Origin: Candidatus Brocadia sapporoensis
GTDB taxonomy: Bacteria > Planctomycetota > Brocadiia > Brocadiales > Brocadiaceae
Direction of reading: 5' to 3'
DNA: 64,000 nt
Assembly: GCF_001753675.2 (NCBI RefSeq)
Contig: NZ_MJUW02000112.1
Location: 1-64,000 of the forward strand
The translations under genes were made by a program, and so were the position numbers. Each line of letters opens with the position of its first letter. Within the stretch, counting starts at the first letter, position 1. Under the pieces are notes generated by a model. The model saw nothing but the letters and a program-made list of their open reading frames with translations. It was not told the origin of the DNA and ran no database searches. This document shows, piece after piece, positions 1 to 64,000 of the stretch.

Positions 1-34
1 CAAGTACAAGGTTTTTAGCAGTATGACAAAAACA

Positions 35-55
35 CGGACAAGCACAGCTTGTCCG
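35..55. repeat. REP-like hairpin
   Basis: An 8-bp perfect inverted repeat (CGGACAAG / CTTGTCCG, 35-42 and 48-55) encloses a 5-nt loop. It lies just beyond the 3' end of the transposase fragment on the minus strand. REP-associated (RAYT) transposases are known to act on such small palindromes, so this may be a relic of the same system. It could also be a weak terminator. Confidence 0.45.
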
Positions 56-76
56 AAGAAGGTGAAGGGTCACATC

Positions 77-376
77 TTAAATATTAAGTATTTGTTTCTT
101 CAAATTTGTTATCTTATCACGCAGTTTTTTATTCCGCAGTAGTTCGGCATTAATCTGGGTATATTTCATGGTAATCGCCGCACCTGATATACCATCAAAA
201 AATACACCAAGGTCCTTACCTGATACCCCGCTCAGGTCTCGGGCAAGATACATGGCAATTGTCCGTACCTTGTTATTCTTGCGCCCCTTGATTTTTGCTT
301 GATCCTCAAAGGTTGTCCATTTGGAAGTGAAAAGCCAGGGACTATTTGTCCCCCTTGTCGTATGGTAAGGAAGTGT
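77..376 (-). pseudogene. C-terminal remnant of a RAYT/IS200-like transposase with DnaA-like HTH domain
   Basis: The minus strand reads open from about 376 to a TAA at 77-79 with no credible start; an in-frame TGA lies just upstream. The translation resembles the C-terminal helix-turn-helix (DnaA domain IV-like) tail fused to many REP-associated tyrosine transposases: short motifs RTIAMYLARDLSG, KDLGVFFDGIS and AITMKY. The catalytic HUH/Y1 domain is absent, so only a tail of about 90 residues is left. The assignment rests on recalled family pattern; the reading frame itself is seen directly. Confidence 0.5.
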
Positions 377-382
377 TAAATG

Positions 383-1462
383 TCATGGGACAGGAATTAA
401 ATGTACATAAGCCTCATCGATGGAGAGATTGACCGGCATTCCATGCGTGAGCTTAAGCTTTTTGACGGCGGTCCGGCTTATGCGTGTTTTAAGCGTTTCC
501 TGTGGGGTAACTAACACCTTTACTTCAAGATCTCGTCCAATAGGATGGATCGATTCTATCGTCCCGGTAAAAACGTTTTTGCCTGGGTGTGCGGGATGGG
601 TGCTAAGGTGAATAGCGCCTGGGCGAATGCATACCGTTACCCGTTTTCCTTCCGGTAATTCCAGTGGGGTAAACATTTTTAAAATAATATCATTTATCTG
701 AATAGTTACTTTATTTCCAAACTTATGGATGACCTTTCCTTCCAATATATTCTCGGTATTCAAAAAGCGAGCAACAAAGAGGGATTCTGGTTTATAGAAG
801 ACCTCATCCGGGCTGCCGTATTGCTCTATCTTACCTTCGTTGAGAATCCCAAAACGATCTGCCATTTCAAGTGTTTCCTGCTGATCATGCGTAATATAAA
901 CCATCGTGACGTGTAATTTCTTTTGAACTTCTTTAAGCTCTGCCTTAATTTTTTGTCGTGTTTCTATATCCAGGGCGCTTACTGGCTCGTCCAATAACAA
1001 AAGCGATGGTTCAATGATCAAAGCCCTGGCTAAGGCTACCCGTTGCATCTGTCCTCCACTTAGTTGGGATGGGAAATGATATTCGAGCCCATGCAAACTA
1101 AAATTATCAATAATTTGTCTAACCTTCGTCTGAATAATGTCTTTCGGGGTATTACGCAGTCGCAATCCAAAAGCGATATTTTCAAAGACTGTGTAATTGG
1201 GAAAAAGGGCATAATTTTGCGGTACATATCCGATATTCCGCTCTCCGGGGCTAAGGTTTGTGACGTCTACACCGTCTATAATTACCCGGCCACTGTCAAA
1301 TGGCTGCAAGCCAATAATGCCAAGGAGCAAGGTTGTCTTCCCGCCTCCGCTGCTGCCAAGGATGATAAATAGCTCATTAGGAAAAATTTCCAATGATAAA
1401 TTTTTTAAGACAGTTTGTGAACCAAAGGATTTTGATATGTTAATCAGTTGTAATTTATGCAT
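383..1462 (-). CDS. Molybdate/tungstate-type ABC transporter ATP-binding protein
   Basis: This is the ATPase of an oxyanion importer that would power uptake through the permease encoded just upstream. Walker A (GSSGGGKTT, residues 36-44), signature LSGGQ (134-138), Walker B LLLLDEP (154-160) and the switch histidine in ITHDQQET are all present. The C-terminal part, about residues 290-355, looks like a TOBE/Mop domain, typical of ModC, WtpC and CysA-like subunits. The gene overlaps the permease by 8 bp, so the pair is translationally coupled. The substrate is inferred from family resemblance: molybdate or tungstate is favoured, sulfate is possible. No periplasmic binding protein gene lies next to it. 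Confidence 0.85.
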   Translation of the reverse strand: MHKLQLINISKSFGSQTVLKNLSLEIFPNELFIILGSSGGGKTTLLLGIIGLQPFDSGRVIIDGVDVTNLSPGERNIGYVPQNYALFPNYTVFENIAFGLRLRNTPKDIIQTKVRQIIDNFSLHGLEYHFPSQLSGGQMQRVALARALIIEPSLLLLDEPVSALDIETRQKIKAELKEVQKKLHVTMVYITHDQQETLEMADRFGILNEGKIEQYGSPDEVFYKPESLFVARFLNTENILEGKVIHKFGNKVTIQINDIILKMFTPLELPEGKRVTVCIRPGAIHLSTHPAHPGKNVFTGTIESIHPIGRDLEVKVLVTPQETLKTRISRTAVKKLKLTHGMPVNLSIDEAYVHLIPVP

Positions 1463-2279
1463 GGATCTTGTGGTCGGTTTCTTTAAAGAAGAATTTTATG
1501 ATGGTCAGCAAAATAAACGTCAGAAACTCAAGAATAATCGCCAGAGCAATAGCCTTGTCCATTTCCCCTTTTTGTGTGGCAAAATAGATCAACACCGACA
1601 TGGTACCGGTAGAGGAAGTCAAACCACCTGCAAGGATTAAGGTGGCTCCAATCTCACCTAAACTTTTAGAAAGTGCTGTGATAAGGCCTTTCAGTACGCC
1701 CCAGAGGGAGAGGGGGAATGTTAGTTTGTAAAAGATCTGGAAAGGGCTTGCACCCAGGGTATAAGCCACATTTTCGATATTTTTATCTACGCGATCAAAT
1801 GCCTCCCGGACGAAGCTGACCATAAAAGGGATACTAGCAAAGAGTTTTGCCAGGACCACAGCCGCAAAGGTATAAGGGATTGAAATGCCAAATCGCCCGA
1901 GAAATTTACCCAGGATACCCGTCTTGGATAGTAAGATCAGAAGAATAAGCGCGTCTACACCTGGCGGGAAAGAGAGTGGCAAATCGACAACCATCGTCTC
2001 CAGGAAACGTTTCCCCGGGAAATTTTTTCGTGAAAGTATATATGCAGTGGGTATACTGAAAACAAAAACTATCAGGGAGGCAATAAAAGAGGAACCGAAT
2101 GTTACCGCGACAGAAATAAGCACCACGCGACTGCTCATCTGTTGAAAAAAGGCGGAGGGGGTTGTCGTAAAAAACAGTGATCCGATAATAAAAAACATAA
2201 AGAAAATCAGGATGAAGGATAAGAAGTAATTGGTTCCTTCAAATGCCCTATTCGCTGTTTTTAGATAAAAATTTTTCAT
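1455..2279 (-). CDS. Molybdate/tungstate-type ABC transporter permease
   Basis: An inner-membrane permease of 274 residues with about six hydrophobic segments, of the ModB/WtpB/CysT type. The EAA-like loop that docks on the ATPase is visible around residues 175-195 (NVAYTLGASPFQIFYKLTFP), followed by GEIGATLILAGG, a stretch typical of molybdate and tungstate permeases. It overlaps the downstream ATPase gene by 8 bp. Anammox bacteria need molybdenum or tungsten for nitrite oxidoreductase and formate dehydrogenase; that link is inference. The missing binding protein would have to be encoded elsewhere. Confidence 0.85.
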   Translation of the reverse strand: MKNFYLKTANRAFEGTNYFLSFILIFFMFFIIGSLFFTTTPSAFFQQMSSRVVLISVAVTFGSSFIASLIVFVFSIPTAYILSRKNFPGKRFLETMVVDLPLSFPPGVDALILLILLSKTGILGKFLGRFGISIPYTFAAVVLAKLFASIPFMVSFVREAFDRVDKNIENVAYTLGASPFQIFYKLTFPLSLWGVLKGLITALSKSLGEIGATLILAGGLTSSTGTMSVLIYFATQKGEMDKAIALAIILEFLTFILLTIIKFFFKETDHKIHA

Positions 2280-2307
2280 AGAAAGGCACTCTTCGATTTC
2301 AATTTGA

Positions 2308-3357
2308 TTACAGTTTCGTTATGGTATTGCTGTCGTAGTTTACCACCCAAATATTGGTTCCATCAGAGATTACCCCTCTTGGATTGATGCCCACATCATA
2401 GGTGCCGAGCACGGTACTATCTTTTACCCTGATTTTTGTTACCGTATTACTGCCAGCATTCGTTACCCAGATATAGACTCCATCGAAGGTTATTCCATAT
2501 GGGTAAATTCCCACATCGTAGGTATCAAGCACAGTTCCATCACTCGCTTTCAGTTTTATTACTTTACCGCTGCCATAATTAGTTACCCAAATATTGGCGC
2601 CGTCAAAGGCTGCCCATTTTGGAATCCAACCAACCTCATAGGTGTTGACTAAAGTTCCATCACTTGCTCTTAGTTTCGTAATAGTATTGCTATTAGAATT
2701 TACTACCCAGATGTGAGTACCGTCAAAGACAACCCCTCTGGGGTTAAAGCCCACGGCATACGTGCCGAGTACTATTCCATTTCTTGACTCCAATTTTGTT
2801 ACATTGTTACTGCCGGAATTTGCCACCCAGATATTTGCCCCATCAAAGGTCACCCCATAGGGAAGGAAGCCTACAGCATAAGTGCCAAGCACAACCCCGT
2901 CACGCGCCCTCAATTTTGTTATGCTGTTGCTGCCGGAATTTGCCACCCAGATGTTCGTGCCATCAAAGGCTACTCCGGTTGGATTGAAGCCTACGGCATA
3001 GGTACCGAGCACTGTCCCGTCACTTGCTCTCAATTTTGTAAGACTGTTACTGTCCGTATTTGATACCCAGATGTTTGCTCCATCGAAAGCTACCCCATAT
3101 GGATGGAAGCCCACGGCAAAGGTAGCGCTACGGTAGGTTGTTGCTTCGTACCATTGCTTGAGTTTTTTAAATTGTGCATCCCCAGTGCCGGTATTTTCAT
3201 AGGAGACCGTAAAGATTTGGCGTTGATTATTCAGAGAAATAAAAGGAGAAAAATATTCAACGGAAGTTGTAGCTTTTTCATTCTGCCTTGCAGGTGAAGG
3301 CGTAACAGAACACAAAACAAACAAGATAATAAAATTGATATTCTTAAAAACGTTCAT
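2308..3357 (-). CDS. Exported seven-repeat beta-propeller (YVTN/Vgb-like) protein
   Basis: The protein begins with a signal peptide (about residues 1-24). From about residue 80 it carries seven consecutive 40-residue repeats with the pattern VGFxPxGVAFDGxNIWVxN, then SNSITKLRASDGTVLGTY, the last one truncated. In DNA this is a 120-nt period. Seven such units fit a single seven-bladed beta-propeller of the YVTN/NHL/Vgb class, usually a binding scaffold at the cell surface or periplasm. No catalytic residues of virginiamycin B lyase can be assigned, so an enzyme function is not claimed. It lies 28 bp upstream of the permease on the same strand, but that link may be accidental. Confidence 0.75.
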   Translation of the reverse strand: MNVFKNINFIILFVLCSVTPSPARQNEKATTSVEYFSPFISLNNQRQIFTVSYENTGTGDAQFKKLKQWYEATTYRSATFAVGFHPYGVAFDGANIWVSNTDSNSLTKLRASDGTVLGTYAVGFNPTGVAFDGTNIWVANSGSNSITKLRARDGVVLGTYAVGFLPYGVTFDGANIWVANSGSNNVTKLESRNGIVLGTYAVGFNPRGVVFDGTHIWVVNSNSNTITKLRASDGTLVNTYEVGWIPKWAAFDGANIWVTNYGSGKVIKLKASDGTVLDTYDVGIYPYGITFDGVYIWVTNAGSNTVTKIRVKDSTVLGTYDVGINPRGVISDGTNIWVVNYDSNTITKL

Positions 3358-3528
3358 TCTTTATCCTTTCATGTAATCGTAGGATTATCAAATGAATACC
3401 CTAAAAATGAATGATTAAAATGTTTATAATCCTCTGAGATACTCATGATTCCTAACAAAGAGTTATCATTATGTACTATGTGTTTGTTTCGTTACCAGGA
3501 GTCTCCAAGCTACTTTTTGTGAAGGTGA

Positions 3529-4098
3529 TTACGGAGGTGATTCGACCTCGATTTCCTGAAGTACTGGAATAACAACTTTGCCTACATATTTGAACGACTC
3601 AATAAGCATAAAAAAGAAGACGCTTACGGCTATAGAAATAACAGCAGTTCCCGCCCAATGCTGAAAACGAAAACGTTTCAGGGATGGGGCGAAGGTAATC
3701 AGTCCGAACACGGAAGAAATCACGGTTATCGCATCCAGACTTGCCCGTTGCCAGTAAGAGCCCCCCAAATGCAGCCACATTCCAAACTCGTCAAAGGTTA
3801 ATGCCATACCGCTTCCGTAAATTATCGCGGCAATTTCTAAGTTCCGTCCAATCGGATGCCAGAACAGCAGATATGCGCCGACACCAGCAAGGAGAAAAAT
3901 GCCATAGTTAAGATGGTGAACATGTGTTTCACCCAAGTGCAGGTAGAGATCGGGTATTCTTCGTGACATAATTAAAAAAACAAGCACTCTTGCCACAATA
4001 AACGTTAAAATAAAGGTAACAAGTACTAGCCGTGCCAGATGATTTGAAATTCGTAATGATACCGTACCGTTTTTTGTGCTGTTAGCCATGGTTAACAA
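3529..4098 (-). CDS. Small integral membrane protein of unknown function
   Basis: A 189-residue protein with about four to five membrane segments. It contains a histidine-rich loop (HLGETHVHHLNYG, about residues 55-67) and a conserved-looking DEFGMWLHLGGSYW segment, both suggestive of a metal or lipid headgroup site in a membrane protein. It sits 43 bp downstream of mprF on the same strand and is probably co-transcribed, which hints at a role in envelope lipid modification. No characterised family is recognised. The start at 4098 is one of two close ATGs (MLTMANS); the second is equally possible. Confidence 0.65.
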   Translation of the reverse strand: MLTMANSTKNGTVSLRISNHLARLVLVTFILTFIVARVLVFLIMSRRIPDLYLHLGETHVHHLNYGIFLLAGVGAYLLFWHPIGRNLEIAAIIYGSGMALTFDEFGMWLHLGGSYWQRASLDAITVISSVFGLITFAPSLKRFRFQHWAGTAVISIAVSVFFFMLIESFKYVGKVVIPVLQEIEVESPP

Positions 4099-4141
4099 TC
4101 TGTGAAAAACGACAATAGAACATCAGGGTGATGACTCTTAG

Positions 4142-6721
4142 TCAAGCTGAAACAACTCTTTTCGTGCCTCTCGAAATAAGTAAAGCAGTATCCGTGAGGA
4201 TGCGCGGAAGTTTTAAACCTCCGGGCGATGCCAGGTATTTGGGCTCCCATTCGGGTTCAAACTTTTCCTTGTACTGTCGCAATCCCTGGAAGTTAAAAAA
4301 ATGCTCTCCGTGACGGAAAACCAAAGCCCCAAGTCTGTTCCAGAGTGGCGACAGGGCATGCTCCTCAAGCCCTGAGAGCGGCGCCATGCCCAGATTAAAC
4401 CACTGGTATCCTTCCTGTTTTCCCAGGAGCATGAGCTGGATAAACAGATATTCCATGACTCCATCTGTGGCATCGGGAAGATATCGCATAAGATCTAAAG
4501 AAAGTTCCTCCTTCTCAGCTCCTTGCCAGACGTTCACAAAGGCGACGATTTTACCGTTTTTTCGTATGACGCCGGCAGGAAAATTTTTCAGGTAGTCTGC
4601 GTCAAAAAATCCTGTGCAGAATCCTTTTTCCGTGATATTTTTTTTTGCCAGCCAGGTATCTGATATTATTTTGAATTCTGGAAGTAGCAAGGGGACTCTA
4701 TGTGCCGGAACCAGCTCAAACATATTACCCTCTTTCTCAACCCGATAGTTGGTATGACGCAGTCCCTTACGAGCCTTGCCTTCAAGGGAAAAGCCGGCCA
4801 ATGAAACGCGCGCCTCTTCTCCGAGTTTAAACAACGTTAGTCCAAGGTCTATATAAACATGGAGATTTCTCTGGTTTACCTCATAGAAGACCGGCCATCC
4901 ACCGTGACGGTCACACATCGTACAAAATTTCCATATCAGTTCTGACTTTTCGTTTTCGGGGCCAACGGGGTCACGGAATGCCACCCAACTCCTGCCGTTG
5001 ATTGCATACATAATGAAGGCTTTTGCGTTGTCACTGAACAGGAAAGATTTATCTCCAAGCAGGGCCAGGTTGGCATAGGTATCTCGTGAACTATTTACTG
5101 CAGAAAGGACTGTGCCGGGGTCCGCTTTGAAAGTGATCTGAGGCATTTTGAAGACTGGCCCAAGGAGTTTAAGCACAGCAAAAGAAAACAATAAGACACC
5201 AACTCCCACGCTGGCACGGAGAGTGCGCGGGGCATCTCCCAACAGACTAAAATGCCACCATAACTCCTCAGAATACTCAACATGCTTGTATGCGAAGAAT
5301 CCAAGCCATACCGAGCAGAGAATGACAAAAATAATGCCCACAATCCAGCGTAACGTAAACGGTTCATTTATCAGGGATGTCTTGCGGTAGAAATGCCTGC
5401 GGGAAGGCAGGAGTGCACCCAGCATAATCGCAAGAATAATCGCCTCCTCGTAATCAAATCCCTTCAGCAGGGAAAAGACAATTCCTGCAATGAAAAGGGC
5501 TACGGCAAGAGGATATGCTGCGTCAAGTCTTCGTTGCAGACTCCATGCTTGTATGAGGAGCAAGATACCCGCCAGGCTACCGAAAAAGTGTGAGATTTCC
5601 ATGATTGGCAATGGAATGATATCCTTGATCCATAGCATACGGGTTTTTTCGGCCGGGGCTGATCCAGAAAGGAGGAGGGTTGCGCCCCCAATAAAAGTGG
5701 TAAAGGAAAGTACATTTGGCACGATCTCTGGTGCCCATTGCCCAAAAACGTGGGCAAACAGCTTAAATGCCTCTTTCTTCTGGAGGAATTCATGGATACC
5801 CAGAAGAGCCGCAGCGAGACACATAGGTAATAGATAGTATATTGCCCGAAAGGCTAAAAGTGATCCAAGGATGGCAGAAACTGGCAGAATCGGCGAGAGA
5901 AAGAAGATGATTACCGTTTCTACGATTCCAAGTCCGCCAGGGATCTGGCTGGCTAACCCGGCTATTTGCGATAACACGAAGATGCCCATGAACATTTGAT
6001 ACGATAAACCCTCAACGGGGGGGAGCAGGACGTAGAGTACGCTCCCGTTCAGGACTAGATCCAGGCAGGCTACCGCTATTGATGAAAAAGAAAACCGTAG
6101 TGAGGGGATTGAAAGCTCCCATCGGAAAAACTTAACGGGTTTCCTCTTTAAGGCGCTAAATAATAAGTACCCAATAATAAAAACGAGGAAGAGTATTCCA
6201 AGATACGGTAAAGAGGCAAAGCGAAAGTGGATTATCGGTGGAAATTCAAAGGGTTCGAAGAGGAAAAGTATTCCTCCTACAGCAAAGATGCCTAACCAGA
6301 ATGCCAGGCCACAGAAGGCAACGACTTTCGTGATATCGACCGGAGAAAGCCCCCATGAGGAATAGAGACGATAGCGTATTGCAGCAAGCATAGAGATTCC
6401 AACATTGTTGCTAAAGGCATAACCAATAAAGCCGGCCATAGCAATCTTTCCATACCGAAGCGGATGGTTTACGTAACAAAGGGCAAGAAAATCATAACCA
6501 ATAAGTGCTAAATAACCAAGTGAAGTAAACAAGATGGCAAGAAGGAGACGATACGTTGGGAGCGTCTTTAATTGGTGCAACACTGCATGATAGCGATACC
6601 CCTTTAGTTCATCATGGAGGAACCATAACGCCGCGGTAAAGAGCAAAACACCAAATAAAGGACTCAGTTTTCGAAGGAATTTATTTCCCATGAGTTGTTC
6701 TATCGTTGATGAGAACGACAA
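4142..6721 (-). CDS. mprF: Phosphatidylglycerol lysyltransferase / flippase (MprF-like)
   Basis: MprF adds an amino acid, usually lysine, from aminoacyl-tRNA to phosphatidylglycerol and flips the product to the outer leaflet, lowering negative surface charge. At 859 residues it matches the usual two-domain length. The N-terminal ~520 residues hold about 14 hydrophobic helices with a SQIPGGLGIVE motif of the UPF0104/LPG flippase family. The C-terminal ~330 residues are a soluble GNAT-like DUF2156 synthase domain, with motifs WVAFRDPVGP and FNLGMAPLSG and a final tract resembling FNFQGLRQYKEKFEPEWEPKY. The start is TTG at 6721 or ATG at 6691; neither has a clear ribosome binding site. The amino acid transferred cannot be read from sequence. 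Confidence 0.88.
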   Translation of the reverse strand: MSFSSTIEQLMGNKFLRKLSPLFGVLLFTAALWFLHDELKGYRYHAVLHQLKTLPTYRLLLAILFTSLGYLALIGYDFLALCYVNHPLRYGKIAMAGFIGYAFSNNVGISMLAAIRYRLYSSWGLSPVDITKVVAFCGLAFWLGIFAVGGILFLFEPFEFPPIIHFRFASLPYLGILFLVFIIGYLLFSALKRKPVKFFRWELSIPSLRFSFSSIAVACLDLVLNGSVLYVLLPPVEGLSYQMFMGIFVLSQIAGLASQIPGGLGIVETVIIFFLSPILPVSAILGSLLAFRAIYYLLPMCLAAALLGIHEFLQKKEAFKLFAHVFGQWAPEIVPNVLSFTTFIGGATLLLSGSAPAEKTRMLWIKDIIPLPIMEISHFFGSLAGILLLIQAWSLQRRLDAAYPLAVALFIAGIVFSLLKGFDYEEAIILAIMLGALLPSRRHFYRKTSLINEPFTLRWIVGIIFVILCSVWLGFFAYKHVEYSEELWWHFSLLGDAPRTLRASVGVGVLLFSFAVLKLLGPVFKMPQITFKADPGTVLSAVNSSRDTYANLALLGDKSFLFSDNAKAFIMYAINGRSWVAFRDPVGPENEKSELIWKFCTMCDRHGGWPVFYEVNQRNLHVYIDLGLTLFKLGEEARVSLAGFSLEGKARKGLRHTNYRVEKEGNMFELVPAHRVPLLLPEFKIISDTWLAKKNITEKGFCTGFFDADYLKNFPAGVIRKNGKIVAFVNVWQGAEKEELSLDLMRYLPDATDGVMEYLFIQLMLLGKQEGYQWFNLGMAPLSGLEEHALSPLWNRLGALVFRHGEHFFNFQGLRQYKEKFEPEWEPKYLASPGGLKLPRILTDTALLISRGTKRVVSA

Positions 6722-7000
6722 GGCTAATCATGCGAAAATTTAACCCTTTGGTTCTGAAAATAGTAATAGCTGAAAATGCCTTTGTGTCAATGGGCGCTGG
6801 CAAATCATGAATTACCACGACAGAGTACAATAATTGCATGGTTGGTTGAGTTTTTCAAAAAACCAGAGTGTTAATAAAAGCTTTTCCTCGTGTTAAATAT
6901 TGAGTATAAGTAGGCTATTCCCTCTTTTGGAAGATAGGGGGTGGACTTCGTCGTGAGTTTATAAGAACAAACAGTCGGGCACTTCAGCACAAGAGACAGC

Positions 7001-9064
7001 CTAATTCGCATTCGTCGCATACTTAAGGTCGAAATTAGTATCATCGTAATAGCCGATATGCTCCTTACCATACGAATCTACTGCTATGGAGGTATACCCG
7101 CCTACGTTTCCACTACTATCCACGGTATAGGTTACCCACGACCCTGAGGCATTCGTGGCATATTTGAGGTCAAGACGATCAGAATCATAATAGCTTATGT
7201 GTACTGTGCCAGCCTTGTCCACGGCAATGGAAGTATACCCGCCTACGGCTCCACCGTTGTCTACGGTCTTGGTTACCCACGATCCTGAGGCGTTCGTTGC
7301 ATACTTGAGATTGCCATGGGTATAATCATAATAACTTATATGCACCTTGTCCGAGGTGTCTATCGCCAGAGAAGTAAACTGTCCGACATCGCCATCGTTA
7401 TCAATGGTCTTGATTGTCCATAAACCAGCGGTATCCGTAGCATTTGTTGCATACTTGAGAATATTTTTTGTGTCATCATAATAGCTTATATGCACTCTGC
7501 CAGATGTGTCCACTGCTATAGAAGTATGTTCTCCCACATTTCCATCACTGTCAATGGTCTTCGTTATCCAGGAACCAGAAGCATTGGTAGCATACTTGAG
7601 GTCTTCGTTTGAGCAATTATAGTAGCTTATATGTGCCTTACCGGACGCGTCCACTTTTATGGAAGTAAACTCCCCTACATTTTCACCGCTATCAACAATC
7701 TCGGTTACCCAGGAACCAGAGGTGTTGGTGGCATATCTGAGTGCGCCGTTCGTGCTATCATAATAGCTTATGTAGACCTTGTTTGATTTATCTAATGCTA
7801 TGGAAGTATACTCACCTACATTTCCTTGATTGTGTAAAGTTTTGATTACCCACGAACCGGTGGCATTGGTAACATACTTGAGGTCGTTTTTTATGCTGTC
7901 ATAATAGCTTAAGTGCACCTTGTTTAAGGTATCTACTGCTATGGAACTATACGACCCCACATTTCCTCCACTATCCACGGTTTCCGTTGTCCATAAACCA
8001 GGAATATTGGTGGCATACTTGATACTACCATCGATGCTGTCATAATAACTTATATGCACATTGCCAGATGTATCCATGGCTATTGAGGTATAACTACCAA
8101 CATTTACATTCCTGGCAACAGTATCCATTATCCATGTGCCGGTGGTATTGGCGGCGTACCTGATGCTGCCGTCTGTGATATCATAATAGCTGATATGCAG
8201 CTTCCCCGCGGTATCAATTGCGATGGAGGTATCTCCTCCTACGGTTCCGCTATTATCGATAGTAGCCAATATCCATGAACCCGATGCGTTCGTGGCATAT
8301 TTGAGGTTTTTTTTGGTAGTATCATAATAGCTGATGTGCGTCTTGCCAGATTTGTCCACTGCAAGGGATGTGTATCCACCTACCCATGCGCTTTTGTCCA
8401 CAGTAACGGTTAACCATGAGCCAGAGGCATTGGTGGCATATTTGAGGTTTTTCTTGGTAATGTCGTAATAACTGATATGTGACTTGCCAGATGTGTCTAT
8501 CCCTATAGAAGTATATGCGCCCACATCTCCGTTGCTATCGATGATATCTATTTTCCATGTTCCAGAGGTATTGGTTGCATATTTGAGATCTCCGTTAAAA
8601 TCATCATAATAACTGATGTGTACTTTATTTGAAGTGTCGACCGCAAGGGAAGTATATCCACCTATTTTCCCGCTGTTGTCCACAATAACGGTTGTCCATG
8701 AGCCAGAGACATTGGTAGCATATTTGAGGTTTTTGTTTGTCTGATCATAATAGCTTATGTGTACCTTGCCTGATTTATCCATTGCTATTGATGCATAACC
8801 ACCTACTCCTGAGGATTGGTCTGCTGTCACAACATGCCATTTACTACCATCATGATATGCATAGTAAAGATTGTTGCCTCCATAAACAATATGAGGATGG
8901 CCATTCTTATCAACGGTGATTGCCTTCGAATAAAAATATTGGGAATACTTTTCTTTAGCAACCGTCTCTGTCTTCCACGGTTTCGCTAATAATGTGTCGG
9001 CCATGAAAGTGAAGGTAATAAAAATTAGAGATAACAAAGCAATTTTATGAACAAGCATTTTCAT
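7001..9064 (-). CDS. Large exported protein of ~14 tandem 47-residue repeats
   Basis: A 687-residue protein with an N-terminal signal peptide (about residues 1-27). Almost the whole mature part is made of roughly 14 repeats of about 47 residues: a YTSIAVDxSGKVHISYYD half followed by LKYATNASGSW and a variable VTVDSSGNVG link. The DNA period is about 141 nt. One unit near the C-terminal third carries a short insertion. The alternation of short strands and Trp/Tyr/Asp turns suggests BNR or propeller-like blades; 14 units could form two propellers. No enzyme is recognised. A surface or paryphoplasm structural or binding role is a guess. Confidence 0.7.
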   Translation of the reverse strand: MKMLVHKIALLSLIFITFTFMADTLLAKPWKTETVAKEKYSQYFYSKAITVDKNGHPHIVYGGNNLYYAYHDGSKWHVVTADQSSGVGGYASIAMDKSGKVHISYYDQTNKNLKYATNVSGSWTTVIVDNSGKIGGYTSLAVDTSNKVHISYYDDFNGDLKYATNTSGTWKIDIIDSNGDVGAYTSIGIDTSGKSHISYYDITKKNLKYATNASGSWLTVTVDKSAWVGGYTSLAVDKSGKTHISYYDTTKKNLKYATNASGSWILATIDNSGTVGGDTSIAIDTAGKLHISYYDITDGSIRYAANTTGTWIMDTVARNVNVGSYTSIAMDTSGNVHISYYDSIDGSIKYATNIPGLWTTETVDSGGNVGSYSSIAVDTLNKVHLSYYDSIKNDLKYVTNATGSWVIKTLHNQGNVGEYTSIALDKSNKVYISYYDSTNGALRYATNTSGSWVTEIVDSGENVGEFTSIKVDASGKAHISYYNCSNEDLKYATNASGSWITKTIDSDGNVGEHTSIAVDTSGRVHISYYDDTKNILKYATNATDTAGLWTIKTIDNDGDVGQFTSLAIDTSDKVHISYYDYTHGNLKYATNASGSWVTKTVDNGGAVGGYTSIAVDKAGTVHISYYDSDRLDLKYATNASGSWVTYTVDSSGNVGGYTSIAVDSYGKEHIGYYDDTNFDLKYATNAN

Positions 9065-9410
9065 TTTTTGCGATCTCCTAAAAAATCATAATTTCCGGAT
9101 TTTAATAACAAAGTTCTTTCGCCTGCCGGTACGTTGAAAGTATTCAGGCAGATTGCACAGGCTATGCAGTCAGAAAAAACCGTAGCAGTTTATTTTTTTG
9201 ATAAAAAATGCAATGAATGTAAATTATCTACATCAAACGTGAAACCTGTAGTTGTATTCTCATGTGAATCTCTTGTAAAATAATTAAAAAAATACAGGTA
9301 TCATTATACAGTTTAAATATGATAACTCATATGATTTTTTTACGATTTTTAAAAGTTTCAGAAAACAGGTTTTTATTCGAATCATTTAGCGCCAATTCAG
9401 AGGAACACGA
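9065..9410. other. Intergenic region between divergent genes
   Basis: An AT-rich stretch between two divergently transcribed genes. No open frame with coding character, hairpin terminator or convincing paired promoter was found. It presumably holds both promoters. The end AGAGGAACACGA just before 9411 provides a ribosome binding site for the exporter. Confidence 0.4.
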
Positions 9411-10232
9411 GTGGAAATTTGTCTAACCGCAGGTCTAATCTTATGTGCATTCATAGGAATATCTCTGGGTTTAATTGGTGGAGGCGGTTCCATCCTTATC
9501 ATACCAGTACTTGTGTATGTTCTTGGCGTAGATGTCCACCATGCCATCGACATGTCGCTGACTATTGTTGGGGTAACGAGCATAATTGGTGCGGCACTCC
9601 ACAACCAGCGCGGTGCGGTCAAGTTAAAAACGGGGCTGCTCTTCAGCGCTACAGGTACGCTGAGTGCTTACTTTAGCTCGCGCCTGACGTACCTGGTATC
9701 CACGGCTATGCTATTTCTTTTCATTGCCATCCTGATGTTTTTCGTTGCTGTAATGATGTTGATCAGGAGAAAGAACAGTCAGGACTTGCCATTTCAGCAG
9801 GGTAATAATCAGAATAAATTGAAAATATTATCGGCGGGTTTTGTTGTGGGTATATTAACGGGATTTCTGGGTATTGGCGGAGGTTTTTTGGTGGTGCCGG
9901 CGCTTGTTTTATTCTGCGGTATTTCCATGAAAGATGCTATAGGGACGGCGCTTCTGATTGTTTCGATCGATTGCTGTGCGGGGCTGATTGGTCATTTGCG
10001 CTACGGAGGATTCGATTTGCGTTTAACGATGCTCGCAACAATGATTGCCATAGATGGTACGCTTATTGGCGCTGCCCTTTCTCACCGCATATCACCCGTA
10101 AGTCTGAAAAAATGGTTTGCCGCGTTTGTGATTCTGGTTGCGATATACATAATGGTGGAGAATTATACAGTCCATCGCCTCCCTTATAATATTCATCAGC
10201 CACACTCTGAAATCTCACCACGTGATCGTTGA
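9411..10232 (+). CDS. TauE/SafE-family sulfite/organosulfonate exporter-like membrane protein
   Basis: A 273-residue membrane protein with about eight hydrophobic segments. Two internally related halves each carry a glycine-rich motif (GLIGGGGSILIIPVL near residue 20, GFLGIGGGFLVVPAL near residue 155), the hallmark of the TauE/SafE/DUF81 family. Members export sulfite, sulfoacetate or other small anions. Translation starts with GTG at 9411, preceded by AGAGGAA at a suitable distance. The sulfite reductase cluster begins about 3 kb downstream, so sulfite is a tempting substrate, but argH and lysA lie between them. Confidence 0.8.
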   Translation: MEICLTAGLILCAFIGISLGLIGGGGSILIIPVLVYVLGVDVHHAIDMSLTIVGVTSIIGAALHNQRGAVKLKTGLLFSATGTLSAYFSSRLTYLVSTAMLFLFIAILMFFVAVMMLIRRKNSQDLPFQQGNNQNKLKILSAGFVVGILTGFLGIGGGFLVVPALVLFCGISMKDAIGTALLIVSIDCCAGLIGHLRYGGFDLRLTMLATMIAIDGTLIGAALSHRISPVSLKKWFAAFVILVAIYIMVENYTVHRLPYNIHQPHSEISPRDR

Positions 10233-10340
10233 ATTATATTGACTCATCATCTACATTCCGCTATAGTACCTCCTTTATTTTTTGAGAATACCGCAATGGC
10301 AATCTTTGTCTTACGCGGCAAGAATGTTGCGAAAGATTGA

Positions 10341-11732
10341 ATGAACATGAAACAGAAAAAACCTTGGGGTGGCAGATTTACAAAACAAACAGCGGCATCG
10401 GTCGAGTCATTTACCGAATCGGTTTCTTTCGACTGGAGATTGTGTCAACATGATATTGAAGGAAGTATTGCTCATGCAACGATGCTTGCTAAGTGTAACC
10501 TTATTACGGAAAAAGAAAAGGTCGCAATTATTAAAGGCCTGAAGGAAGTCCTCGCAGAAATACGTTCCGGAAAATTTGATTTCAAGGAATCTCTGGAAGA
10601 CGTTCATATGAATATAGAGTCGGCACTGATTGAGCGGATTGGTGAGGCCGGCAAAAAACTCCATACTGCCCGAAGCAGAAATGATCAGATTGCTCTCGAT
10701 TTACGGCTATGGATACGTGACCAGACGCACATAATGATACATCTCCTGATATCGTTACAAAGGGAGTTTGTGAAAAAGGGAAAAATGTTTTTCGGGCTTA
10801 TTATGCCAGGTTTTACCCATCTTCAGCATGCACAGCCGGTATTGTTATCCCATTACTTGCTGGCGTATGTTGAGATGCTGGAGCGGGACATAACACGACT
10901 CCGGGATTGTCTTGCCCGGCTCAGCAAATCACCTCTGGGTGCGTGTGCCCTTGCAGGCACAACACTCCCGACAGATCCTAAATTTACGGCAAAGTTGCTC
11001 GGTTTTGATGGAGTTTGTGAAAATAGCATGGATGCCGTGAGCGACAGGGACTTCTGTGCCGAGTATACATTTTGCCTCTCCCTGATTGCCATGCATCTAT
11101 CCCGCCTCTGTGAGGAATGGATTATCTGGTGCAACGATGAAATGAAGTATATCGAAATCAGCGATGCCTATTGTACGGGGTCCAGCATTATGCCTCAAAA
11201 AAAGAATCCTGATGTGCTCGAACTGATCCGGGGCAAATGTGGCAGGGTGTTTGGTCATCTGACGTCTTTGCTTACCTTGCTCAAGGGGTTGCCGTTAAGT
11301 TACAATCGTGACATGCAGGAAGATAAGGTAGCGCTCTTTGATGCAGCAGATACTGTCCATGATTCGCTATCCATTTTGGCAGAACTTGTGGCAAATACAA
11401 AGTTTAACAGAGAACAGATGACGGCGGCTTGTGAGAAGGGATTTATTGATGCCACGGCATTAGCGGAGTATTTGGTGAAAAAGGGCGTGCCATTCCGCAT
11501 GGCACATGAAATTGTAGGGAAGATTGTGCGTGAATGCATCCGGGTGCAGTGCAAGCTTTCCGATTTGCAATTGGAGAGTTTTCGGGCATTTTCATCTGTT
11601 ATAGAAGCGGATGTGTATAAGGTGCTTGGCGTAGAAAATTGTATCAGGAATTACCAGAGTTATGGTTCTACGGCGCCTGGTCTGGTTAAAAAGCGTATTG
11701 CGTATTGGGAAAAGAAACTGAGTAAAGGATGA
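10341..11732 (+). CDS. argH: Argininosuccinate lyase
   Basis: Cleaves argininosuccinate to arginine and fumarate, the last step of arginine synthesis. At 463 residues it has the normal family length. It shows the early KKPWGGRF motif, HTARSRNDQIALDLRLW, the HLQHAQPV segment and the superfamily signature GSSIMPQKKNPD with the catalytic serine at about residue 280. lysA follows after a 15-bp gap on the same strand, suggesting a small amino-acid operon. No other arg genes are in the window. Confidence 0.95.
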   Translation: MNMKQKKPWGGRFTKQTAASVESFTESVSFDWRLCQHDIEGSIAHATMLAKCNLITEKEKVAIIKGLKEVLAEIRSGKFDFKESLEDVHMNIESALIERIGEAGKKLHTARSRNDQIALDLRLWIRDQTHIMIHLLISLQREFVKKGKMFFGLIMPGFTHLQHAQPVLLSHYLLAYVEMLERDITRLRDCLARLSKSPLGACALAGTTLPTDPKFTAKLLGFDGVCENSMDAVSDRDFCAEYTFCLSLIAMHLSRLCEEWIIWCNDEMKYIEISDAYCTGSSIMPQKKNPDVLELIRGKCGRVFGHLTSLLTLLKGLPLSYNRDMQEDKVALFDAADTVHDSLSILAELVANTKFNREQMTAACEKGFIDATALAEYLVKKGVPFRMAHEIVGKIVRECIRVQCKLSDLQLESFRAFSSVIEADVYKVLGVENCIRNYQSYGSTAPGLVKKRIAYWEKKLSKG

Positions 11733-11747
11733 ATGGGTAAATAAGCT

Positions 11748-13037
11748 ATGGATATGTTTGAATACAGAAACAAAACGCTCCTTTGTGAGAAGGTAAAAGT
11801 AGAGGATATTATTTCAGATGTGGGAACTCCTGCGTACGTTTACAGCAAGAACTCCATTGTGACGCAGTATCATGCGTTGGAGACAGCTTTCCGTGCTGTC
11901 GATACGCTGATCTGTTTTTCTGTAAAGTCAAATTCTAATCTCTCAATATGCAAACTATTAGCAGGGGAGGGATCTGGCTTTGATGTGGTTTCCGGCGGTG
12001 AGTTGTTTCGCGCTATCAGGGCCGGGGGCGATCCGTCAAAGATTGTATTTGCGGGCGTAGGCAAGACATACCAGGAACTTCGATATGCACTTGAGAACGA
12101 CATCTTCATGTTTAATGTAGAATCTCTGGCGGAACTCGAACGTATTAACACACTGGCTGGAGAGACTGGTAAAATACCTAAAGTGGCCTTGAGAATCAAT
12201 CCGGACATCGATGCAAAAACACATGCAAAGACCACTACGGGAAAAAAAGAAAACAAATTCGGCATTGATTTTACCGAAGCCGAAAGGATTATTAAGCAAT
12301 CCATGATGTATCCGAGTATTGACCTGTGCGGACTCCATGTACATCTGGGTTCACCAATCTATACCGTCGATCCCTATGTACACGCGCTCAAAAAGATCGT
12401 GACGCTTATTAACAAATGCAGAGATGCCGGGTTGGATATCCGGTACATGAATATTGGTGGCGGCTATTGTATCTCATATACGGGAGAAAATGTAATACAA
12501 CCACAGGATTATGCATCGCAAATTCTTCCCCTGGTGAAAGAGATGCAATGTAATCTGATTATGGAACCGGGACGATTTATTATGGGGAATTCCGGAATTT
12601 TGATTACAAGAGTGATTTACACAAAAGAGACCCCGCATGGCAAAAAATTTGTAATCTGCGATGCCGCCATGAATGATTTAGTGCGTCCCGCTCTATACGA
12701 CGCCTTTCACCGGATATGGCCGGTAAATACGAATATAAAAATGCCGAAGGTTGAAAATCCTGATAAACCAGTGACAAAAAAGGGTATCGGTTTGGTGGAC
12801 ATTGTGGGTCCGGTTTGTGAAAGCAGCGATGTTTTCGCTACCAAAAGGGCGTTGCCCAGCGTGAGAGAAGGGGACCTGCTGGCAATTTACAGTGCCGGTG
12901 CATACGGTTTTTCGATGAGTTCGAATTACAACTCACGCCCGCGCCCCTGTGAAGTGCTGGTAGATGGTGATCAATATCATGTTATCAGGGAACGGGAAAC
13001 ATATGAAGACTTAGTCAGAGGTGAAAATTTTGTGTAA
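11748..13037 (+). CDS. lysA: Diaminopimelate decarboxylase
   Basis: A PLP enzyme that decarboxylates meso-diaminopimelate to lysine. The 429 residues include the PLP lysine in the FSVKSNSN motif (about residue 59), the glycine-rich phosphate-binding stretch MNIGGGYC, the EPGRFIM motif and the C-terminal active-site CESSDVFA. Its length is that of typical bacterial LysA. It follows argH by 15 bp and precedes the siroheme synthase gene by 12 bp, so all three may be co-transcribed and feed the sulfur cluster mRNA. Confidence 0.94.
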   Translation: MDMFEYRNKTLLCEKVKVEDIISDVGTPAYVYSKNSIVTQYHALETAFRAVDTLICFSVKSNSNLSICKLLAGEGSGFDVVSGGELFRAIRAGGDPSKIVFAGVGKTYQELRYALENDIFMFNVESLAELERINTLAGETGKIPKVALRINPDIDAKTHAKTTTGKKENKFGIDFTEAERIIKQSMMYPSIDLCGLHVHLGSPIYTVDPYVHALKKIVTLINKCRDAGLDIRYMNIGGGYCISYTGENVIQPQDYASQILPLVKEMQCNLIMEPGRFIMGNSGILITRVIYTKETPHGKKFVICDAAMNDLVRPALYDAFHRIWPVNTNIKMPKVENPDKPVTKKGIGLVDIVGPVCESSDVFATKRALPSVREGDLLAIYSAGAYGFSMSSNYNSRPRPCEVLVDGDQYHVIRERETYEDLVRGENFV

Positions 13038-13049
13038 GGACGCGATACG

Positions 13050-13688
13050 ATGGCAAAATATTACCCTGTATTCCTGAATATTCAGAATAAGAAATGCCTG
13101 GTGGTGGGAGGTGGCAACGTTGCCTGGCGCAAAGTATGCAGCCTGAAAGAAGCAGGTGCACGGGTAACGGTTGTGTCTCCTGAGTTTTGCCCGGAACTGG
13201 AAAAAGAAACTGGAATTGAGCGGATTCAGCGGAAATATGGCACAGAATTCCTGAAAGAGACGGTACTTGTTGTTGCCTCTACGGATGACGGCGAAGTGAA
13301 TCAGATGGTATATCACGATGCCGTTGAGAGAGGGATGCTGGTAAATGTTGTTGATAAGCCGGAATTTTGTTCTTTCATAGTGCCTTCATCCATAATGCGG
13401 GGTGATCTCTGCATTAGTGTCTCGACGGGTGGTGCTAGCCCCGCTTTAGCCCGTAATATACGGGAATATCTGGAAAAACAGTTCGGTGATGAATACAATG
13501 AATTTACAAAACTCCTGGCAGAGATGCGGCGAAAAATTATTTCCGAAATAAAGGATGAATCTCTAAGACGTGATATCTTGCAGCGTATTGCAGGACTTGA
13601 TATGCTTGATGTTGTTAGAGAAAAGGGTGCATCAGAGACAAAGAAGAAAATGTTAGAGATCATTTCTGAGAAGATTTCCATGAGGTGA
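13050..13688 (+). CDS. Precorrin-2 dehydrogenase / sirohydrochlorin ferrochelatase (Met8/CysG N-terminal type)
   Basis: Makes siroheme from precorrin-2 by NAD-dependent oxidation and iron insertion. The protein has 212 residues, the size of stand-alone Met8-like enzymes rather than trifunctional CysG. The N-terminal Rossmann motif VVGGGNVAWRKV (about residues 18-29) binds NAD, and the GGASPALARNIRE segment near residue 130 is typical of the family. It lies directly upstream of a sulfite reductase that needs siroheme, so context and family agree. Alternative: the same reaction for nitrite reductase or cobalamin precursors, but no such genes are nearby. Confidence 0.9.
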   Translation: MAKYYPVFLNIQNKKCLVVGGGNVAWRKVCSLKEAGARVTVVSPEFCPELEKETGIERIQRKYGTEFLKETVLVVASTDDGEVNQMVYHDAVERGMLVNVVDKPEFCSFIVPSSIMRGDLCISVSTGGASPALARNIREYLEKQFGDEYNEFTKLLAEMRRKIISEIKDESLRRDILQRIAGLDMLDVVREKGASETKKKMLEIISEKISMR

Positions 13689-13845
13689 TTAAGCCGACAG
13701 TTTCTATAGATTTCTTTTTTCTTGCAAGAATTTTTATGAATTGTTAATATTTATTTTGGTAAAATCATTTACTTATTTGCGTAGTCAATTAATGTTTTGT
13801 TAATTGCCTATAAAATAGTAATTTACACCAATGATAGGAGTTCAA

Positions 13846-14736
13846 ATGGCAGAGAAGACAGCGACACAAAGAATAGATCTGAATGAGATGAAATCTGGCG
13901 GATTTATAAAACAAAACCAAAAAGACCTCTTTACGGTCCGGTTAAAAGTCCCGGGTGGACGAATTACTCCGGAAAAGATGGCGAAGATTGCAGAGGTTGC
14001 AAAGAAATATAGCAGGATGGGATTTTGCCATTTAAGTTTCAGACAATCGGTGGAGATTATTGGTGTGCATATTGATGACTTTGATGCCGTGGTGAAAGAG
14101 TTGGCGGCGGTAGGGCAGAAAGTTGCTTCCTGTGGACCGCGGGTACGGGTCCCTACGGCGTGCGGCGGCTGTGAGTATAATCCGAATGGAATTATGGATA
14201 CGCAGTCAAAGGCGCTGGAGGTTGACGAAAAGTTTTTCGGCATCCCATGTCCCCATAAATTTAAGATGGGATTTTCTGGTTGTCCGATTGATTGTACGAG
14301 GACGCGGGAAATGGACTTAGGCTTTCAGGGAGTGGTTTATCCGGTATGGAGTAAGGATTTGTGTAACGGTTGTACTTTATGCGCAAAGGCGTGTCAGGAA
14401 GGCGCAATTGTCTCGGACAAAAAGGGCAGGCCGGTATTTGATGAATCTAAATGCGTGTATTGTGGCGATTGTATTCGGGCGTGTCCAACAGACGCCTGGA
14501 AGGACAAAAAAAAGGGCTGGCTGGTGCGCACAGGAGGGAAACATGGAAGACATCCGCGTGAGGCTGATGCGGTACTGAATTTTTTGCCTGATAATAAAGT
14601 TAATGACTTTATTGACGCTACGATAAAATGGTATAAGGAGAACGGGAAACCTAAGGAAAGAGTCGGCTCATGTATAGATCGTGTTGGTTTGGAAAAATTT
14701 AAAAAAGATGTTGTTGATACCTTTGCAAAAACCTGA
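13846..14736 (+). CDS. Siroheme sulfite reductase (Dsr/Asr-like, fused ferredoxin domain)
   Basis: Predicted to reduce sulfite to sulfide in the cytoplasm using siroheme coupled to a 4Fe-4S cluster. I place the start at ATG 13846, which has AGGAG 5 nt upstream; an ATG at 13831 precedes that site and is less likely. The N-terminal ~75 residues are the ferredoxin-like half, then comes the cofactor region with ACGGCEYNPNG and GFSGCPIDCTR. Two 4Fe-4S motifs follow (CNGCTLCAKACQ and CVYCGDCIRACP). About 296 residues matches short assimilatory or Dsr-like proteins. The first cysteine pair is C-x2-C where family members I recall have C-x5-C. Neighbours supply siroheme and use the sulfide. Confidence 0.82.
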   Translation: MAEKTATQRIDLNEMKSGGFIKQNQKDLFTVRLKVPGGRITPEKMAKIAEVAKKYSRMGFCHLSFRQSVEIIGVHIDDFDAVVKELAAVGQKVASCGPRVRVPTACGGCEYNPNGIMDTQSKALEVDEKFFGIPCPHKFKMGFSGCPIDCTRTREMDLGFQGVVYPVWSKDLCNGCTLCAKACQEGAIVSDKKGRPVFDESKCVYCGDCIRACPTDAWKDKKKGWLVRTGGKHGRHPREADAVLNFLPDNKVNDFIDATIKWYKENGKPKERVGSCIDRVGLEKFKKDVVDTFAKT

Positions 14737-14747
14737 TACGGGTCATC

Positions 14748-15167
14748 ATGAAGAACAAAAAAAAATTTGTTATATTCGCCCATAGCGGAACGTACGATAA
14801 ATTGTATCAGATCATTACGTTAGCAATCACTGCGGCATCGATGGGAAAAGAGACGTATATCTTCCTCTTCTTTTGGGCATTGAAAAGGTTTGTGAATGAA
14901 GAGTTTGATCCTGCAAAGCTGGCTGCCGAATGTGGTGCAGAGGGAGAAAAATTGTTTAAAAGGATGCAGGAGATAAATCCCATTTCACTTCAAGAACTGC
15001 TCCGTGACGTAAGGACCATGGGAAATTTAAAAATTTACGCATGCACTGGCGCAGTGAAATTGATGGAATTGGAAGAATCGTTTGTTAAAACAAGAGTAGA
15101 CGACATCCTTGGTTTAACTACTCTTTTGGAAATAGCGGATGGTTCAGAAACACAGTTGTTTATATGA
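14748..15167 (+). CDS. DsrE-family sulfur-carrier-like protein
   Basis: A 139-residue protein of the DsrE/DsrE2/peroxiredoxin-like fold. It opens with KKFVIFAHSGTYDKLYQ and has a late conserved cysteine in KIYACTGAVKLMEL (near residue 104), the position that carries a persulfide in DsrE-type proteins. Members move sulfane sulfur between sulfurtransferases. It lies 11 bp after the sulfite reductase and 19 bp before the cysteine synthase, within one apparent operon. Here it may accept reduced sulfur from the reductase or hand it to cysteine synthesis; that role is inference. Confidence 0.72.
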   Translation: MKNKKKFVIFAHSGTYDKLYQIITLAITAASMGKETYIFLFFWALKRFVNEEFDPAKLAAECGAEGEKLFKRMQEINPISLQELLRDVRTMGNLKIYACTGAVKLMELEESFVKTRVDDILGLTTLLEIADGSETQLFI

Positions 15168-15186
15168 TTAAAAATGAGGTTTCGTT

Positions 15187-16149
15187 GTGGCAATCCATGT
15201 GACAGAAAAAAAAGCCGTTGGATACCTGCCGAAGAAGATCCCGATTACCTCAATTTTGGATAAAATAGGGAATACCCCCCTTTTGAAAATTAACAGCGTT
15301 GAGCAGGGGCTAAAAAATAAGGGCGTCGGAATTTATGTTAAGGCAGAATGGTTGAATCCGGGAGGATCGGTAAAGGATCGCCCCGCCTTGCGGATTATAG
15401 AGGAAGCAGAAAAAACCGGCAAATTAACCAGGGATAAAATTATTATAGACTCCACTTCCGGCAATACCGGTATTGCCTATGCCCTCATTGGTGCAAAAAA
15501 GGGATATCAGGTAACTTTGGTGATGCCTCTAAACGTCAGTGAGGAAAGAAAAAGAATTGTACATGCTTTTGGCGCAAATATGGTATTTACTGATCCATTA
15601 CTGGGCTCTGATGGTGCTATGTCAGAAGCGAAAAGGATTGTAACGGAAAACCCCTTAAAGTATTTTTATGCAGATCAGTATAATAACGATGACAATTGGA
15701 AAGCCCATTTTGAAACAACTGCTGTGGAGATATGGGACCAAACTGCTGGTGGCGTGACACATTTTGTTGCGTGTTTGGGCACAAGTGGCACCCTTATGGG
15801 TACTGGCAGACGTTTAAAGAAATACAATCCCGGCATTCAGATAATTGCCGTTGAGCCTGCTACTCCCATTCACGGATTGGAAGGTATGAAGCACATGACT
15901 ACTTCGGTTGTCCCCGGTATTTACGACAAACATTTTCCTGACAGGAAGATAGCGGTAGAAACAGAAGATGCCTACGAGTCTGTCAAAAGACTTGCAGCAG
16001 AAGAAGGTTTTTTTGTGGGATACTCTTCTGGAGCTGCATTTGTGGCATCTTTGAAGGTTGCCAATGAAATTGAGACAGGTACTGTGGTTGTGGTCTTTCC
16101 TGACAGGGGGGATCGTTATTTAAGTACCAGTTTTTGGGCGGGTGGGTAA
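15187..16149 (+). CDS. cysM: Cysteine synthase (CysK/CysM family)
   Basis: A PLP-dependent beta-replacement enzyme that makes cysteine from O-acetyl- or O-phosphoserine and a sulfur donor. The 320-residue protein has the PLP lysine in LNPGGSVKDRPA (about residue 62), the STSGNTGIAYA substrate loop and the GTSGTLMGTGR phosphate-binding loop. The start is GTG at 15187. It precedes a JAMM hydrolase. In mycobacteria CysM works with a thiocarboxylated carrier (CysO) and such a hydrolase (Mec), so a carrier-dependent donor rather than free sulfide is possible. The symbol cysM is chosen for this context; cysK is equally possible from sequence alone. Confidence 0.85.
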   Translation: MAIHVTEKKAVGYLPKKIPITSILDKIGNTPLLKINSVEQGLKNKGVGIYVKAEWLNPGGSVKDRPALRIIEEAEKTGKLTRDKIIIDSTSGNTGIAYALIGAKKGYQVTLVMPLNVSEERKRIVHAFGANMVFTDPLLGSDGAMSEAKRIVTENPLKYFYADQYNNDDNWKAHFETTAVEIWDQTAGGVTHFVACLGTSGTLMGTGRRLKKYNPGIQIIAVEPATPIHGLEGMKHMTTSVVPGIYDKHFPDRKIAVETEDAYESVKRLAAEEGFFVGYSSGAAFVASLKVANEIETGTVVVVFPDRGDRYLSTSFWAGG

Positions 16150-16185
16150 ATAGCAAAAAGATCACATCTTTAAGGGGCTGAAAGC

Positions 16186-16602
16186 GTGCTGTGTATTGAT
16201 AAGGATAAACTCAGCGAAATCGAAAAAGAAGCGAGACAAAGCTATCCTGTGGAATGCTGTGGGTTGTTAATTGGTACGAATACCTCAGAAAAAAAAGTGA
16301 TTGAAGTTCGTTCTATACGAAATACAAACACGGAAAGAAGTCATGACAGGTATGAGATAGAAGGCAGGGAGTTTATAAAAGCCGATAAGGAAGCGGCACG
16401 AAAAGGACTACAGATCATTGGGATATATCACTCTCATCCTGATCATCCGGCCATTCCTTCAGATTTCGATACTGAGCATGCATGGTGCGGTTACTCTTAC
16501 CTGATAGCTGCTGTAGAAAATGGTATAAAAATTGAAATCAGATCATGGGTTTTTGATGACGAAAAGAAAGTCTTTCAAGAAGAAGAAATAAATGGGAGTT
16601 AA
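16186..16602 (+). CDS. JAMM/MPN+ zinc metallopeptidase (Mec-like)
   Basis: A 138-residue JAB1/MPN+ domain protein. The JAMM motif is complete: upstream Glu in YPVECCGLLIG (about residues 22-32), then HSHPDH followed by PSDFD near residue 90 (H-x-H-x7-S-x2-D pattern). Prokaryotic relatives include Mec of Mycobacterium, which releases cysteine from the carrier protein CysO. The start is GTG at 16186 with AAGGGG upstream. The position right after cysteine synthase supports a Mec-like role. No ThiS/MoaD/CysO-like carrier with a C-terminal GG is seen in the cluster, so the substrate is unknown. Confidence 0.83.
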   Translation: MLCIDKDKLSEIEKEARQSYPVECCGLLIGTNTSEKKVIEVRSIRNTNTERSHDRYEIEGREFIKADKEAARKGLQIIGIYHSHPDHPAIPSDFDTEHAWCGYSYLIAAVENGIKIEIRSWVFDDEKKVFQEEEINGS

Positions 16603-16707
16603 ACGGAAAAGGTGGAAATTGTTGATAACAAAAGCAAGATTCACAAACTTTTAATTTTGCGTAATTGCAACAATTTATTAATTTAATTCAATGTTTCAGG
16701 TTTAAAA

Positions 16708-16953
16708 ATGACAGAAGAAGAAAAAATTATACCCGATGATAAAATTGATTTAAGAGGGGTGCTTTGTCCAATTAACTTTGTGAAAACAAAGTTAAAACTG
16801 GAAATGATGGATTCAGGCCAAGTTTTGGAGGTTATGTTAGACGATGGTGAACCTATCAGGAGCGTTCCAAAAAGTGTTAAAGAAGAAGGACACAAAATTG
16901 TACAAGTAGAAAATTTGGGAAATGCATATCGTTTATTGATTAAAAAATCATAA
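16708..16953 (+). CDS. TusA-family sulfur carrier protein
   Basis: An 81-residue TusA/SirA/YedF-like protein. The family motif is present as LRGVLCPINFVKTK (residues 15-28), with the persulfide-carrying cysteine at about residue 20, although the usual CPxP is CPIN here. TusA-type proteins pass sulfane sulfur between enzymes. It closes the sulfur cluster 105 bp after the JAMM gene and 178 bp before the bc-complex operon. It may deliver sulfur for cysteine or cofactor synthesis in concert with the DsrE-like protein. Confidence 0.82.
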   Translation: MTEEEKIIPDDKIDLRGVLCPINFVKTKLKLEMMDSGQVLEVMLDDGEPIRSVPKSVKEEGHKIVQVENLGNAYRLLIKKS

Positions 16954-16989
16954 AAGATAAAAATATCGGTACTTTTTCATAAAATATAT

Positions 16990-17019
16990 TTGACTTTTTA
17001 CATCAATAAACATTATATT
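16990..17019 (+). promoter_or_regulatory. Sigma70-like promoter of the bc-complex operon
   Basis: TTGACT at 16990-16995 is followed after 17 nt by TTATAT (17013-17018), or after 18 nt by TATATT. The match to a vegetative -35/-10 pair is good and sits about 110 bp upstream of the Rieske gene in an otherwise AT-rich gap. A long 5' leader would result. Predicted by eye. Confidence 0.55.
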
Positions 17020-17131
17020 CGCGTCTTGTAAATTTATGAATAGTTTTTTCATAGAAAAATGAAAGTTAATGTAAAAAAACGATTAAACATTTAAGGAAAA
17101 ATAACGTTTTTATCGTTGGAAGGAGTTAGTT

Positions 17132-17650
17132 ATGGAGACAAAAGAAAAAGGAAAAGTTTTTACATCCGAAAGTGAGGGGGGGATTTGGTTTACTTTCTCT
17201 CGCAGGAATATTTTGACGTTGGCAGGATGGGGATTATTTTTTGCTGCAATAGGTGCATATTTATCTCAAATTCTTGGTTATAAAGGATTTTTTTACCCCA
17301 AGGTACTTTTTGAACCTTCACCGCGATTTTCCGTAGGAGAGCCTAGGTACTTTCCAGAAAATTCAGTTACAACCTTGAAATCGAGAAAAATGTTTGTTGT
17401 TCGGGACGGGAATAGTTTCAAAGCCATCTCGGTGGTATGTCAGCATCTGGGCTGTGCCGTCGAGTTTTCTAAGGAAAAAAATATTTTTGAGTGTCCCTGC
17501 CATGGAAGTAAATACTATAGAAACGGTGTAAACTTTGCCGGACCTGCCCCTAGGCCGCTCAATCACTTTGAAATTGTTTTGGATGACAGCGGAAAGCTGG
17601 TTGTCGACACAAGTAAAGTTGTACCGATTGAAACTGAGTTAATTGTGTAA
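17132..17650 (+). CDS. Rieske 2Fe-2S protein of a bc-type complex
   Basis: The high-potential iron-sulfur subunit that takes electrons from quinol and passes them to cytochrome c. The 172-residue protein has one N-terminal membrane anchor (about residues 26-50). The Rieske cluster ligands are in CQHLGCAV (about 104-111) and CPCHGSKYY (about 123-131), giving the C-x-H and C-x2-H pairs plus the two disulfide cysteines. GGAGTTAG before ATG 17132 gives a clear ribosome binding site. It is the first gene of the six-gene complex. Confidence 0.92.
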   Translation: METKEKGKVFTSESEGGIWFTFSRRNILTLAGWGLFFAAIGAYLSQILGYKGFFYPKVLFEPSPRFSVGEPRYFPENSVTTLKSRKMFVVRDGNSFKAISVVCQHLGCAVEFSKEKNIFECPCHGSKYYRNGVNFAGPAPRPLNHFEIVLDDSGKLVVDTSKVVPIETELIV

Positions 17651-17699
17651 TAAGTGACAGTATATAAAAAGAATATTTTTCAGAAAGTCAGTGTGTTTT

Positions 17700-19460
17700 A
17701 TGAGTCAATCGACTTTGCCAAAAAAAGGAATAAGAGCACTTCTTGATCTGGATTGGTTACAAAAAAATATTCGTTGCCAGCATCGATGCCCCGCTCATAT
17801 GGATGTGCCAGGATATATCCGTTTGATTAGCCAGGGCAAATATGAAGAATCGTACAAATTAATGAGAGAGACCAATCCGTTTCCCGCCGTGTGCGGTTAT
17901 GTATGCCCACATCCTTGTGAGTCAAAATGCAAACGTGGTGATTTTGACAGGCCTGTAGCAATAGATGCGTTAAAACGATTTGTTACCGACCATATTTTCA
18001 AAAATAAAATAAAAGTCCCTCCACAAAAAGTAATCCAAAGAGCTGAAAAAGTTGCGATAATTGGCGCCGGACCAGCAGGGTTAACGGCTGCGAACGACTT
18101 GGCAGGAATGGGTTACACAGTTACGGTATTTGAGAAGGAATCTCAGCCCGGCGGTATGATGATGTGGGCGATTCCATCTTATAGATTACCGCGCGAACAG
18201 ATTATGTTTGATATAAGTCAAATTGTGGCTCGCGGTGTTGAAATAAAAACAAATAATCCTATTGGAAGCCCGGGGAAAACAATTCAAGATTTATTTCAAG
18301 AAGGTTATAAAGCAGTATTTATTGCTGTTGGTGCACAAAAAGGAAAAAAACTTGAAATACCTGGCGAAGATGGTACACAAGGTGTTATGGATTGTTTGGA
18401 ATTTCTGAAAAACGTGAATGACGGTGATATAAGAAGTCCGGGTGAGAAGGTTGCCGTGATTGGTGGTGGTAATTCTGCGATCGATGCTGTAAGAACGGCA
18501 AAGCGTCTCTGTCAGGATGCATTTATTGTATACAGAAGAACGCGAGAGGAAATGCCGGCTCTACCGTGGGAGATAGAAGAAGCAGAGCATGAAGGGGTAC
18601 AATTTCATTTCCTGTCTGCGCCTATCAGGATCATCACGGAGAATGGAAAAGTTAAAGCTTTGGAGTGTATCAAGATGAGGCTAGGCAAACCTGACAGCAG
18701 CGGACGGAGACGACCTGAGCCAGTTCCTCAATCGGAATTTATCATAGAGACAGACTGCATTATTACTGCTATAAGTCAGGAAACCGATCTTAAATTCCTT
18801 GGAGATAATTACGGGTTGGACGTTACCAAGTGGGGAACAATTAGTGTTGACGATAACCTTGTCACCAATAAAGCAGGTGTTTTTGCCGGCGGCGATGTAA
18901 CGCTTGGCCCAAGCACGATTATCGAGTGTATTGCGCAAGGGCATACTGCTGCACGATCTATTGATAAATACATCAGAGGCGAAGAAATTCAAAAACCAAA
19001 GAAAAAGGTATGGGTGACTCTTTTAGATAATGAGTTTGATGAACGGGAAGGAAATTATGATGCCATGCCTCGTCAACAAATGGAACTGTTGCCTGCAGAG
19101 AAAAGAGAAGGTACTTTTGATTTGGTAGAGCTGGGGCTTACCGAATCTCAGGCGAAGGAAGAAGCCTTGCGTTGTTTGAAGTGCGATCTTAGCATTAATG
19201 TGGAGACTAATGAATGTATCCTTTGTGGTCGCTGCAGCATGGTGTGTCCCGTTGGTGCTCTAAAGCAGGTGGATGTAAGTAACGAAGGCAAAGAGTATCG
19301 CCCGTTTGTTAGTGAGGACGGAATTGTACTAAAATATACCGATGTATGTATCCGATGTGGTAATTGCAAAGATTGCCCGGTAAATGTAATAACCTTAAAG
19401 CGCGTGCTTTGGAAACCGAACGAGGAAATAAACAAAACGATGGAAGAAACGGAGGAATAG
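17700..19460 (+). CDS. NAD(P)H-oxidoreductase-like flavoprotein with ferredoxin domain (GltD/DPYD-type)
   Basis: A glutamate-synthase-small-subunit-like FAD/NAD(P) oxidoreductase. An N-terminal cysteine cluster (CPAHMDVPGY to CPHPCESKCKRG) would bind Fe-S. FAD site: AIIGAGPAGLTAA near residue 116. NAD(P) site: AVIGGGNSAIDAVRTAKR near residue 255. The C-terminal part carries ferredoxin-like motifs CILCGRCSMVCP and CIRCGNCKDCP. ATG 17700 is chosen; GTG 17691 is also in frame. Placement between Rieske and cytochrome b, with all genes on one strand, indicates a subunit linking NAD(P)H and the quinone/cytochrome pathway, as proposed for anammox R/b complexes. The direction of electron flow, forward or reverse to NAD(P), is not shown by sequence. 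Confidence 0.85.
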   Translation: MSQSTLPKKGIRALLDLDWLQKNIRCQHRCPAHMDVPGYIRLISQGKYEESYKLMRETNPFPAVCGYVCPHPCESKCKRGDFDRPVAIDALKRFVTDHIFKNKIKVPPQKVIQRAEKVAIIGAGPAGLTAANDLAGMGYTVTVFEKESQPGGMMMWAIPSYRLPREQIMFDISQIVARGVEIKTNNPIGSPGKTIQDLFQEGYKAVFIAVGAQKGKKLEIPGEDGTQGVMDCLEFLKNVNDGDIRSPGEKVAVIGGGNSAIDAVRTAKRLCQDAFIVYRRTREEMPALPWEIEEAEHEGVQFHFLSAPIRIITENGKVKALECIKMRLGKPDSSGRRRPEPVPQSEFIIETDCIITAISQETDLKFLGDNYGLDVTKWGTISVDDNLVTNKAGVFAGGDVTLGPSTIIECIAQGHTAARSIDKYIRGEEIQKPKKKVWVTLLDNEFDEREGNYDAMPRQQMELLPAEKREGTFDLVELGLTESQAKEEALRCLKCDLSINVETNECILCGRCSMVCPVGALKQVDVSNEGKEYRPFVSEDGIVLKYTDVCIRCGNCKDCPVNVITLKRVLWKPNEEINKTMEETEE

Positions 19461-19525
19461 GAGAATAATTGTTAATTTGAAAGGGGGGAAAGAGTACACA
19501 AAATGGTGGAGAAAGGAATGTACAC

Positions 19526-20296
19526 ATGAAGCTAATTCCTGATTTAATAAAAAAAATTACAAATAATGAAATTTGGAGATCCGTGTTTCGTCACGGTTAC
19601 GCTGATACTCCAAGGAATAGAGCTCTTCAAATCATAAGCAACATATGGTTGCATTTACACCCTGTGAAAGTGCGAGAGCATGGTACGAAGATCCGTTTTA
19701 CATGGTGTATGGGTGGAATAACGTTTTTTATATTCTTGTTTGAAACAATAACGGGAATCCTGTTAATGTTTTATTATGTTCCTGACGTGAACAGGGCATA
19801 TGCAGATATTGTGGATTTGATGTATGTGGTGCCTTTCGGCAGGTTTTTAAGAAACTCTCACCGATGGGGAGCGCATGCTATGGTCATTACGGTGAGTGTG
19901 CACATGTTTCGTGTATTTTTAACCGGTTCGTATAAACCACCACGACAGTTCAATTGGGTGGTGGGCGTCATCTTGCTCGTCCTTACCTTTTTATTAAGCT
20001 TTACCGGTTATTTGCTGCCTTGGGATCAGCTAGGGTATTGGGCAATTACTGTGGGTACGAATATGGCGCGTGCTACACCCTTTCTGGGACACGAAGGCCC
20101 TTTTTCGTATATTTTAGGTATGAGACCTGATAATGATATTCGTTTTGCCTTATTAGGTGGGACAGCGATAGATGCTCCTGCTTTGCTGCGTGCATATGTA
20201 TGGCATTGTATTGCAATACCAGTAATAGCATCTGCTTTGATGATGGTGCATTTCTGGAGAGTCCGTAAGGACGGCGGAATTTCCGGTCCTTTGTAG
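19526..20296 (+). CDS. Cytochrome b, N-terminal (b6-like) subunit
   Basis: The membrane diheme core of a bc-type complex. The 256-residue protein has about four main transmembrane helices. The heme ligand histidines are spaced H-x13-H in SHRWGAH...VH (helix B) and H-x14-H in WHCIAI...VHFW (helix D). The H-x14-H spacing in helix D is the b6-type value. GGYLLPWDQ-like text ([14 protein letters not shown]) marks the Qo region. The protein is split from the C-terminal half as in b6f complexes. It follows the flavoprotein by 65 bp. Confidence 0.93.
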
Positions 20297-20327
20297 TGTC
20301 TTCACAATGTAACATAATTAATGAAAG

Positions 20328-21071
20328 GTGTTTTTGAGGAGTGGTTCCATGGAAGTAAGACAAGAAAAGAAGGGAATGATTGAGTTAAAAGACGATAAGG
20401 TGTTTACATGGCCCACCCTGGTTGCTAAAGAATTTTTAGCTGCTATTTTTGTTACGGTAGGGCTGTTGTTTTATTCGTATTTTGTCGATGCACCTCTCAG
20501 AGAGTTGTCGAATCCGGGACAGGCTGAAAATCCGGCTAAGGCACCGTGGTATTTTTTGGGTTTACAGGAGGTATTGGTTTATTTTGATCCGTGGTTTGCC
20601 GGTGTTGTCCTGCCAAGCATCATCATTTTAGGCCTGATACTTATTCCGTATCTTGATAATAACCCCAAAGGAAATGGTTACTATACCTTTAAAGAAAGAA
20701 GGTTTGCCGTCACGACTTTTGTTTTTGGCTACATTTTTTGGTATGTCTTAATATACATCGGTACGGCTCTCAGAGGACCTTTTTGGGCTTTTTTTTGGCC
20801 TTGGGAGAAATGGACGCACGACTTTCCGACACCGCCTCCGTTGCATAATTTGCCTCTGCCATTGGGGATTATTCTTATGTGCGGTTTTTATTTTGCCGGA
20901 TTAACACTTCCTGCATTGTTCAAAAAAGATTTTTTTATGAAGTTGGGCATTATTCGATATTCGCTTACTATGGGATTGCTACTGACGATGATTGGGACAG
21001 TGATTAAAATGGTGTTTCGGTTGGCATTTAATGTGAAATTTATTATCGCTACGCCTTGGATCAACATATAA
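20328..21071 (+). CDS. Cytochrome b, C-terminal (subunit IV-like) subunit
   Basis: Completes the quinol-oxidising site with the preceding cytochrome b half. The 247-residue protein has about five membrane segments. In place of the mitochondrial PEWY motif it has APWYFLGLQE (about residues 68-77), the form seen in many bacterial menaquinone-type split cytochromes b. ATG at 20328 (MFLRSGS) lies 21 nt upstream of a second ATG at 20349 (MEVRQEK), which has GAGGAGTGG before it and is a good alternative. Anammox bacteria use menaquinone, consistent with this motif. Confidence 0.88.
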   Translation: MFLRSGSMEVRQEKKGMIELKDDKVFTWPTLVAKEFLAAIFVTVGLLFYSYFVDAPLRELSNPGQAENPAKAPWYFLGLQEVLVYFDPWFAGVVLPSIIILGLILIPYLDNNPKGNGYYTFKERRFAVTTFVFGYIFWYVLIYIGTALRGPFWAFFWPWEKWTHDFPTPPPLHNLPLPLGIILMCGFYFAGLTLPALFKKDFFMKLGIIRYSLTMGLLLTMIGTVIKMVFRLAFNVKFIIATPWINI

Positions 21072-21116
21072 TTTCCGTGCGATGACTCATTTAAGTATTT
21101 CCAGAATAGGTGAAAT

Positions 21117-22208
21117 ATGAGCTTACAAAGATTAATCTTTTTTGTTTTGAGTGTCTTGTTTTTCATAGCTACTGCGATGTGGCTTAAAGATGAGTTTAAG
21201 CCGAAATGGACAAAATATCAAGAAAAGTATTATGGAGAACAGGTTCTAAAGGTTGAAAAAGAATTTTTAGCAGCTACTGCTGCAAAAGACAAAGAGCTGT
21301 TGGAGAGGCGCTTGGAATCCCTGAAAAAACCAGTTTATGAAATTAAGCAGATACTGTTAAAAGGAAGTTACAGCTGGAGCAAACAACAAAATGGGGATAA
21401 AGTAGACAGGTGCATGACCTGCCACATCGATGAAGATAAATTAAAGGCCGCGCATCCCAGTACAAAGGAGTTGCCGTTTGATATTTATGGATGTACTGTT
21501 TGTCACGGAGGTATTGGTAGGGCTTTGAGTGAAGAGGTTGCTCATGAGGGTATGTATTATCATAAACGTCAAATGGAACTGAGACTAACTACTGCAGAAA
21601 TAATGTTTGATTTTTGGAATGAGTTGGCCATCTTGACACCTGAAGAAAGTGATCCAAATGAACGGCTGGAGATGGGAAATTTTAAGAAGTACAGTATCAC
21701 GGGTGATAAAGCAATCTATGTTGGCAGCCAAAAATGTCTCAAATGTCACAAAGGGTTGACCTCTCCGCATGTAGAAAGATGGCAAAGGATCAAGTTCAAG
21801 ACGTTTGAACGGGTAAAAGAAGCCCCTGATTATATTGCCGGAACTGACGGATACAGAAAAACCTGCCTGAAATGCCACACGACGGGTTATGATGAAGCAA
21901 CGGGAAAATTTTCTGAAGAGGGGGTTACCTGTGAGGCGTGTCATGGGGCAGGAGAAGTGTTTAGCTATTTCATGGAGATCGGTAAGGCTCCTGAAGGACA
22001 AAAAATTGCTAAAGTAGGGACGTATGGAACACCCTATAATGTGTGTGGACCTTGTCACAATACCAGGAATCATGAGATGCGTTTGAAATTTTTTCAGGAA
22101 AGGGGCGGTTCTGATGAATGGTTTTACCCGCAACATACGACTCCGTACAAAACGAGTTTTTCAGGAAAAGATGAAGCAGGATCAAAGTCACTGCCAAAAA
22201 TTCAATAA
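21117..22208 (+). CDS. Membrane-anchored hexaheme c-type cytochrome
   Basis: An electron-transfer subunit facing the p-side compartment (anammoxosome lumen if anammox). An N-terminal hydrophobic anchor covers residues 5-23. Six CxxCH motifs can be counted: CMTCH, CTVCH, CLKCH, CLKCH, CEACH and CGPCH. A charged, helical linker separates the anchor from the first heme. It lies 45 bp after the cytochrome b C-terminal gene and 76 bp before the octaheme gene. It likely carries electrons from Rieske/cyt b to soluble cytochromes or to the octaheme subunit. Confidence 0.9.
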   Translation: MSLQRLIFFVLSVLFFIATAMWLKDEFKPKWTKYQEKYYGEQVLKVEKEFLAATAAKDKELLERRLESLKKPVYEIKQILLKGSYSWSKQQNGDKVDRCMTCHIDEDKLKAAHPSTKELPFDIYGCTVCHGGIGRALSEEVAHEGMYYHKRQMELRLTTAEIMFDFWNELAILTPEESDPNERLEMGNFKKYSITGDKAIYVGSQKCLKCHKGLTSPHVERWQRIKFKTFERVKEAPDYIAGTDGYRKTCLKCHTTGYDEATGKFSEEGVTCEACHGAGEVFSYFMEIGKAPEGQKIAKVGTYGTPYNVCGPCHNTRNHEMRLKFFQERGGSDEWFYPQHTTPYKTSFSGKDEAGSKSLPKIQ

Positions 22209-22284
22209 AAGAAAACTTGGTCTGTTATCAAAAAGTTTATTACACATAAATTGCTGGTTTTGAGGGGAGGGGGGCTTAATTATT

Positions 22285-24030
22285 ATGAAGTTGTTAAAAT
22301 TGGGAGCGATTTTATTCACAGCTTTATTGGTGTGGAGCTTGCGGACTGGCAGTATAAAGGCTCAGTCAGAAGCTGAGTTAAAAGAAATGCAAAAGAAGGC
22401 TACTAACTATTACGATATTTTGTATCCCAATGATACCTTAAAGGATTGGTTTACAAATAACGTTGGATTGGAAAAAGGTGCTGGTCCATGGCAAAACTTA
22501 TATAAACCGGTGCCCTTGCAGATGTACTGGTTTCCCGAAAGGCATTATGTAAAACCTGATGGCACATACTACGATCAGTTGTTGGAAAAATATAAACCAA
22601 ATGATTGTGTTAAGTGTCACGAAGAAGTGACTCCTGGGTTTGTAAAAGACTGGGAAGATTCAACCCATGCAAAACCTAAAAAAAACCCACGGTTTGCGGA
22701 AAAGACACAGCAAATAGAGAAACTCATTGGCAGGGAACTTAAAGAAGTTACCTGTAGTGACTGCCACGGGAAGGATCATAAGGAGTTGCGTATGCCTACC
22801 CCACAAGTATGTGGTGAGTGTCATCCTCAGCAAACAATTGAATTTATGGGTGAAGCAGAACGTGGTCGCCCGAATCATATTGAGGGTCTCGCAGCCAATG
22901 TTATACCACCGTGGTACCCAGAGATGTTTCGAAGAGGGTATCCTGCGGCGCAGTTCGGATGTGATCTCTGCCATGCTACAGACCGATGCAATATTTGTCA
23001 CTCGAGGCATAAGTTTGCTGCTTCTGAGGGAAGAAGGCCTGAGGCCTGTATGAGTTGTCACATGGGTTTTGATCACCCGGATGCAGAGACCTATGGTGAA
23101 TCCAAAATGGGTTATATTTATCATATGGAGGGGGAACATTGGGATTGGGAAAAACCATTAGCTGAAGTTGTACCTGGCAAAGATTATCGGACGCCGACGT
23201 GTCAATTTTGTCATTTTGATCAGGGAAATGGTACGTTTGCTCATAACCCGGTAATTAAAGGTGTATGGAGAATGGGAACGGTTCCACCAACCGGAATTGA
23301 TTACAAGTCCTCTCTAAAGGATTACCCCTTTGGTATAAATCTTCCGCCTATGAATTATAAACTTGATGTATATTCTCCGGAAAATAAAAGAAGATCGGAA
23401 CAGTGGGTTTCCGTTTGCAGCAAGTGTCATAGTCCGAGATTTGCCAGATTGTACCGTGAAAATTTAAATGATTTTATGTTTGAAATGTGGAGTTTGCAGG
23501 ACAGAGCTCAGTCCATAGTAGATGATATCGCTGCAAACGACGAATTTGATGTTCCTATTAAGCAAAGGGATATATTCCCACTTGGAGATATTCTTGCAGA
23601 TGCGCTAGGACCTGGGTTGTTAGGGGATGCAGTGCATAGAGCATTCAAAACGACGGGTGGTAAGGTACCTGTTGTTGGACCAATTCTTGGTTTGTATGGC
23701 CTGTTTATGACTGGAAAAAACAATCCTTCAGAGATTGAGCTTACCTATGCGAACATGTGGTTCGGTGATGCTAAACACGCATATAAAGGTGTTGCTCATG
23801 GACAACAGGATATAGCGTGGTGGTATGGCGCTGCTAAGGTATATCAGGGAATTAACCGATTAGAAAGTCAGGCGATTGCGCTTAAAAGAGGAAAGAAGGT
23901 TGATGAGTTTATGGTGGCAACAGGTAGAAAAAATGTTGCTGGTATTGTTGGAAGTATAGTTGGTATCGTTGCAGTCATCATGTTTGGTGCTGCTTTATGG
24001 AAAAAGAAACGAGAGACGCGATCCTCATAA
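22285..24030 (+). CDS. Octaheme HAO-like cytochrome c with C-terminal membrane anchor
   Basis: A 581-residue multiheme cytochrome with exactly eight CxxCH motifs (CVKCH, CSDCH, CGECH, CDLCH, CNICH, CMSCH, CQFCH, CSKCH), the heme number and approximate spacing of hydroxylamine oxidoreductase family proteins. It has an N-terminal signal peptide and a C-terminal membrane helix (about residues 548-570) ending in KKKRE, unlike soluble HAO. A tyrosine lies shortly after the last motif (CHSPRFARLY); whether it equals the heme-crosslinking tyrosine of HAO cannot be judged by eye. As the last gene of the bc operon it is probably part of the complex or its docking partner. Confidence 0.88.
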   Translation: MKLLKLGAILFTALLVWSLRTGSIKAQSEAELKEMQKKATNYYDILYPNDTLKDWFTNNVGLEKGAGPWQNLYKPVPLQMYWFPERHYVKPDGTYYDQLLEKYKPNDCVKCHEEVTPGFVKDWEDSTHAKPKKNPRFAEKTQQIEKLIGRELKEVTCSDCHGKDHKELRMPTPQVCGECHPQQTIEFMGEAERGRPNHIEGLAANVIPPWYPEMFRRGYPAAQFGCDLCHATDRCNICHSRHKFAASEGRRPEACMSCHMGFDHPDAETYGESKMGYIYHMEGEHWDWEKPLAEVVPGKDYRTPTCQFCHFDQGNGTFAHNPVIKGVWRMGTVPPTGIDYKSSLKDYPFGINLPPMNYKLDVYSPENKRRSEQWVSVCSKCHSPRFARLYRENLNDFMFEMWSLQDRAQSIVDDIAANDEFDVPIKQRDIFPLGDILADALGPGLLGDAVHRAFKTTGGKVPVVGPILGLYGLFMTGKNNPSEIELTYANMWFGDAKHAYKGVAHGQQDIAWWYGAAKVYQGINRLESQAIALKRGKKVDEFMVATGRKNVAGIVGSIVGIVAVIMFGAALWKKKRETRSS

Positions 24031-24060
24031 TGGCGCTTAAGTTTAATAACTAAAAAAACA

Positions 24061-24092
24061 AAAAAGGCATCTTGTATAAGATGCCTTTTTTG
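24061..24092 (+). terminator. Rho-independent terminator of the bc-complex operon
   Basis: A perfect 13-bp inverted repeat (24061-24073 and 24078-24090) with a GTAT loop, core GGCATCTT/AAGATGCC, flanked by an A-run and ending in a T-run. It lies 30 bp after the octaheme stop codon. It is the clearest terminator in the window and may work in both directions because of its A/T symmetry. Confidence 0.9.
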
Positions 24093-24127
24093 TTTACTAT
24101 ACGTATCGAAAAATATTGGAGATAATG

Positions 24128-25054
24128 ATGCTGCGTGATGGAAAACAATATACTTTAAGCTCGTTACAGTTTGGTGCCTTTCCCTGCGATTATCAAAATG
24201 ATGAAGAAGTCTACAACAATTCCGGGGTTGTAGTCATAGGAGTTCCCTTTGATGGGACCGCAACTTATCAGCCGGGAACTAAATTTGGTCCCAATGCAAT
24301 ATTAAACGCTTCTGTTAATATTGAACCTTACGATGACGAGTCAGGCGAAATTTATACGATAGGAATTTTTACCATCGGGACCCTCGATGTAGAAGAAATA
24401 CACACGGATGCTAAAAAAGTAGTTGATACCTTGTATAAAGCGAGCAAAGCTATCGTAAAAGACAATAAATTTTTGGTAACTTTGGGAGGAGAACATTCGC
24501 TGTCACAGGGAGTAATTAGAGCCTACAAAGAAAAATACCGGAAACTATCCATACTTCAATTGGATGCACACCTTGACTTAATGGAACAATTCGGGGGTAC
24601 TAGTTTCAGTCATGCAAGCGTATCGAGACGAGTAGTTGAGGATTTAAAATGTAAAGTGACCAGTTTTGGTGTCCGGGTAGTATCGAAGGAAGAGTTGATG
24701 TTTGTTCAGAAGAAAAAAGATTTCATCTCGGTATTTTACGCAAAAGATATTCATGATAATGACGATTGGCATGATCAGGCTTTAGAAACATTAGAGGATC
24801 ATGTATATATTACCTTGGATGTGGACGGCTTTGACACGTCTATCATGCCAGCTACCGGCACACCTGTTCCTGGTGGTCTCAGTTGGTATAGAACAATTGA
24901 CTTTTTACGAAAAGTATACAAAAACAAGAAGGTGGTTGGTTTTGATGTCGTTGAATTAAAGCCAAACCCGGGAGATGAAGCCCCCAATTTTTTAGTAGCG
25001 AATCTCGTATATAAAAATATTGGGTTTTATAAGAAATATACACTTCGTTCCTAG
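24128..25054 (+). CDS. speB: Agmatinase/arginase-family ureohydrolase
   Basis: Hydrolyses a guanidino compound to urea; agmatine to putrescine is the best guess. The di-manganese site motifs are visible: GGEHS (about residue 120), DAHLDL (about 142) and DVDGFD (about 238). Length about 308 residues is typical. Start: TTG 24116, ATG 24125 and ATG 24128 are in frame; GGAG at 24118 favours 24128. Intact speE and a ruined speD lie 9 kb downstream, so polyamine metabolism is plausible. Substrate specificity (agmatine versus arginine or others) is not proven. Confidence 0.82.
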   Translation: MLRDGKQYTLSSLQFGAFPCDYQNDEEVYNNSGVVVIGVPFDGTATYQPGTKFGPNAILNASVNIEPYDDESGEIYTIGIFTIGTLDVEEIHTDAKKVVDTLYKASKAIVKDNKFLVTLGGEHSLSQGVIRAYKEKYRKLSILQLDAHLDLMEQFGGTSFSHASVSRRVVEDLKCKVTSFGVRVVSKEELMFVQKKKDFISVFYAKDIHDNDDWHDQALETLEDHVYITLDVDGFDTSIMPATGTPVPGGLSWYRTIDFLRKVYKNKKVVGFDVVELKPNPGDEAPNFLVANLVYKNIGFYKKYTLRS

Positions 25055-25287
25055 CGTTGAGAGGATTCCTCTGTTTTGATTTCATGAATCGATGTTTGTT
25101 ATACCTGATAAAGGGTGACAATTTAATTTGTTTAAAAATGTAGCGCCGACCTCTGTAAGTGATGTCAGGAGAGAGGACAAACTACCTGCTTCACATGTTT
25201 TGCATGAATTCCATGTAAATATACGGGCTTTTCAAAGAGCAAAATTTTATGATAAAGAATATGTTGATACTTATATTGCACAAAAAG

Positions 25288-25992
25288 ATGCCATCTATAG
25301 CATGGACGATGCTCTTGGTATTTTGCATTCTGTCAGGGTGTGGTAATAAGGCAAACAATCATAATAAAGAAGGGATTTTGTTTTATAATAAAGGGAAGTA
25401 CACTGAGGCTATTGGAGAATTCAAAAAGGCGTTGGAACTAAACCCTAGTTTTTATGATGCCCATTATCATTTGGGAATTGTTTATTACGCAAAGGGTATG
25501 ACTGACGAATCGATAATAGAACTAAAAAAGGCAATTGATATAGACCCCAACGAACCCAAGGCACACTATAATATTGCATTTGCCTACGTGGCTAAGGAAG
25601 ATGTTGCTACAGCGCTTACAGAGTATCGAAAAGCTGTTGATTTGTTTGCAGCAAGGAACGATAAAAAAGAGGCGGATGCGTATCTCTATATGGCTGTTGC
25701 TTATAGTTTGATAGAAAAAAACGATGAAGCCCTCTCTGCTTGTAAAAAAGCGCTGAAAATCAATCCAGATCTGGAAGACGCACATTATTTCTTAGGGGTT
25801 TGTTATTACAAAAGGAATATGATTGACGAAGCAATTGCAGCTTTTAAAAAAGTCATTCAATTGAATCCAAAATCTGAAAAGGCACATAACCTGCTATTCA
25901 CGATTTACGACAAACTCGGAAAAACGGAAGAATCTATCGAAGAGGACCGCATATTGAAACAAATTGCAAGGGAACGGAGAGAACAACAATAG
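25288..25992 (+). CDS. TPR-repeat lipoprotein
   Basis: The ATG at 25288 gives a compact lipoprotein signal (MPSIAWTMLLVFCILSGC) with lipobox L-S-G-C, so I prefer it to the upstream in-frame ATG at 25249. The mature part holds about five to six tetratricopeptide repeats of 34 residues with the usual pattern (A-x-x-x-L-G-x-x-Y, P-x repeats), such as NPSFYDAHYHLGIVYYAKG. TPR lipoproteins act as assembly scaffolds at the membrane. No specific partner is indicated; a polyamine gene lies upstream and hpt downstream. Confidence 0.78.
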   Translation: MPSIAWTMLLVFCILSGCGNKANNHNKEGILFYNKGKYTEAIGEFKKALELNPSFYDAHYHLGIVYYAKGMTDESIIELKKAIDIDPNEPKAHYNIAFAYVAKEDVATALTEYRKAVDLFAARNDKKEADAYLYMAVAYSLIEKNDEALSACKKALKINPDLEDAHYFLGVCYYKRNMIDEAIAAFKKVIQLNPKSEKAHNLLFTIYDKLGKTEESIEEDRILKQIARERREQQ

Positions 25993-26169
25993 ACGTTGGT
26001 AGCGGGTCGTAGCGGAAGTAGTAAAAGCAGATAAAGCTACAATACGGTAAATGAGCGAAAATATCCTCGGGGATTTGTTTATCCAAACGGCAACGATTAA
26101 AAAATAGCCGTGACAATATTAAGTTGAAAATATAATTCTGCAAAAAAATGAAAAAGGAGGAATGAAGCG

Positions 26170-26724
26170 GTGGAAAGGGATATTGCACGTATAATAATTA
26201 GCGAACGACAGATTCAAGATAAGCTTCTGGAATTATCTAAGACATTGATCCGTGATTATCAGGGCAAGGATTGGACTGTCATTGCAATTTTAAACGGAAG
26301 CCTTATCTTTCTTGCCGACCTGATTCGTTTAATTCCATTTCCTATCAGATTAGATACTATCGACGCGGCTACCTACGGTGAGTCAACTTTTCCTCAAGAA
26401 GAGACCAAGATAATCCGTCACTTTAAGATTGACATAGAAGGGAAGCATGTACTGGTGATCGATGATATCGTTGATACAGGAAGCACTTTAAAAAGGGTGT
26501 TAGAAGACATCAAAAAATACCATCCTGAAACACTGAAGAGTTGTGTTTTTTTAAATCGGAGAAGCAGGAGACGGTATAATGTTCGTCCGGAATATTGCTG
26601 TTTTGATATCGGGGATGATTATGTAGTTGGTTATGGGCTGGATTACAATAATAAATATCGAAATCTGCCGTTTATAGCAGTGTTGAAAGACGAATGTTAT
26701 CATCGTGAAGGTCTTGTCAGATAA
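26170..26724 (+). CDS. hpt: Hypoxanthine-guanine phosphoribosyltransferase
   Basis: Purine salvage enzyme that joins hypoxanthine or guanine to PRPP. The 184-residue protein has the PRPP-binding motif VLVIDDIVDTGSTL (about residues 97-110), the early AILNGSLIFLADLIR loop and the late FDIGDDYVVGYGLDY segment of Hpt. Translation starts with GTG at 26170 after AAAAGGAGG. It is on the same strand and in the same reading frame as the FHA-protease gene 25 bp downstream. Confidence 0.93.
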   Translation: MERDIARIIISERQIQDKLLELSKTLIRDYQGKDWTVIAILNGSLIFLADLIRLIPFPIRLDTIDAATYGESTFPQEETKIIRHFKIDIEGKHVLVIDDIVDTGSTLKRVLEDIKKYHPETLKSCVFLNRRSRRRYNVRPEYCCFDIGDDYVVGYGLDYNNKYRNLPFIAVLKDECYHREGLVR

Positions 26725-26748
26725 GGAGGAACAAAGGTACGTATTTCT

Positions 26749-28069
26749 TTGAAGGCCATTTTTGCCCATTTAACAGGCAGTTGCAGAGGAAATACAGAGG
26801 TATTCGCTTCAGATGAAATATTAATTGGTACCGATGCTAAAGCCCACATTCATTTTGACCCTGAGATAGACAAAAACACGTCAAGGTATCACACCAAAAT
26901 ACAATTACGGGAATGTGATTATATATTAAAAGATCAGGGAAGTGCAAAGGGGACACTTGTAAACAATCGGTTGGTTAATGAAATCGTGCTGAAGGACGGT
27001 GATTTGATAGAGTTTGGTGCTGGCGGTCCCAAGGTACGGTTTCGGACTAAAACTGATAATGCCGATGTCTGTAAGCCGTGGACAGAGATTGTAGAAGGCC
27101 CGGTGGGGTATATAGCGAGTACCTTGCATAGAGGAGGAATTACAACAGAAACAGCGTTTTTTAAAATAGGCGCATTTCTCATTCTTTTCGCAGTATTCAG
27201 TAGTCTTGTCTCATATTTTTACATTCAATATTTGCGGCTGTCAAAGACGGTTGAAAAGGTGCACACGCTTGAAGTTGAAAGAAGTGTTGCCGAAAGAATC
27301 ATCAAGAGCTATAGCGATGGAGTCTGTCTGATCCAAGGAGCCTTTTATTTCTATGATGAAGAAACAAATGAACCACTTATGATGATGGGCAAAAGGACAG
27401 CGCGGGATTAATGAATATACAGGTAACGGATTTTTGGTTAGTGCAGATGGTCTGATCCAGACCAACCGACATATCGCAAAGCCGTGGTGGGAAATGGAGA
27501 TGTCTCCATTCATTCATATAAAACCCACGATCAAACCCCGGTTTGACGTATTTCGGGCATTTTTCCCTGGCATTAAGGAACCGTTTGACTTAAAAACAGA
27601 GGTGATTTCCCACGAAATAGACATAGCGCTGCTTCGCATTGATATGCGCGATGCTAAAATTCCCGTCCTTGAATTGGACGCTACAGGCAAAGGGACGATA
27701 GTGGGTGAGCCTGTGATATTGTTAGGTTATCCGGCAGGTGTTAATGCCATTTTTGCGAAAACAGACCCCGTGGTTGTAAAACAACTTTTGAATTTGCCTT
27801 TCGTTTCATTGGTGCAAGAACTATCAAATTGGGGGTTGATAAGACCTCTTACGACACAAGGTCACTTAAATGACATCATGTCTGACAGAATCATCTATGA
27901 CGCTCAATCAACTGCAGGTGGAAGCGGAGGACCTATTTTTAATAATAAAGGAAAGGTAATTGGAATTAGTTACGGAATTTTTCCTGGCTTCCGAGGTTCC
28001 AATTTTGGTGTTCCTATAAGTTATGGTATAGGACTGATCAAGTCGTTATCGTTAAGCAAAAGGGATTAA
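26749..28069 (+). pseudogene. FHA-TM-trypsin-like serine protease (single frameshift)
   Basis: Two adjoining frames form one protein. The first (26749-27411) has an N-terminal FHA phosphothreonine-binding domain (about residues 20-95, with IGTDAKAHIHF and DQGSAKGTLVNNR) and one membrane helix (about 142-163). The second is a S1C/trypsin-like domain with a full catalytic triad: TNRH, SHEIDIALLR and TAGGSGGPIFNNKG. Removing one A from the AAAA run at 27391-27394 joins GVCLIQGAFYF to NEYTGNGFLVS in frame, about 440 residues. The start is TTG 26749, 20 nt after AAGGAGG, so a nearer unusual start is possible. It could be a sequencing indel, slippage or real inactivation. Confidence 0.75.
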
Positions 28070-28073
28070 ATCA

Positions 28074-28775
28074 ATGAGAAATACTTGTCCATCTTTTTCT
28101 ACAAAAAATAAAGAAATGGGTAATATGAAGATTATTGCTTGGGGAGTAATAGAGATTTATCATACGATTTTATGTGTCTTTATGTTGTTTATGCTTTGCA
28201 GTTCATTACACGCACATTCTGATGGCGCGCCTATAGGTTGTCTTGGTGCAGGAATTGATAAATACGACTGGAATTTGTATGCACCAAGAAGTACGTTCAC
28301 CTGCGGTAATTTGGGATGCCATTATCAGTACCCAATTGATATCGGGAAGGCTAAATTAAAACTATTTGTAATAAGCAAGTGTGAGCCTGGACAAATTGTG
28401 GACATTTTGGTGTCTTTTGAAAAGACAAATACTGAATTCCATGGTTTTGAAATTACCGCTAATGATAGATATTATAATCAAATAGTGGGTACCTTCATTA
28501 ATCCTGACAATGATGAAGATATACAGATAATAGGGAATGGGCTCTTTGTGACTCACACAAAAAAGGGGACACAGCAGAAATTCTGGCATGTAAAGTGGCG
28601 GGCGCCTCCGGCAGATTTTCCGGTACAGAACCCTGTAAGGCTTTATGCTATGGGAGTCGAAGCAGACAACGATGGGACAGCTATGGGTGATTATATCTAC
28701 AAGGCGACGAGGCTTATTGAAGTGGTGCCAAAGATGGTAAAGAAGGGGCAAATTAAAGCAATAAAGAAGGAGTGA
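28074..28775 (+). CDS. Exported protein with a C-x4-C-H motif (choice-of-anchor V/Reeler-like)
   Basis: The N-terminus is a signal peptide; ATG at 28116 or 28125 may be the true start since ATG 28074 leaves a long polar leader. The mature part begins HSDGAPIGC and soon has CGNLGCH, a C-x4-C-H motif that could attach one heme c, where related choice-of-anchor V proteins often have a normal CxxCH after GAP/GC. The following ~130 residues look like a beta-sandwich (Reeler-like, GFEITAND). It is 5 bp downstream of the protease and 5 bp upstream of another exported protein. Function unknown. Confidence 0.65.
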   Translation: MRNTCPSFSTKNKEMGNMKIIAWGVIEIYHTILCVFMLFMLCSSLHAHSDGAPIGCLGAGIDKYDWNLYAPRSTFTCGNLGCHYQYPIDIGKAKLKLFVISKCEPGQIVDILVSFEKTNTEFHGFEITANDRYYNQIVGTFINPDNDEDIQIIGNGLFVTHTKKGTQQKFWHVKWRAPPADFPVQNPVRLYAMGVEADNDGTAMGDYIYKATRLIEVVPKMVKKGQIKAIKKE

Positions 28776-28779
28776 TCTG

Positions 28780-29355
28780 ATGAAGTTAAAAATTTCGTTT
28801 TTAGGATTAATGTTTATCCTGTGCTTATCTTTGACAACCAATGCCTCCCAGCTTGATTTTTCATGGAATGCGCCCAAGACATATGTGCATAACAAAGGTA
28901 CTGACGGAGAGACTATGTACATCATATGGTTTTACAATTTAGAAAATACGTTTGAAAAACCTATAGCAGTTCCTGTCGAAGTATTTTTAATGACGGATAC
29001 GGGTAAGAAATATCTGGATACTTATTACCCGGAGATTATGGATCATGTAGCTAAGCTAGATGAAGATTACAAGGAAGGGAAGAAATATCAGCACACCGCT
29101 ATCGCAAGGGGGGAGTTGGTTCCCAAGACAATCAAGCATTGTGTGGCGATGTTCGAGGATGTAGATCCCAAGGTAAAGCGTCTCGATATATTTGTGACGG
29201 GTATATCACATTTCTTTTTTTGGCGATGCCGGATGATTGATTCCTCGTACAAGATTACCTACGAAAGGGAGCAAGGCTACTGGAAATTAATTGAGCATGG
29301 GATGACGAAAGACTCTTCGCATAGTTCCTACAAAGTTGAGTCAGGGAACTGGTAA
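28780..29355 (+). CDS. Exported hypothetical protein
   Basis: A 191-residue protein with a cleavable signal peptide (about residues 1-22, ending NASQ). The mature domain is mostly beta-rich (WNAPKTYVHNKGTDG, YIIWFYNLENTFEKPIAVPVE) and has two cysteines (KHCVAMFE, WRCRM). GAAGGAGTGATCTG gives a strong ribosome binding site. It starts 5 bp after the C-x4-C-H protein and is probably co-expressed and perhaps acts with it. No known family recognised. Confidence 0.65.
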   Translation: MKLKISFLGLMFILCLSLTTNASQLDFSWNAPKTYVHNKGTDGETMYIIWFYNLENTFEKPIAVPVEVFLMTDTGKKYLDTYYPEIMDHVAKLDEDYKEGKKYQHTAIARGELVPKTIKHCVAMFEDVDPKVKRLDIFVTGISHFFFWRCRMIDSSYKITYEREQGYWKLIEHGMTKDSSHSSYKVESGNW

Positions 29356-29628
29356 GAAACTGTTGTAAATATCCTGCGGCACGGTTTCAGCAGCCGCATT
29401 TCGTGCCAATTTCAGACGTTCAGCAAGCGAGGCAAGTTCATGTTTTGCAGGCGTCTTGTGAACTAGCACGTATACAAAAGAAAAAAATATTTTCATGAAC
29501 GAGACCGACTGTGTAACCCAAAAAGCGCCCGGCATTGCTTTATTTAAGCCGGTATTTGTCGCCGTCCTGCTCGTCAGTCCAACCAGCAGGGAGATTGGCA
29601 AAGGAGCAAATCTCGTTATATTCAATTC

Positions 29629-30051
29629 TTATTTTGGCATAATTTTTAACCAGTCATCCATAGAAAGGACGGGAACGATTTTACCTGTCTGGCTGGGTAC
29701 GAGGGGTAGAAAAAATTCTACCGCTGCACCGTAATCGTTTGTTTCGAAGATAATAAAATAATCATGTTCGGTAACGGTAACGTAAGCTCCTAATACCTTT
29801 ATACCTTTTTCCTCTGCCGTTCTTCTTCCCTCCCAGAACTTGCTCAGCATCTTTGCGCCATCTCCACTCCTGCCGGGACAATTTTCCGGAGTATGCGTCC
29901 AGTGGGCAACATATAAGGTTCTTTTTTCATCGGGATTTATGGTCCGCTTTGACTCCTTTTCATCATCGTGTGCATACATATCAGGGCTGAAAAATGTTGT
30001 AGCAATACAAAAGACAAAAATACCTAACAACCATTTTATACAGCGTTTCAT
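29629..30051 (-). CDS. Exported DUF3303/GYD-like small protein
   Basis: I start the gene at ATG 30051, preceded by AAGGAG at a good distance and opening a signal peptide (MKRCIKWLLGIFVFCIATTF); the open frame extends further to 30114 without need. The mature part, about 110 residues, has YVAHWTHTPENCPGRSGDG and later VTEHDYFIIFETNDYGAAVEFF, resembling DUF3303/GYD-type ferredoxin-fold domains that bind small molecules as dimers. It is convergent with the upstream exported gene. Function unknown. Confidence 0.7.
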   Translation of the reverse strand: MKRCIKWLLGIFVFCIATTFFSPDMYAHDDEKESKRTINPDEKRTLYVAHWTHTPENCPGRSGDGAKMLSKFWEGRRTAEEKGIKVLGAYVTVTEHDYFIIFETNDYGAAVEFFLPLVPSQTGKIVPVLSMDDWLKIMPK

Positions 30052-30839
30052 ATCTTTTTTCTCCTTCTTCTTTGCTCTCAAATTTAAAATACCTACAAAA
30101 TGATTCGTCCACACTATTTATAAGCGATACATTTGTTGCTTTAGATACACCTTCAAAACCCTATGCACTGTAATGACAATTTCCGAATTTCTCCTTTTCT
30201 GCCTGACCGTCCGAATACCATGACCCTGGATGAGCTCCGGCCTGTATGTTACTCCGGTATAATCCGGTCGTCCAGTATGGTTACTGCAACCATACGGGAA
30301 AGATTATGGTCGGACTCCTCTCTTGTTTTTACGATGGTCTTATCTCCTTCTTCATCACCGTCGATAAAGTGATGCGTAACATCATAAATATCTCAATTTT
30401 GACCGGCATTACCTCTGTGACCTTAATGTCTCATCTTACCATATTTTTGTATATTTACAATCTCATTAATGATGGGTAAAAGACCACAGAACAAGGGGAG
30501 TAACTATAGTCTCAGGTTTACCAAAAGAGGTGGTGGCACCTTTTGTCATGCTGTTGCAGAATCGATATAGATCGTGGTAACCACATGTCCGGGACAAACG
30601 AATCGAAAGGATAATTCCTGGTGGTTCAGGACAATTTATGTTGTTTGTTTTAGCATATTGGTATATATTAAAGTAGCAAAGCTACTACCATGCGTTGTTA
30701 AATCGCAGCGGTCAGTTGTATTTATTTTTTTTGCTGACGCTCCAGAGAATTGGAAAAGAATTACCGAACGTATTTTTATAACGAAGCGCGGTTAATGCCC
30801 TTCTAAAAAAGAAGTTTTACACACGATACGATTATACGA
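30052..30839. other. Long intergenic stretch with decayed coding traces
   Basis: About 790 bp without an intact gene. On the minus strand, ATG near 30413 has AGAGG before it and reads a short frame (MPVKIEIFMMLR). A second frame from about 30395 to a stop at 30255-30257 has coding character (FIDGDEEGDKTIVKTREESD, MVAVTILDDR). Shifting frame once near 30395 would join them into one protein, so this looks like the ruin of a small gene of unknown family. The rest (30480-30839) shows nothing I can support. Confidence 0.35.
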
Positions 30840-31313
30840 ATGAAAATTCTTGGAATCGATCCTGGCACTCAGATCGCCGGTTTCGGTATGATAGAAAAGA
30901 CAGGGTCAAAAATAGTAGCCATCGAATACGGTTTTATCAAGGCCGGTAAAAATTATACCTTTCCCCAACGACTTCAAATAATTCACCATAAAATTATGGA
31001 TATTATATCAAAGCATCAACCTGATCAGATGGCTATCGAAGAGGTCTTCTACAGCAAAAATGTTAAGTCAGCAATCAGGATTGGGGAAGGAAGGGGAATT
31101 GTCTTCTTGTGTGCAGCATCAGCAAATATTCCTATTACCGAATATGCTGCTACCGTTATCAAGAAGGCTGTGGTAGGAAATGGAAATGCACATAAGGAAC
31201 AGGTACAGGAAATGGTAAAAATCATTCTTGATCTGCCGGAGATCCCGGAGCCCAGAGATGCCGCAGATGCTCTTGCCATTGCAATATGCCACAGTCACAA
31301 TCTCAGGTATTAA
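30840..31313 (+). CDS. ruvC: Holliday junction resolvase RuvC
   Basis: Endonuclease that cuts Holliday junctions during recombination. The 157-residue protein shows the catalytic acidic residues in ILGIDPGTQIAGFG (Asp7), AIEEVFYSKN (Glu near residue 68) and the C-terminal EPRDAADALAIAICH (Asp residues near 140). Length and motifs are typical. ruvA and ruvB are not in the window. It is convergent with the murC-like gene. Confidence 0.95.
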   Translation: MKILGIDPGTQIAGFGMIEKTGSKIVAIEYGFIKAGKNYTFPQRLQIIHHKIMDIISKHQPDQMAIEEVFYSKNVKSAIRIGEGRGIVFLCAASANIPITEYAATVIKKAVVGNGNAHKEQVQEMVKIILDLPEIPEPRDAADALAIAICHSHNLRY

Positions 31314-31338
31314 ACTGAGTGCGCTCTTAGGGAATTAT

Positions 31339-32733
31339 TCAGTTTGTACTTTGCAGTGCTCGCAGAATATTTTTTGAAAACTCAGTGAGTGTGTTGTCCC
31401 TGGCTCCCATTACGAGGATACAGTCACCTGGTCTTACGTAGTTTTTAATTACGGGAATAATATCATCTCTCTTTTCAATGAACAAGGCATTCTTGCCGCC
31501 TTCATTTACTCGCGTAATAATATCGGCAGAAGAAATGTTCCGTTGCGCTGTACCACCTACATAAAATATTTCAGGCATAACGAGCATGTCCCGCGGAGAA
31601 AGAACGTTTATAAAGGCGCTGATCAATTCCTCCTTCATGAAGTTTGTGGGACCGTAGCCATGTGGTTGAAAGACGGCTATGGCCCGGTTACAGCAGAGTT
31701 TTACCGCAGTTATTGCGGCCATAATTTTTTCAGGATTATGGGCATAGTCATCTATTATTTTTATCCCACGAACTTCACCAATAATATCCATTCGACGTTG
31801 AATACCCGTGAATTGTCTGAGCGCTGCCGATGTCATGTCGTCGGAAATGCCAAGACTTCTCGCTACAGCAATTGCTGCAAGTGCATTCGATACATTATAG
31901 ATGCCCGGCAGATTGATTTGAAAAGAACATGCGTCTACGGTAAAACTGGATTGGAATGTTTGATGAACGATATTTCTTGCACTTACGGCAGCGGGGTTAT
32001 TTACTCCATAAGAAAGAAGGTTTTTATGATTAAAATTGATTGTTTTTAGATAAGGACAATCGGCATTTAAAATCAGGGTGTCTCTGGTATTTTGTGAAAG
32101 AACAACAAACATCTTAGAAATGTCTTCGATCGTCTTGTGATCTTTCGATATGTTTGTGATGACAGATACCCGCGGAGTATAGAAAATAATGCTACCATCA
32201 CTTTCATCGGCTTCAATAGAAATAATATTCGATGTGCCTGCTTTTGCATTACCCAAAAAGGATTCATGTACAAAATTTTTAATACAACCACCCACGATAA
32301 TAGTAGGAGACAAACCGGCATAATCGAGGATATAACCCACCATACTGCTTACAGTAGTCTTCCCGTTTGTTCCACCGATAGCGATCCCATACTTAGGATT
32401 AAACATTTCAGCTAGAAGGATGGCGCGTTTCAGAATCGTTTTGTTCAATACACGCGCTTTTTTAATATCCTGATTGTCTTCTTCGATTGCAGAAGATACA
32501 ATCACGTAATCGGTATTCTCATCAATACCGGAGCCGTCCTGAAGATGAAGCAAGATACCCTGGGCTGTGAGTTTGGAAAATACATCAGAGGCAATGTTTT
32601 TGTCAAAATTTCTGTCTGACCCACTGATAATATGGCCTTGCCCTTTCAGCACCTGGGCAATGGCGCTCATGCCAATACCGCCCACTCCGGTAAAATGATA
32701 TGAAAATTTCTCTGAATCGACATGATTCCCCAT
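31339..32733 (-). CDS. murC: Mur ligase: UDP-N-acetylmuramate-L-alanine ligase-like
   Basis: An ATP-dependent Mur ligase of 464 residues. The N-terminal Rossmann domain has GVGGIGMSAIAQVL, the ATP site IGGTNGKTTVSSM (near residue 117), the metal/carbamate region EADESDGS and the C-terminal DDYAHNPEKI. The overall pattern is that of MurC or its relative Mpl. The ATP loop reads GTNGKTT where MurC proteins I know have GTHGKTT, so Mpl-like or a divergent MurC remains possible. It stands alone, outside a dcw cluster. Anammox bacteria do have peptidoglycan. Confidence 0.75.
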   Translation of the reverse strand: MGNHVDSEKFSYHFTGVGGIGMSAIAQVLKGQGHIISGSDRNFDKNIASDVFSKLTAQGILLHLQDGSGIDENTDYVIVSSAIEEDNQDIKKARVLNKTILKRAILLAEMFNPKYGIAIGGTNGKTTVSSMVGYILDYAGLSPTIIVGGCIKNFVHESFLGNAKAGTSNIISIEADESDGSIIFYTPRVSVITNISKDHKTIEDISKMFVVLSQNTRDTLILNADCPYLKTINFNHKNLLSYGVNNPAAVSARNIVHQTFQSSFTVDACSFQINLPGIYNVSNALAAIAVARSLGISDDMTSAALRQFTGIQRRMDIIGEVRGIKIIDDYAHNPEKIMAAITAVKLCCNRAIAVFQPHGYGPTNFMKEELISAFINVLSPRDMLVMPEIFYVGGTAQRNISSADIITRVNEGGKNALFIEKRDDIIPVIKNYVRPGDCILVMGARDNTLTEFSKNILRALQSTN

Positions 32734-33042
32734 GATATTTCTCAGATTTTTCGTATTATGGGAAGAATAAAAAATTTCGATGGGTACCGTGGGAATGATT
32801 GGTTTGTGGGTTTTAACATCCTTTGCTTACTTTCCTGTTTCATAAACGTTAAAACTATACAGAATAAAGTTTTAATTGTCAAATGTTTCTTACACGTTAT
32901 TCATTCTTGACAAGCCTCATGAATCGTTCTAGAATCTGATGTTTGTTTAAAGATGCCTATCTTTTGTTTTTTATATGATATGTAATCTTGATGCAAAGAT
33001 AGAAAGTGGTAACAATTTCTTTTTTTAACAAGGTAACAGGGG
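32734..33042. other. Intergenic region without recognised feature
   Basis: Between the divergent murC-like gene and the speD remnant. It is AT-rich with no supported open frame or hairpin; it presumably holds the promoters of both neighbours. Confidence 0.4.
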
Positions 33043-33304
33043 ATGGATGAAACCTTGGATACAATAGGCAGACAACTTATTCTGGAGACATGGTGATTAC
33101 TGCAAGAAGATTATTAATATTATTGATGTTGTAAAGAGTATATTGAGTAAAACAAAAGAGTTTACAAACGCAGCGCTAATGAATGTTGTATACCATCGAT
33201 TCCACCCTTACGATGCAACTGGTGTGGCTATTCATACGAATACCACATTTCAGTTCGCTCGTTTACTGAATATGGCACGTTACTGTTAATATCTTTTTTA
33301 TGAC
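33043..33304 (+). pseudogene. speD: Decayed S-adenosylmethionine decarboxylase
   Basis: ATG 33043 opens MDETLDTIGRQLILE and then hits TGA; shifting one frame continues GDYCKKIINIIDVVK and NAALMNVVYHRFHPYDATG, then another shift gives FTEYGT. This follows the order of prokaryotic AdoMet decarboxylase (GRQLILE, FHRFxPYGxSG, HTWPEYG). The region that should hold the self-cleaving ESH serine reads GVAIHTNTTF, so the pyruvoyl-forming site is missing. At least two frameshifts are present. Position just upstream of speE is the classical speD-speE order. Further open sequence to about 33470 may be its worn 3' end. Confidence 0.72.
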
Positions 33305-33495
33305 GATATCATTAATCCCCAGAATACAGCTTCTTTAATCTAGCATGTATTTCATGGGCTGAAAATTTCCCTTACAGAGCAAAAAGGGGAGACTTCCTGT
33401 TGAAAGGCCCAGAAAAGGATAAACCAGCAAATGAGATTGCCTGCATTGTGAATTTCAACGCGCAAAGCTATTAATAAAAGCACGGAGAAATATTT

Positions 33496-34443
33496 ATGAA
33501 AAACATTACGACAAATTGGATCGACGATTACTTTAACAGCCACGAGGTACATAAACATGCCTTTAAGAGTGTTGTATATCAGGTACAGTCAGAGGTTCAA
33601 AAAATCATAATTGTTGATACCTACAATTATGGCCGGTGTCTTATCCTTGATAACGAATTTCAATCAGCAGAGATGGATGAATTCATTTATCACGAGGCGC
33701 TCGTACATCCTTCTTTTATCTTACATCCCGGAGCCGAGAACATTCTCATTTTAGGTGGTGGTGAAGGTGCAACGTTGCGCGAAGTACTTCGGTACAAGAT
33801 GGTAAAAAAGGCAGTTATGGTTGATATTGATAAGGAAATGATCGCTTGTGCTAAAAGATTTCTTCCCTCATTTCATGCCGGCGCATTTGATGATGGTCGT
33901 GTTGAACTTGTTATTGAAGACGGGAGAAAATACATGGAAAAGGTTCATGACCGCTTTGATGTGGTTGTCATTGATGTTAATGGCCCGTTGGAGCGGGGAT
34001 CATCATATATGCTTTTTACCATGGAATTCTATCAGATCATTGCAGAAAAGCTGAGGACAAATGGAATCCTTGTCGTACAATCGGGTGCTGCTTCCATCTC
34101 TGAGAATGAGATGTTTACGAGTGTTTGCAATACGCTCGGTAAAGTCTTTTCATCCGTATTCCCTTATGTTACCTATGTCCCTTCTTACGCATTACCGTGG
34201 GGTTTTTCTTTGGCGACACACAACCCATCAAACCTCGATATTTCTAGTGATGAAATTGATGCAAGAATTCATTCAAGGATCAATGGCGAACTTCGTTTTT
34301 ATGACAGTATTACCCATCATGCTATGTTTAATTTACCAAAGTATTTACGAACTGATATTCAAAAACAAAGGCGTATCATAAAGGATAAAGATCCACTTAC
34401 CAAACATTATTCCGGTATTCCCACAGAATCCACAAATCAATAA
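33496..34443 (+). CDS. speE: Polyamine aminopropyltransferase (spermidine synthase)
   Basis: Transfers an aminopropyl group from decarboxylated SAM to putrescine or a related amine. The 315-residue protein has the Rossmann motif ILGGGEGATLREVLRY (about residues 85-100), the amine/SAM residues in DNEFQSAEMDEFIYHEALVHP (two parts about 55-75) and DVNGPLERGSS. It is intact although its speD partner upstream is ruined. It may depend on a second speD elsewhere, or act with another donor. The C-terminal extension suggests it could belong to the thermospermine-synthase-like branch; undecided. Confidence 0.88.
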   Translation: MKNITTNWIDDYFNSHEVHKHAFKSVVYQVQSEVQKIIIVDTYNYGRCLILDNEFQSAEMDEFIYHEALVHPSFILHPGAENILILGGGEGATLREVLRYKMVKKAVMVDIDKEMIACAKRFLPSFHAGAFDDGRVELVIEDGRKYMEKVHDRFDVVVIDVNGPLERGSSYMLFTMEFYQIIAEKLRTNGILVVQSGAASISENEMFTSVCNTLGKVFSSVFPYVTYVPSYALPWGFSLATHNPSNLDISSDEIDARIHSRINGELRFYDSITHHAMFNLPKYLRTDIQKQRRIIKDKDPLTKHYSGIPTESTNQ

Positions 34444-34858
34444 ATGTAGCTAAATACAGGTGTCATATCTTTCTTATGTCGTACGCTTGCTACACATTAT
34501 TCCTTCGCAATGGTAAAACCCGCATTATTACCTATATCTTTTTGAAGTATTTTCAATCCGTTTCAAAATTTATTCTTCCAAAAACCGATGATCTTGTTTT
34601 TCATCATAGAGCAGCTTAAAGTCGAGTCTTTCATCGCATCTGTTTTTGTGGGATACGTATTTATTTTCTTCATTTTGCCAGGGTAGTCACGCGTAAAGGC
34701 TGATATCCTTGTGTCCGCGTTGAGGAAAGAGATGTCGCTGTTTAAATTCCCAGAACTTCCGTTTACCATCAATTATTTAAATGTGGGTAGTTTACTTTTT
34801 TTAAACCAAAAGATGAATAACACCCAAGGTGGTATCGTTCAGACCGATAATGACAATT
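34444..34858. other. Intergenic region with a doubtful small ORF
   Basis: Between convergent speE and pyrF. On the minus strand 34563-34772 is open for 69 codons (lysine- and serine-rich, no signal or motif) but lacks a ribosome binding site and any recognised family. I do not call it a gene. No terminator hairpin is evident. Confidence 0.35.
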
Positions 34859-35836
34859 TTATTCTTTGTATCCGTGGTTTGTTTTGAGAATATTTCTTAT
34901 TTCTTCATTCATCTTCACTACTGCCTCCCTAGTGGCGTCTCTCCATGAATCAATACCATATTTTTCCTTCCAGGGGGAAAGATTGTATGCGTAGAGGATT
35001 GAACGAGAGGCATTGATAATTGCCCCGAGACCATCAGGGTTAAAGCAACATGCGATGTCTTTTGCTGTAGCACCCTGGGCACCGTAACCGGGGACAAGGA
35101 AATAAGCCGTAGGCATAATCTTTCGTAATTTTGTTATTTCGTGTGAAAATGTGGCCCCCACGACAGCACCAACTGCGCTGTATCCGTGTTTACCAAGGAC
35201 ATCTTTTCCCCATGTATATGTCCTTTCTGCGATAATTTCGTGAAGTTTCTTCCCCTCACATATGAGATCCTGAAATTCTCCTGAGTCTGGATTTGATGTT
35301 TTAACAAGCACGAATATGCCTTTATGATATTTTTTGGCCGTTTGAAAAAAAGGGAGTAGGCTGTCAGTCCCCAAGAATGGATTAATGGTTATGGCATCTG
35401 TGCCGAATGGGGCTTCAGCAACATGATCTGTGCATACCTCTCCAATGTGTGCGTTGGCATATGCCTCAGCCGTGCTGGGCACATCACCCCTTTTTACATC
35501 GCCAATTACTATCAACCCCTTTTGTTTGGCATATTTAATGGTTTCTGCATATGCCCATACACCCCACCAGCCATAAAGCTCATAAAATGCAATCTGGGGT
35601 TTGACGATGCTCACATGTGGTGCGATGAGGTCGATAACCTGTATGTTAAATTCCAGAATAACGCGGGCTTCATATTCGAAACTTTGTTTTTTTAAAGTAG
35701 AAAACTTCTGCTTAATGATGTCAGGAATAGATTTGAAATAGGGGTCTAAACCCACAATCATGCAGCTATTTTTTTTGCGGATGGCCGTGATAAGTTGGTC
35801 GGCAAAATTTTCTCTGTTGTCAGAGACTGCAGACAA
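34859..35836 (-). CDS. pyrF: Orotidine 5'-phosphate decarboxylase (type 2)
   Basis: Last step of UMP synthesis: decarboxylation of OMP. At 325 residues it fits the longer type-2 PyrF family. The catalytic Lys-x-x-x-Asp region is seen in GDVKRGDVPSTAEAYA (about residues 110-125), with MIVGLDPYFKS near the N-terminus and the phosphate-binding VPGYGAQGATAKD near residue 245. The start is TTG at 35836 with AAGGGAAA upstream. pabA/trpG ends 36 bp upstream on the same strand. Confidence 0.92.
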   Translation of the reverse strand: MSAVSDNRENFADQLITAIRKKNSCMIVGLDPYFKSIPDIIKQKFSTLKKQSFEYEARVILEFNIQVIDLIAPHVSIVKPQIAFYELYGWWGVWAYAETIKYAKQKGLIVIGDVKRGDVPSTAEAYANAHIGEVCTDHVAEAPFGTDAITINPFLGTDSLLPFFQTAKKYHKGIFVLVKTSNPDSGEFQDLICEGKKLHEIIAERTYTWGKDVLGKHGYSAVGAVVGATFSHEITKLRKIMPTAYFLVPGYGAQGATAKDIACCFNPDGLGAIINASRSILYAYNLSPWKEKYGIDSWRDATREAVVKMNEEIRNILKTNHGYKE

Positions 35837-35871
35837 GTTTGTTTCCCTTGATTCAGAGGTTATTTTAGTAA

Positions 35872-36435
35872 TTAGAGTGCTAAAAAATTCTTAAGAAGTT
35901 TTGGACCTTCTGCAGTTAAAAAGGATTCGGGATGAAACTGCACCCCTTCCAGGGGATATTCCTTATGCCGTATACCCATGACCTCATCATCATCTGCCCT
36001 GGCTGTGACTTCAATACAATCGGGCAGCGTGTCTTCTTTGACGATGAGAGAATGATAGCGAGTTGCCTCAAAAGGATTGGAAAGTCCTTTGTAGATTGTT
36101 TTGCCGTCATGTTTGATCATGGATGTCTTGCCGTGCATGAGTCTCCGCGCTCGAACTACTTCAGCGCCATATGAGTAAGCAATGCACTGGTGGCCAAGAC
36201 AAACCCCGAGAATCGGTATCTTGCCGGTAAAATGTTTTATGATGTCATTGGAAATGCCTGCTTCTTTAGGAGTACAAGGTCCTGGCGAAATAATGATATG
36301 ATCTGGCCTCTTGCCCTCTATTTCATCGAGGCTGACCTTGTCATTCCGAAAGACTTCCATTTTTGCGCCAAAAGCGCCTATTTGTTGTACGAGATTATAC
36401 GTAAAAGAGTCGTAATTATCGATAATAAGTATCAT
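35872..36435 (-). CDS. Glutamine amidotransferase component II (anthranilate / aminodeoxychorismate synthase)
   Basis: Supplies ammonia from glutamine for anthranilate or 4-amino-4-deoxychorismate synthesis. I start at ATG 36435 (MILIIDNYDSF), the universal N-terminus of the family; the upstream frame to 36471 is not needed. The catalytic triad is clear: Cys in GVCLGHQCIAY, and His-Glu in VQFHPESFLT. Length 187 residues is typical. No component I (trpE/pabB) gene is adjacent, so the TrpG versus PabA role is open; many bacteria share one subunit. Confidence 0.9.
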   Translation of the reverse strand: MILIIDNYDSFTYNLVQQIGAFGAKMEVFRNDKVSLDEIEGKRPDHIIISPGPCTPKEAGISNDIIKHFTGKIPILGVCLGHQCIAYSYGAEVVRARRLMHGKTSMIKHDGKTIYKGLSNPFEATRYHSLIVKEDTLPDCIEVTARADDDEVMGIRHKEYPLEGVQFHPESFLTAEGPKLLKNFLAL

Positions 36436-36557
36436 GGTAATTTCTGCTTCCTTAAGCTGTGATATTAACAAAATACCTTTTGAATATCAAAAGGATTTTA
36501 GGCACATAAACAGTTGTTTCATTAGTTTGAGATAAATGTTCTTACGACAAAAACAAC

Positions 36558-36586
36558 TTGACAACACTTGTTTTTTTTGTTACCTT
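36558..36586 (+). promoter_or_regulatory. Possible promoter of the nusA-infB operon
   Basis: TTGACA at 36558-36563 is a perfect -35; 17 nt later TACCTT (36581-36586) is a poor -10. It lies about 230 bp upstream of nusA, so the leader would include the hairpin at 36694-36720. Confidence 0.35.
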
Positions 36587-36693
36587 TTTGTAAAGTATTA
36601 ACATATAACTAGTGGAGGAATAAGTTATATTTATCACCTTTTGCGAATTTTATGTAATTATCAAAGGCTGGATGGGTTGAGCGTCGATTGTAT

Positions 36694-36720
36694 AAGTGGG
36701 GTAATCCCACTTTTTTATTT
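36694..36720 (+). terminator. Terminator-like hairpin in the nusA leader (attenuator candidate)
   Basis: AAGTGGG and CCCACTT (36694-36700 and 36706-36712) form a 7-bp stem with a GTAAT loop, followed at once by a T-rich run. It reads as an intrinsic terminator in the direction of nusA, about 75 bp before its start. It could end a leader RNA and attenuate nusA, or terminate an unseen upstream transcript. Confidence 0.55.
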
Positions 36721-36794
36721 TAAGAATGATAATATTTTCTGAATAAATAGTACAGTCAGCATCAGATAGTCTGAATTGAAGAAAAAAGGTATTT

Positions 36795-37865
36795 ATGGAT
36801 AAAGAAAGCTTGTTACGTCTGGTAGATAGTTTACACAGGGATAAAGAAATTGCCAAGGAAGTAGTGTTTCAAGGTATAGAGGCTGCCTTGACTATGGCTG
36901 CCAGAAAACATTTTAAATCACAGGAAGTAGTCACCATTCAAATTGACAGAACCACAGGAGAAATCTTGGCAAAGGAAGGTAGCCGTACCATAGATCCTTC
37001 AGAATTAGGCAGAATTACAGCGCAAACTGCAAAACAAGTCATTATCCAGAAGATACGGGAAGCTGAACGGGATGTGATCTACGAAGACTTCTTCAGCAGG
37101 AGGGGGGACATTGTTAGCGGTACGGTTCAGAGATTTGAAGGTTCTGCGATAATTGTCAATCTTGGCAAAACAGAAGGTGTTTTGCAGAGGTCGGAACAAA
37201 TTGATGGTGAGCATTATAATGTGAACGAACGTGTCAGAGCGATCGTTTATGATGTAAAGAAGGTAGGGACACGGGTGCGGATTCTGCTTTCAAGGACGCA
37301 TCCTGATTTTGTTCGGAGGCTCTTTGAACTGGAAGTACCAGAAATTGCAGAAAATGCTATTGAAATTAAAGCACTGGCTAGGGAGCCTGGTCACAGGACC
37401 AAGATCTCTGTGGCTTCGAGTGACCAGAATGTTGACTGTGTAGGAGCCTGTGTAGGGGTGCGTGGGTCAAGGATTAAGAATATCGTGGATGAATTAAACG
37501 GAGAGAAGATCGATATAATCCGGTGGAGTAATGAACCAGAGGTCTTATTGCCCAATGCGCTGAAACCAGCGGAAGTTTCTGGAATTATTTTATCTGCAGA
37601 GAATCAGGTTGCAACCATTGTCGTGCCAAACGATCAACTTTCTCTGGCAATAGGAAAAAGGGGACAAAATGTGCGCCTGGCATCTCGGTTGACTTCCTGG
37701 GATATTGATATCATTACAGAATCAGAATTTGAAGAAAGGCAGAAAACCAGCGCTGAGGGATTGTCAGAAGCCTCTGAGACTAAAAAAACAGCCATTAATA
37801 ATGTGACTGCATCGGAACCCGGTGAGCGTATACAAACCGATAGGAAAAAAGAGGAAGTTTCGTAA
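36795..37865 (+). CDS. nusA: Transcription termination/antitermination factor NusA
   Basis: Binds RNA polymerase and nascent RNA. The 356 residues contain the N-terminal polymerase-binding domain (residues 1-125), an S1 domain (GDIVSGTVQRFEGSAIIVNLG, as two halves about 110-130) and two KH domains (VGACVGVRGSRIKNIV near 217 and LAIGKRGQNVRLASRL near 284). The acidic C-terminal repeats of E. coli NusA are absent, as in many bacteria. rimP, its usual upstream neighbour, is not present here. infB follows 31 bp downstream. Confidence 0.95.
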   Translation: MDKESLLRLVDSLHRDKEIAKEVVFQGIEAALTMAARKHFKSQEVVTIQIDRTTGEILAKEGSRTIDPSELGRITAQTAKQVIIQKIREAERDVIYEDFFSRRGDIVSGTVQRFEGSAIIVNLGKTEGVLQRSEQIDGEHYNVNERVRAIVYDVKKVGTRVRILLSRTHPDFVRRLFELEVPEIAENAIEIKALAREPGHRTKISVASSDQNVDCVGACVGVRGSRIKNIVDELNGEKIDIIRWSNEPEVLLPNALKPAEVSGIILSAENQVATIVVPNDQLSLAIGKRGQNVRLASRLTSWDIDIITESEFEERQKTSAEGLSEASETKKTAINNVTASEPGERIQTDRKKEEVS

Positions 37866-37896
37866 TAAAATATATCATTAAATATTAGGAGTTTTC

Positions 37897-40125
37897 ATGG
37901 GAAAAATCAGGATCAGTTTACTAGCGAAAGAGCTGGGGGTGAAGAGTAATCTTTTAATTGATAGGTGTCATGAGAAAGGGTTGACTCATATCACCCATCA
38001 CGCGAATACTCTGATTCCTGAACAAGCGGAAATGATAAGACAATTGTTCAAGCCAAGTGCAAAAGAAGTAGTTTCCGCAAAAGAAGCGTCAAAGGTTAAA
38101 GAACCTATAGTTCTCCATGAGACGGAGCACAAAAAAGATGATAAAACTGTTTTGCAAACGGGTAGTGGCATCAAGGTCGTTCAACCCACCAAAATTGTGA
38201 GAATTCCAAAGAGTCCGCCCCAGCCACAACGAATAGTAAAAGTGCCTCCGACAAAAACGTTCTGGAAGAAGCGTCCACAGGCTGTTGCACCGGCTAAGAG
38301 GAGAGACCATACAGCCGAGGTAATAGAAATAAAGAAGCCGGCAGTTAAAGAGAAAGAAACAAAGATAGTTATGGAGCCACCAATAACAGTAAAAGACCTT
38401 TCTTCAAAATTAGGAATTCGCGCGAATGAAATTATTACCAAGTTGCTTCTTGAGCACAATGTGCGCTCGACAATTAATCAAATATTAACCGAGGAAATTG
38501 TGCAGTTGTTAGGTATTGAGTACGGAGTGGAGATTGAGATCAAAAAAAAGGAGATCGCGGCAGAACGCGATTTTATTGCTGAGCAGGTATCTACAAGAAT
38601 TGAAGATCTGGTGTATCGCGCCCCAATAGTAACTTTTCTAGGGCATGTTGACCACGGAAAGACATCGCTCCTTGACAGTATTCGTCAAACAGATGTAGCG
38701 GCTGATGAAGTAGGCGGGATTACACAACATATTGGTGCGTATAAAGTGGAAATGAATGGCAAACACGTGGTGTTTCTGGATACACCCGGTCACGAAGCTT
38801 TTACTGCCATGAGGGCACGGGGTGCGAATATTACGGATGTCGTAGTGCTTGTTGTGGCTGCTGATGATGGAGTGATGCCACAGACGGAGGAGGCATTAAA
38901 TCATGCCAAAGCCGCTAATGTACCGATTGTTGTAGCTTTAAACAAGATTGATAAACCAAGTGCTAATCCGTTGCGTGTAAAACAACAGCTTGCAAATTTA
39001 GAGTTAATCCCTGAGGAATGGGGTGGAAAGACACAGTTTGTTGAGACTTCCGCTGTTACAAAAAAGGGTATTACCGCCTTACTTGAAAGACTTTTACTGG
39101 AGTCCGAAATTTTGGAATTGAAGGCGAATCCGCGGAACCCGGCACGAGGTGTTGTATTAGAGGCCCATTTAAGTGAAGGACGTGGTGTTGTTGCAAATGT
39201 CTTGATACAAGATGGCAGTTTGCGTCAAGGGGATATTGTTTTATGTGGAAAAACCTATGGCAGGGCACGCCTTATTACCAATGACAGGGGGATTGAAGTA
39301 CAGGAGGCTGGTCCTTCAACACCCGTATCAGTCTCAGATTTTTCAGAGGTTCCGGAGGCGGGTGATAAATTTTATGTCGTAGGGGATATACAAAAAGCGA
39401 GGGAAATCGCTCTGGAAAGACAAAAAAAAGAGCGTGAAACCTCCTTGGCAAAATACCAGCACGTTACCTTGGATAGCCTCTATTCAAAAATTGCGGAGGG
39501 AAAGGTAAAGGAGATTAAGGTCATCTTAAAGGCCGATTATAAGGGTTCTGTTGAGGTGCTTAAAAAGGCGCTGGAAGAGCTTTCCACTTCTGAAATTAAA
39601 GTAAAAATATTGCATTGTGGTGTAGGAGGTATTACAGAATCTGACGTGCTTCTTGCGGATGCATCGGATGCAATTGTAATTGGATTTTATGTGACGACTG
39701 AGGACAAGGCACGTATTTTGGCGGAAGATAAAGGGGTAGATATCAGACTTTATAAAATTATTTATGATGCGACGAATGAAATAAAAGCCGCCATGGAAGG
39801 TATGTTAGAACCGGAATCCAAGGAGGTTGTATTGGGTCAGGTTGAAATAAGGCACGTTTACCGTATTTCAAAGTTTGGTAACGTTGCCGGTTGTTATGTA
39901 AAGACGGGTAAAATTACAAGGAACTCCTCTGTCCGTCTGATTCGTGATAACATTATCATTTATGACGGAAAATTGGAGTCATTAAAAATCGTGAAAGATG
40001 ATGTCAAAGAGGTTCGGGCTGGTTTTGAATGCGGTCTAATAGTTGCGAATTATAATGATATTAAAACAGGAGATATTGTGGAGGCTTATGAGGTGCAGAA
40101 GGTTGCGCGATTCTTAACGGTATAG
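37897..40125 (+). CDS. infB: Translation initiation factor IF-2
   Basis: GTPase that brings initiator tRNA to the 30S subunit. The 742-residue protein has two N-terminal IF2 helical domains ([11 protein letters not shown] at the start and [16 protein letters not shown] near residue 165), a lysine/proline-rich linker, the G domain with G1 GHVDHGKT (about 250), G3 DTPGHEAF and G4 NKID, and the C-terminal domains ending in [29 protein letters not shown] precedes ATG 37897. It is the second gene of the nusA operon. Confidence 0.96.
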
Positions 40126-40228
40126 AAAAAGTATGAATTATTTTGGCTGATTCCATGATAAGGTAACGAGACGACTCGCAGTATGTTTTTTTCAATTCAG
40201 ACAGTTGTGGTGATAGCTACAGGATGTT

Positions 40229-40540
40229 ATGGATCTGGAGTTTCATAAATCTGATGATGCTGTGGTTGGGGTTTTAAATATTCGATTAGTAATCCGCAGT
40301 GCACTTACGTTAAAAGACAAGCGGCGTATTTTGAAAAGCCTAAAGGACCGTGTTAAAAATGATTTCAACGTCTCTATCTCGGAGATCGGCACGCTAGATC
40401 ATTGCCAATATGCGCGATTAGGCATTGCAATGGTAGGGAATGATAAAAAGTATTTGAATAGCACTTTATCGAATTTACTTAATATGTTCCGGATTGCAAT
40501 TTCAGTTGAGCTTGTCGATTATCACCTCGAATTTGTTTAA
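40229..40540 (+). CDS. YlxP-like DUF503 protein
   Basis: A 103-residue DUF503 protein with the family pattern LTLKDKRRILKSLKDRVKN and FNVSISEIGTLDHCQYARLG. It sits between infB and rbfA, its conserved place in many bacteria, supporting a role in ribosome-associated RNA work. The exact function is not established here. Confidence 0.88.
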   Translation: MDLEFHKSDDAVVGVLNIRLVIRSALTLKDKRRILKSLKDRVKNDFNVSISEIGTLDHCQYARLGIAMVGNDKKYLNSTLSNLLNMFRIAISVELVDYHLEFV

Positions 40541-40630
40541 TTTCATACCTTCGGAATCCCTAAGTAAGTTCTCGACCCATTTTTGTGAATTCATACTTTT
40601 CATTATTTCATAAAAAGTAGGAGGTTTATT

Positions 40631-41008
40631 ATGTCTTCAAGAAGATGCGAACGATTAGAGGAATCTATTAAACAGGAAGTGAGTAAAATTATTTTATATG
40701 AATTAAAGGATCCGAGAATAGCTTTTGTTACGATAACAAAAGTTGAGATCACAGCGGATTTGAAGAATGCAAAAGTCCATATTTCAATATTGGGGGATGA
40801 TACTACCCGCAAAAAAACATTACAGGCAATTGAGCATGCAAAGGGCTTTATCCAGGCAAAAGTAGGTGCCCAGTTGCAAATTAAGTATACCCCCGTTTTG
40901 ACGTTTTGTTTGGATGAGTCGGTTCAAAAGAGCCTGCGTATATCAAAACTAATTGATGAGGCAGTAAAAGGAAACGATATAGCAATAAAAGGTGAGTTGA
41001 AAGAATGA
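40631..41008 (+). CDS. rbfA: Ribosome-binding factor A
   Basis: A KH-fold assembly factor that binds the 30S subunit and helps 16S rRNA 5'-end maturation. The 125 residues show the typical start RRCERLEESIKQEVSKII, KDPRIAFVTITKVEIT and VQLQ-like AQLQIKYTPVLTFCLDES. TAGGAGG lies 8 nt before ATG 40631. It overlaps hisG by 4 bp (ATGA), an unusual coupling of ribosome assembly with histidine synthesis. Confidence 0.93.
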   Translation: MSSRRCERLEESIKQEVSKIILYELKDPRIAFVTITKVEITADLKNAKVHISILGDDTTRKKTLQAIEHAKGFIQAKVGAQLQIKYTPVLTFCLDESVQKSLRISKLIDEAVKGNDIAIKGELKE

Positions 41009-41877
41009 AGAAATTATTTTTAGGGCTGCCTAAAGGTAGCCTCCAGGAAGCAACCGTTGAAATGATGAAGAAGTCGGGTTACAGCGTTCATATAAGCCCT
41101 CGGTCTTATTATCCCACAATCGATGATGATGAAATTTCAGTAAGGTTGATTCGTCCGCAGGACATGTCCAGATATGTTGAAAAAGGTATTATCGACGCAG
41201 GTCTGACTGGTGCTGATTGGGTGAAAGAAGCTGGTTCAGATATACGGGTAGTGGTAAGTTTGGTATATGCGAAACAACAGTTGACAAAAGTGCGATGGGT
41301 TTTAGCGGTACCAGAGCATTCGGCCATACGCTCAGTAGGTGATTTGCAGAATAAAAAAATTGCAACGGAACTGGTAAATGTAACGCGGCAATATCTTGCG
41401 GAGCGCGGGGTAGTAGCTGATATTGAGTTTTCTCATGGTGCGACTGAAGCAAAAGCTCCTGATTTAGTCGATGCTATCGTAGAACTTACTGAAACAGGCA
41501 GCAGTATGAAGGCAAACAATCTCCGTGTTATTGAGACGGTTATGGAATCTTCTACGCAATTCATTGCCAACCATCACGCGTGGAAAGACGAATGGAAACG
41601 CACAAAAATAGAGAATTTAGCGATGCTTTTTGAGGGAGCAATTATTGCCCGGGTAAAAGTTGGATTGAAGATGAATGTTCCAGCCGGATCTCTGGAACAA
41701 GTACTCATGAAATTGCCCGCTTTGAGAAAACCCACCATTTCTCCATTATCTGAAGGAGCGGGTTATGCAATTGAAACGGTGCTGGACGAAACGGTAGCAA
41801 GAAGTATTACCCCAGAGCTAAAAAGGGCCGGAGCTGAAGGGATTATAGAATACCCACTAAATAAAGTTATTCTTTAA
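41005..41877 (+). CDS. hisG: ATP phosphoribosyltransferase (long form)
   Basis: First enzyme of histidine synthesis, joining ATP and PRPP. At 290 residues it is the long HisG form with a C-terminal regulatory ACT-like domain (after about residue 210), so no HisZ is needed. Recognised motifs: LGLPKGSLQEATVEMM at the start, the GLTGADWV stretch near residue 70, and the PRPP loop DAIVELTETGSSMKANNLR near 155. The start codon overlaps the rbfA stop. hisH and hisA are 12-13 kb away, so the his genes are scattered. Confidence 0.95.
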   Translation: MKKLFLGLPKGSLQEATVEMMKKSGYSVHISPRSYYPTIDDDEISVRLIRPQDMSRYVEKGIIDAGLTGADWVKEAGSDIRVVVSLVYAKQQLTKVRWVLAVPEHSAIRSVGDLQNKKIATELVNVTRQYLAERGVVADIEFSHGATEAKAPDLVDAIVELTETGSSMKANNLRVIETVMESSTQFIANHHAWKDEWKRTKIENLAMLFEGAIIARVKVGLKMNVPAGSLEQVLMKLPALRKPTISPLSEGAGYAIETVLDETVARSITPELKRAGAEGIIEYPLNKVIL

Positions 41878-41922
41878 TATGTAGGTGATGAGACATGTTA
41901 AGGATATACGCATAAGCATGAA

Positions 41923-43497
41923 ATGTTTTTTATCCAATCATTTTCTATTGTTTGGCTTGTACTATTTTTCATTGTTGGGTTTTTGGGATGCCGTACGGTC
42001 ACGGTTCAACATGATAATAAGTCAGTATCTTCAGGTGAGACGCAGTCTCTGAATGCAAAAAAAAAAGCATATTCCTATTTTTGTACCGGATATTATTTTT
42101 TGTTGGAGAGAGATTGGGAAAATGCTGTTAAGAACTTTGAAAAAGCCCTCCGATGGGATGATTCCTCCGAAAGAATTATTCAGCATTTAGCAACCTGTTA
42201 TTTCCAGTTGGGCATGAACGAAAAAGCAATCGATTACATGAAAAAATTGGCTGATATTAGACCAGATGAATTTAGCGTGCGTTATACCCTTGCTACTCTG
42301 TATGAAACCGTAGAAAAATTCAAAGAGGCCATTAAAGAATACGAATATGCTCGACGGTGCAAGACAACAAAGCTAGACAATATATTTCTGGCAGACGTTC
42401 TCTATCGGCTCGCCAATCTGTATATCAACGAAGGCGCGATAGAGAAGGGCGTAGATTGTTATCAGAGTATGTTTGATCTGAATCTGATAAATGAACCAGT
42501 TAAGATATATTATGAGATTGGACAAAAGTATTTTGAAAAAAATGAAATAAAAAAGGCGCGGGAATATTTTTTAAAGGCAAAACAGGCTGATCCAAAACTA
42601 AGCTTTACCAGTTTCTATCTTACTCTTTGCTATGATATGCTCAAGGATTATGATAATGCTATTAAAGAGGCCACGATCTTTTTGGAAAAAGAGCCAGATA
42701 ACTGGGCAATGCACCTTGCCTTGTCTGAAATATATGATAAAACAAGAAACGAACCTAAAAAAAATGAAGAAATCAGAAGAACACAAGAAATTCTGAAAAG
42801 AAATACCGATGCTGGCACCCAAAATCCAAAGGAGTATTTCCTATTATGCCAGATTTATAAGAATCAACGTAAGATCGACGACGCTATCTCCGTCATTGAA
42901 AATTTGAAAACAATCCCCTTGGATAAAGAAACAATGCGAGATGCCCACTTTCTACTGGCAAATCTTTATTATGAAAATGAAAACTTTGACAGGACCGAAG
43001 AGGAATTGAAGATCACATTAATGTTAGATCCTGAGTTTCATGAGGCAAATAATTTTTTGGGCTACTTATTTGTTGAAAATAACAAGAATTTGGATATGGC
43101 AATGCAGCTAATCAATAAGGCATTAAAAGCAGATCCAGAAAATGGCGCGTATCTTGACAGTCTTGGTTGGGCATATTATAAAAAGGCACAACAGGAAGGA
43201 AGAGATGAATGTCTGTTTACTGCTCTTAAGATTTTATCGGACGCTGTTCAACGCATGGAAGAACCTGATATTTATGATCATATTGGAGAGGTGTATTATA
43301 GTTTAGGACAATGGGATGAAGCGGTTAAGGCATGGGAAAAAGCACGTGCTTTATATAACCAAACGCTCAATAATAAAGTTAAAATAGTAGATATTGAAGC
43401 AAAATTAAAAAAAATAAAGGAATTAATGTCTGCAGAAGAAAAGACGATAAGAGTTATTAAGAAACATAATGAGGTTGAAAACGTTATTCAGCCTTAA
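41923..43497 (+). CDS. TPR-repeat lipoprotein
   Basis: A 524-residue protein beginning with a hydrophobic signal and lipobox (IVGFLGC, cysteine near residue 25). It then carries about ten or more tetratricopeptide repeats through most of the length (YYFLLERDWENAVKNFEKAL, IQHLATCYFQLGMNEKAIDY and later LDSLGWAYYKKAQQEG). The LDSLGWAYYK motif is common in outer-membrane TPR proteins. It starts 46 bp after hisG and precedes yebC. Likely a membrane-attached scaffold; no specific partner is visible. Confidence 0.82.
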   Translation: MFFIQSFSIVWLVLFFIVGFLGCRTVTVQHDNKSVSSGETQSLNAKKKAYSYFCTGYYFLLERDWENAVKNFEKALRWDDSSERIIQHLATCYFQLGMNEKAIDYMKKLADIRPDEFSVRYTLATLYETVEKFKEAIKEYEYARRCKTTKLDNIFLADVLYRLANLYINEGAIEKGVDCYQSMFDLNLINEPVKIYYEIGQKYFEKNEIKKAREYFLKAKQADPKLSFTSFYLTLCYDMLKDYDNAIKEATIFLEKEPDNWAMHLALSEIYDKTRNEPKKNEEIRRTQEILKRNTDAGTQNPKEYFLLCQIYKNQRKIDDAISVIENLKTIPLDKETMRDAHFLLANLYYENENFDRTEEELKITLMLDPEFHEANNFLGYLFVENNKNLDMAMQLINKALKADPENGAYLDSLGWAYYKKAQQEGRDECLFTALKILSDAVQRMEEPDIYDHIGEVYYSLGQWDEAVKAWEKARALYNQTLNNKVKIVDIEAKLKKIKELMSAEEKTIRVIKKHNEVENVIQP

Positions 43498-43534
43498 GTC
43501 ATTGTAAATATTGGTTCGGAGGGGATGAGACAAA

Positions 43535-44290
43535 TTGGCCGGACATTCACATTGGGCTAGTATAAAGCATAAAAAAGGTGCTGCTGATGCAAAGAAGGGT
43601 AAAGCGTTTTCCAAGGTGGCGCGTATGATTACTGTCGCTGCCAGGAGAGGCGGCGGTGACCCGGATATGAACCCCAGATTGCAGCTTGCAATAAGCAAAG
43701 CCCGCGCAGTCAATATGCCAAAAGAAAATATCGAACGAGCCATTCAGAAAGGTATGGGTGGGGGCGGCGGGGCAGAGTTGTTTGAGTGTGTATACGAGGG
43801 ATATGGGCCTCATGGTATAGCATTAATGGTCGAAATATTGACGGACAATAAAAACAGGACTGCACCTGAAATCAGAAAGATATTTGAACGGTTTGGCGGA
43901 AATATGGGAGAATCTGGTTGTGTGTCCTGGATGTTCGAAAAAAAAGGACTTATTATCGTAAACTGTAATGAAATTACCGAAAATGAGTTTATGATGTTGG
44001 TTCTTGATGCCGGCGCTGATGATTTGCAAAGAGTCGGAGATGTTTTTCAGGTGATATGCTTACAAACAAGTTTAGATGCGGTAAAGAAGTCTATTGAAAG
44101 TAAACATATAAAAGTAGAAACATCTGAGGTAAGTTGGATTCCGAAAAATAATATTGATTTAGATGAAGTGGCAGGTCGTAAAGTTTTGGGGATAATGGAT
44201 GCGCTTGAGGATCATGATGACGTACAAAATGTCTACTCTAATTTTAATCTGCCCCAAGTGCTTTTAGATGAAATGCAAACCACGAAATGA
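43535..44290 (+). CDS. yebC: YebC/PmpR-family protein
   Basis: A member of the TACO1/YebC family, linked to translation of difficult proline stretches and, in some species, to transcriptional control. The 251 residues begin with the family hallmark AGHSHWASIKHKKGAADAKK and contain ERAIQKGMGGGGGAELFEC. Translation starts with TTG at 43535 after CGGAGGGG. It is convergent with ftsH, 12 bp apart, with no clear terminator between. ruvC, a frequent neighbour of yebC, is elsewhere in the window. Confidence 0.94.
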   Translation: MAGHSHWASIKHKKGAADAKKGKAFSKVARMITVAARRGGGDPDMNPRLQLAISKARAVNMPKENIERAIQKGMGGGGGAELFECVYEGYGPHGIALMVEILTDNKNRTAPEIRKIFERFGGNMGESGCVSWMFEKKGLIIVNCNEITENEFMMLVLDAGADDLQRVGDVFQVICLQTSLDAVKKSIESKHIKVETSEVSWIPKNNIDLDEVAGRKVLGIMDALEDHDDVQNVYSNFNLPQVLLDEMQTTK

Positions 44291-44302
44291 ACTGAGAAGT
44301 AT

Positions 44303-46225
44303 TTACGATTTGCCACAATCTTTTTGTAAATATTGCAGATTTTGTTGCGGTTGTTCGATCGGAGCAATTTCCGTTTCTTTGATAATTCTATGGCGTTTCT
44401 TTTCTATACGTAGTAATTGAAGGATCTGATCACCGTCCAGCACCTCCTCCTCTTCTAAATTCTTCGCTAAAAGATCCAATTTGTCCCGATTGTCGCTCAG
44501 CAATTTTTTAACCCTGTCATAACTTCCCATGATAATATTGGTAACCTCTTCATCTATAACAATTGCTGTCTTTTCACTGTATTCCTTTTCTTGCACAAGG
44601 TCGTGTCCGAGGAAGATGTTCCCCGATTGTCTGCCGAAGGTCTGTGGTCCTAGTCTTTTGCTCATACCAAACCGGCATACATAACTTCTGGCCAATTGTG
44701 AAGCTTTTTCCAAATCATTTTGAGCGCCCGTTGATATTTTTTCGAGAACCAATTCTTCTGCTGCACGACCGCCCAGAAGGACGCAAAGGGTATCGAGAAT
44801 TTCCGGTTCAGTAGTTAAGTATTTGTCTTCCAACGGTAATTGCATTGTATAGCCCAGTGCTGCGGTCCCTCTTGGTATTATAGATACTTTATGTACAGGA
44901 TCGGTATTGGGAAGCAGGGCAGCGATTAAGGTATGCCCCGCCTCGTGAAGCGCAACCGTGCTCTTTTCACTATTGCTCATAATTCTGCTCTTTCGTTCGG
45001 GACCGGCGAGTACTCTGTCAATGGAGGATTCAAGTTCTTCCATACCGACGGAACTCTTATTATATCGTGCCGCCAAGAGCGCCGCTTCGTTAATTACATT
45101 TGCTAGGTCAGCCCCAGAAAATCCTGCGGTACGTTTTGCGATGACCTTTAAGCTGACATCGGAATCTATTTTTACACTCTTAGCATGAACGGATAAAACC
45201 GCCTCACGACCAATAAGATCTGGCCGGTCAACGGTTACTTGACGGTCAAAACGTCCGGGACGTAGGAGTGCATTGTCCAGTACGTCAGGCCGGTTGGTCG
45301 CAGCAATAATAATGACCCCTTTCTGCGCATTAAAACCATCCATTTCTGCAAGGAGTTGGTTCAGGGTTTGTTCGCGCTCGTCATGGCCACCACCCAACCC
45401 TGTGCCACGCTGACGTCCAACACTATCGATCTCGTCAATAAAAATAATACACGGGGCCTTCTCCTTTGCCTGTTCAAACATATCCCGTACCCTGGCGGCA
45501 CCCATACCAACAAACATTTCAACAAAATCGGAGCCACTAATAGAAAAAAAAGGTACTCCTGCTTCTCCCGCAACTGCCTTGGCTAGAAGCGTCTTTCCTG
45601 TTCCTGGAGGGCCAATCAATAAAACCCCTTTGGGAATTTTTCCCCCCAGTTTTTGAAATCGTTCCGGGTATGAAAGAAAATCAATGATTTCTTTTAATTC
45701 TTCCTTTGCCTCATCGCATCCGGCAACATCAACAAAGGTTGTTTTCTGTGAACCATTGTCAGAATACAACTTTATTTTTGCCTTACCGAAAGACATAAAA
45801 GGAGAACCCATCCCGCCAACCTTCTTAAAAAGAAAGAACCATCCAAGTGCCATGATACCAAAGGGAAAAACCCACCACATCAAAATATTTTTAAGGAAAT
45901 TATTTTCTGCAGCACCTTTGAATCTGACCTTTTGCAATTCTAGCTCATTAACCAGTTCTGCATCCTGCACTGGTACAGTAACAAATGCAATTTTTTCTTC
46001 TTTATCTCCTACAGCGGATAATTTTTTATAGTGGCCACGAATAATGTTCTGCCCCACCGTGCAATCGGATATGTAACCGTTCTTCAGATATAACCTGAAC
46101 TGGCTGTATGAGATTTCTTCAGCCTTGGGGGATAAAAACATCTGTATTACGTACACGACGGCGAGAAAGAGGAATATATATCCTATGGAAAACCTGGACT
46201 TTTTGGGTTTATTTTTTTTGTTCAT
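44303..46225 (-). CDS. ftsH: ATP-dependent zinc metalloprotease FtsH
   Basis: Membrane-bound AAA+ protease for quality control of membrane and regulatory proteins. The 640 residues show two N-terminal membrane helices (about 12-28 and 113-132), Walker A GPPGTGKT (about 207), Walker [12 protein letters not shown], the SRH arginines ([19 protein letters not shown] in two parts) and the zinc site HEAGH (near 425). The C-terminal tail is glutamine-rich ([12 protein letters not shown]). It is monocistronic by its neighbours. Confidence 0.96.
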
Positions 46226-46351
46226 GCAGTTTTGTTAAATAGTTAAAAGTATTATGCAAAAATTCAATATAGCAAATATTTAAAAACAAATTCTAATGGA
46301 TTATATTAGAAAACAAAGTCAATGTCAAAATATTTCAATTTTGGATTTAAG

Positions 46352-46379
46352 TTGATAATGGACAAAAAGATACTATAAT
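46352..46379 (+). promoter_or_regulatory. Promoter of tRNA-Pro
   Basis: TTGATA (46352-46357) and a perfect TATAAT (46374-46379) are separated by 16 nt. The -10 ends 12 nt before the tRNA, fitting a stable-RNA promoter with little or no leader. Confidence 0.7.
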
Positions 46380-46391
46380 TACAAAACTCGT

Positions 46392-46469
46392 CGGGGTGTA
46401 GCGCAGCTTGGCTAGCGCGCTTGAATGGGGTTCAAGAGGTCGTGGGTTCAAATCCCGCCACCCCGACCA
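46392..46469 (+). tRNA. tRNA-Pro (GGG)
   Basis: A full cloverleaf: acceptor stem CGGGGTG / CACCCCG, D arm, anticodon stem CTTGA/TCAAG with loop ATGGGGT (anticodon GGG, reading proline CCC), variable loop, and T arm with GGTTCAAATCC. The 3' CCA is encoded (46467-46469). An integrase stub follows at once downstream, typical of a tRNA used as an integration site. Confidence 0.95.
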
Positions 46470-46505
46470 CTAAAGTAAATGGTTTTAGAATACTATAATG
46501 ATGTA

Positions 46506-46601
46506 TCAAACTGCTTTAATCTCGTGCCGCGGTGCAAGGTGCGCATACCTTAAAAACATCTTAATGTCTTTGAGTTCCAAGTCTCTTTTATAGATTTTCA
46601 T
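46506..46601 (-). pseudogene. Tyrosine-recombinase (phage-type integrase) C-terminal stub
   Basis: A 31-codon reading frame from ATG to TGA ends with LKDIKMFLRYAHLAPRHEIK, a close likeness of the C-terminal LGHKDIKMTLRYAHLAP block of tyrosine recombinases that contains the nucleophilic tyrosine. The GH and T of that block are mutated, and everything upstream is missing. It lies 37 bp from the 3' end of tRNA-Pro, where island integrases usually sit. Confidence 0.6.
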
Positions 46602-46639
46602 GTCATTGTCCTTTTCCTAAAATAAACCTTAAAAACCAG

Positions 46640-46855
46640 CAGTATTTTGTTAAAAACTTAAGCGGCGAATTTTTTCTTCAGTCATTGCGATTTGATTTTG
46701 AAATAGTCACGGGCAAGATGTTCGTTCTTTGAGAGTGTGCTTGTTGAGGAGAATTCCGACAGGGAATTGATCGCCGGTTTGAATTTATTGTTGGCAGGCG
46801 GGTATTTTCATCACCCTTGTTCCACTTACCCGATTCTGGAGAATATCCGGGAAAG
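46640..46855 (-). pseudogene. Decayed IS4/IS701-like transposase, 3' part
   Basis: This stretch aligns by eye with the left end of the intact IS at 48021: a worn terminal repeat (46640-46657), TTAAGCGGCG, and the C-terminal coding part. After about 46790 the sequence jumps to the region coding GKWNKGDENT, equivalent to GKWNKDDDYT of the intact transposase, so an internal block has been deleted. Frames are broken. Together with 47740-48020 it marks an older copy of the same family. Confidence 0.65.
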
Positions 46856-46927
46856 GCGTTTTTAATTCGTTTACAATCTTAGGAAAAATGTCATTCAATA
46901 TTTATCGTGAGGTGTTTTTATCTTTTT

Positions 46928-47057
46928 GTAACACTTTAGTTTTTTAAAAATTTTCCATAAAAACCGGATATTAAATGTAGTAGGGGCAGGTTTCAAACCT
47001 ACCCCTATCAAGACAACATTGTTTATAATAGAGGGTTTAAAAAAACTAAAGTGTTAC
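46928..47057. repeat. MITE-like element with 18-bp terminal inverted repeats and an inner palindrome
   Basis: GTAACACTTTAGTTTTTT at 46928-46945 recurs inverted and perfect at 47040-47057. Inside lies a second palindrome, arms 46981-46993 and 46995-47007 around the core AGGGGCAGGTTT, with one mismatch. No target-site duplication is clear. It could be a small non-autonomous element or a large RNA fold; the right arm lies about 20 nt before the ribosome binding site of the DUF1566 gene. Confidence 0.55.
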
Positions 47058-47092
47058 CTTTCTTTAAATTTTTTTAGAAGGAGGGGAAAGCG

Positions 47093-47662
47093 ATGATGCT
47101 GAAGGGTAAGAAAGTATTATGGTTAATGTCTGTATGGATAGTTTCTGCAATGTATGGTGGGTTTGCCAGTGCGGACGATCTGGAGCCCTCTGCTCCTTCC
47201 GGGCAAACCATAAGGGCAACGAAGGAACTTCAACCCGCATGGAGCAAGAAGATAAAGAAGGCATCAAAGCGTTTTCAAATAGTACTGGATGGGGAAGGCG
47301 TGCTGGATAAAGAGACGGAGCTTGTGTGGGAGAAGTCTCCGGATACAGAAGCCAGAACGTGGATTGATGCTGTGTATTATGCCTATACCAAGAGTGTGGG
47401 AGGTCGTAAAGGGTGGCGATTGCCTACGGTTGAGGAATTGGCAAGTCTGGTAGATCCGACGCAGAACGGTCCTGCCTTGCCCAGTGACCATCCCTTTACC
47501 AATGTGCAGTCGGGCTACTATTGGTCGTCTACTTCCTATGTTAATGATATCAGCCTCGCGTGGGACGTGAGTTTCTACTATGATGACGTGAGCTTCTACG
47601 ATAAGACCTACAATAGCTACGTATGGTGTGTACGAGGCGGACACGGCTATGATGCTCCGTGA
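47093..47662 (+). CDS. Exported DUF1566-domain protein
   Basis: A 189-residue protein with a signal peptide (about residues 1-27, ending ASADD). The C-terminal ~110 residues match the DUF1566 pattern: TELVWEKSP, WRLPTVEELASLVD, then FTNVQSGYYWSSTSY and a final WCVRGGHGYD. Such domains are common in secreted or surface proteins of Planctomycetes and Deltaproteobacteria; function unknown. AAGGAGGGG precedes ATG 47093. The gene sits between two parts of a decayed insertion sequence. Confidence 0.8.
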   Translation: MMLKGKKVLWLMSVWIVSAMYGGFASADDLEPSAPSGQTIRATKELQPAWSKKIKKASKRFQIVLDGEGVLDKETELVWEKSPDTEARTWIDAVYYAYTKSVGGRKGWRLPTVEELASLVDPTQNGPALPSDHPFTNVQSGYYWSSTSYVNDISLAWDVSFYYDDVSFYDKTYNSYVWCVRGGHGYDAP

Positions 47663-47739
47663 TTTGGTAATTTAAGTAATTTGATAATTTGGGGGTGGAG
47701 GGGGTTTCCCCCTGCCTGTTATTTTTTGGGAGATTCATA

Positions 47740-48020
47740 AGCATCCAGTAAACTTCTTTTGTAGTCTTTAAAAAGGGCGTAGAGGTCAAGGACAAACATA
47801 TCCATTTGTTTATTGCTGAGACGTGAGAAAAAGTGTTTGAGGAATTTGTCTAACAGAGAGATTGCTACATCGAAAATACTCAAATCCTTTGTTCCCGTTG
47901 TTGGTTGACAGAGAAGTTCACTAGTATAGTTGATAGCAGGGGGGCAGAGGAATGAGCCCAGCAGAAAGTAAGTCGCATTGCATTGATTTATAGTAAGTTG
48001 AGTAGCATTCTACTTATGAC
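47740..48020 (-). pseudogene. Decayed IS4/IS701-like transposase, 5' part
   Basis: Similar by eye to 49185-49460, the N-terminal coding part and right end of the intact IS (shared ACTTCTTTTGTAGTCTTTAA-like text, CAAATCCTTTG, TAGTAAGTTGAGT). Frames are broken. The sequence ends at TTATGAC (48014-48020), where the intact IS has inserted; it continues at 49508. Confidence 0.65.
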
Positions 48021-49507
48021 CATTACTTTGTTAAAAAATTAAGCGGCGCAATTTTTCTTAAGGCGTTTGGATTTAATTTTAAAATAGCCATCGGCAAGTA
48101 TTTCGTTCTTTGATAAGGCATTGGTAGAGGCAAATTCGAGCAGAGAATTGACAGCCTGTTTGATTTCATTGAAGGTTGTCGGTTTCGTTTCAAGGATTTT
48201 CGCAAGATAGGCATTTTGTTTGATCCAGTAGGTGAGAGTCCATGCAACAAGACAGAGATTCCAGTATCTCTCAATCTTGTTGATATGTCGGACCTGGTAG
48301 TGGTCAAAGTAAAAGGTGTCCTTGAGTTCCTTGAAACTGTGTTCAATGCCCCAACGGAGCAGGTAGTTTGCAATGACCATTTTGGCAGAGGCACGGAGAT
48401 TATTGGTAATAAGGATATGATAGGTGTAGTCGTCGTCCTTATTCCACTTGCCCAAAATGACCACAAACTTGATGGGTACAACACAATCTTTCAGCTTTGC
48501 CTCGAACGAATAGGTTTTATGGGAAACTTCAGAGCCATCCGTGGTTTTGAATTTAACGAATTTGATTTTATCCCAGTAATGCTTTTTGATGAGGGTCACG
48601 ATTCTTCGGCTATGGCTCAGAACATCTGGTTTGACAAGACACATCGTTTTCTTTACGGGATGGCGCATGAAGATGTTTCTGTTAGATTTTATTTCGGAAT
48701 AGAAGATTTTGCCTTCCTTGTGAATGTGCGTGAGGAAGCGTGTCGTCGCATACCAGGAGTCGAAGACAGTGCCGGAGAAATCCATGGTTTTTGAGCAGGC
48801 GTCAAAGAGTTCCAGGGCGATTTGTATTTTGTCTTTGAACGGAGGATTGTTTTTTCCTCCGGGAAACTCCCTGGCAGGAAGGTAGGGAATGATGTCGATG
48901 GGAAAATGCTTCGACTCTGAGACGAAAGTAGCGCCGACACCGACATTGCAGACCTCTTTCCTTTTGAGTGGTCCGCAATATTGCCACTTTGCTCCCTCGG
49001 TCTTCTTTGCAAAGGGTTTCGGGCAGCCAGTGTCATCGATGGCGAGAAGCCCGTCTTTGGTGGGAGCAGTGGTTCTTTGTTTTTGAATGATTTCCAGCCT
49101 TGTGCGTTTGATTGCCTGGATATCCCATTTTGAATCTGAGAAGAAGTATTGAAACTTCTGATAATCGGTGTGAGTGGCTTTTGCCATTCCATCAAGGGAG
49201 TTTCTTTTGTAGTCTTTAAAGAAGGCATAGATGACGAGGGTAAACACGGCCATTTGTTTTTTGCTGAAACAAGAGGCGAAATTTTTCAGAAACGTATTTA
49301 ACAGAGGAATGTTTGCAGAAAAAATACTCAAATCCTTTGCTCCTGTTGTTGGTTTATTGAAAAGTTCACAAGTGCAATTAATAGCAGGAGTAAAGGAATA
49401 AGTCAAGTGCAAAATAAGTCGCAAAGCATTGATTTGTAGTAAGTTGAGTCAAATTCGACTTATGACTTAAAAATATTTTTTTACATGCGTTTTTTAACAA
49501 AGTAATG
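48021..49507 (-). mobile_element. Complete IS4/IS701-family insertion sequence
   Basis: The element is bounded by perfect 18-bp terminal inverted repeats (CATTACTTTGTTAAAAAA at 48021-48038, its complement at 49490-49507). It is flanked by a perfect 7-bp direct repeat TTATGAC (48014-48020 and 49508-49514), the target duplication. Length 1,487 bp. It carries one transposase gene on the minus strand. Intact ends and duplication argue for a recent insertion. Confidence 0.92.
48039..49424 (-). CDS. IS4/IS701-like DDE transposase
   Basis: A 461-residue transposase with an RNase H-like DDE core: first Asp in LAIDDTGCPK (about residue 128), second in GTVFDSWYATTRF (about 222), and the Glu in the C-terminal Y-x2-R-W-x-I-E-x2-F-K signature LLRWGIEHSFKELKD (about 375). 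The start is a TTG at 49424; a later ATG (such as the one opening MAVFTLVIYAFF) could be used. The frame is intact and both ends of the IS are present, so it may be active. Confidence 0.88.
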   Translation of the reverse strand: MRLILHLTYSFTPAINCTCELFNKPTTGAKDLSIFSANIPLLNTFLKNFASCFSKKQMAVFTLVIYAFFKDYKRNSLDGMAKATHTDYQKFQYFFSDSKWDIQAIKRTRLEIIQKQRTTAPTKDGLLAIDDTGCPKPFAKKTEGAKWQYCGPLKRKEVCNVGVGATFVSESKHFPIDIIPYLPAREFPGGKNNPPFKDKIQIALELFDACSKTMDFSGTVFDSWYATTRFLTHIHKEGKIFYSEIKSNRNIFMRHPVKKTMCLVKPDVLSHSRRIVTLIKKHYWDKIKFVKFKTTDGSEVSHKTYSFEAKLKDCVVPIKFVVILGKWNKDDDYTYHILITNNLRASAKMVIANYLLRWGIEHSFKELKDTFYFDHYQVRHINKIERYWNLCLVAWTLTYWIKQNAYLAKILETKPTTFNEIKQAVNSLLEFASTNALSKNEILADGYFKIKSKRLKKNCAA

Positions 49508-49552
49508 TTATGACTTGACGATATTTTTTCACATTTGGTTTTTATTAAAAGG
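49508..49552. mobile_element. Right-end remnant of the decayed IS
   Basis: TTATGACTT, then a run of T, CACAT and TTTTTATTAAA matches by eye the right end of the intact IS (49464-49505). It therefore continues the broken copy from 47740-48020 across the new insertion. Confidence 0.55.
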
Positions 49553-49563
49553 AGGAATATACG

Positions 49564-49935
49564 ATGATCCCAGAGAAACTGCTGGAAATTATGAAGAAGG
49601 ACGGAGTTGTTGCTATCGCTACCCTGGGCCCAGATGGGCCCCATATGGTTAATACTTGGAATAGCTACCTCAGAATTTCACAAGATGGACGGCTATTTAT
49701 CCCTGCGGGCTACATGCACAAAACAGAGGCCAACATTGCCTACAATCCAAATGTGTTAATAACGCTGGGGAGTAGTAAGGTTAAGGGCTTGCATGGAGCA
49801 GGCGCTGGTTTCTTGATCAAAGGAAAGGCGTGTTTCATTACATCCGGTCCTGATTTTGATTTCTTGAAAGAAAAGTTCAGTTGGCTACGCGCCACCTTGT
49901 CCGTTACAATCGAATCCGCCACCCAAACCTGGTGA
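49564..49935 (+). CDS. Pyridoxamine 5'-phosphate oxidase-family FMN-binding protein
   Basis: A 123-residue split-barrel flavin-binding protein. The start MIPEKLLEIMKKDGVVAIATLGPDG and HMVNTWNSYLRIS fit the PNPOx-like family, which includes small flavin reductases and F420 or heme-degrading relatives. AAAGGAGG precedes ATG 49564, just at the end of the decayed IS, so the gene may have lost its native promoter. Substrate unknown. Confidence 0.78.
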   Translation: MIPEKLLEIMKKDGVVAIATLGPDGPHMVNTWNSYLRISQDGRLFIPAGYMHKTEANIAYNPNVLITLGSSKVKGLHGAGAGFLIKGKACFITSGPDFDFLKEKFSWLRATLSVTIESATQTW

Positions 49936-50056
49936 AGACGTAATTGTGCAGGTTTGTCAATCTATGAAAAAGTGTTGATTACAACAGACGTTGCCGAACC
50001 AGTGTCGCTGTTTAACGCTGGTACGGCCTCTTTTAGAAAGAGACCCTTCGCTTATT

Positions 50057-51043
50057 TTACGGTGCCCAAAGGTACATAAATGATGGTGTGCCTGAATTGA
50101 CGAATGTTTTTAGGTCGATATTAAGAAGATTGATAGTTCCAAAACCGGCACTGCTGAGCTGTGAATAAATGTTGTTTTTGTAAGCGCCGGGTCTGTGATA
50201 CATGACGATACTTGCCTCTGTTAGTCCAGCTTCCTCCTTTGCCAGTGAAATGGCCTCGTCGAGGTATCCAATCCGATCAACAAGGCCATATTCCAATGCC
50301 TGCTGGGCAGTATAAATTCTGCCATCAGCAAGTGACCTAAGTTTTTCTGGAGTTAGTCCTTTCCTGTTTTCTGCAATGACCATCAAAAATCTTTCGTAAA
50401 GAGTATCCATGACACCCTGAAATATCTTTCGTTCGTCGTCTGTCATTGTTTTCAAGGGTGACCCCATGTCCTTGTATTCACCTGTCTTGATTGAGGTGTC
50501 TTTTACGCCAATCTTTTGGAGAAGTCCTTCCATACTGAGATTGAGCATGATAACACCAATACTGCCGGTAACCGTTGTGGGATGCGCTATAATCTTATCT
50601 GCAGAAACGGCCACGTAGTAGCCACCGGACGCCCCTAAATCCATAATACATGCAATAACCTTTCTATCAGTACCTTTCTTAAATTGTTCGATTTCGTGAT
50701 AAATCATGTCCGATGCGGTAACCGTGCCGCCTGGGCTATTGATACGGAGGATGATAGCTTTTATATATTTGTCTCTGGCTGCCGTTTTCAGCTCTTCTTT
50801 GATAAGAGCAACCATATCCGGTTCGTCTGACAAACCGGCAAGGCCTTGCCTTTTCGTTTCCGAAATAATACCGGAAACGTCTATTACGAGTATCTTATTC
50901 TTTCCACTTCCTGCGACTGCTGTTTCCCTGAGTGGTTCAATTGTTGGTACCAAGGATACCGATATAAAACTGCAGCCCGAAGTAAAGATGAGACACAAAA
51001 CCAAAACGGTAACCGAGATGGAAAACAAATATTCACGTTTCAT
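50057..51043 (-). CDS. sppA: Signal peptide peptidase SppA-like serine protease
   Basis: Degrades cleaved signal peptides in the membrane. I choose ATG 51043 (MKREYLFS); the frame extends six codons further. The N-terminus has a lipobox-like FTSGC after a hydrophobic stretch. The Ser nucleophile is in DLGASGGYYVAVSADK (about residue 150), and the general-base lysine would lie in IKTGEYKDMGSP near 200. Length about 328 residues is that of the short, B. subtilis-like SppA. The clan fold is recalled, not computed. Confidence 0.88.
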   Translation of the reverse strand: MKREYLFSISVTVLVLCLIFTSGCSFISVSLVPTIEPLRETAVAGSGKNKILVIDVSGIISETKRQGLAGLSDEPDMVALIKEELKTAARDKYIKAIILRINSPGGTVTASDMIYHEIEQFKKGTDRKVIACIMDLGASGGYYVAVSADKIIAHPTTVTGSIGVIMLNLSMEGLLQKIGVKDTSIKTGEYKDMGSPLKTMTDDERKIFQGVMDTLYERFLMVIAENRKGLTPEKLRSLADGRIYTAQQALEYGLVDRIGYLDEAISLAKEEAGLTEASIVMYHRPGAYKNNIYSQLSSAGFGTINLLNIDLKTFVNSGTPSFMYLWAP

Positions 51044-51126
51044 AAGGAGAATAGTATACAATAATTCTCTTGGTTAACATAGAATATTTTAGATATCAAA
51101 CCGTAATACTATAAAATGCACGCAAG

Positions 51127-51871
51127 TCAAATTCCGGAGCCGTCTGAACAATTTATATTGCAGTACTTTGGCCCATCGTCACTGGCATTTGCCAGGTGTC
51201 GACAGCGGCCTGTTCGTAGGCCTTCTTCCCATTTGGCCGGTGTAGTGCAGCATTCGCACCCAGTGCTGGGATAGTTTTGTTTATGCAGGGGAGCACAGGC
51301 ATGTTATTTTACTGAAGGTATGTCTGAATCTGTTCGTTTATCCAGTCAAATATCAGGTGCAGGGTGTACCACTCTCTCCGGGAATCCTGGATAAGAGTCG
51401 CCAGTTTGGCGCGCCGGCCGCCTATGCAACGGCGTAATCCAATCATTGCAAGTCTGCGTCCAGACTGCTCCATACGGGTAATAAATGGTACAGTTTTCGC
51501 AAACGATAGTATTTTTTCTGGCCGTAGCGGGAGGAATATAATTTTCATTCAAATTTCTTTTCCTGCTGCTCCGTAATCAGTTCCGGGTATAAGGTCACGA
51601 TGGTTAATTGGTAATGGCGAATAAATTCATCCGGAGGTTGCAGAGTTTTCCGGAAATGGTAGCCCGTATCTACGAATAGCACCTCGTTTCGCAGTTCCAT
51701 ACGATAAAAGCAGTGCCTCAGAACCAAGGCTGAACTCTGCATGCTGCTTAAAAGGACGGCATCCTTGCCAATGACCTCCACTGCCCGTCTAATGTGCTCC
51801 ATAAGAGTGAAGCACTCCAACTGCTTATTTGCGGTTGATACATCGAGTTCCAAAGTGTCTTTCATCGTCAT
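51127..51871 (-). pseudogene. cysH: Decayed APS/PAPS reductase
   Basis: Reading the minus strand from ATG 51871, the first frame gives LLSSMQSSALVLRHCF and EVLFVDTGYHF, hallmarks of CysH, and stops at 51545. A second frame (51548-51309) continues RMEQSGRRLAMIGLRR and LIQDSRREWYTLH to YLQ, then TAA. A third frame yields NYPSTGCECCTTPAKWEEG and PKYCNINCSDGSGI down to TGA at 51127. So one nonsense change and at least two frameshifts break a gene of about 245 codons. The C-terminal Fe-S cysteines are still readable. It cannot make a working enzyme. Confidence 0.85.
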
Positions 51872-52164
51872 TTCATCCTGCTAAGGAGTGCATGCAGTAA
51901 CATGCCGTGCCGTTACATAAAGAATTGTACCTATAATAAATTTATCAGGAGCATTTCTAAAGGTTAATTCGAATGTACGCTTTCTTTCAATGAAAAACCG
52001 GAGAGATATAACGGTCTGTTCTTTTGTTGATAACTGAAAGAAGCATGAGAGATTTCAGAATCAATTCATTTGTCTTGCATTTATCAATTCATTTTGATAC
52101 TATGCCGTAAAATTTATGGCTAAGTATATTTAAAAAGGTTGTCATCTGAGAAGGAGGAGTTGGT

Positions 52165-53049
52165 ATTCAGAAAAATCTCCTGGCAGGTAGCCATTTTGAG
52201 TGGATTTTTTTTTTCATTATTGGGTTAGCGATAGGGAGTTTTTTAAATGTTTGTATCTATCGCATCCCGAGGAAAAAGTCTCTCGTGTCGCCTCGTTCGT
52301 TTTGCCCAATATGTCAAACTCAGGTTTGCTGGTATGATAATATCCCCGTGTTGAGCTACCTGTTGCTTCGGGGACATTGCCGCACTTGTAGGACTAAAAT
52401 ATCGTTACGATATCCGCTTATAGAGTTATTGACCGGGAGCCTGTTTACGCTTCTGTATATTTTTGTTCAATACCGGCAGGAATCGCTGTGTGTTCTTGTT
52501 GGCTATCTGGCACTCTGTTGTGCCCTGATAATATCGACCTTTGTGGATATCGAGTTCCTTGTTATTCCCAACGAGATTACTTTTGTGGGCATCCCACTTG
52601 CATTCCTTTTCAGTGTAGTCTGTCCTTGTTTGCATAATGAACCGGACACTCTGAGAAATTTCACTCTGATGGGTATCACCAGGTTAGATTCGCTAATTGC
52701 ATCCTTGTCTGGGGCTCTGGTGGGCGGAGGCCTGATATTTCTTTGCAGTGTTGTAGGGAAATGGGTGTTCCGAAAAGAGGCCATGGGTTTTGGGGACGTC
52801 AAACTTATGGGCATGGTAGGTGGGATGGTAGGTTGGAAACTGGCGGTAGCGATATTTTTTGTTGCACCTTTTTTCGGGCTTTTTATGGGTATTCCGGTTT
52901 TACTCATGAAAAAAACACATTTGATACCCTACGGGCCGTTTTTATCACTGGCCACGCTTGTATGTATATTTTTCCAGGATTATTTTCTGAGAATTGTAGA
53001 TCTCTATTTTCAGGTTTTTACCGTGTTATTTACCGGATTTCATACTTAA
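52165..53049 (+). CDS. pilD: Type IV prepilin peptidase / N-methyltransferase
   Basis: An inner-membrane aspartyl protease that cuts and methylates type IV pilins or pseudopilins. Coding text begins well before the first normal start codon (GTG 52285): the family N-terminus FFIIGLAIGSFLNVCIYRIP is encoded at 52205-52264. In that frame the only codon well placed after AAGGAGG (52151-52157) is ATT at 52165, 7 nt downstream, and an in-frame TGA lies upstream. The predicted product is 294 residues. The zinc cysteines CPIC and CRTC and the catalytic aspartates in VDIEFLVIP and GFGDVKLMG are present. No pilin genes are adjacent. Confidence 0.82.
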   Translation: MQKNLLAGSHFEWIFFFIIGLAIGSFLNVCIYRIPRKKSLVSPRSFCPICQTQVCWYDNIPVLSYLLLRGHCRTCRTKISLRYPLIELLTGSLFTLLYIFVQYRQESLCVLVGYLALCCALIISTFVDIEFLVIPNEITFVGIPLAFLFSVVCPCLHNEPDTLRNFTLMGITRLDSLIASLSGALVGGGLIFLCSVVGKWVFRKEAMGFGDVKLMGMVGGMVGWKLAVAIFFVAPFFGLFMGIPVLLMKKTHLIPYGPFLSLATLVCIFFQDYFLRIVDLYFQVFTVLFTGFHT

Positions 53050-53122
53050 ATCACGACGGAATGTAAAGTACTTAATTCTTACGCAGTGAAATTTTCTTTA
53101 CCGTGAAAGGAGAGAAGCATAT

Positions 53123-53776
53123 ATGGTGAAAGGGCATGGTTTCGTGCGGAGTTTTTGTCTGATTGGAATAGCTGGGGTGTTGGTAGCGGGTACTGGTTGC
53201 GGGGAGGTGAAAAGGTTACGTCGGGAAAATCAGCAATTAAACGAGCAACTAACAAGCCTGCAGCAGGAGAATGCCGATTTATCGTCGAAAGCAGGTCAGT
53301 ACGAGAGTGAACTGAGTAAGCTTGAAAGTTCAAAAAGAGCATTGGAGGCAAAATTACAAGGCACTGGGGCGAGCGTGCGGATAAAAAATGGCGCAGTTTC
53401 GGTAACACTTCCCGGCTCTGTGTTGTTTGATTCCGGGCAAACCACCTTACGCCCGCAATCTAAAGAAACCCTTAAGAAGATTGCCGGTATTCTGAAGACA
53501 GAGGCTTCATCAGAAATCGTTAGGATTGAAGGCCATACCGATGATGATCCGATTAGCAAACAAAAGGATAAATACAAATCAAATTGGGAATTATCAACGG
53601 CACGGGCAGCAGCCGTTCTGCACTACTTGGTGGAAGAATGTGGTATATCTCCCACAAGAGTTTATCTTGCTGGATTTGGGCAATATCAGCCCATAGCAGA
53701 CAACAAATCGAAAGCCGGCAAGTCAAGCAATCGAAGAGTGGAGTTTGTGATCGTTCCCAGGGGCTCTGGCGGATAG
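53123..53776 (+). CDS. OmpA-family lipoprotein with coiled coil
   Basis: A 217-residue outer-membrane or cell-wall linker. A signal peptide with lipobox AGTGC (near residue 27) is followed by a coiled coil (about 30-75, leucine/glutamine/glutamate-rich), then the peptidoglycan-binding OmpA/MotB C-terminal domain with IEGHTDDDPI, LSTARAAAVLHYL and GFGQYQPIADN...NRRVEFVI. AAAGGAGAG precedes the start. hisH begins 9 bp after its stop, but a functional link is unlikely. Confidence 0.88.
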   Translation: MVKGHGFVRSFCLIGIAGVLVAGTGCGEVKRLRRENQQLNEQLTSLQQENADLSSKAGQYESELSKLESSKRALEAKLQGTGASVRIKNGAVSVTLPGSVLFDSGQTTLRPQSKETLKKIAGILKTEASSEIVRIEGHTDDDPISKQKDKYKSNWELSTARAAAVLHYLVEECGISPTRVYLAGFGQYQPIADNKSKAGKSSNRRVEFVIVPRGSGG

Positions 53777-53785
53777 AATTTTATC

Positions 53786-54409
53786 ATGATTGTGATTGTA
53801 GATTACGGGATGGGGAATCTCCGCAGTGTAGAGAAAGCTTTTGAACGGTTTGGCTTTCCGGTCAAGGTTACCGATAATCCCAGTGAGGTCATTCATGCAG
53901 AGAAACTAGTGCTTCCCGGTGTTGGGGCATTTCGGGATGCTATGGATGGTTTACGTCAGAGGGGCCTTATAGAACCGGTGAAAAATAGTATCCGTTCAGG
54001 CAAACCATTTCTTGGTATATGTCTTGGTTTGCAATTGCTGTTTTCCAAAGGGTATGAAGACGGTGAGCATGAGGGTTTAAATATAATTTCAGGAAAGGTT
54101 GTCCGTTTTGACTTTCCTGAAAATAAGACGAACGGAAGATTAAAGATTCCTCATATGGGTTGGAATCAGATCAGTTTCATGAAAAAGCGCATACCAATAC
54201 TGAGTAATGTTCCCAACAATGTCTATATGTATTTTGTGCATTCTTACTACGTCTGCCCTGACGACGAAAGTGTTATTGCTACGAAAACAGAATATGGTGT
54301 ATGTTTTACTTCTATGATCTGGTACAAGAATATCTATGCAACTCAGTTTCATCCGGAAAAGAGCCAAGAGTTTGGGCTTACGCTCCTTAAGAATTTTGGT
54401 AATTTGTAA
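53786..54409 (+). CDS. hisH: Imidazole glycerol phosphate synthase, glutaminase subunit HisH
   Basis: Provides ammonia from glutamine to HisF for imidazole glycerol phosphate formation. The class-I amidotransferase triad is visible: Cys in [12 protein letters not shown] (about residue 79) and His-x-Glu in QFHPEKSQ (about 188). The start [19 protein letters not shown] is typical. 207 residues is normal length. hisA is about 490 bp downstream; hisF is not in the window. Confidence 0.95.
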
Positions 54410-54896
54410 AGAGATTGTGTTTAAAATAAGCTATGTTCAGGATACGCACAAAAATTGCATAACTGAAAAGATGTCCTGATAACTGTCGTTTGTTCGTCTC
54501 AAACTTGATGGCAAGGGCTCCAAACTTTTGCCTTACCCACATCAAACTCTCTTACAGAATGAACTAAAGAAGTCCTCCCTGCGGGAGGGTTAAGGGATGG
54601 GTTTAATCGTATTATAAAAGTCGCCCAATGTGTAACGGGATTGTATAGGAATTTTCATTGTATTTAAGCGGGTTATAAGGTGGCATGGACAAACTTGCCT
54701 GTTTATGGTGTTTGAGTATACACTTGGATTTGGAATATATTACGCTGGCAAACAAAGTTTGTCGGCGTCACCCGGTAACCGAAGACATACCTTGATATTT
54801 GATATCTTTTAAAGACATTTTTGATATTTTCAGCAAAAATTATAAATGAAGTTAATCCTGACAGGGTTGACTAATTTGTTAAATTCAACAGATAAC
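54410..54896. other. Intergenic region between hisH and hisA
   Basis: No open frame with coding character. A short GC hairpin (CCTCCC TGC GGGAGG, 54574-54588) lies in the middle and could be a weak terminator or dispersed repeat. If hisA starts at ATG 54846 instead of 54897 the region is 51 bp shorter. Confidence 0.4.
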
Positions 54897-55628
54897 ATGT
54901 TCATTATTCCAGCTATCGATTTAAAGAACGGTAAATGTGTGCGACTGACCCAGGGAGTGAAGGATGCGGAGACCGTCTTTTCTGACGATCCTGTGGAAGT
55001 GGCCAGGTCGTGGGAGGATCAGGGCGCCGAATATCTTCATATCGTTGACCTCGACGGGGCATTCGATGGCATACCACGTAACCTTGCCGTTGTTGAGCGC
55101 ATTCTGCAACAGATAAAGATTCCGGTTGAGTTTGGCGGCGGTTTGAGGACAACCCAGTCCGTTGAAACGCTCCTCAATATGGGAGTCGACCGCGTAATTG
55201 TGGGAACAAAGGCCATAGATTCGCCCTCGTGGGTGAATGAACTCTGTGCGGCATTCCCAGGACGCATTGCCGTCGGAATTGACGCAAAAAATGGTAAAGT
55301 GGCCGTGAAGGGCTGGACTTCCGTGTGTGAGTGGGAGGCTGTTGCCTTTGCCAGGGAAATGGAAAAAGCGTCTCCCTGCGCCATGATCTTTACTGACATC
55401 TCAAAGGACGGGATGCTGCAAGGGCCGAATATCACCAGTTTAAAAGAGTTTTTAGCGGCTGTTACAACCCCGGTTATTGCATCGGGCGGAATCTCATCGA
55501 TGAAGGATATCGAGGCGTTGAGCCAGTTATCCATTGCCGGGATGATTATCGGTAAGGCTTTGTATACAGGACATATCAAATTTTCAGAAGCAAAACAACT
55601 CTGTAATTCACTCTGCATCAAAAAGTAA
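54897..55628 (+). CDS. hisA: Phosphoribosylformimino-5-aminoimidazole carboxamide ribotide isomerase HisA
   Basis: A (beta/alpha)8-barrel isomerase of histidine synthesis. I start at ATG 54897, which gives the family N-terminus MFIIPAIDLKNGKCVRLTQG; a 17-codon in-frame extension from ATG 54846 is not typical. The catalytic Asp residues are in AIDLK (about residue 8) and FTDISKDGM (about 170); phosphate loops are VEFGGGLR and IASGGISS. Length 243 residues is normal. The next ORF is an EF-G-like pseudogene 24 bp away. Confidence 0.93.
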   Translation: MFIIPAIDLKNGKCVRLTQGVKDAETVFSDDPVEVARSWEDQGAEYLHIVDLDGAFDGIPRNLAVVERILQQIKIPVEFGGGLRTTQSVETLLNMGVDRVIVGTKAIDSPSWVNELCAAFPGRIAVGIDAKNGKVAVKGWTSVCEWEAVAFAREMEKASPCAMIFTDISKDGMLQGPNITSLKEFLAAVTTPVIASGGISSMKDIEALSQLSIAGMIIGKALYTGHIKFSEAKQLCNSLCIKK

Positions 55629-55652
55629 AGACGTTTTTGCATGGAGTGAACT

Positions 55653-56695
55653 ATGATTCTGTATGAGACAGAAGACATTCGGTCTATTGTACTTCTGGGA
55701 CATGGAGCTTCGGGAAAGACCTCGCTGGTTGAATCGATGCTTTTTAAGGCCGTGGCGACTGCACGACTCGGCAGTGTTGAAAATGGCATATCGGTGTCGG
55801 ATTATGACCCCGATGCAAAAAGAGGAAAAGCACTCGATAAACTCTCCCATTCTGCACTGCAATTGGAAAGAGTGTGAAATCAATATTATTGACACGCCTG
55901 GCTATGCAGATTTTATCCGCGATACGATTCCCGCTCTTGTTGCATCAGAAACCGTCCTCATCGTCATATCAGCCATGAACGGCATTCGGGTGAATACCAG
56001 AAAGCACTGGGATCTTGCCTGCCAAAAAGGACTCGGAAAGATCATTGTGGTAACGAAGGTAGATGGAGAAAATATTAATTTTCATGCTCTGCTTGAATCT
56101 ATCAGAAATACATTTGGAAATACCTGTGTTCCTTTGAATTTACCCGTCGGAACGGGACACGATTTCCGGGATGTTGTCAATCTCCTTGCCTTACCCAGTC
56201 CTTTGCAGGATGGCGTTGCCGGTGACGCTCACGCTCGTCATGATGCCCTGATTGAAACGATCGTTTCTGCCGACGATGCATTGATGGAGCAATACCTTGG
56301 TGGAAAGGAACTGGACAGCGCAGCCTTGCAATCTTGTTTTGTGAGGGCCGTTGCGGGCGGATCTGTTATTCCTGTCCTTTGCTGTTCCAATAAACGCGTG
56401 GATCATCGTAATTATTGAAGTTACTGTTCCAACGAGATTTATGGGTGAGATTACCGGAAACCTTTCCAGTCATCGCGGGCATATCAGAGGCATAGATTCT
56501 CTTGGGGATTTGCAGGTTGTCCGGGCTACCATACCCATGGCATCCCTAGCCAATTACGAAACGGAATTGAAATCCATGACGGGTGGGCAGGGCACATTTA
56601 CGAGGGAGTTTTCACATTATGATGTTGTACCAGCGCATCTCATGCAGCAGATTGTTGCACATGCTGCGCACAGAAATCATGCCAGAAGAGAATGA
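55653..56695 (+). pseudogene. EF-G-like translational GTPase, frameshifted and internally deleted
   Basis: ATG 55653 begins RSIVLLGHGASGKTSLVESM, a G1 motif like EF-G-2 paralogs. One frameshift near 55870 breaks the frame between SHSALQL and WKECEINIIDTPGYADF (G3). The G4 region reads VVTKVDGE. After IPVLCCSNK (start of domain II) the text jumps near 56400 to IEVTVPTRFMGEITGNLSS, the start of domain V, so domains II to IV are lost. EF-G domain V then runs to the stop at 56693-56695. At least one frameshift and a deletion of roughly 300 codons make it non-functional. Confidence 0.82.
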
Positions 56696-56781
56696 ATTTT
56701 GTACGAGGTCAGCAAGGATAAATGTACTTTACCATCCTATCCTTGAGAAAATTCACATTTTGTTGACATCTTAAGGATATC

Positions 56782-57735
56782 TCAGGAAATAGTATGCAAA
56801 CGCTCTCTTTTCAGAATTGCCTCCTTGTCTCTTTCGATCTGCATCTTGAGTTCTTCGGAGGTTGTAAATGGTATCTCGTCTCTTATTTTAAAGAGAAACT
56901 GAACTTCAAGGTTTTGTCCGTATATATTCTCATGGAAATCGAGAATATGCACTTCAATTTCCATTGTTTCATTCTCACTTGTAAATAATTCTCTGGTGAA
57001 GGTAGGCCTTAAACCTATGTTGGTCAGCGCCAGGTACTCGCGTCCAGCCCAACGCAGCTTTGTTCCGTAAACACCCCGGGGTGGTCTCACCTCATGATGC
57101 AAATCCAGATTCGCAGTTGGGTACCCGAGAGTTTTTCCCCTGCCGGACTTTCTCACTACCGTACCCAGGACAGAAACAGGTCTGCCAAGCATCCCTTCTG
57201 CAGTTTCCAATTCCCCTTTCAGTATGGCTTGCCGGATTGCTGTACTGCTAATTATCTGCCCCTGATAAATTACCGGTGGACATTCATATACTTCATAGCC
57301 ATAAGTAGCAGCCAAACTACGAACCAAACCAATATCTCCTTCGCGGTCTCTCCCGAAATGGCAGTTAAAGCCCAGCACAATACGTTTCACGCCTAGCCAG
57401 CAGACCATGATCTCGTGGATAAAATCTTCTGCACTCATATATGCAAGCTTTTTGTCAAAAGGAAGAACAACCGTGTGGTCTACTCCCAGATGGCCAAACA
57501 ACGTTAGCCGGTGCTCCAAAGAGGTAATAAAGGAGGGTGGCCTGTTTTCGAGAACATTTTTCGGGTGACGGTTGAAGGTAATGATAACTGACTCCCCTTG
57601 TTTTGCAAGGGCGTGTTCTCTGATACTTTCAATGATCTTTTGATGTCCCCGATGTACGCCATCAAACATCCCTATCGTGGCAACAGGGAAAGGAATCTTT
57701 CTGGTTAATACATTTATGCCATAAATTGTTTCCAA
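56782..57735 (-). CDS. ribF: Bifunctional riboflavin kinase / FAD synthetase
   Basis: Converts riboflavin to FMN and FAD. The N-terminal half is the nucleotidyltransferase (TIGMFDGVHRGHQKII, about residues 20-35; FNRHPKNVL), the C-terminal half the kinase (GRGKTLGYPTANL near 195, then the RPTF loop). Length 317 residues is typical. The start is TTG at 57735 with AAAGGAA 8 nt upstream. On the minus strand downstream of the ppiD-like gene, with a 63-bp gap. Confidence 0.94.
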   Translation of the reverse strand: METIYGINVLTRKIPFPVATIGMFDGVHRGHQKIIESIREHALAKQGESVIITFNRHPKNVLENRPPSFITSLEHRLTLFGHLGVDHTVVLPFDKKLAYMSAEDFIHEIMVCWLGVKRIVLGFNCHFGRDREGDIGLVRSLAATYGYEVYECPPVIYQGQIISSTAIRQAILKGELETAEGMLGRPVSVLGTVVRKSGRGKTLGYPTANLDLHHEVRPPRGVYGTKLRWAGREYLALTNIGLRPTFTRELFTSENETMEIEVHILDFHENIYGQNLEVQFLFKIRDEIPFTTSEELKMQIERDKEAILKRERLHTIS

Positions 57736-57798
57736 TACGGGTTCCTTTTATTGATCGATCCCATGGTAAACTACACCTATTGCTCAAGAGGCTCTGTT

Positions 57799-59562
57799 TC
57801 ATTGAAATTTTGTGTAGAGTTCCGTATGCCGGCTCAGATCATTTTGCCAGTCAGTCATGAAAGACTCTTGTTTTTCATACAAGTAACGTTGCACCACCGT
57901 TTCTTTGTCTTTCTCAAAAACCGTCTTGTCCGCTGACTTTTTGTCAATCAGGTATATAATGTAGCAAGCCTTTACTCCGGATGTTTCTAATGCAATTCCT
58001 CGTTGACCCGGTTTCAGCTCGAACCCCTTTTTTGCTACATTCGGCCTGTCCTCTTTGAGCGCTTCGATATATCGTGAGTCTTTATTGAAAAGCTTCATGG
58101 GACGATTAATATAATTTGTTTCACAAACAGGGACGTCTTTTAAACCGCTTTCCGTCTTAATTGCCTTAACCATGTCTTCGAAGGAAATGCTCTTGGTGGT
58201 TGTGCCTGCATATTTTTCAGCAAGCTCCTTTGCCTTCAGGAGTCCCTTTTCCATCCGGAGATCGTTGATTACAATATTTCGAATCTCTTCCAGGGGTGGT
58301 GCTGCTGCCGTTTTTTTATCAACGAGCTGAAAAATAACCTTGCCTTCCACGTAATCGAATGGGATGGAAGGCTCATATTTTCCCCGGTCAAATGCAATTT
58401 GAACAAGTTGGTCAGAACCAGGCAATACCTCAAGCAGGTCGTTTTCCGTGAGAAATTCGTCGTTCGACTTCTTGCCTTTCGGAATTTCGTAAACCACGTT
58501 GTATTTATGTGCCAGGTCTTTAAAGCCTGGTCGTTCTGTCTTATCCATTGTCTCGTATATCTCTTCGTCCAGTTTATTCATTATTTCTGTGGCTTTTGTC
58601 ATAGCCTTTTGCCTTGCAAGTATCTTTTGAATGTCGCCTTTCACTTGAGAGAAGGATTTGTATGGGGAATCAATTTTCTGTTCCTGAGGCTTACCCGTCT
58701 CAGGGGAGATTTTTTCCTCTATTTTCACCGCCTTTTTTTCAGCCGGAGGCTCATCCCTGGTTGTCTGTTCTGAGGCAACTTTGTATTGTGTCTCCTTATT
58801 ATCTTCATAATATTTTTTCATTTCGTCGTCAGTAACCGGTACTTGCTTTTCCAAGTCGGTATATCGTGCAATCAGGCACTCCAGCTTTATCCTTTCAGGG
58901 AACTTGTATCCGGGTTTTTCTGCGTCTGCGTTATAGTCATCATTCCTATACTTTTCATAATAGGCGCGTATTTCATCTTCTGTTATATTTACTGAATCCT
59001 TGAAGTCCTTTGCCTTTAAAGTAAGTATCTTGAGCTTTACCTGCTCATTTTCCAGAGAGTACCTCAGCCAAACTTCGTCTGTTGTCATCTTTACCGACAT
59101 TCGGATCATGGAGTCCAGCTTCTCAACCATGATCGCTTCCTCTAAAGTGCGTGCTATTTGCTCCTGATTTAGTCTGAAATTCGTACAAAGAAACTGGAGA
59201 AGCCTTGGTCTGTCGATGTTTTGGTTTTCACCAAATATCTGAAAAGCGAATCTCTGAAGACCTTCATCGATTTCCTGCATGGTTACCATGATCCCCATCT
59301 TCTTGGCTTTCTCGACATACATCAGTTGTTTCCAGACCAGAGAAGCGATTGGTTCTTTCGATTGGGAGAAGAATAATCTTTGCCATCGACCTACCATATC
59401 TGCAAATTCGTTCTGTGTAATCTTCCTGCCCAAAACCCTCCCGATCGGTTTCTTAGGGATCATTTCCATTGCAGAATAACTAATCCCCCATACACACATA
59501 GCAAAAATCATGACGATGTAAACCGTCTTTTGATGCCTTCTGAACCAAGAACTCGAGACCAT
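57799..59562 (-). CDS. PpiD/SurA-like membrane-anchored foldase
   Basis: A 587-residue exported chaperone. A single N-terminal membrane helix (about 12-32) is followed by SurA/PpiD N-terminal-like helical text (GRKITQNEFADMVGRWQRLF), a charged central part with a lysine/proline-rich insert (about 265-300), and a weak parvulin-like region (PFDYVEGKVIFQLVDKK). No clear parvulin active-site block is visible, so isomerase activity is uncertain. Likely helps fold secreted proteins. Upstream the divergent topA shares the intergenic region. Confidence 0.72.
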   Translation of the reverse strand: MVSSSWFRRHQKTVYIVMIFAMCVWGISYSAMEMIPKKPIGRVLGRKITQNEFADMVGRWQRLFFSQSKEPIASLVWKQLMYVEKAKKMGIMVTMQEIDEGLQRFAFQIFGENQNIDRPRLLQFLCTNFRLNQEQIARTLEEAIMVEKLDSMIRMSVKMTTDEVWLRYSLENEQVKLKILTLKAKDFKDSVNITEDEIRAYYEKYRNDDYNADAEKPGYKFPERIKLECLIARYTDLEKQVPVTDDEMKKYYEDNKETQYKVASEQTTRDEPPAEKKAVKIEEKISPETGKPQEQKIDSPYKSFSQVKGDIQKILARQKAMTKATEIMNKLDEEIYETMDKTERPGFKDLAHKYNVVYEIPKGKKSNDEFLTENDLLEVLPGSDQLVQIAFDRGKYEPSIPFDYVEGKVIFQLVDKKTAAAPPLEEIRNIVINDLRMEKGLLKAKELAEKYAGTTTKSISFEDMVKAIKTESGLKDVPVCETNYINRPMKLFNKDSRYIEALKEDRPNVAKKGFELKPGQRGIALETSGVKACYIIYLIDKKSADKTVFEKDKETVVQRYLYEKQESFMTDWQNDLSRHTELYTKFQ

Positions 59563-59719
59563 ATCTCCCTCTTCTATTGAATATACTACCCAGATGTAAT
59601 GTAAAAATAAAATAAAGTGTCATTTTATATGCAATGCTGGCAATTATCAAATGCTTTTTTGCAATTTGTTTTTATTACGGTGCAGAAAAATAATTAATCG
59701 ATTACAGCACAGAAATGTC

Positions 59720-59749
59720 TTGACATGATTTCCAACCTCTGCTTAAATT
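59720..59749 (+). promoter_or_regulatory. topA promoter
   Basis: TTGACA (59720-59725) is a consensus -35; TTAAAT at 59743-59748 (17-nt spacer) or TAAATT one base later is a fair -10. It lies about 30 bp upstream of ATG 59781. Confidence 0.6.
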
Positions 59750-59780
59750 TGCACTTTCAGATTTTTTTGAGGTTTTATAC

Positions 59781-62133
59781 ATGGCCAGAGCGAAGAAAAA
59801 TATGGTAATTGTTGAATCCCCCGCCAAGGCGAAGACCATTGGTACGTATCTCGGCGCATCCTTTTTCGTCCGTTCGTCGATGGGACATGTTCGCGACTTG
59901 CCCGAAAAAAAAATTATCCGTAGATATTGAAAACAATTTTACTCCGGAATATAAGATCATCCCAAGCCGGAAAAAGCTTATTTCAGAGTTACTGGCTGAT
60001 TCAAAGAAGGCAGATGCTATCTACCTGGCATCCGATCTTGACCGCGAGGGAGAGGCAATTGCATGGCATTTGACCCAGGCTCTTGGAATATCCGATGAAA
60101 AGGCACGACGGGTTACGTTCAACGAAATCACAAAAGATGCCATTCTGGAGGCCTTTAATCATCCCAGTCCTATCAATATGGCAAAGGTGAACGCCCAACA
60201 GGCGCGGCGGATACTCGACCGTATTGTCGGTTACCAGATAAGCCCTCTTTTGTGGAAAAAAATCTCAAAAGGACTCAGCGCTGGCCGTGTCCAATCTGTG
60301 GCTGTTCGTCTGATTGTGGAACGCGAAAAGGAAATCCGGGAATTCAAGCCACAAGAGTATTGGAGGATTACTGCCGAATTAAAAACCATTTCGGGTGATA
60401 TACTGAAACCCGAGAATCTTAAAACCTTTAAAGCCCTCCTGCTAAAGTTCAACAACGAAAACATTGAAATAAAAAACGAAACGCAAGCTACGGATATAGT
60501 CAGCGAACTTCAAAAGGCAGGGTATTGTGTTGCTCATGTAAAAAAACAGACGAAACGCAATAATGCCCCTCCTCCCTTTACCACAAGTCTCTTGCAGCAA
60601 CAAGCGTCAACCCGATTGCAGTTCAGCGCAAAAAAAACAATGCTCATTGCCCAACAGTTATACGAGGGTATTGATATTGGCACAGAAGGCGCCGTAGGGC
60701 TTATTACGTATATGAGAACGGATTCATTTCACATATCGGAACAAGCGATAACATCCTGCCGGAAGTTGATTGCAGATAGCTATGGGGAAAATTACCTTCC
60801 GGAAAAACCCAATATGCATGCATCGGACAAAAAAGGAACCCAGGGCGCTCACGAAGCTATACGACCTACGATGATCGAATACACGCCTGAATCCATAAAA
60901 AACTCTTTAACAAAAGATCAGTACAGGCTGTATGAACTCATATGGAACCGATTTGTTGCCAGTCAGATGAAACCGGCACTCTACGCAGTAACGGATGTCG
61001 AAATTGTTACGCAACCTGAAAAAGTCTCAATAAATGATACGCCTGCGCCTTCAAAGCAGTACTTGTTGAAAGCAAGGGGGAGGGAATTGCTTTTTGATGG
61101 TCATACCCGTGTTTCAGGACACGAAATGGAAAAGGATGAACAGATCCTCCCGACATTAGAGAAAGACCAAATACTTGAATTAATAGCAGTCGCGCCCACA
61201 CAGCATTTTACTCAACCCCCACCCCGCTTTACCGAGGCGTCTCTTGTGAAAACCCTGGAGAAGCTGGGGATAGGAAGACCAAGCACCTATGCTGCTATTA
61301 TCTCTACCATACAGGACCGTGGATACGTCAAGCAGGAGAAACGCGCCTTTTATGCGACGGAACTGGGGATGCTGGTTACGGAAAAACTTATTGAACATTT
61401 TGCAAAAATCATGGATGTAAAGTTTACCTCGCACATGGAGGATGAACTGGACAAGATCGAAGATGAAAAGGTCGGGTGGCTGAAAGTGCTTAAGGAATTC
61501 TATGAACCGTTTAAAATTGATTTGGAAAAGGCGGTGGGAGAGATGAAAAGCGTAAAGGGAACACCGGAAGAAAGCAACCAGAAATGCACGCTCTGCGGGC
61601 AACCAATGGTTATCCGATGGGGCAGACACGGTAAATTTTTGGGCTGTTCGGCGTTTCCTACCTGTAAAAGCACCCTTCCTCTGGATGAAAAAGGCGAGCC
61701 GGCGCCCCCGGAAGCAACTGACCAAAAGTGTGAGAAATGCGGAAGCGCCATGGTGGTGAAGACGAGCCGGCACGGAAAGTTTCTTGCATGCTCTGCATAT
61801 CCCGCCTGCAAGAATACCAAATCTCTTACCGGAGAAACTACAAAGGTTGAGCCCACGAATGAAAAGTGTGAAAAATGTGGCAGTCCCATGATTATCCGGT
61901 TTAGCAAAAAAGGCCGGTTTATGGGATGTTCTGCCTATCCCAAATGCAGGAATATCAAATCACTTCCCACCGGAGTAAAATGTCCGAATGAGGGCTGTGG
62001 AGGCGACCTTGTGCAACGACGATCAAAAAAGGGTGGTGTATTCTTTGGATGCAGCAAATACCCGGAATGCGATTATATAACAAAGGAACTCCCCAACACT
62101 TCTGATGCAGTAAAAGAAGATGACCCGGGTTAA
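59781..62133 (+). CDS. topA: DNA topoisomerase I (single frameshift at an A9 run)
   Basis: Relaxes negative supercoils. The true start is ATG 59781 ([21 protein letters not shown], the TOPRIM opening). The frame breaks at nine A residues (59905-59913): eight A would give [11 protein letters not shown] and join the long downstream frame. After this the DRE motif region ([16 protein letters not shown]), catalytic Tyr in [10 protein letters not shown] (about residue 310) and four C-terminal zinc ribbons (CTLC, CEKC, CEKC, then CPNEGC) follow. About 784 residues if corrected. Being essential, it is probably intact in the cell. Confidence 0.88.
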
Positions 62134-62222
62134 ACAAAAAGAGCAAGGTGGCATTGTGGAGCGTCTGTACCAGAACAAGGGGCCCGTGGTAATTATAGAT
62201 TCAGTTCTTCGATAAGATACTT

Positions 62223-63294
62223 ATGAAAACCGGCGTTGCTCATCTGCCGCTTCACGGGGGTAAGGCGCCTTCATGGCTATTCCAGCGTATGAATCGGCTT
62301 GCCACGGGAAGTTACGATTGCCGTGGTAGGCGAATACGGTCACCGGGAAATGCTGAAAAGACTTTCTGACCCATTCTGGTTTCAGGCATTCGGCTGTGTG
62401 TTAGGATTTGACTGGTATTCAAGCGGCGTTACAACAACCACATGCGGCGCGCTCAAGGAAGGTATAAAAGGGCTTGAATGGGAGCTATGCCGGTTTATTG
62501 CTGGCGGTAAGGGAGGAACTTCCCGGAAAACGCCGTCGGAGATTATCCGTGTGGGTGATCAGTTGTCGTGTGACCCGGAAAAACTTGTCTATGCCAGCAG
62601 GATGAGTGCCAAAGTGGACAGTAGCGCAGTGCAGGATGGGTATCAGTTGTATCATCACTCATTTATCTTCACAAAGTCCGGTGATTGGGCTGTTGTTCAG
62701 CAGGGAATGAATAATGCCAATAAATATGCACGTCGATACCACTGGCTTGGCAGCAGGGTGACAAGCTTTGTAGTGGAGCCCCATCAGGCTATTTGCTGTG
62801 ATTCACGGGGGGATACCCTGAATATGGTCGCCGTGACGAATGAAGAGGCACGTCAATCCACTGCCGTTCTTTCACAGGTAAAACCCAATATTATAGTCGA
62901 AGAAATTAAGAAGATACAGAGATTGCATCTGCCGCCCCGTCACCACGTGGATATTCGCGATATTCATCCTGACCGGTTGTACAAGATATTCACAAAAACC
63001 TACGAACATACCCCGAAAAATTTTGAATCTTTGCTGGGAATTGAAGGAGTGGGTCCCAAGACCATCCGGACGCTGGCCTTAATTTCGGAAATTGTGTACG
63101 GGAAAAGTCCCAGCTTTCATGATCCCGTTAGGTACAGCTTTGCCCATGGTGGTAAGGACGGATATCCGTATCCGGTTGATAAAGATGTTTATGACCGTAC
63201 GATCGGGATCTTAAAGCATGCACTCAAACAGGCAAAGGCAAGAAACAGCGGAAAGATGGATGCTCTGAAACGGCTAAACAGTTTCATGTCTTAA
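62223..63294 (+). CDS. DUF763-family protein (single frameshift)
   Basis: A DUF763 protein, a family found in archaea and some bacteria, function not established. ATG 62223 encodes the family N-terminus KTGVAHLPLHGGKAPSWLF; within GCTTGCCACGGG (around 62298-62306) one extra C shifts the frame, and the rest continues from 62299 as REVTIAVVGEYGHREMLKRL, DPFWFQAFGCVLGFDWYSSG and a helix-hairpin-helix-like LLGIEGVGPKTIRTL near the C-terminus, suggesting DNA binding. Corrected length about 356 residues. It follows topA by 90 bp. Confidence 0.8.
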
Positions 63295-63305
63295 GTAATA
63301 CCAAT

Positions 63306-63379
63306 TTGCATTCAAAGGAATACCAACAATAATACTTTTGCCAGAATGATATTGCATATTAGTTTATGTTTGAATGCAA
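63306..63379. repeat. Inverted repeat downstream of DUF763
   Basis: TTGCATTCAAA (63306-63316) recurs inverted as TTTGAATGCAA (63369-63379), 52 bp apart. It may be a dispersed intergenic repeat or a loose terminator between the convergent genes; there is no T-run directly after it. Confidence 0.4.
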
Positions 63380-63521
63380 CTTAATATAAGTACCCAACGT
63401 TGAGCGACCAGTCTAGCCGCCCAACCATTAGAAATTGTATATTGCACAGGATGATACGGGCTTTGTCACAAGCGCTCAGTCGAACGGTAATATCTAGGTA
63501 TTCGTGTTGAATTTATACAAA

Positions 63522-64000
63522 TTATTCCGCAATTAAATTTTCCTGCCATCGTGATGAAAGTGCGGGGCAACGGGCTAACTCACGTGCCGCTTTGACGTTG
63601 GTCCTGCGATTGCACATAATTATGTATGCCGTAGCAACAGTCCATTGCGGAAATGACCGTTCTGCGAGGACCAAAGCATTGCCTGCCTCTACATATCCCT
63701 CCTGTAAGACACGGAAATACCAGCCCGTCTTTCCTGTTTGTTTCACGAGGGTGCTGAAACCTTTGACTCCCCATCGGCGCTCTATTTTCCAGCAGGGTTG
63801 TCGGGGCTGTGAAATCTGAATAATTGCCTCGCCGGCCTTAAATATATCACCGATACAAACCTCATCTTCCAGCAAGCCGATGGTCGTGAAATTCTCACCG
63901 AAGGCACCGTAAATTATGTCCGGCAGATGAAGATGCTGCTTCCAATGCGGGTAATGCTCGGACGGATAGGCATTAATTGCCTTGTGTAGTCCGCCGTGCA
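63522..64000 (-). CDS. MOSC-domain protein (YiiM-like), 5' end outside the window
   Basis: The frame is open from the window edge to the stop at 63522-63524. It shows the MOSC pattern: GLHKAINAYPSEHYPHW, IIYGAFGENFTTIGLLEDEVCIGD and QISQPRQPCWKI with the conserved cysteine. The C-terminal GWYFRVLQEGYVEAGN and helical tail resemble YiiM, which takes part in molybdenum cofactor-dependent reduction of N-hydroxylated compounds. The internal TTG at 63875 is not the start. Partial; at least 158 residues seen. Confidence 0.85.
   Translation of the reverse strand, partial: HGGLHKAINAYPSEHYPHWKQHLHLPDIIYGAFGENFTTIGLLEDEVCIGDIFKAGEAIIQISQPRQPCWKIERRWGVKGFSTLVKQTGKTGWYFRVLQEGYVEAGNALVLAERSFPQWTVATAYIIMCNRRTNVKAARELARCPALSSRWQENLIAE

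Follow-up and report, generated by a model that had tools for sequence, protein, structure and literature searches.

Known systems of protein-bound sulfur transfer

In Mycobacterium tuberculosis, CysO, CysM, MoeZ and Mec act in a cysteine pathway (PMC3227635, PMC11361707). Operons combining ThiS/MoaD, JAB, E1-like and SirA/TusA proteins with a sulfite reductase were predicted in 2006 (Iyer, Burroughs and Aravind, PMC1779556, Table 1, rows 4c and 4e), and a fusion of ThiS to sulfite reductase is found among the same predictions (PMC1779556). Furthermore, PMC5764234 cites a methionine pathway of Wolinella succinogenes that depends on a thiocarboxylate (Krishnamoorthy and Begley 2011). The locus described in the following lies in a window of 64,000 nucleotides (the whole stretch of DNA analyzed) from Candidatus Brocadia sapporoensis. 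Judged from its sequence, the best reading is a split variant of the CysO-CysM-Mec kind and of the kind represented by row 4e of the 2006 predictions (PMC1779556).

Compared to the mycobacterial system, the components in common are a CysO-like carrier with Gly-Gly, a CysM-family PLP enzyme, an E1 of the MoeB/MoeZ family and a JAMM protein. In Ca. Brocadia sapporoensis, however, the carrier and the E1 are unlinked to CysM-JAMM, the carrier is tailed past Gly-Gly, the E1 comprises no fused rhodanese and CysM no C-terminal extension, while sulfite reductase, TusA and DsrE are added to the cluster. Adjacency of carrier, CysM and JAMM is not observed in the window genome, where only CysM and JAMM adjoin, but it is observed in deltaproteobacterial relatives. 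Sulfite reductase, JAB and TusA/SirA lie together in the window cluster as in row 4e, for which an E1 without rhodanese is also listed, and the cysteine synthase in the cluster is shared with row 4c. The differences from these rows are the location of carrier and E1 outside the cluster, the added DsrE and the combination of features of 4c and 4e (PMC1779556). A ThiS/MoaD-like protein and an E1 within the cluster, as in row 4e, occur in the deltaproteobacterial operons but not here, where both genes are unlinked.

The six-gene cluster

Between positions 13050 and 16953, the list of open reading frames and the Pfam/NCBIfam models confirmed six intact genes, all on the + strand, as the sequence-only reading had described them. 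The first (13050..13688; PF13241, PF14824; TIGR01470 with 160 bits) encodes a SirC/Met8-type precorrin-2 dehydrogenase/siroheme ferrochelatase. Since it comprises only the N-terminal domain of CysG and lacks the methylase half, the earlier name siroheme synthase was slightly too broad, while the other five family assignments fit. It is followed, after a gap of 142 bp, by a siroheme and 4Fe-4S sulfite reductase resembling AsrC and Fsr (13831..14736; PF03460, PF01077 and two 4Fe-4S (Fer4) domains), a DsrE/DsrE2-like putative persulfide carrier (14748..15167; PF13686, PF02635), a CysM-type PLP cysteine synthase (15187..16149; PF00291; TIGR01138 with 365 bits, slightly under the cut-off of 394 of this model), a JAMM/MPN+ metallopeptidase of the Mec/desampylase type (16186..16602; PF14464) and a TusA-family sulfur carrier with a CPxN instead of a CPxP motif (16708..16953; PF01206). 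The spacing from reductase to TusA is short, with 11, 19, 36 and 105 bp according to the ORF coordinates. Upstream of the cluster lies lysA, and downstream of it lie genes for Rieske, NAD(P)-binding and cytochrome b-like proteins.

Neither a ThiS/MoaD-like carrier nor a MetY-type O-acetylhomoserine sulfhydrylase was found within the six-gene cluster. The latter marks a difference from the Wolinella pathway, which likewise involves a sulfite reductase, reportedly as the source of sulfide, but uses MetY as acceptor enzyme and is said to yield homocysteine.

Based on its domains, the reductase is assigned to the AsrC/DsrAB/Fsr superfamily of siroheme sulfite reductases, although TIGR02912 (130 bits) stays under the cut-off of the model. 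Among solved structures, it is closest to F420-dependent sulfite reductases, namely to their C-terminal halves (E 3e-43). The siroheme/4Fe-4S family, with an inserted ferredoxin domain, is shared with Fsr and AsrC, whereas the F420 domain of Fsr is missing. Among plasmid sequences, AsrC with about 30% identity made up most of the listed matches, several of the records being unannotated. Since most homologues in an alignment of 13 sequences have a common start at 13846, the true start is probably located there and not at 13831. The first siroheme-cluster motif, CX5C, reads CX5N, with Asn117 aligned to the second Cys of solved Fsr and invariant in 81 of 81 sequences. The CX3C motif is complete, and Cys101, 111, 151 and 155 are invariant in the alignment; it is a guess that Cys101 might substitute for the missing cluster ligand.

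Conservation of the gene order in Brocadiales

The order LysA-SirC-Dsr-DsrE-CysM-JAMM-TusA-Rieske-GltD-CytB is kept in nearly all Brocadiaceae loci examined, a point on which the earlier proposal had been made to depend, and SirC lies upstream of the reductase wherever the Brocadiaceae loci hold that region. In the other families of Brocadiales, most sampled loci show a core of reductase-(DsrE)-(CysM)-JAMM-TusA, several of them without DsrE. JAMM is present in 59 of 62 genomes, and CysM was matched at E <= 1e-60 in 59 of 62, a count that takes in CysK matches. Among the Brocadiaceae, exceptions were observed in which DsrE and JAMM adjoin with no CysM between them and none elsewhere above the threshold used (G030), TusA lies about 3.5 kb downstream of JAMM (L216), or the gap after the reductase is wider (L214). 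In one genome of the other families (G002), reductase and CysM share no contig with JAMM-TusA. In Scalindua-type genomes the cluster is reduced to Dsr-DsrE-JAMM-TusA, while a CysM of about 50% identity is located elsewhere. The common gene order across Brocadiaceae, together with a run of reductase, TusA, CysM and JAMM in another phylum, indicates that the cluster does not arise by chance. The six genes are a conserved sulfur-assimilation cluster of anammox bacteria.

A CysO-like carrier and an E1 outside the cluster

The statement of the sequence-only reading that no ThiS/MoaD-like carrier is visible holds true for the cluster, but not for the genome. A search of the genome with the ThiS family (PF02597) yielded two proteins. 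One is ThiS, next to a ThiG-like gene (named by eye). The other is a carrier of 93 aa, unlinked to the cluster, which lies next to a ThrC-like gene and ends with AGG-NL. Its best solved match is CysO of M. tuberculosis (3dwg_C; E 1e-23, 46 of 91 residues or 51% identical), from an entry that also holds a CysM chain, so that the earlier hedge of a distant CysO proved apt. Another top solved match is the ThiS/MoaD family protein 4n6e, and SAMP1/MoaD-family models match the carrier as well. A search of Brocadiales for a CysO/ThiS homolog with C-terminal Gly-Gly had been proposed, and the carrier was matched, with varying match lengths, in 55 of 62 genomes of the order; these include every one of the 38 with completeness >= 90% and contamination <= 5%.

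In the 50 carrier loci that were read, the sequence reached Gly-Gly in 49. A tail of 1-24 variable residues follows in 41 of these 49 carriers and is missing in 8, whereas ThiS of the same order ends exactly at GGG in 40 of 40 cases (tails 0/40; Fisher p 1e-17, not corrected for relatedness). This contrast points to JAMM as a processing protease that would trim the carrier tail. The pro-carrier of the Wolinella pathway has residues past Gly-Gly as in Brocadiales, and there the extra C-terminal residue or residues are reportedly removed by a JAMM protease.

Two ThiF-family E1 proteins are encoded in the genome, one of them MoeB-type and unlinked to the cluster. Compared with MoeB of the deltaproteobacterial operons, the MoeB-type protein scored 365-385 bits and the other ThiF protein (C21:37293-37988) 105-120 bits; since the deltaproteobacterial E1 matches the former, the latter is less likely to be the E1 in question. 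The MoeB-type E1 comprises no fused rhodanese domain, but a separate rhodanese ORF adjoins its gene. Further unlinked genes are Sat, AprA and an AprB-like ferredoxin, which lie together on contig C69, and a CysE-CysK pair (CysK confirmed by model, CysE named by eye).

Linked operons outside Brocadiales

When named genomes were scanned with the reductase alignment, the closest matches beyond Brocadiales were 36 loci, nearly all labelled Deltaproteobacteria, with reductases of 57-66% identity. In deltaproteobacterial MAGs with contigs of sufficient length, most loci read ThrC-Dsr-TusA-carrier-(NIL)-CysM-JAMM-MoeB in one run. In most of the inspected loci, carrier and CysM are separated by a gene for a small protein, and a NIL domain was found in the one that was scanned. 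Most of these carriers end with AGG plus two residues. In Aliarcobacter, the order is CysM-JAMM-carrier(GG+1)-MoeB with an inserted IS element, and Nonomuraea holds a JAMM-carrier-CysM set. The occurrence of the parts in one run in deltaproteobacterial MAGs and Aliarcobacter ties the unlinked carrier and E1 of Brocadiales to the window cluster. Together with the CysO-like carrier and the MoeB-type E1 of the genome, these operons bear out the link to CysM/JAMM/CysO chemistry that had been drawn from gene order.

Residues and relatives of the cluster proteins

The metal motif of JAMM is complete, with Glu23, HxH (82, 84), Ser92 and Asp95 invariant in 67 Brocadiales and 19 deltaproteobacterial copies; solved relatives are 2kcq and PfJAMM1. 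CysM is a neighbor of JAMM within Brocadiaceae and in other Brocadiales, and also in deltaproteobacterial MAGs and in Aliarcobacter, and its orthologues score far higher than the CysK of the same genome. It resembles CysM of the E. coli type and lacks the mycobacterial C-terminal extension, as 3dwg_A (325 aa) was matched only to residue 310, leaving 15 residues beyond. Lys235 is invariant in 51 homologues and presumably corresponds to the phosphate-binding Arg of the mycobacterial enzyme, which we take as a lead only. The C-terminal Gly-Gly of CysM itself was considered as a carrier end and ruled out, since relatives end with AGV, AGI, KYY and others.

The E. coli-type CysM without extension would also fit an ordinary route with free sulfide, in which CysM acts as a plain O-acetylserine sulfhydrylase, while JAMM and carrier serve, for example, protein conjugation and its reversal. 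The CysE-CysK pair, the match of JAMM to the archaeal desampylase model and that of the carrier to SAMP1/MoaD-family models agree with this explanation. However, the joint run of reductase, TusA, carrier, CysM, JAMM and MoeB in another phylum, and of CysM-JAMM-carrier-MoeB in Aliarcobacter, speaks against it, and we regard it as unlikely.

In TusA, Cys20, Pro21 and Asn23 are invariant in 67 Brocadiales and 35 further copies. DsrE (best solved match 2qs7, E 2e-15) has a single conserved Cys, Cys99, kept in 60 of 61 Brocadiales copies. The sequence-only reading had placed the two persulfide families in the position of a thiocarboxylate carrier, the sulfur being relayed from the reductase via DsrE/TusA to CysM without a ubiquitin-like protein. 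The adjacency of both families and their conserved cysteines agree with this, but this part of the proposal was not supported: the genome encodes a CysO-like carrier, JAMM would be left without a substrate, and no DsrE was found in the deltaproteobacterial operons. Such a relay is therefore considered very improbable. As DsrE is also missing in some Brocadiales, it is unlikely to be an essential sulfur relay, and it is apparently an addition of Brocadiales.

A probable split route to cysteine

Altogether, the most likely reading of the cluster is a known route to cysteine in split form and not a new route without carrier. We consider it probable that the window cluster provides the reductive and the release half of a protein-thiocarboxylate route to cysteine. 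This assignment draws on the presence of the genes, their catalytic residues and conservation, the carrier tails and the operons of another phylum in which the parts are joined. We infer the individual reactions, the path of the sulfur and the serine donor as follows. Sulfite would be made by the unlinked Sat and AprAB and reduced to sulfide by the sulfite reductase, which would receive its siroheme from SirC. The Gly-Gly end of the carrier would be adenylated by the unlinked MoeB-type E1 and converted to a thiocarboxylate with sulfur derived from the reductase, possibly through persulfides of TusA and DsrE. CysM would then join the thiocarboxylate to an activated serine, either O-phosphoserine or O-acetylserine. 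The resulting carrier-cysteine adduct would be hydrolyzed by JAMM to release cysteine, and JAMM would also remove the extra C-terminal residues of the carrier.

The CysO-like carrier in the same genome and the precedent of mycobacterial CysO, CysM, MoeZ and Mec count in favor of the route as a whole, which we rate as probable. Several observations were counted on the other side. The pairing of the unlinked carrier and E1 with the cluster rests on homology and on the operons of relatives. CysM lacks the mycobacterial C-terminal segment, 8 of 49 carriers are tailless, and CysM is missing from the Scalindua-type clusters that were seen and from G030 (at the threshold used), all of which retain JAMM and TusA. 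Furthermore, the presence of CysE-CysK means that the route need not be the sole one.

The ThrC paralogue next to the carrier

In three phyla, the carrier gene has a distinct paralogue of ThrC as its neighbor. Among 50 carrier loci of Brocadiales, 47 show this arrangement, as do nearly all deltaproteobacterial loci whose flanks are long enough; it also occurs in Nonomuraea, where the ThrC-linked carrier occurs in addition to the separate JAMM-carrier-CysM set. The genome holds another, plant-type threonine synthase on contig C29 (E 2e-175 to the Arabidopsis enzyme, 1e5x), to which the carrier-linked copy on contig C117 is 27% identical. The latter reads NVNLRPYYGEGSKT where solved enzymes read NSxNxxRxEGQKT, and the variant motif N-x-N-x-RP-[YF]-Y-x-EGSKT recurs in Brocadiales, deltaproteobacterial MAGs and Nonomuraea, some sequences being unscored by the pattern.

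The main customer of the carrier could accordingly be this ThrC-like enzyme, for example in homocysteine formation, with CysM as a secondary user. Such an assignment would agree with the adjacency, with the different conserved motif beside a second ThrC, and with the persistence of JAMM and TusA where CysM is gone. On the other hand, the pairing of CysM with JAMM is kept elsewhere, and the carrier-linked copy scores over the NCBIfam thrC cut-off and may thus genuinely synthesize threonine; we consider the assignment doubtful. A plain role of the carrier as MoaD partner of MoaE was ruled out, since MoaE was undetected in 61 of 62 Brocadiales genomes, but the carrier might also feed molybdopterin synthesis through a non-MoaE enzyme. 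A rather speculative extension sees the carrier as a common sulfur hub for two PLP enzymes. As a thiocarboxylate, it would supply CysM for cysteine and a misannotated ThrC paralogue for homocysteine or another product, and maybe molybdopterin synthesis as well.

Significance

No earlier description of this cysteine-sulfur route of anammox bacteria was found in a limited search of the open-access literature. The locus shows how the reading of a gene neighborhood may lead to a pathway without carrier although the carrier gene sits elsewhere. The variable tail after Gly-Gly, which occurs on the JAMM-associated carrier and not on ThiS, provides a testable signature of processing. Furthermore, the questions of the role of the carrier-linked ThrC paralogue and of the completion of molybdopterin without a recognizable MoaE can now be posed more sharply. 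If the carrier is indeed a shared hub, the role of ThrC would be a conserved one, found in anammox bacteria as well as in deltaproteobacterial MAGs and an actinomycete. With the preferred split route, a likely cysteine-sulfur route can be assigned to anammox bacteria, conserved over most of an order.

The window also showed features outside the main sulfur cluster (SirC, sulfite reductase, DsrE, CysM, JAMM and TusA). On the minus strand, a match to PAPS/APS reductase (PF01507) at 51258-51757 is spread across two reading frames, so the gene is apparently frameshifted, which may reflect either a pseudogene or an assembly error. The same strand encodes a 687-aa protein at 7001-9064, consisting mostly of repeat units of the form HISYYD...LKYATN...GSW.

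Some relatives showed irregularities in the main cluster itself. In genome G020 (L107), SirC and the reductase are broken into two ORFs, and the reductase of Scalindua rubra (L122/L241) is likewise broken into two ORFs. At L114/L216, JAMM and TusA lie about 3.5 kb apart, and at L214 the gap separating the reductase from DsrE is enlarged; the cluster was otherwise conserved in each case.

Contig C21 of the window's genome (L006:810-2514) encodes a second E1 of the ThiF family, which is extended at its C-terminus and adjoins a 225-aa protein. ThiF-family matches of about the length of this E1 were found again in most Brocadiales genomes. The threonine synthase paralogue linked to the CysO-like carrier (L003:167-1417, contig C117) comprises a distinct conserved motif; besides this paralogue, the genome holds a plant-type threonine synthase on contig C29.

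MoaE (PF02391) was undetected in 61 of the 62 Brocadiales genomes searched, G017 being the sole genome with MoaE, and a MoaD-like gene shares the same small contig. With regard to the ThiS/MoaD family, only ThiS and the CysO-like carrier were seen in most of the 62 genomes.
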